A DNA stretch of 12,963 nucleotides from an uncultured Clostridia bacterium. GTDB lineage: Bacteria; Bacillota_A; Clostridia; Oscillospirales; Oscillospiraceae. Both the position numbers and the translations under genes were made by a program. Below, piece by piece: positions 1 to 12,963 of the stretch. Every line of letters starts with the position of its first letter. The first letter of the stretch is position 1. The notes below the pieces were generated by a model that searched no databases, had not been told where the DNA came from, and saw only the letters and a program-made list of their open reading frames with translations. The stretch is from assembly GCA_947167435.1 (NCBI GenBank), contig CAMVIC010000017.1, positions 1 to 12,963 on the forward strand, read 5' to 3'.

Positions 1-321
1 GGTCAGAATGCCCGCCAGAATCACGGGGATGCCCAGCTTGGTGTGCAGCAGGCCCGTGACCAGGCCCGCCAGCATCCCGGCCAGCACGGCCACCAGCAGC
101 GCCACCCAGGCGGGCTTGCCGCTCAGAATCAGCATGACCGTCACCGCGCCGCCGGTGGTGAAGGAGCCGTCCACCGTCAGGTCGGCCACGTCCAGCAGGC
201 GGAAGGTGATGTACACACCCAGGGCCATCAGGCCCCAGATCAGGCCCTGGGCAATGCCGCCGGGCATGTTTTTAAAGAGCTTCAGAATGTTCAGCGATGC
301 GAAATAAGCAGTGATACCCAC
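1..321 (-). CDS. ABC transporter permease, TrpY/COG4120-like (partial, N-terminal 107 residues)
   Basis: This is the membrane subunit of an amino-acid-type ABC importer; only the N-terminal 107 codons lie in the window and the frame runs off the left edge. The chosen start is GTG at 319-321 because GAGGAGAC lies about 8 nt upstream and no in-frame ATG fits. A short amphipathic N-terminus precedes residues such as QGLIWGLMALGVYITFRLLD and then DLTVDGSFTTGG, the signature opening of permeases that partner PF04392 (TrpX-type) binding proteins. At least two hydrophobic segments follow. It lies about 90 bp downstream of the substrate-binding protein gene on the same strand, so they form one operon; the ATPase gene (COG1101 type) is expected just outside the window. 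Family assignment is confident; the substrate is inferred from the leader described below. Confidence 0.85.
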   Translation of the reverse strand, partial: MGITAYFASLNILKLFKNMPGGIAQGLIWGLMALGVYITFRLLDVADLTVDGSFTTGGAVTVMLILSGKPAWVALLVAVLAGMLAGLVTGLLHTKLGIPVILAGILT

Positions 322-355
322 AGTATGTCTCCTCGTTTTCGTCCGTATTCACCCC

Positions 356-383
356 AAAACCCCTTCGGGAAAACCCGAAGGGG
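356..383 (-). terminator. Intercistronic hairpin, attenuating terminator or mRNA-processing stem
   Basis: A perfect 10-bp stem (CCCCTTCGGG at 360-369 paired with CCCGAAGGGG at 374-383, loop AAAA on the plus strand) lies between the binding-protein stop and the permease start. Read on the minus strand it is followed by only four U residues and then G, so termination is probably partial. Such hairpins often raise binding-protein mRNA relative to the permease mRNA in ABC operons. Confidence 0.7.
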
Positions 384-410
384 TGGGGAAATGCTGCGTT
401 GGGAAAAGGA

Positions 411-1385
411 TCAGGCGGCTTCGGCCTCGTCCGCGCCGATGGCCACGTAGTCCTCGGGAACGGTGATGCCGAGAGCGGCGCACAGGTCGGCGTTATACTC
501 CTTGACGAACTCCGGCGCGTACTCGATGGGCATCTCGGAAACCTCGGCGCCGTTGACCAGAATCTCATAGGCCATCAGGCCGGTGGCGTAGCCGATGTCG
601 TAGTAGGAGATGGACAGAGTGACCACGCCGCAGCCGGCGCACAGGTTCTCCTCGCCGGCGACGATGGGCACGCCCGCGGGCTGTGCCACGTTGTTGATGG
701 CCTCGGCGCAGGAGGCGGCGGTGTTGTCGGTGGGGATGTAGAGCACGTCGTTATCCTCGCAGGCGGAGGCGGTAACAGTGGCAACGTCGTTGGAGTCGGT
801 GAAGGTGTAGGCGGTCACGGTGTAGCCGTGAGCCTCCAGGAACGGGGTGATGGTCTCAACCTGGTACTTGGAGTTGGCCTCGGCGGAGCAGTAGAGGATG
901 CCTACGTTCTTGGCATCGGGGAAGATCTCGGCCAGCATATCGGCCTGACCGTCCAGAGGCGCCAGGTCGGAGGTGCCGGAGACATTGATGCCGGTGACGC
1001 CGTTAAAGTCGTCCAGATCCAGGGCAACGCCGTACTCGGTGATGGAGGTGCCCAGAATGGGGATGGAGGGCGTGGCGGCCTGGGCGGCCTGCAGGGCCGG
1101 GGTGGCGTTGGCCATGATCAGGTCCACTTCATCGGACACGAACTGGTTGACGATGGTGACGCAGGTGGCGGAGTCGCCGGAGGCGTTTTGCTCGTTGAAA
1201 ACGACCGCGTCGCCCAGCTTCTCGCTCAGGGCATCCTTGAAGCCCTGGGTGGCCGCGTCCAGCGCGGGGTGCTGTACCAGCTGGCAGATACCCACGTTGT
1301 AAGTCTCACCATCGGCAAAGGCGCTGACGGCGCACAGAGAGAAAACCATACACAGAGCGCAGAGAACAGCAAGAATCTTCTTCAT
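411..1385 (-). CDS. ABC transporter substrate-binding protein, TrpX-type (PF04392/COG2984)
   Basis: A 324-residue secreted solute receptor. Residues 1-24 form a classical signal peptide (MKK, hydrophobic core, SAFA|DG cleavage). No proper lipobox is visible, since the only nearby Cys reads FSLC. The mature protein opens with YNVGICQLVQHPALDAATQG, which is typical of the TrpX family. It also contains NQNAxGD-like residues (NEQNASGD), the NATPALQAA stretch, and a second lobe beginning NVGILYCSAEANS, as in PF04392 proteins that deliver aromatic amino acids or related ligands. The start at 1383-1385 is set by GGAGGAAAG five nucleotides upstream; the open frame extends further but into the leader terminator region. 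It is the first structural gene of the operon with the permease. The Tyr/Trp-rich leader upstream suggests tyrosine or another aromatic amino acid as ligand (inference). Confidence 0.88.
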   Translation of the reverse strand: MKKILAVLCALCMVFSLCAVSAFADGETYNVGICQLVQHPALDAATQGFKDALSEKLGDAVVFNEQNASGDSATCVTIVNQFVSDEVDLIMANATPALQAAQAATPSIPILGTSITEYGVALDLDDFNGVTGINVSGTSDLAPLDGQADMLAEIFPDAKNVGILYCSAEANSKYQVETITPFLEAHGYTVTAYTFTDSNDVATVTASACEDNDVLYIPTDNTAASCAEAINNVAQPAGVPIVAGEENLCAGCGVVTLSISYYDIGYATGLMAYEILVNGAEVSEMPIEYAPEFVKEYNADLCAALGITVPEDYVAIGADEAEAA

Positions 1386-1410
1386 TTTTCTTTCCTCCAA
1401 TTTTTTGCGG

Positions 1411-1440
1411 TTTCCGGGAAGCGGTCCGACCCGCCGGAAA
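1411..1440 (-). other. Stem-loop between attenuator and ribosome binding site
   Basis: On the minus strand TTTCCGG (1440-1434) can pair with CCGGAAA (1417-1411), enclosing a smaller GCGG/CCGC stem. It lies after the attenuator U-tract and before the binding-protein ribosome binding site. It could stabilise the readthrough mRNA or insulate the ribosome binding site; its role is not shown by sequence. Confidence 0.45.
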
Positions 1441-1473
1441 ACAGAAAACCGCACGGCTGAAGTCCGTACGGCT
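1438..1473 (-). terminator. Attenuator terminator in the aromatic-transporter leader
   Basis: On the minus strand CCGTACGG (1471-1464), loop ACTTCAG, CCGTGCGG (1456-1449) form an 8-bp stem with one G-U pair. It can be extended by a G-U and an A-U pair and is followed by the U-rich tract TTTTCTGTTTT. This is an intrinsic terminator placed between the leader peptide and the structural gene. Its 5' arm is shared with the proposed antiterminator. Confidence 0.75.
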
Positions 1474-1513
1474 GAAATGCTCCGGTCAGGGTCCGATAAG
1501 CAGCACAGACTTC
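1459..1513 (-). promoter_or_regulatory. Antiterminator stem competing with the leader terminator
   Basis: On the minus strand GAAGTCTGTGC (1513-1503, beginning at the last base of the leader stop codon) can pair over 11 bp, with two G-U pairs, with GTACGGACTTC (1469-1459). The second arm covers most of the 5' arm of the terminator plus its loop, so the two structures exclude each other. A ribosome terminating at the leader stop would cover the first arm and allow the terminator. A ribosome stalled at upstream Tyr codons would leave it free. The pairing is read from sequence; the mechanism is inferred by analogy with known amino-acid attenuators. Confidence 0.7.
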
Positions 1514-1572
1514 TATACGCTGGTTTTCCAGGTATAGCGATATCTGTATGCGGAATATCGGATCATCGTCAT
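1513..1572 (-). CDS. Tyrosine-rich leader peptide (19 aa) of transcription attenuator
   Basis: A tiny gene encoding MTMIRYSAYRYRYTWKTSV. Tyr occurs at residues 6, 9, 11 and 13 and Trp at 15, a very biased composition. A consensus AGGAGG (1584-1579) stands 6 nt before ATG, so it should be efficiently translated. It lies about 20 nt downstream of the promoter-proximal start of the transcript and upstream of a terminator/antiterminator pair. Its 3' half forms a hairpin at the RNA level: CTATAC plus CTGG pairs with CCAG plus GTATAG (1537-1513, one bulged C, loop AAAA), which the translating ribosome would open. The expected role is to sense charged tRNA-Tyr (perhaps also tRNA-Trp) and control the aromatic amino-acid transporter. 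It is too short for homology; the call rests on composition, ribosome binding site and RNA context. Confidence 0.78.
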   Translation of the reverse strand: MTMIRYSAYRYRYTWKTSV

Positions 1573-1599
1573 AACGCGCCTCCTGTGGATCGTGACCAT

Positions 1600-1628
1600 A
1601 CTTTAACTCTTTTTGGTGTTAAAGTCAA
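1600..1628 (-). promoter_or_regulatory. Sigma-A promoter of the aromatic-transporter operon
   Basis: On the minus strand TTGACT (1628-1623), a 17-bp spacer and TAAAGT (1605-1600). The predicted start near 1593 gives an RNA of about 210 nt before the binding-protein ATG, enough for the leader peptide and attenuator. Confidence 0.7.
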
Positions 1629-1761
1629 GAGCGGAAACCGCCATTTTTGCTTTTTGTTCTCTTTTCACAGAAGCGCCGGGCAGATCGGGCGATTCTCAAG
1701 ACAATATGTATAGTGGCTCTGACGGACAGTCACGCGCTCCGGCGGGCCCGGCGTAAAAGGA

Positions 1762-1790
1762 TTGGCAAGCGGACAGTTTTGTGGTAAACT
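1762..1790 (+). promoter_or_regulatory. Sigma-A promoter with extended -10 for the small membrane protein gene
   Basis: TTGGCA (1762-1767), 17-bp spacer, TAAACT (1785-1790) preceded by TGG, an extended -10. It lies 35 bp upstream of the ATG and is divergent from the transporter promoter. Confidence 0.65.
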
Positions 1791-1824
1791 GCGGATACAA
1801 GGATGAGCAAAAGGAGTTTTTTCG

Positions 1825-2142
1825 ATGAAAACAGTACTTGCGGTGCTGCTGGGCCTGATTTGGGGCGCAGCTGCAGCCCTGGTCAACGCAAAAATCAGCG
1901 CAGACGCCCTGAGAAAAAACAGCAGCAGCGCAATCCGGACCGCCAGCGCCGGCCGCATGGCCGTGGACGCGACGGCCCTGGGACTGGTGTTCCTGCTGCG
2001 CGGCGTGCTGCCGCTGCCCTATGAGGTGGTGCTGGTGGCGACGGCAGTTTCTCTGTCCCTGTGTACCATCTTTTATTCCTTCCGTATGAGCAAGTCATTG
2101 AAAGAAACACAGGATCCGAATCAGAGGAAAGAAGGTGAATAG
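1825..2142 (+). CDS. Small membrane protein, AtpI (ATP synthase subunit I)-like
   Basis: A 105-residue protein. Hydrophobic segments run at about residues 3-22, 46-64 and 66-85; the middle part reads RMAVDATALGLVFLLRGVLP and the tail (90-105) is charged. Size, topology and the LLRG motif resemble the short AtpI-like proteins encoded just upstream of F-type ATP synthase genes in clostridia. That comparison is from memory and the similarity is weak. AAGGAG lies 8 nt before the ATG and a good promoter precedes it. No atp genes follow; the next gene, 5 bp downstream, encodes an unrelated secreted protein. It may be an orphaned atpI-like gene or simply an uncharacterised membrane protein. Confidence 0.6.
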   Translation: MKTVLAVLLGLIWGAAAALVNAKISADALRKNSSSAIRTASAGRMAVDATALGLVFLLRGVLPLPYEVVLVATAVSLSLCTIFYSFRMSKSLKETQDPNQRKEGE

Positions 2143-2147
2143 TCAGA

Positions 2148-3629
2148 TTGAAAAGATGGCTAAAAGCGACGCTTGCGCTACTCCTTGCTGCATTTATTCT
2201 ACTTCCCATGAGAACAGACGCGGCTGCCGGTAATTACGAGACGATACAGCTTACTGCGCAAAACTGGGAGAAGTATTTCCAAGTGGATTGCGTGGAGAAT
2301 TACAATGCCCTCGACGCGGGGACGACAACTTTTTACACTGTAGATCTGATTTATCAGCTTGTCTTGCGGGAAGAATACCGCGACCGCCTTTCACCAGATG
2401 TGGTTTCGACACTGCATTTTTCTTTCCGGTTCAACAAGTGTATGAATCTGTTTACCGTCGATCTGGAGAGAAAGCATATTGCCGATGATGGAGAGTATTC
2501 TGCGGTCGAACCAATTACCGTATCGGTAAACGCCGAGCTCACGGTCCCATATAATCCCCAGGACGAGACATGTTGTATTGCGAAGACAGCCATTCTTGTC
2601 TCCGATAATAACACAGGAAGCGCCTTGGGCTTCATAATGAAGGACTTTCAAGTCGTTTCAGCCTCCGGCAGCTTACAATTGAAAACAAACGCAGGGGCGA
2701 ATAGTGGGGAGCCGGCATCTTCCCCGGCAAATACAAGAGACTGGAACGCGCTGCTTCGCCTTCCTTATCGCTGGGATATCGACGACTATAACCAGATCAG
2801 CACCAGCCGATCGCCTTATCTGAGCGCGTGGATGCAAAGCGCCTATGTTGGCCGCTTTGATAACATTTCAGTGGATTTCAAGGCGGATTACCTGCCGGTT
2901 GCGACCTACTGCTGCCTGGCCAATTTTTATCTGGACTATCCCTACTTGGAACAACGCTACAACAAGGTCTATACCGGCAGCAGCATTGGCGGCTATGCCG
3001 GATTCCAGCACAATCTGGAAATCGACGGTTATAATTCCATCTTGTCCCTCTGGGATATCCTTTGTGAAGACAGATATGGGAATGTGACGGTATACAGTGC
3101 GAAACAGACCTACCCTGCAGTAACGGATGAATCGCGGCGCACATTTGATGAAGACGGCACAGGTGTGCACTGCAGCGTGGATTATCCGTGGAAAGCCGGC
3201 AAATGGTACCGGATGCTTCTGCAGTGCGGCACCTCAGAAACGACAGGGAATACGACGGTGCTGCAGTGGGTCTGTGACCTGGAAACCGGCAGATGGACCC
3301 GATTGTGTGAATATGACATGGGATTCCCGGATGTCGCTTTCAAAGGAAACACTGCGGTTTTCCTGGAAAATTTCACGGTCCGCACCTCAGGTGAGATCCG
3401 GACAATGGAAATTCGTAACTACCGGGTCCGGGATGTGCACGGGAAATGGATTGATATCACAAATGCGGCGAACGTGAGTAGTTACTTCCCCAGCTATATA
3501 GGAAGCTACCAGTATGGCTCAGACGGGACGACACTTTGGTTTATTACTACCGGTATTTCCGGCTGCGCTCCGAAACAGGGGGAAATGAACTTGAAAGTGA
3601 GGAATCTGGAATCTGGTTCACCGTATTAG
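2148..3629 (+). CDS. Secreted DUF3472-type protein of unknown function
   Basis: A 493-residue exported protein starting at TTG. The start is chosen because it gives a normal signal peptide (KRWLK, hydrophobic 8-20, cleavage near 25-27) and sits 5 bp after the preceding stop, with AAGGTG upstream. Residues about 30-180 form a beta-rich region opening with YETIQLTAQNWEKYFQ. Residues about 255-435 match the pattern of DUF3472: YAGFQ (283-287), SLWD (300-303), a glycine-rich turn GTGVHC (337-342), PWKAGKWYRML, and VFLENF (404-409). Such domains occur in surface or carbohydrate-associated proteins, but no activity is established. There is no anchor at the C-terminus. Its codons are clearly more AT-rich than those of its neighbours, suggesting recent acquisition. 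The domain call is from pattern memory. Confidence 0.75.
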   Translation: MKRWLKATLALLLAAFILLPMRTDAAAGNYETIQLTAQNWEKYFQVDCVENYNALDAGTTTFYTVDLIYQLVLREEYRDRLSPDVVSTLHFSFRFNKCMNLFTVDLERKHIADDGEYSAVEPITVSVNAELTVPYNPQDETCCIAKTAILVSDNNTGSALGFIMKDFQVVSASGSLQLKTNAGANSGEPASSPANTRDWNALLRLPYRWDIDDYNQISTSRSPYLSAWMQSAYVGRFDNISVDFKADYLPVATYCCLANFYLDYPYLEQRYNKVYTGSSIGGYAGFQHNLEIDGYNSILSLWDILCEDRYGNVTVYSAKQTYPAVTDESRRTFDEDGTGVHCSVDYPWKAGKWYRMLLQCGTSETTGNTTVLQWVCDLETGRWTRLCEYDMGFPDVAFKGNTAVFLENFTVRTSGEIRTMEIRNYRVRDVHGKWIDITNAANVSSYFPSYIGSYQYGSDGTTLWFITTGISGCAPKQGEMNLKVRNLESGSPY

Positions 3630-3703
3630 AACAACTTCTGTGCTATGAGCCGGGGCGTCAGCGTAAGGGGAATGGCGTCCGGGAAGAGAAACGAATGCAG
3701 CGG

Positions 3704-3750
3704 AAAAACAAACCGGCAGCCGACTCTCGCGGGAGAGTCGGCTGCCGGTT
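3704..3750 (-). terminator. Strong hairpin terminator between convergent genes
   Basis: An 18-bp perfect stem (3711-3728 with 3733-3750, loop GCGG). On the minus strand it is followed by TTTGTTTTT, making it an intrinsic terminator for the 3798-4217 gene. There is no T-tract on the plus side, but the stem may still protect the 3' end of the DUF3472 gene transcript. Confidence 0.85.
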
Positions 3751-3797
3751 CATTGAAAGGGGTTCTTGTGGAAGCCCCCTGCGCAGAGGAACTGAAA

Positions 3798-4217
3798 TCA
3801 GTACTTCACGATGGAGACACTGATGGAGGTGTTGTCCAGTTCTTCCATGTTCTCGAAGAACTTGGCGCCGTTCCAGCCGCAGCGGCCGTCTTCACTCACA
3901 AAGAACAGGAAACCGCCCTCGTTGGCAAGAATGGTGACCGGCTCGCCGTGCAGGATGATGCCCAGGTCGCCGTTGCCCTCTTCAGGAATGGGCATGATGT
4001 AGATGCCGCCCTTGGGAGAGCAGCCCTTCACGGTAGCGCTCATGGGCTTGTCCAGATAGGCACCGGTGTGAGGCAGACGCAGGGTCACGTCCTCGTTGGA
4101 GACGATGTTCCAGGTTCTGCTGTTGATGGTGTAGCTGATTTCGTCGGCAAAAGCGCTCATGGGGCAGAGCGCAAAGACAAGAACCAGACAAAGAACTGCT
4201 GCAATGATTTTTTTCAT
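3798..4217 (-). CDS. Small secreted protein, possible SH3-like fold, function unknown
   Basis: A 139-residue exported protein. Residues 1-24 are a signal peptide (MKKIIAAVLC core, SAFA|DE cleavage), very similar in style to the one on the binding protein at 411-1385. The mature part is beta-rich. A segment around residues 90-117, GEPVTILANEGGFLFFVSED followed by GRCGW, resembles bacterial SH3b repeats that contact cell-wall or surface ligands, but this is only a fold-level impression. There are Cys residues near 66 and 112. GGAGGAAAAGT precedes the ATG. It is a single-gene unit with a strong promoter, a long structured 5' UTR and a strong terminator, so expression is likely high. I do not recognise a named family. 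Confidence 0.7.
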   Translation of the reverse strand: MKKIIAAVLCLVLVFALCPMSAFADEISYTINSRTWNIVSNEDVTLRLPHTGAYLDKPMSATVKGCSPKGGIYIMPIPEEGNGDLGIILHGEPVTILANEGGFLFFVSEDGRCGWNGAKFFENMEELDNTSISVSIVKY

Positions 4218-4265
4218 ACTTTTCCTCCAATAATATCCATGGGCAGAAGTGCCCTCACTGAAGCG

Positions 4266-4320
4266 GGGTACCCGGGACGAGAACAGGAACTGAAAGAGTG
4301 GGCCTTCCGTCCGGCTACCC
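4266..4320 (-). other. 5'-terminal stem-loop of the small secreted protein mRNA
   Basis: 4308-4320 can pair with 4266-4279: GGGTA/TACCC, one C-C mismatch, CC/GG, then GGACG/CGTCC with one bulge. The stem starts within a few bases of the predicted transcription start (about 4322). Its position fits an mRNA-stabilising 5' structure or a regulatory leader; which one cannot be told from sequence. Confidence 0.45.
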
Positions 4321-4328
4321 TACATGAT

Positions 4329-4357
4329 ATGATACTTCAACCCGAATATGCTGTCAA
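4329..4357 (-). promoter_or_regulatory. Near-consensus sigma-A promoter
   Basis: On the minus strand TTGACA (4357-4352), 17-bp spacer, TATCAT (4334-4329). It drives the small secreted protein gene with a 5' UTR of about 105 nt. Confidence 0.8.
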
Positions 4358-4417
4358 TCGGCATTTTCAATGAAAGTGTATCACAAAATGTAGATTTAAG
4401 AATCCTTAAGAAATGGA

Positions 4418-4677
4418 AAGCCGCCGCGAACCGCGGCGGCTTACAAGCTGTCGACAAAGCCGAATGGCTTTGCCGACAGAGAGGATTGCAGCCTGCTGCG
4501 CGCACTCGCGCAGGGGCGCTCGCACACTTGTGAGAAGAGTTTTTTCCGAGGCGCATGTCCCCGGAAAAAACGATTCCAATTGATTTTTCGCCTTGCGAGG
4601 CGAAAAACTCTGCGAGGCTTTTTTGAATTCAGGTTTGTCGACAGCAGAAAAGCCGCCGCGAACTCGCGGCGGCTTTT
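4418..4677. repeat. Palindromic intergenic element with terminal inverted repeats
   Basis: No credible gene. The ends match in inverted orientation: an 11-bp GC-rich hairpin (4418-4442) plus GCTGTCGACAAA (4447-4458) at the left, and TTTGTCGACAGC (about 4634-4645) plus a 13-bp hairpin of nearly the same sequence at the right. Inside are further hairpins: CTGTCG/CAAAGCC (4448-4479, one mismatch), TGCGCG/CGCGCA (near 4498-4513), GTTTTTTCCG/CGGAAAAAAC (near 4539-4570) and TTTTTCGCCT/AGGCGAAAAA (near 4583-4606). It looks like a MITE-like or REP-like element; copy number is unknown. The rightmost hairpin also serves as the uraA terminator. Confidence 0.6.
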
Positions 4678-4680
4678 CAG
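4646..4680 (-). terminator. Terminator after uraA
   Basis: A 13-bp stem, AAAAGCCGCCGCG with CGCGGCGGCTTTT, loop AACT. On the minus strand it ends in a TTTT run followed by CTGCTG, about 20 bp after the uraA stop. It is nearly symmetrical, so it could act in both directions. Confidence 0.7.
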
Positions 4681-4698
4681 TAAGAATCGGGGAGGGGA

Positions 4699-6014
4699 TT
4701 ACTGCTCGTCCTTTTCGCCGGAGAGCATCACGTTGGTGAGAATGCCGAGAATCAGCGCGCAGGCCACGGTGCGGATCTCAACCCGGCCGAAGGTGACGGT
4801 CATGCCGCCCACACCCACGATGAAGATGACGGAGGCCACGAACAGATTCCGGTTCTTGTTCAGGTCCACCGGCTGCAGCATCTTCAGACCGGAGGCCGCG
4901 ATATGCACACGCCGCCCATGACGCAGTTGGGGATGGTCTCCAGGAAGGCGACCAGCGGGGTGACGCAGGAGCAGAGCAGGCAGGCGATGGCCGCGCCCCA
5001 GATGGACACGGAGGAGGCGTTGCGGGTGATAGCCACGGTGGCGATGCTTTCGCCGTAGGTGGTGTTGGGGCAGCCGCCGAAGAAGGCGCCTACAAAGGAG
5101 CCGACGCCGTCGCCCAGAAGTGTGTTGGTCAGACCCGGTTCCTCCAGCAGGTCCACCCCCACGATGGTGCTCAGGTTCTTGTGGTCGGCCAGGTGCTCGG
5201 CAAAGACCACGAAGGCCACCGGTGCGTAGGCCACGAACAGGGTCAGCAGGTATGCTCCGTTGACGCCGCCCCAGTCTGCCTTCAGGAAGGAGAACTCAGG
5301 CAGGGAGAAGATGGTGCCCACGTTGTGCAGGGCGGAATAATTGATGACCACCAGCGCGTCGTTGCCGGTATTCCTGCCGATGAGGGAGAAGAGAGAGGCG
5401 CAGAAGTAGCCGGCCAGGATGCCGATGATAAAGGGGATGAGCTTGATCATGTTCTTGCCGTAGGTGGAGGCCAGAACCGTGACGAACAGGGTCACCAGGC
5501 CGCAGATCAGGCACACGTAGACGGAGCCGCCTTCGCTGCTGCTGGTCATCAGATCGCCGATGGCGTTGCCGGCCAGAGACAGACCGATGATGGCCACCGT
5601 GGGTCCGATGATGACGGGGGGCATGAGCTTGTCAATCCACTTGACACCGCAGAACTTGACTACAATGGCGATGATGACGTACACCATGCCGGCGATGAGA
5701 GCGCCGATAATGAGGCCGGCATAGCCAACAGCCATGGAGGCCGCGCCGCCGAAGGCGGTGAACATGGGTCCAAGGAAGGCGAAGGAGGAGCCCAGGAAAA
5801 CGGGGCTGGAGCTCTTGGTGAAGAGCAGGTACACAATGGAGCCGACACCGGCGCCGAACAGGGCGGCGGAGGCGGTCATATCAGAGCCGGTGACGCTGTT
5901 GACTACTGCGGGGACTGCGATGGTGGCGGCCATGATGGCCAGCAGCTGCTGGATGGCAAACAGAACCACCTGACCGAAGCGGGGCTTGTCCTTGATGCCG
6001 TAGATCAGATTCAT
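4699..6014 (-). pseudogene. uraA: Uracil permease (nucleobase:cation symporter-2), frameshifted near the C-terminus
   Basis: A uracil/proton symporter of the inner membrane, second gene after pyrR. The start at 6012-6014 follows GGGAGA. Reading frame one gives 376 residues: IYGIKDKPRF, then AIQQLLAIMAATIAVPA, the SSSPVFLGSSFAF helix and GGCPNTTYGESIA, all diagnostic of UraA. It ends abnormally with VMGGVCISRPPV and a stop at 4884. The missing tail continues in another frame (4699 to about 4903): AASGLKMLQPVDLNKNRN and the last helices. Comparison with the family pattern MGGV-x2-xLYGxI-xxSG indicates that about 16 nt encoding ALYGF-like residues are lost near 4903. The truncated protein would lack the final membrane segments and is probably inactive. 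An assembly error or strain-level variant is the alternative. Confidence 0.85.
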
Positions 6015-6065
6015 ATTTTTTCTCCCTTTCCGCAAATCTCTATTTCAAATAATTTGCTGACAGCT

Positions 6066-6611
6066 TCAATCTGCGTTCCGGTCCATGAGGAACACGCCGG
6101 TCTCCCCGTCGTACTCGGGCAGGCGGACCTCCACCAGCTCCGAGTGGGAGGTGGGCAGGTTCTTTCCCACGTAATCCGGCCGGATGGGCAGCTCCCGGTG
6201 ACCCCGGTCCACCAGCACGGCAAACTGGATGCTCCGGGCCCGGCCGCAGTGCAGCACCGCCTCCATGGCGGCCCGGGCGGTGCGCCCGGTATAGACCACG
6301 TCATCCACCAGAATCACGTCCCGGTCGGTCACGTCAAAGGGCAGCTCAGCCTGCCCCACTCTGGGATTATCCGAAAGAAGGCTCAGATCGTCCCGGTAAA
6401 ATCCCACGTCCAGACTGCCGCAGGGCGGCTCCACGCCCTCAATGCGGGCGATGTTCGCACGGATGCGGCGGGCGATGGGCTCGCCCCGGCGGAGGATGCC
6501 CACCAGGACCAGATTGTCCACGCCCCGGTTCTTCTCGGCAATTTCGTGGGAAATGCGCATGAGGGCGCGGTTCATGGCCGCTTCGTCCAGAATCTGCGCT
6601 TTGAGCTTCAT
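6066..6611 (-). CDS. pyrR: PyrR bifunctional pyr operon regulator / uracil phosphoribosyltransferase
   Basis: A 181-residue cytoplasmic protein that binds pyr mRNA leaders when UMP is abundant and promotes termination; many PyrRs also convert uracil plus PRPP to UMP. The PRPP loop VILVDDVVYTGRT is at residues 99-111. LVDRGHRELPIRPDYVGKNL (133-152) is a PyrR signature, as are the start MKLKAQILDEAAMNRAL and LVGILRRGEP (36-45). Length is normal for the family. The ATG at 6609-6611 is preferred because AGGGGGA lies 6 nt upstream; the open frame before it overlaps the leader terminator. A PyrR-type attenuator precedes it, so it is autoregulated, and uraA follows after 51 bp. Confidence 0.95.
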   Translation of the reverse strand: MKLKAQILDEAAMNRALMRISHEIAEKNRGVDNLVLVGILRRGEPIARRIRANIARIEGVEPPCGSLDVGFYRDDLSLLSDNPRVGQAELPFDVTDRDVILVDDVVYTGRTARAAMEAVLHCGRARSIQFAVLVDRGHRELPIRPDYVGKNLPTSHSELVEVRLPEYDGETGVFLMDRNAD

Positions 6612-6666
6612 GGAGTGTCCCCCTGCCTTTCCAAGAAAAAATGTCCTGCCGGACGGCAAGACACAC

Positions 6667-6692
6667 AAAAACCGGGCGCGCTTTCGCGCACC
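6667..6692 (-). terminator. Attenuator terminator in the pyrR leader
   Basis: On the minus strand GGTGCGC, loop GAAA, GCGCGCC (6692-6675, one U-G pair), then CGG and TTTTT (6671-6667). It sits between the PyrR-binding motif and the pyrR ribosome binding site. Confidence 0.75.
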
Positions 6693-6712
6693 TTCGCTAT
6701 GGACGATCTTGC

Positions 6713-6728
6713 CGGTCTCTCTGTACCG
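6713..6728 (-). promoter_or_regulatory. PyrR-binding loop
   Basis: On the minus strand CGGT, ACAGAGAG, ACCG. A short stem presents a loop with the CAGAGAG core found in PyrR-binding loops of Bacillus and relatives. It starts about 25 nt into the leader RNA and about 20 nt before the attenuator terminator. The exact antiterminator pairing is not clear to me. Confidence 0.7.
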
Positions 6729-6757
6729 AGGCTTAAAAATCTGTTTTTCCGAGGCTC

Positions 6758-6786
6758 AGTATACGGCAGAAACCGGCAAAATGCAA
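6758..6786 (-). promoter_or_regulatory. Promoter of pyrR-uraA
   Basis: On the minus strand TTGCAT (6786-6781), 17-bp spacer, TATACT (6763-6758). The predicted start near 6751 places the PyrR loop and attenuator in the leader. Confidence 0.7.
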
Positions 6787-6877
6787 GGCCGGATTTTCAC
6801 TTCGTCGCCTGCCATGAATTTGCCGGAGGCGGCAGACGGACTTTTGGTATGTTTTGCCGAAGAGTGGCACAGCGCGA

Positions 6878-6914
6878 AGCCGGAGGGGACGGCAGAGCGC
6901 CGCCCCCTCCGGCT
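6878..6914 (-). terminator. Long GC-rich hairpin after the RraA-family gene
   Basis: AGCCGGAGGGG (6878-6888) pairs with CCCCTCCGGCT (6904-6914); after one mismatch CGGC pairs with GCCG. It starts about 10 bp after the stop on the minus strand. No U-tract follows, so it may be a 3'-end-stabilising or Rho-assisted structure rather than a classic terminator. Confidence 0.5.
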
Positions 6915-6924
6915 CCGGTGCACT

Positions 6925-7608
6925 TCAGTGAAAGCTGCCTCCCCGCTTGAGAAAGGCTTCCGTATAGAGCTCTCTGTGGCGCTGCTCCTCATAGGTGCCG
7001 GCCTTCATCTGCTTCATCTCATCCTGTTCCATGGCCAGGTTCCGCCGGGCGGCGTCGAGAAGCTCCGCCGCGTCTAGGCGGGGAATCACGACCAGACCGT
7101 CGGAATCGCCAACCAGCAGATCACCGGGCATCACAACCTGACCGCCGCAGACGACGGGGACGTTGATCTCCCCAGGGCCCTCGCGGTAAGGCCCCAGAGG
7201 CGTGGCGGCCACGGCGAAGACGGGAAGGGGACTGCTTCGGATATCGTCCAGATCCCGTACGGCTCCGTTGACTACAAAGCCGCCCAGACGCCGCTCCTCC
7301 GCATAGGCCAGCATCATGCCGCCCAGCAGGGCGCGGTCGGCGTAGCCGGCGCCGTCGATGACGATAATGTCCCCCGGCTGGGCATAGTCCAGTGCCATAT
7401 GGGCCATCAGGTTGTCTCCGGCAGGGACCTTTACGGTAAAAGCCGGCCCGATCAGGGGAATCTGGTTATAGGAACGGATCCCTCCGAACATGCAGTTCAT
7501 GCGTTTGACACAGTCCCCGATGTTGCTGCTGGGAATCTCGCGGTAGGCCTCAATCAGGGCGGCGTCCGGCCGCTCGATATCCAGAAAAGCACGGAATCCT
7601 ATCGGCAT
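6925..7608 (-). CDS. RraA-family protein (4-hydroxy-4-methyl-2-oxoglutarate/HMG aldolase-like)
   Basis: A 227-residue soluble protein of the RraA/MenG fold (COG0684). Members cleave 4-hydroxy-2-oxo acids to pyruvate or decarboxylate oxaloacetate with a divalent metal. Visible family features are SSNIGDCV near residues 27-34, GPAFTVK (54-60), PGDIIVIDGAG (78-88), LLGGMML (94-100, substrate loop), VVNGAVRDLDDI (112-123, with the catalytic Arg118 and metal-associated Asp119) and GDLLVGDSDGLVVIP (162-176). The C-terminal 45 residues form a charged helical tail common in bacterial members. GGAGGA precedes the ATG by 6 nt. It is divergent from an Ldh_2-type dehydrogenase; the pair probably processes one hydroxy/keto-acid. 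True RraA (RNase E inhibitor) function is unlikely in a Firmicute. Confidence 0.88.
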   Translation of the reverse strand: MPIGFRAFLDIERPDAALIEAYREIPSSNIGDCVKRMNCMFGGIRSYNQIPLIGPAFTVKVPAGDNLMAHMALDYAQPGDIIVIDGAGYADRALLGGMMLAYAEERRLGGFVVNGAVRDLDDIRSSPLPVFAVAATPLGPYREGPGEINVPVVCGGQVVMPGDLLVGDSDGLVVIPRLDAAELLDAARRNLAMEQDEMKQMKAGTYEEQRHRELYTEAFLKRGGSFH

Positions 7609-7643
7609 GGTGCGTCCTCCTTTGCAAGCTGCGTTTCTTTCTG

Positions 7644-7680
7644 CTTACCGTTACTCTACCGCGTTTCCCGGCAAAAATCA
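7644..7680 (-). promoter_or_regulatory. Promoter of the RraA-family gene
   Basis: On the minus strand TTGATT, 17-bp spacer and TAGAGT within this interval, about 40 bp upstream of the ATG. It lies close to the inverted-repeat operator candidate at 7693-7722. Confidence 0.5.
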
Positions 7681-7692
7681 ATTCACAATTGC

Positions 7693-7722
7693 GTCAGAAA
7701 CTTTGTCCGGCCCGTTTCTGAC
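7693..7722. promoter_or_regulatory. Operator candidate in the divergent rraA/ldh intergenic region
   Basis: A perfect 9-bp inverted repeat, GTCAGAAAC (7693-7701) and GTTTCTGAC (7714-7722), with a 12-bp spacer. Half-site centres are 21 bp apart, two helical turns, as for a dimeric repressor or activator. It is just upstream of the rraA promoter and about 75 bp before the ldh -10. No regulator gene is adjacent. Confidence 0.55.
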
Positions 7723-7772
7723 CCGACAAGGCAGGGCAGGAAAAAGATTCGCCGCGGATCGGACAAAAGGAA

Positions 7773-7801
7773 TATACAGAAAAGCCCAGGTATGGTATAC
7801 T
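7773..7801 (+). promoter_or_regulatory. Extended -10 promoter of the Ldh_2-family gene
   Basis: TGG followed by TATACT (7796-7801) is an extended -10; the -35 region (TATACA, 7773-7778) is poor, which suggests activator dependence. The -10 overlaps a small palindrome (ATACT, CTG, AGTAT), a second possible regulatory site. Confidence 0.5.
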
Positions 7802-7833
7802 CTGAGTATCCTGAAAATACTGGAGGCGCGCTT

Positions 7834-8892
7834 ATGATCCACCTTTCTTACGAGCAGGAAATCACCCTCATCAAACGTCTGGTCATGGCACAAAACGTTC
7901 CGGAAGAAGACGCCGCCTCGCTGGCCGCGGTGGTCACACACTCTGATTTTACCGGCACCTATTCCCACGGGCTGTCCCGCCTGTGCATCTATCTGCGGCA
8001 GTATATGGCAGGCGCCCTGGTGGCGCGGCCGGACTTTCGCTGCGTGAAGGATTCGGATGCCTCCCTCGCCTTCGACTGCGGCGGCGGCTCCGGCATTGTG
8101 GCGGTGAACCGTGTCTATGACGCGGTGCTGGAGCGTGCCCGCAGGTTCGGCGTGGCCGCGGGCGTCGGCCGCAACAGCGCGAATATCGGCTGCGGCGGCT
8201 ATTACGGCCACCGCATGGCGGAGGACAACGTAATCGGCATCGTCGTCAGCAACACCTATCCCTGCATGGCACCCTACGGCGGCGCGGACCGGCTTATCGG
8301 CACAAACCCCATCATTCTCGGCTGTCCCACCACAAACCCGGACCGCCCGATCGTCATTGACGTCTCCACCAGCGGCGTCGCCATCGGCAAGGTTCAGGCC
8401 TATCGCCGGGAGAACCGGGAGATGCCCGCAGGCTGGGCAAACGACTATGACGGGAACCCGACCACCGATCCCCATACCGCCTACTGCGTCCGCCCCATGG
8501 GCGACCACAAGGGCTACGGCCTTGCGGTGTTCGTCGACATGTTCGGCGGCGTCCTGTCCGACGCCCTCACAAGCCCCGAGATTCCCTTCGTGGAGGACAT
8601 GCAGCCCGAGAAGACCGGCTTTGCCGTAATTCTGCTGGATATTGCGCATTTCATCGACGTGGACCGCTTCAAGGAGCATGCATCGCTCTATGCCTCTCTG
8701 ATCAAGAACAGCCGCACCGCCACCGGCGTGAAGGAGATCTTCATGCCCGGAGAGATCGAGGCCAGGCTCATCGAAGAGCGCAAGGTCACCGGACTTGATT
8801 TTTCTGACGCCCTGGAGGCGGAACTCACGGATCTGGCCCGCCAGAGCGGCGCCCTGGGCGAGTCGGGCGTACTGGCGGATCTGCTTGCGTAG
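7834..8892 (+). CDS. Ldh_2-family NAD(P)-dependent malate/L-lactate-type dehydrogenase (PF02615)
   Basis: A 352-residue cytoplasmic oxidoreductase that interconverts 2-hydroxy and 2-oxo acids (malate, lactate, ureidoglycolate and diketogulonate are family substrates). Visible features are DFTGTYSHGLSR with the conserved Ser44-His45-Gly46, MAPYGGADRLIGTNP (145-159) in the cofactor region, VIDVSTSGVAIGK (175-187), DYDGNPTTDP (205-214) and DHKGYG (225-230). The usual NSxHxG motif reads NSANIG (114-119), with Asn117 where many members have His, so substrate choice may be altered. GGAGG precedes the ATG by 7 nt; longer open reading in frame has no ribosome binding site. It is divergently paired with the RraA-family aldolase. 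The precise substrate cannot be told. Confidence 0.9.
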   Translation: MIHLSYEQEITLIKRLVMAQNVPEEDAASLAAVVTHSDFTGTYSHGLSRLCIYLRQYMAGALVARPDFRCVKDSDASLAFDCGGGSGIVAVNRVYDAVLERARRFGVAAGVGRNSANIGCGGYYGHRMAEDNVIGIVVSNTYPCMAPYGGADRLIGTNPIILGCPTTNPDRPIVIDVSTSGVAIGKVQAYRRENREMPAGWANDYDGNPTTDPHTAYCVRPMGDHKGYGLAVFVDMFGGVLSDALTSPEIPFVEDMQPEKTGFAVILLDIAHFIDVDRFKEHASLYASLIKNSRTATGVKEIFMPGEIEARLIEERKVTGLDFSDALEAELTDLARQSGALGESGVLADLLA

Positions 8893-9256
8893 TAAGAATA
8901 CTTATTCTATTCAACTACCCTCAAAAAACTGGCAAGTTCATCGCATAATTTCATTGGACATTTCATTGGCCAAAACGCAGCTTTACATCTCGGATTATTG
9001 TCTCGATTTCGAGACAGTTGAAAACAGTGAAATAAGAATCCGAACCAACTGCAAGTCTGCATGGGGTGAGCGCGAGAGAGGATGGGAGTCCCCTTTCGCA
9101 TTTGAGCGAAGCGGATCATCTCCCGTACGGGACTCGGCGGCATTTTGTTTTCCTTTGCGTGAGACAGGAAAACAAAATCAAGGTATTCACCGGTGTGCGC
9201 ACCGGTTCATGAAGCCGCCCCCGGCGGCTTCGGACATGATTCGAGTCCCGTACGGA
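8893..9256. other. Non-coding palindrome-rich island with tRNA-Glu T-arm fragments
   Basis: No gene is credible here. Hairpins from left to right: TCGGATT (8990-8996) with AATCCGA (9037-9043), enclosing TGTCTCG/CGAGACA (8999-9016); TTCGC/GCGAA (about 9095-9110); ATTTTGTTTTCCT with its perfect complement (9142-9154 and 9166-9178, 13 bp); ACCGGTG/CACCGGT (9189-9206); GAAGCCGCC/GGCGGCTTC (9211-9231). A 15-bp piece of the tRNA-Glu T-arm, CCCGTACGGGACTCG, is repeated at 9122-9136, and an inverted 14-bp copy is at 9242-9255. It resembles a decayed integration or repeat site next to a tRNA gene. Confidence 0.5.
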
Positions 9257-9293
9257 CAAAAAACAAGCCCCACCGAAGTGGAGCCTGTTTTTT
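9257..9293 (-). terminator. Terminator after tRNA-Glu
   Basis: On the minus strand an imperfect stem with a TTCG tetraloop (CCAC-TTCG-GTGG core, then GC/GC and ACA/TGT) ends in TTTTTTG, directly after the tRNA CCA end. Confidence 0.85.
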
Positions 9294-9368
9294 TGGTGAC
9301 CCGTACGGGACTCGAACCCATGTTACCGCCGTGAAAGGGCGGTGTCTTAACCACTTGACCAACGGGCC
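9294..9368 (-). tRNA. tRNA-Glu (UUC)
   Basis: 75 nt with encoded CCA. The acceptor stem GGCCCGT pairs with ACGGGTC (one G-U), the anticodon loop CTTTCAC is framed by CCGCC/GGCGG giving anticodon TTC, and the T-loop is TTCGAGT. It is second in a minus-strand pair behind tRNA-Met. Confidence 0.95.
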
Positions 9369-9369
9369 A

Positions 9370-9402
9370 AAGAAAAAGCGCAGTGGAATTGCTGCGCTTT
9401 TT
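9370..9402 (-). terminator. Hairpin with U-tract between tRNA-Met and tRNA-Glu
   Basis: An 11-bp stem, AAAAAGCGCAG (9373-9383) with CTGCGCTTTTT (9392-9402), loop of 8 nt. It begins directly after the tRNA-Met CCA and ends 4 bases before tRNA-Glu. It has the form of a bidirectional intrinsic terminator. Confidence 0.75.
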
Positions 9403-9479
9403 TGGTAGCGGCACCTGGATTCGAACCGGGGACACTGCGGGTATGAACCGCATGCTCTAGCCAACTGAGCTATGCCGCC
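9403..9479 (-). tRNA. tRNA-Met (CAU), elongator type
   Basis: 77 nt with encoded CCA. The acceptor GGCGGCA pairs with TGCCGCT (G-U at the first pair), and the anticodon arm TGCGG-TTCATAC-CCGCA gives CAT. Lack of the initiator features (C1-A72 mismatch, GGG/CCC anticodon-stem pairs) points to elongator Met; tRNA-Ile2 is a less likely alternative. Confidence 0.9.
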
Positions 9480-9509
9480 ATAATCTGTTTTTGCTGAACA
9501 GCAGAATGT

Positions 9510-9538
9510 ATTTTAGCAGAGGGAAGGCCGCTTGTCAA
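9510..9538 (-). promoter_or_regulatory. Promoter of tRNA-Met/tRNA-Glu
   Basis: On the minus strand a consensus TTGACA (9538-9533), 17-bp spacer, TAAAAT (9515-9510), about 30 bp upstream of tRNA-Met. Confidence 0.85.
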
Positions 9539-9587
9539 CCGGTTTTTTCGATTTTCAGGAGTTTTTCAAAGAAAATTAAAAATACTC

Positions 9588-9616
9588 TTGAAATCTGCGG
9601 ACGGATATGCTATATT
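9588..9616 (+). promoter_or_regulatory. Promoter of tRNA-Val
   Basis: TTGAAA (9588-9593), 17-bp spacer, TATATT (9611-9616), ending 11 bp before the tRNA. Confidence 0.85.
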
Positions 9617-9627
9617 AATCGAGCTAC

Positions 9628-9704
9628 GGAGGGTTAGCTCAGCTGGTTAGAGCGTCCGCCTCACACGCGGAAGGTCGACGGTTCGAGTCCGCCACTCTCC
9701 ACCA
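9628..9704 (+). tRNA. tRNA-Val (CAC)
   Basis: 77 nt with encoded CCA. The acceptor GGAGGGT pairs with ACTCTCC (one G-U), the anticodon arm TCCGC-CTCACAC-GCGGA gives CAC, and the T-loop is TTCGAGT. It is a single-gene unit with its own promoter and terminator. Confidence 0.95.
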
Positions 9705-9743
9705 AAGTCCCTGAAATACCCAGTATTTCAGGGACTTTTCGTT
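9704..9743 (+). terminator. Terminator of tRNA-Val
   Basis: A 16-bp perfect stem, AAAGTCCCTGAAATAC (9704-9719) with GTATTTCAGGGACTTT (9723-9738), followed by TTCGTTT. It overlaps the last base of the CCA end. Confidence 0.9.
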
Positions 9744-9747
9744 TATC

Positions 9748-9767
9748 GTGCCACAAATTGTGCCACA
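9748..9767. repeat. 12-nt tandem repeat, possible integrase 3'-end scar
   Basis: GTGCCACA-AATT-GTGCCACA. Read on the minus strand it encodes CGTI twice, within ICGTICGTINEKS. This resembles C-terminal tails I associate with clostridial tyrosine integrases that insert at tRNA genes, and it lies just past tRNA-Val. No integrase body remains here; low confidence. Confidence 0.3.
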
Positions 9768-9795
9768 GATTTCGGGGATTATAGAATAGCTGCTA

Positions 9796-9824
9796 TTGTA
9801 TCCTGCCGGTAGAAAAGGTAATCT
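9796..9824 (+). promoter_or_regulatory. Candidate promoter of the SpoIIE-type phosphatase gene
   Basis: TTGTAT (9796-9801), 17-bp spacer, TAATCT (9819-9824), about 37 bp before the ATG. It is a moderate match only. Confidence 0.4.
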
Positions 9825-9860
9825 GACAGACGTATTTGGCATCCGGAAGAGGTGACAGGG

Positions 9861-11585
9861 ATGGGAAACAGACATTTATCGCTGACGGTAAAGGTGAATC
9901 TCCTGATCGTGGCGCTGGTCCTTCTGAGCTCCGCGCTGTTTTTTGCAAGCAGCGAGCGGGCTTTCCAACAGGCGGTGTTCGATCCCTGCACCAGGAAACT
10001 GGAGCAGGCCCAGACCGGAACAAAAACACTGGAGCCGTATTTGAAATCCTTCCGGCACTATATCGGCACGGAGGAGTTGGCTGCAGTGCTGGCCCAAAAC
10101 GCCGGGGACAGGACGCTGCTCAGGGAGTGGATGGAGCAGCAGCCCTCCATGGATGCCGATACCGGGACAGACACCCTGCTGGGCGACTATGACCGCTTTT
10201 ATTCGCTCATGGAGGCCCTCTGCGGCCACAACGGGACCGACGCCTCGATCGTACAGGTCGAGAAAGGCGGGAAGACTTACATGGTCTGTTTTAACAACAG
10301 AAATACCTATTTCCTGGCCCAGATAGGGATGAGCGATACGCTGGAATTCTTCGGCGTGGAGGAGGCCTTCCTGTCCCCGGAGGATTTCACTGAACCGGCA
10401 ATCCATGAGGATGGAGACTTCTGCTATATGGTCCGCTGCACGCAGCTTGACCTGGGTGAGGACGCACGGATGAATCTGTGGATGATGCTCGACATGACGG
10501 ACGAGGTCCAGGGGCACAGGCAGTTTATCCTGAGGAGTGTCCTGTTCGCCCTGGGGCTGACGGTGACGGCCTCCGTTGTCAGCATCCTGCTGATGCGGCG
10601 CTTCGTGACAGAACCGATTCAGCGTCTGGCGGAGGCGACGAAGGACTTTGTGCCGGAGGAGGACGGAACCTATTCCGGGGAGAAGGTCATCAGGGCAGAT
10701 ATACACAGCCGGGATGAGATCGGCGAACTGCATCGGGATATTCGCACCATGCAGGAAGGCATCGTGGAAAACACCCGGAAGCTGGCCCAGATGACGGCGG
10801 AAAAGGAACGCGTCCGGACCGAACTGGACATGGCGGCCGGGATTCAGTCCGGCGCGCTGCCAAATGTTTTTCCCGCGTTTCCGGACCGCACGGACTTCAG
10901 CGTCTACGCCACCATGACTCCCGCCAAGGCGGTAGGCGGCGATTTTTATGATTTCTTCCTGGTCGACGATACGCACCTGGGCATCGTGATGGCGGACGTG
11001 TCTGACAAGGGCGTGCCCGCGGCCCTGTACATGATGACCTCAAAAACCCTGGTGAAGATCTACGCAAAGATGAAGCTGAGTCCGCCGGAAACCCTGCGCA
11101 GAACCAACGAATGGCTTTGCACGAACAACGAGTCCGCCATGTTCTGTACCATATGGTTCGGTGTCCTGGACCTTTCCACCGGCGTTATCACCGCCGTGAA
11201 CGCGGGGCATGAATACCCCGTACTGAGAAACAGCGGAGGGGTGTTCCAACTGATTAAGGACAGGCACAGCATCTCGGTCGGAACGTTTGAGACGGCAAAG
11301 TTCAGAGAGTACGAGCTCCGCATGGCGCCCGGCGACAGGCTCTTCCTCTACACCGACGGGGTGCCGGAGGCGCAGAAGACCGACAGCAGAATGTTTGGGC
11401 TGGACCGCATGGTCTCGGCGCTGAACAGGGACCCCGACGCGCCGCTGGAACAGCTGCTGGGCAATGTCCGGGACGCGGTAGATGAATTCACCCAGGGCGC
11501 GAAGCAGTTCGACGACCTGACCATGCTCTGTCTGGAATACAGGGGAAAGCCGGTCCGGTCGGAGGCGGAGGACGCAGAGGCATGA
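9861..11585 (+). CDS. Membrane-anchored SpoIIE/RsbU-type PP2C serine phosphatase with extracytoplasmic sensor and HAMP
   Basis: A 574-residue sensor phosphatase expected to dephosphorylate an anti-sigma-factor antagonist (STAS protein) or similar partner in response to an external cue. Layout: transmembrane helix 10-28; extracytoplasmic domain about 30-220 (dCache-like in position, Cys at 43, 121, 143, 188 and 193); second helix 223-245; HAMP about 249-305; coiled linker 300-328; SpoIIE phosphatase domain 329-562. Metal-binding residues are visible: GGDFYDF (359-365, Asp361), ADVSDKG (378-384, Asp379), LYTDGVPEA (496-504, Asp499) and FDDLTML (550-556). ATG at 9861 is preferred to GTG at 9852 because GAGGTG then stands 6 nt upstream. 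No STAS, kinase or sigma gene is adjacent, so its partner lies elsewhere. Confidence 0.92.
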   Translation: MGNRHLSLTVKVNLLIVALVLLSSALFFASSERAFQQAVFDPCTRKLEQAQTGTKTLEPYLKSFRHYIGTEELAAVLAQNAGDRTLLREWMEQQPSMDADTGTDTLLGDYDRFYSLMEALCGHNGTDASIVQVEKGGKTYMVCFNNRNTYFLAQIGMSDTLEFFGVEEAFLSPEDFTEPAIHEDGDFCYMVRCTQLDLGEDARMNLWMMLDMTDEVQGHRQFILRSVLFALGLTVTASVVSILLMRRFVTEPIQRLAEATKDFVPEEDGTYSGEKVIRADIHSRDEIGELHRDIRTMQEGIVENTRKLAQMTAEKERVRTELDMAAGIQSGALPNVFPAFPDRTDFSVYATMTPAKAVGGDFYDFFLVDDTHLGIVMADVSDKGVPAALYMMTSKTLVKIYAKMKLSPPETLRRTNEWLCTNNESAMFCTIWFGVLDLSTGVITAVNAGHEYPVLRNSGGVFQLIKDRHSISVGTFETAKFREYELRMAPGDRLFLYTDGVPEAQKTDSRMFGLDRMVSALNRDPDAPLEQLLGNVRDAVDEFTQGAKQFDDLTMLCLEYRGKPVRSEAEDAEA

Positions 11586-11767
11586 TGAAACCCCCCCGGC
11601 CTTCCCGGCAAGGTGTTCAGTCTCCGCCGGATGATCGCGGGAGCCGTCGGCGGCACGGGGAAAAAACGCAGCCGGATCATGGAGGCAGGCTGGCCGGACA
11701 AACAGAAAACCCATGCAAAAGTGCCCTTCAGTTTGGCATTTAATCGGGTAAATCCCTTGTTTGCCCC

Positions 11768-11795
11768 TTGATTTTTCCGGGAATTGCTGTAAAAT
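11768..11795 (+). promoter_or_regulatory. Promoter of the phosphoribosyltransferase gene
   Basis: TTGATT (11768-11773), 16-bp spacer, TAAAAT (11790-11795), 41 bp before the ATG. No purine riboswitch is recognisable in the short leader. Confidence 0.6.
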
Positions 11796-11836
11796 AACTT
11801 TGTCTGATTTTGTGTGAATTCTGGAGGAATCTTACC

Positions 11837-12391
11837 ATGACCTATGAAATTGACATTGCCGGCTTAAAACGCGAGCTGCCTCTCTGCAAGGTTTCGGACG
11901 ACCTGTACATCGGCGCTTTCGTCATGTTCGGCGATGTGGAGCTGACCGTGCACTGCGCGACGGAGCTGCTCAAGCGCGCCCCTGAGTATGACTATCTGCT
12001 GGCCCCCGAGGCCAAGTCCATCCCCCTGCTGTACGAGATGGCCCGCCAGAGCGGCGCGGACGAATACTTCCTGGCCCGCAAAGGCCCGAAGGCCTATATG
12101 TCCGGTGTGTTTGAGGTCAATGTGAAGTCCATCACCACCATGGGTGTGCAGAAGCTGGTTATCGACACTGCCGACGCGGAGAAGATCAAGGGCAAACGGA
12201 TCCTGATCCTGGACGACGTGATCTCCACCGGCGAGTCTCTGCGCGCCACCGAGGAACTGGTCAGACAGGCCGGCGGCATCATTGCCGGCAAGATGGCCGT
12301 TCTGGCCGAGGGCGACGCCGCCAAGCGGGACGACATCATCGTTCTGGCCCCGCTGCCGCTGTTCAATGCCGACGGCACGGTGAAAGAGTAA
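11837..12391 (+). CDS. Adenine phosphoribosyltransferase-like type I PRTase
   Basis: A 184-residue cytoplasmic enzyme of the type I phosphoribosyltransferase fold, probably salvaging a purine base with PRPP. The PRPP loop is ILILDDVISTGES (122-134). LLAPEAKSIPLLYEMARQ (54-71) is the region that in adenine PRTases contacts the base and PRPP, and RKGPKAYM (81-88) corresponds to the flexible-loop segment. The DDVISTGES loop differs from the classical Apt form (EDLLATGGT), so xanthine or another 6-oxopurine is possible. Short APT-like proteins of this kind are common in clostridia. GGAGG lies 9 nt before the ATG; an upstream extension of the frame has no ribosome binding site. It is convergent with tadA. 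Confidence 0.82.
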   Translation: MTYEIDIAGLKRELPLCKVSDDLYIGAFVMFGDVELTVHCATELLKRAPEYDYLLAPEAKSIPLLYEMARQSGADEYFLARKGPKAYMSGVFEVNVKSITTMGVQKLVIDTADAEKIKGKRILILDDVISTGESLRATEELVRQAGGIIAGKMAVLAEGDAAKRDDIIVLAPLPLFNADGTVKE

Positions 12392-12406
12392 TATCGTTTT
12401 CAGAGT

Positions 12407-12438
12407 GAAACCGGGAAGGTCGATACCCTCCCGGTTTC
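12407..12438. terminator. Shared terminator of convergent PRTase gene and tadA
   Basis: GAAACCGGGA (12407-12416) pairs with TCCCGGTTTC (12429-12438); after one mismatch GGT pairs with ACC. The stem overlaps the first two bases of the tadA stop codon. The plus side is followed by AGCGTTT, a weak T-tract. Confidence 0.75.
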
Positions 12439-12883
12439 AGCGTTTATCCCGAAAGAAATCTTTCAGCAGCGCGGCGCACTCCTCGCGAAGGACGCCCGCG
12501 TAGACGGCGGGGTGATGACCGTAGCCCTCGGAAAACAGATCGATCACACTGCCGCAGGAGCCGGACAGCGCCTCCCTTGCGCCGAAAACCACCGTGGGAA
12601 TCCGGGCGTTGATGATGGCCCCCGTGCACATGGGGCAGGGCTCCAGCGTCACATAGAGCGTGCAGCCCTCCAGCCGCCAGTCGCCCAGAGCGGCGCCGGC
12701 CTGCCGGATGGCCTCCACCTCCGCGTGTGCGGTGGCGTCCCGCACCTCCTGCCGCCGGTTGCGGCCCCGGCCCAGAATCTGCCCGTCCGGGCCGACGATG
12801 ACGCATCCCACAGGCACCTCGCCCGCCGCGGCGGCCTCCGCCGCCAGGTCCAGCGCCTGCCGCATATACGATTCATGATCCAT
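12437..12883 (-). CDS. tadA: tRNA(adenine-34) deaminase TadA
   Basis: A 148-residue zinc deaminase converting adenosine 34 to inosine in tRNA-Arg(ACG), an essential wobble modification. Zinc and catalytic residues are present: HAEVEAI with His53 and Glu55, and LEPCPMCTGAI with Cys83 and Cys86. Also visible are VPVGCVIV (23-30), NARIPTVVFGA (92-102) and the C-terminal LKDFFRDKR. Length is usual for the family (about 150). The start is fixed by AGGAGGT six nucleotides before the ATG. It is a single gene on the minus strand, ending inside the shared terminator stem. Confidence 0.95.
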   Translation of the reverse strand: MDHESYMRQALDLAAEAAAAGEVPVGCVIVGPDGQILGRGRNRRQEVRDATAHAEVEAIRQAGAALGDWRLEGCTLYVTLEPCPMCTGAIINARIPTVVFGAREALSGSCGSVIDLFSEGYGHHPAVYAGVLREECAALLKDFFRDKR

Positions 12884-12916
12884 GGTGACCTCCTGTTGCG
12901 CCTGCCCCTCATCCCG

Positions 12917-12963
12917 AGGGCTTAAGATTCTTCGGCTCCGCCCCGCGAGGCTGCGCTCAGAAT
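12917..12963. repeat. Edge of a probable dispersed intergenic repeat
   Basis: The stretch AAGATTCTTCGGCTCCGCC and its continuation to GCTCAGAAT at the window end resembles the short GC-rich repeats (ATTCTTCGG ... CTCAGAATGA) scattered through many gut Firmicute genomes. Only one partial copy is in view, so this rests on recollection. Confidence 0.3.

Follow-up and report, generated by a model that had tools for sequence, protein, structure and literature searches.

Ribosome-mediated attenuation operates in the trp, his and phe operons of Proteobacteria, while Firmicutes are thought to favour T-boxes and binding proteins. The leader analysed here, which precedes a putative tyrosine importer gene in an uncultured Clostridia bacterium, resembles these Proteobacteria attenuators in having a leader ORF with cognate codons, alternative stems, an intrinsic terminator and an amino-acid gene downstream, but differs from them in its phylum, in its tyrosine codons and in having a transporter as its target. 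Ribosome-mediated attenuators are outlined in one report (PMC9413887), and His leader peptides of Firmicutes are in print, as the relevant portions of two papers indicate (PMC2965389, PMC9413887). The latter are likewise leader-peptide attenuators from a phylum in which T-boxes abound, but they have histidine codons and belong to other lineages and genes. Phe/Tyr uORFs have been associated with shikimate genes, according to a figure legend (PMC6429828, Fig. 6b), and an excerpt of another paper describes uORFC-13-1, a uORF with Phe that precedes aroF in Acholeplasma (PMC8632094). Set side by side by description only, these uORFs and the present leaders have in common that a uORF with aromatic codons precedes aroF or another shikimate gene, and these uORFs are probably the nearest prior observation, although tyrosine uptake is not mentioned in those portions of the two papers (PMC6429828, PMC8632094). 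The Trp T-box that controls trpX/trpXYZ in Streptococcus suis, as given in part of its report, concerns the same transporter superfamily and also responds to aminoacylation (PMC9382623); it is, however, a tRNA-binding RNA for tryptophan, and no T-box lies in the present leader.

A preliminary description of this DNA, made from the sequence alone, had suggested that a tyrosine-specific peptide attenuator in this group may be undescribed. This is true in part only, because Phe/Tyr uORFs, the Acholeplasma Phe uORF and the Firmicutes His leaders are published; what stands is that no tyrosine leader peptide on a tyrosine transporter was found among the literature matches listed, in a search with subscription literature mostly outside its scope. 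The proposed mechanism is classical, and the additions are its tyrosine-uptake member, the breadth of the family and its codon swaps.

Architecture of the leader

The window, by which we mean the whole stretch of 12,963 nucleotides analysed, carries on its minus strand a gene for a tyrosine-type ABC substrate-binding protein (PF04392, ABC_sub_bind; 411..1385) and one for an ABC permease (BPD_transp_2; 1..321) that continues beyond the window edge; judged by position, the two genes appear to form one operon. The promoter, the AGGAGG, the 19-codon ORF, the hairpin in its 3′ half and the 11-bp antiterminator, all pointed out previously, were found again on this strand. The sigma-70-type promoter TTGACT-17-TAAAGT extends over 1600..1628 (−35 element, 1628-1623; −10 element, 1605-1600), and TTGAC and most of the −10 element are invariant in the alignment of the 21 main-type loci described below. 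The Shine-Dalgarno sequence AGGAGG (1579..1584) is followed by the leader peptide ORF, MTMIRYSAYRYRYTWKTSV (1513..1572; ATG at 1572, stop codon TAG at 1515-1513), which has Tyr at codons 6, 9, 11 and 13, Trp at codon 15 and no Phe. Homologous leader ORFs are present at 20 other main-type loci.

Arm 1, GCAUACAGAU (1542..1551), lies within the Tyr codon run and has arm 2 as its partner in the minimum free energy (MFE) structure, and an inner hairpin, CUAUACCUGG / CCAG.GUAUAG (1513..1537), covers Tyr13, Trp15 and the stop codon. Arm 2, GAAGUCUGUGC (1503..1513), is the 5′ strand of the antiterminator, and arm 3 (1459..1469) serves both as its 3′ strand and as the 5′ arm of the terminator; folding and covariation point to both arms, which pair over 11 bp, 1513-1503 with 1469-1459. 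Folding and covariation also define the intrinsic terminator (1440..1472). It is present as first described, but its hairpin runs from 1472 to 1448, with a T-rich tail at 1447-1440, and not from 1471 to 1449. The window MFE contains a further stem, 1:2, missing from the preliminary description, in which 1510-1500 pairs with 1551-1542 inside the ORF, and the window element consequently has a complete 1:2 / 2:3 / 3:4 layout. Folding of the 162-nt leader region beats 199 of 200 dinucleotide shuffles (z −3.1).

The earlier statement that this leader has no T-box is borne out by the Rfam matches of the window (E ≤ 1), which all lie elsewhere and comprise a PyrR site below threshold, three tRNAs and three weak matches; the T-box model RF00230, with its stem I specifier loop and T-box sequence, had no match in the window leader. 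The PyrR-binding RNA (6634-6743, minus strand; 43.3 vs 54 bits) precedes pyrR and a uracil permease gene.

Conservation at orthologous loci

A scan of GTDB contigs with the window binding protein yielded 40 orthologous loci, or 41 with the window. A Tyr-rich leader ORF in frame behind a Shine-Dalgarno sequence, a motif of this kind being a precondition in the scan, was found at 26 of the 41 transporter loci, window included, and the scan found no such leader at the other 15 orthologues. One RNA design is shared by 21 of the 26, the five others being L009, L015, L022, L026 and L036. R1, a covariance model of the shared design, misses L009, L022, L026 and L036 at E ≤ 0.01 and matches L015 weakly. 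Another Tyr-rich leader type stands before the same transporter gene at L009 (3767), L022 (1845) and L026 (3747), where a Tyr cluster is followed by V.FAG or V.YAG and there are a hairpin and a terminator of its own.

Compensatory changes in the stems, which the preliminary description had led one to look for, are present in the 21 leaders of the shared design: 12 of 18 consensus pairs have changes on both sides, as do eight of the nine pairs of the inner hairpin helix, and 94.9% of cells are paired, in a consensus structure derived from the same 21-locus alignment. None of 500 shuffles scored as high, and slid controls gave 1-7 pairs changed on both sides. Loss of the Tyr codons or of the ribosome binding site with the hairpins kept, the pattern that was to speak against attenuation, was not seen: each of the 33 R1-matched leaders that precede a binding-protein gene has a Shine-Dalgarno sequence, an ATG and three Tyr codons or more. 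At the level of sequence, the leader observation is confirmed as real and more than chance, since the design recurs with covariation at 20 other orthologous loci.

Binding protein and ligand

The closest solved relative of the window binding protein is CD0873 (6hni), which binds tyrosine; its Glu-263 bonds to the OH group of this ligand and its Tyr-279 keeps tryptophan out, as stated in part of the structural report (PMC6816091). Glu and Tyr occupy these two positions in 41 of 41 binding proteins, including that of the window and those of the 15 orthologues without a leader in the scan; SP1069, a Trp-binder, has Ala and Gln there. Tyrosine had been proposed as the probable ligand, and this CD0873-type pair supports the proposal as far as that portion of the report goes (PMC6816091); the protein would accordingly act in tyrosine transport. 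Its score against the NCBIfam model NF041285 (TrpX) is 216 bits, below the curated cut-off of 390.

Two paralogues were observed behind T-boxes. The binding protein at L227, where the T-box has an apparent UGG specifier, keeps the Glu/Tyr pair, so that the pocket pair may not fix the ligand. The ABC_sub_bind protein at L216, where the apparent specifier is UUC, has Tyr at the position of CD0873 Glu-263 and is perhaps a phenylalanine importer.

Distribution of the R1 family

With a cut-off of E ≤ 0.1, R1 matched 11 of 12 related genomes, in one of which the match (L050) has no leader, and copies lie before aroF and/or tyrA in G001, G002, G003, G004, G008, G009 and G010. At E ≤ 0.001, matches were found in 103 of 300 genomes from the family to which G002 belongs (a close relative, and the source of L002), in 28 of 391 genomes of the class and in 3 of 299 of the phylum, G002 itself being counted in each sample and at least one match in each being apparently false. 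Even so, the share in the family contradicts the earlier view that such a device would be uncommon in this group. The apparently false genomes are G011 (of the 11), G041 (of the 103), G687 (of the 28) and G783 (of the 3), whose R1 matches lack a convincing leader-gene pair. No convincing leader-gene pair was found at the weak matches L057, L058, L059, L195 and L198, nor at L050 and L168. The locus examination left out G027, G142, G052 and G033, which besides G041 and G275 have the weakest matches of the family sample.

Among 139 matched loci, two of which are repeats in leader and protein start (L060 = L029, L061 = L030), the downstream gene encodes a DAHP synthase in 93 and a tyrosine-type binding protein in 33, both classed by sequence pattern; the remainder comprise three pheA/paaK, two sodium/solute symporters and one trpB-like gene, three loci without a gene in reach and four set aside. 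Ten representative downstream proteins were checked in NCBIfam, eight of them also in Pfam. An aromatic leader is present at 27 of the 28 class-sample loci, before 24 DAHP synthase genes and one each of tyrA, pheA and paaK. Removal of L050, L168 and the truncated L085 left 136 leaders for folding, L055 was excluded from peptide counts because the wrong ORF was called there, and later tests use unique sequences where stated. Phenylacetate-CoA ligase genes follow Phe-rich leaders of the same design at L128, L133 and L196, and at L097 and L161 sodium/solute symporters, candidate tyrosine symporters, follow leaders with Tyr:Phe of 5:1 and 4:1.

Folding under ribosome masks

When the whole window transcript is folded with no ribosome, it adopts the 1:2 stem and the terminator. 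If the footprint covers Tyr 6, 9, 11 or 13 or Trp 15 and the RNA ends with arm 3, arm 2 binds arm 3 in five of five cases, and a ribosome at the stop codon masks arm 2 and lets the terminator form. Once the transcript is complete, only the Tyr 9 and Trp 15 stalls have the antiterminator as MFE structure, so that at the other stall positions it would have to be formed first. Arm 3 pairs with the region behind the ORF to an extent of 0.25 with no ribosome, 0.58 with the ribosome on the Tyr codons and 0.08 with it at the stop; its pairing with anything upstream shows a smaller contrast (0.45, 0.58 and 0.39, respectively). Folding with the ribosome-covered segment constrained, as had been advised, thus gives classical attenuator logic in the window if the antiterminator is taken from RNA made up to arm 3.

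On computational grounds, the element is very probably a ribosome-mediated transcription attenuator whose signal is charged tRNA-Tyr and whose target is a tyrosine ABC importer. Leader-peptide attenuation under tyrosine starvation, as first envisaged, is the best reading of the masked folding, the conserved Tyr ORFs and the compensatory changes. The ORF, the codon bias, the covariation, the mutual exclusion of stems and the gene association were computed directly, and we infer stalling, termination, read-through and tyrosine transport. First, with ample tyrosine, the ribosome would reach the stop codon and cover arm 2 (1513-1503), leaving arm 3 free, and the terminator at 1472-1448 would end transcription. 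Second, with Tyr-tRNA scarce, the ribosome would stall at Tyr 6, 9, 11 or 13 and mask arm 1; arm 2 would then pair with arm 3 before arm 4 is synthesized, the terminator would be pre-empted and the importer made. Third, in the absence of translation, arm 1 would pair with arm 2, and termination would be the default.

Over the family, masked folding places more pairing on arm 3 with the ribosome on aromatic codons than with no ribosome in 117 of 136 leaders, and in 115 leaders more than with the ribosome at the stop (a longer footprint gives 118 and 117, respectively); in 19 of the 136 the aromatic stall does not beat the no-ribosome state. Among the 81 short-ORF leaders the corresponding counts are 74 and 76, against 30-41 and 38-47 in five linker shuffles, which preserve single-base content only. 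In absolute terms the folding model is not clean, and the pairing of arm 3 reaches one half or more in 74 of 136 leaders without a ribosome and in 77 with one at the stop. Tyr and Phe make up 19.6% and 19.1% of codons in the effective stall stretch and 9.1% and 8.1% outside it; Ala, Thr or Arg codons in this stretch score nearly as high, and in the model the stall effect is set by place, not by codon. The behind-ORF pairing score misplaces arm 2 in long ORFs and gives no signal in L010, L133 and L166, for which the any-upstream score shows almost no contrast (L010), a mixed one (L133) and, in L166, a moderate contrast to the state with no ribosome but none to a ribosome at the stop.

In swaps of arms between leaders, the native arm 2:arm 3 duplex is stronger than the swapped mean in 102 of 134 leaders and the native terminator in 134 of 134, while the native ORF:arm 2 (arm 1:arm 2) duplex is stronger in 89 of 134, a weak co-evolution. 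In 39 unique arm pairs with both anchors, out of the 136 leaders, positions 4-6 of the antiterminator extension are canonical in 28, 28 and 26 cases vs 15.8, 17.3 and 19.3 expected, and positions 1-3 and 7-9 show no clear excess over shuffles. The antiterminator and the intrinsic terminator are thereby predicted to be mutually exclusive.

Leader codons and the amino acid sensed

Tyr has a share of 0.62 of the aromatic codons in leaders of binding proteins (31 unique leaders), 0.49 in those of DAHP synthase (88), 0.23 in five pheA/paaK leaders and 0.82 in two symporter leaders, and the single trpB-like leader (...FYWYWFSF...) has two Trp codons. The binding-protein share differs from that of DAHP synthase with p=3e-6 and from that of pheA/paaK with p=4e-4, values that are rough because the leader sequences are related. 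Judging from these leaders, Tyr/Phe/Trp codon content tracks the downstream gene class. This variation, together with a window leader of four Tyr, one Trp and no Phe, makes it unlikely that the leader senses aromatics generally (Tyr, Phe and Trp) and not tyrosine, an explanation that nevertheless agrees with the Trp codon in the window leader, with the mixture of Tyr and Phe in most leaders (17.7% and 17.1% of residues in 128 unique leader peptides) and with 13 Tyr-Phe exchanges among similar leaders compared in 24 non-overlapping pairs. At the other aromatic positions of these pairs, 172 are unchanged or synonymous and 20 have changed to other residues. Over all codons the pairs have 53, 64 and 73 substitutions at codon positions 1, 2 and 3, with 38 synonymous codon changes and 96 non-synonymous ones, which indicates little coding constraint; the leader ORFs also show little of it when the aromatic codons are left aside. 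Tyr codons number 519 in frame and 21 and 114 in the other two frames, but codon and frame counts lean to Tyr/Phe, since leader ORFs were chosen by Shine-Dalgarno sequence, then ATG, then aromatic content.

In these Clostridia, one RNA design may have been retargeted by leader codon swaps, as T-boxes are through their specifiers and beside T-boxes in the same cell: tyrosine uptake would go with Tyr codons, DAHP synthase and tyrA with Tyr/Phe, pheA and paaK with Phe, and the trpB-like gene with Trp; we put the chances of this at about even.

Other modes of control

An inverted CTTTA/TAAAG lies over the window promoter (1600-1628, minus strand) and upstream of the binding-protein gene at L011, L012, L016 and L025. 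With up to one mismatch allowed, 14 of the 21 main-type loci have CTTTA...TAAAG half-sites that overlap the promoter at spacing 14 (0.1 expected by shuffling), and 9 of the 21 have them at spacing 6 (0.25 expected), one of the latter solely in the leader hairpin; leaderless loci have them in 5 of 15 at spacing 6 and in 4 of 15 at spacing 14. A relation to the CIRCE motif was rejected, because the half-sites are alike but the spacing differs. The half-sites of the window promoter resemble the HisR (TrpR-family) operator of Firmicutes as given in part of PMC9413887, and they are a possible second or alternative control. It is improbable, however, that a TrpR/HisR-family repressor at the promoter is the main control and the leader a minor one: half-sites well above the shuffled expectation and PF01371 genes in 10 of 12 genomes would suit such a repressor, but the half-sites coincide with the −35 and −10 elements, sufficient alone for their conservation, and the attenuator shows covariation and codon evidence of its own.

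Arrest of the TnaC type, with free tyrosine stalling the ribosome on a specific nascent peptide, is very improbable and was rejected. The peptide is indeed short, and the antiterminator would be favoured by any stall in the right stretch, but the peptide is little conserved save for its aromatic content, and its aromatic codons vary in number and place. That the leader is a T-box or other riboswitch with an accidental ORF is scarcely credible in spite of T-boxes above the Rfam cut-off in 12 of 12 related genomes checked and of the Trp T-box on trpX in S. suis (PMC9382623, in part), for T-boxes, other riboswitches and Rfam leader families had no match at the tested leaders (window, L001-L008, L010 and six further loci), and Tyr codons stand in frame behind a Shine-Dalgarno sequence at 26 of 41 loci.

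The preferred reading, a leader-peptide attenuator for tyrosine, would place this device beside T-boxes in the same genomes. Specifiers were assigned by inspection of seven CM alignments, and the codons given here follow from where we take the specifier to lie in them. An apparent UAC T-box precedes tyrS in G007, a genome that also has a tyrosine leader, and in G004 an apparent UUC T-box precedes a paralogous binding protein, while the tyrosine protein and DAHP synthase have leaders; leaders and T-boxes therefore share cells. Apparent UGG T-boxes stand before a binding protein in G008 and before the trpB-like gene in G001, G002 and G006. In G011 an apparent UAC T-box precedes a probable tyrS (named by resemblance only), and the R1 search found no tyrosine leader there. 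Before the trpB-like gene, one genome has a leader with Trp codons (L166, 1501-1648) and three have apparent UGG T-boxes (L209, L221, L222), an apparent switch of regulatory device at one gene.

Implications

Attenuation in its textbook form requires that a ribosome follow RNA polymerase closely, and in B. subtilis transcription reportedly runs ahead of translation. A conserved attenuator family in 103 of 300 sampled family genomes argues for transcription-translation coupling in these bacteria, and its members are native reporters for testing such coupling. The trpB-like gene, with its apparent Trp T-box in three genomes and Trp-codon leader in another, offers a natural case of the two devices. 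If the reading is true, these Clostridia would govern the uptake of tyrosine and several aromatic biosynthesis steps by one type of control.
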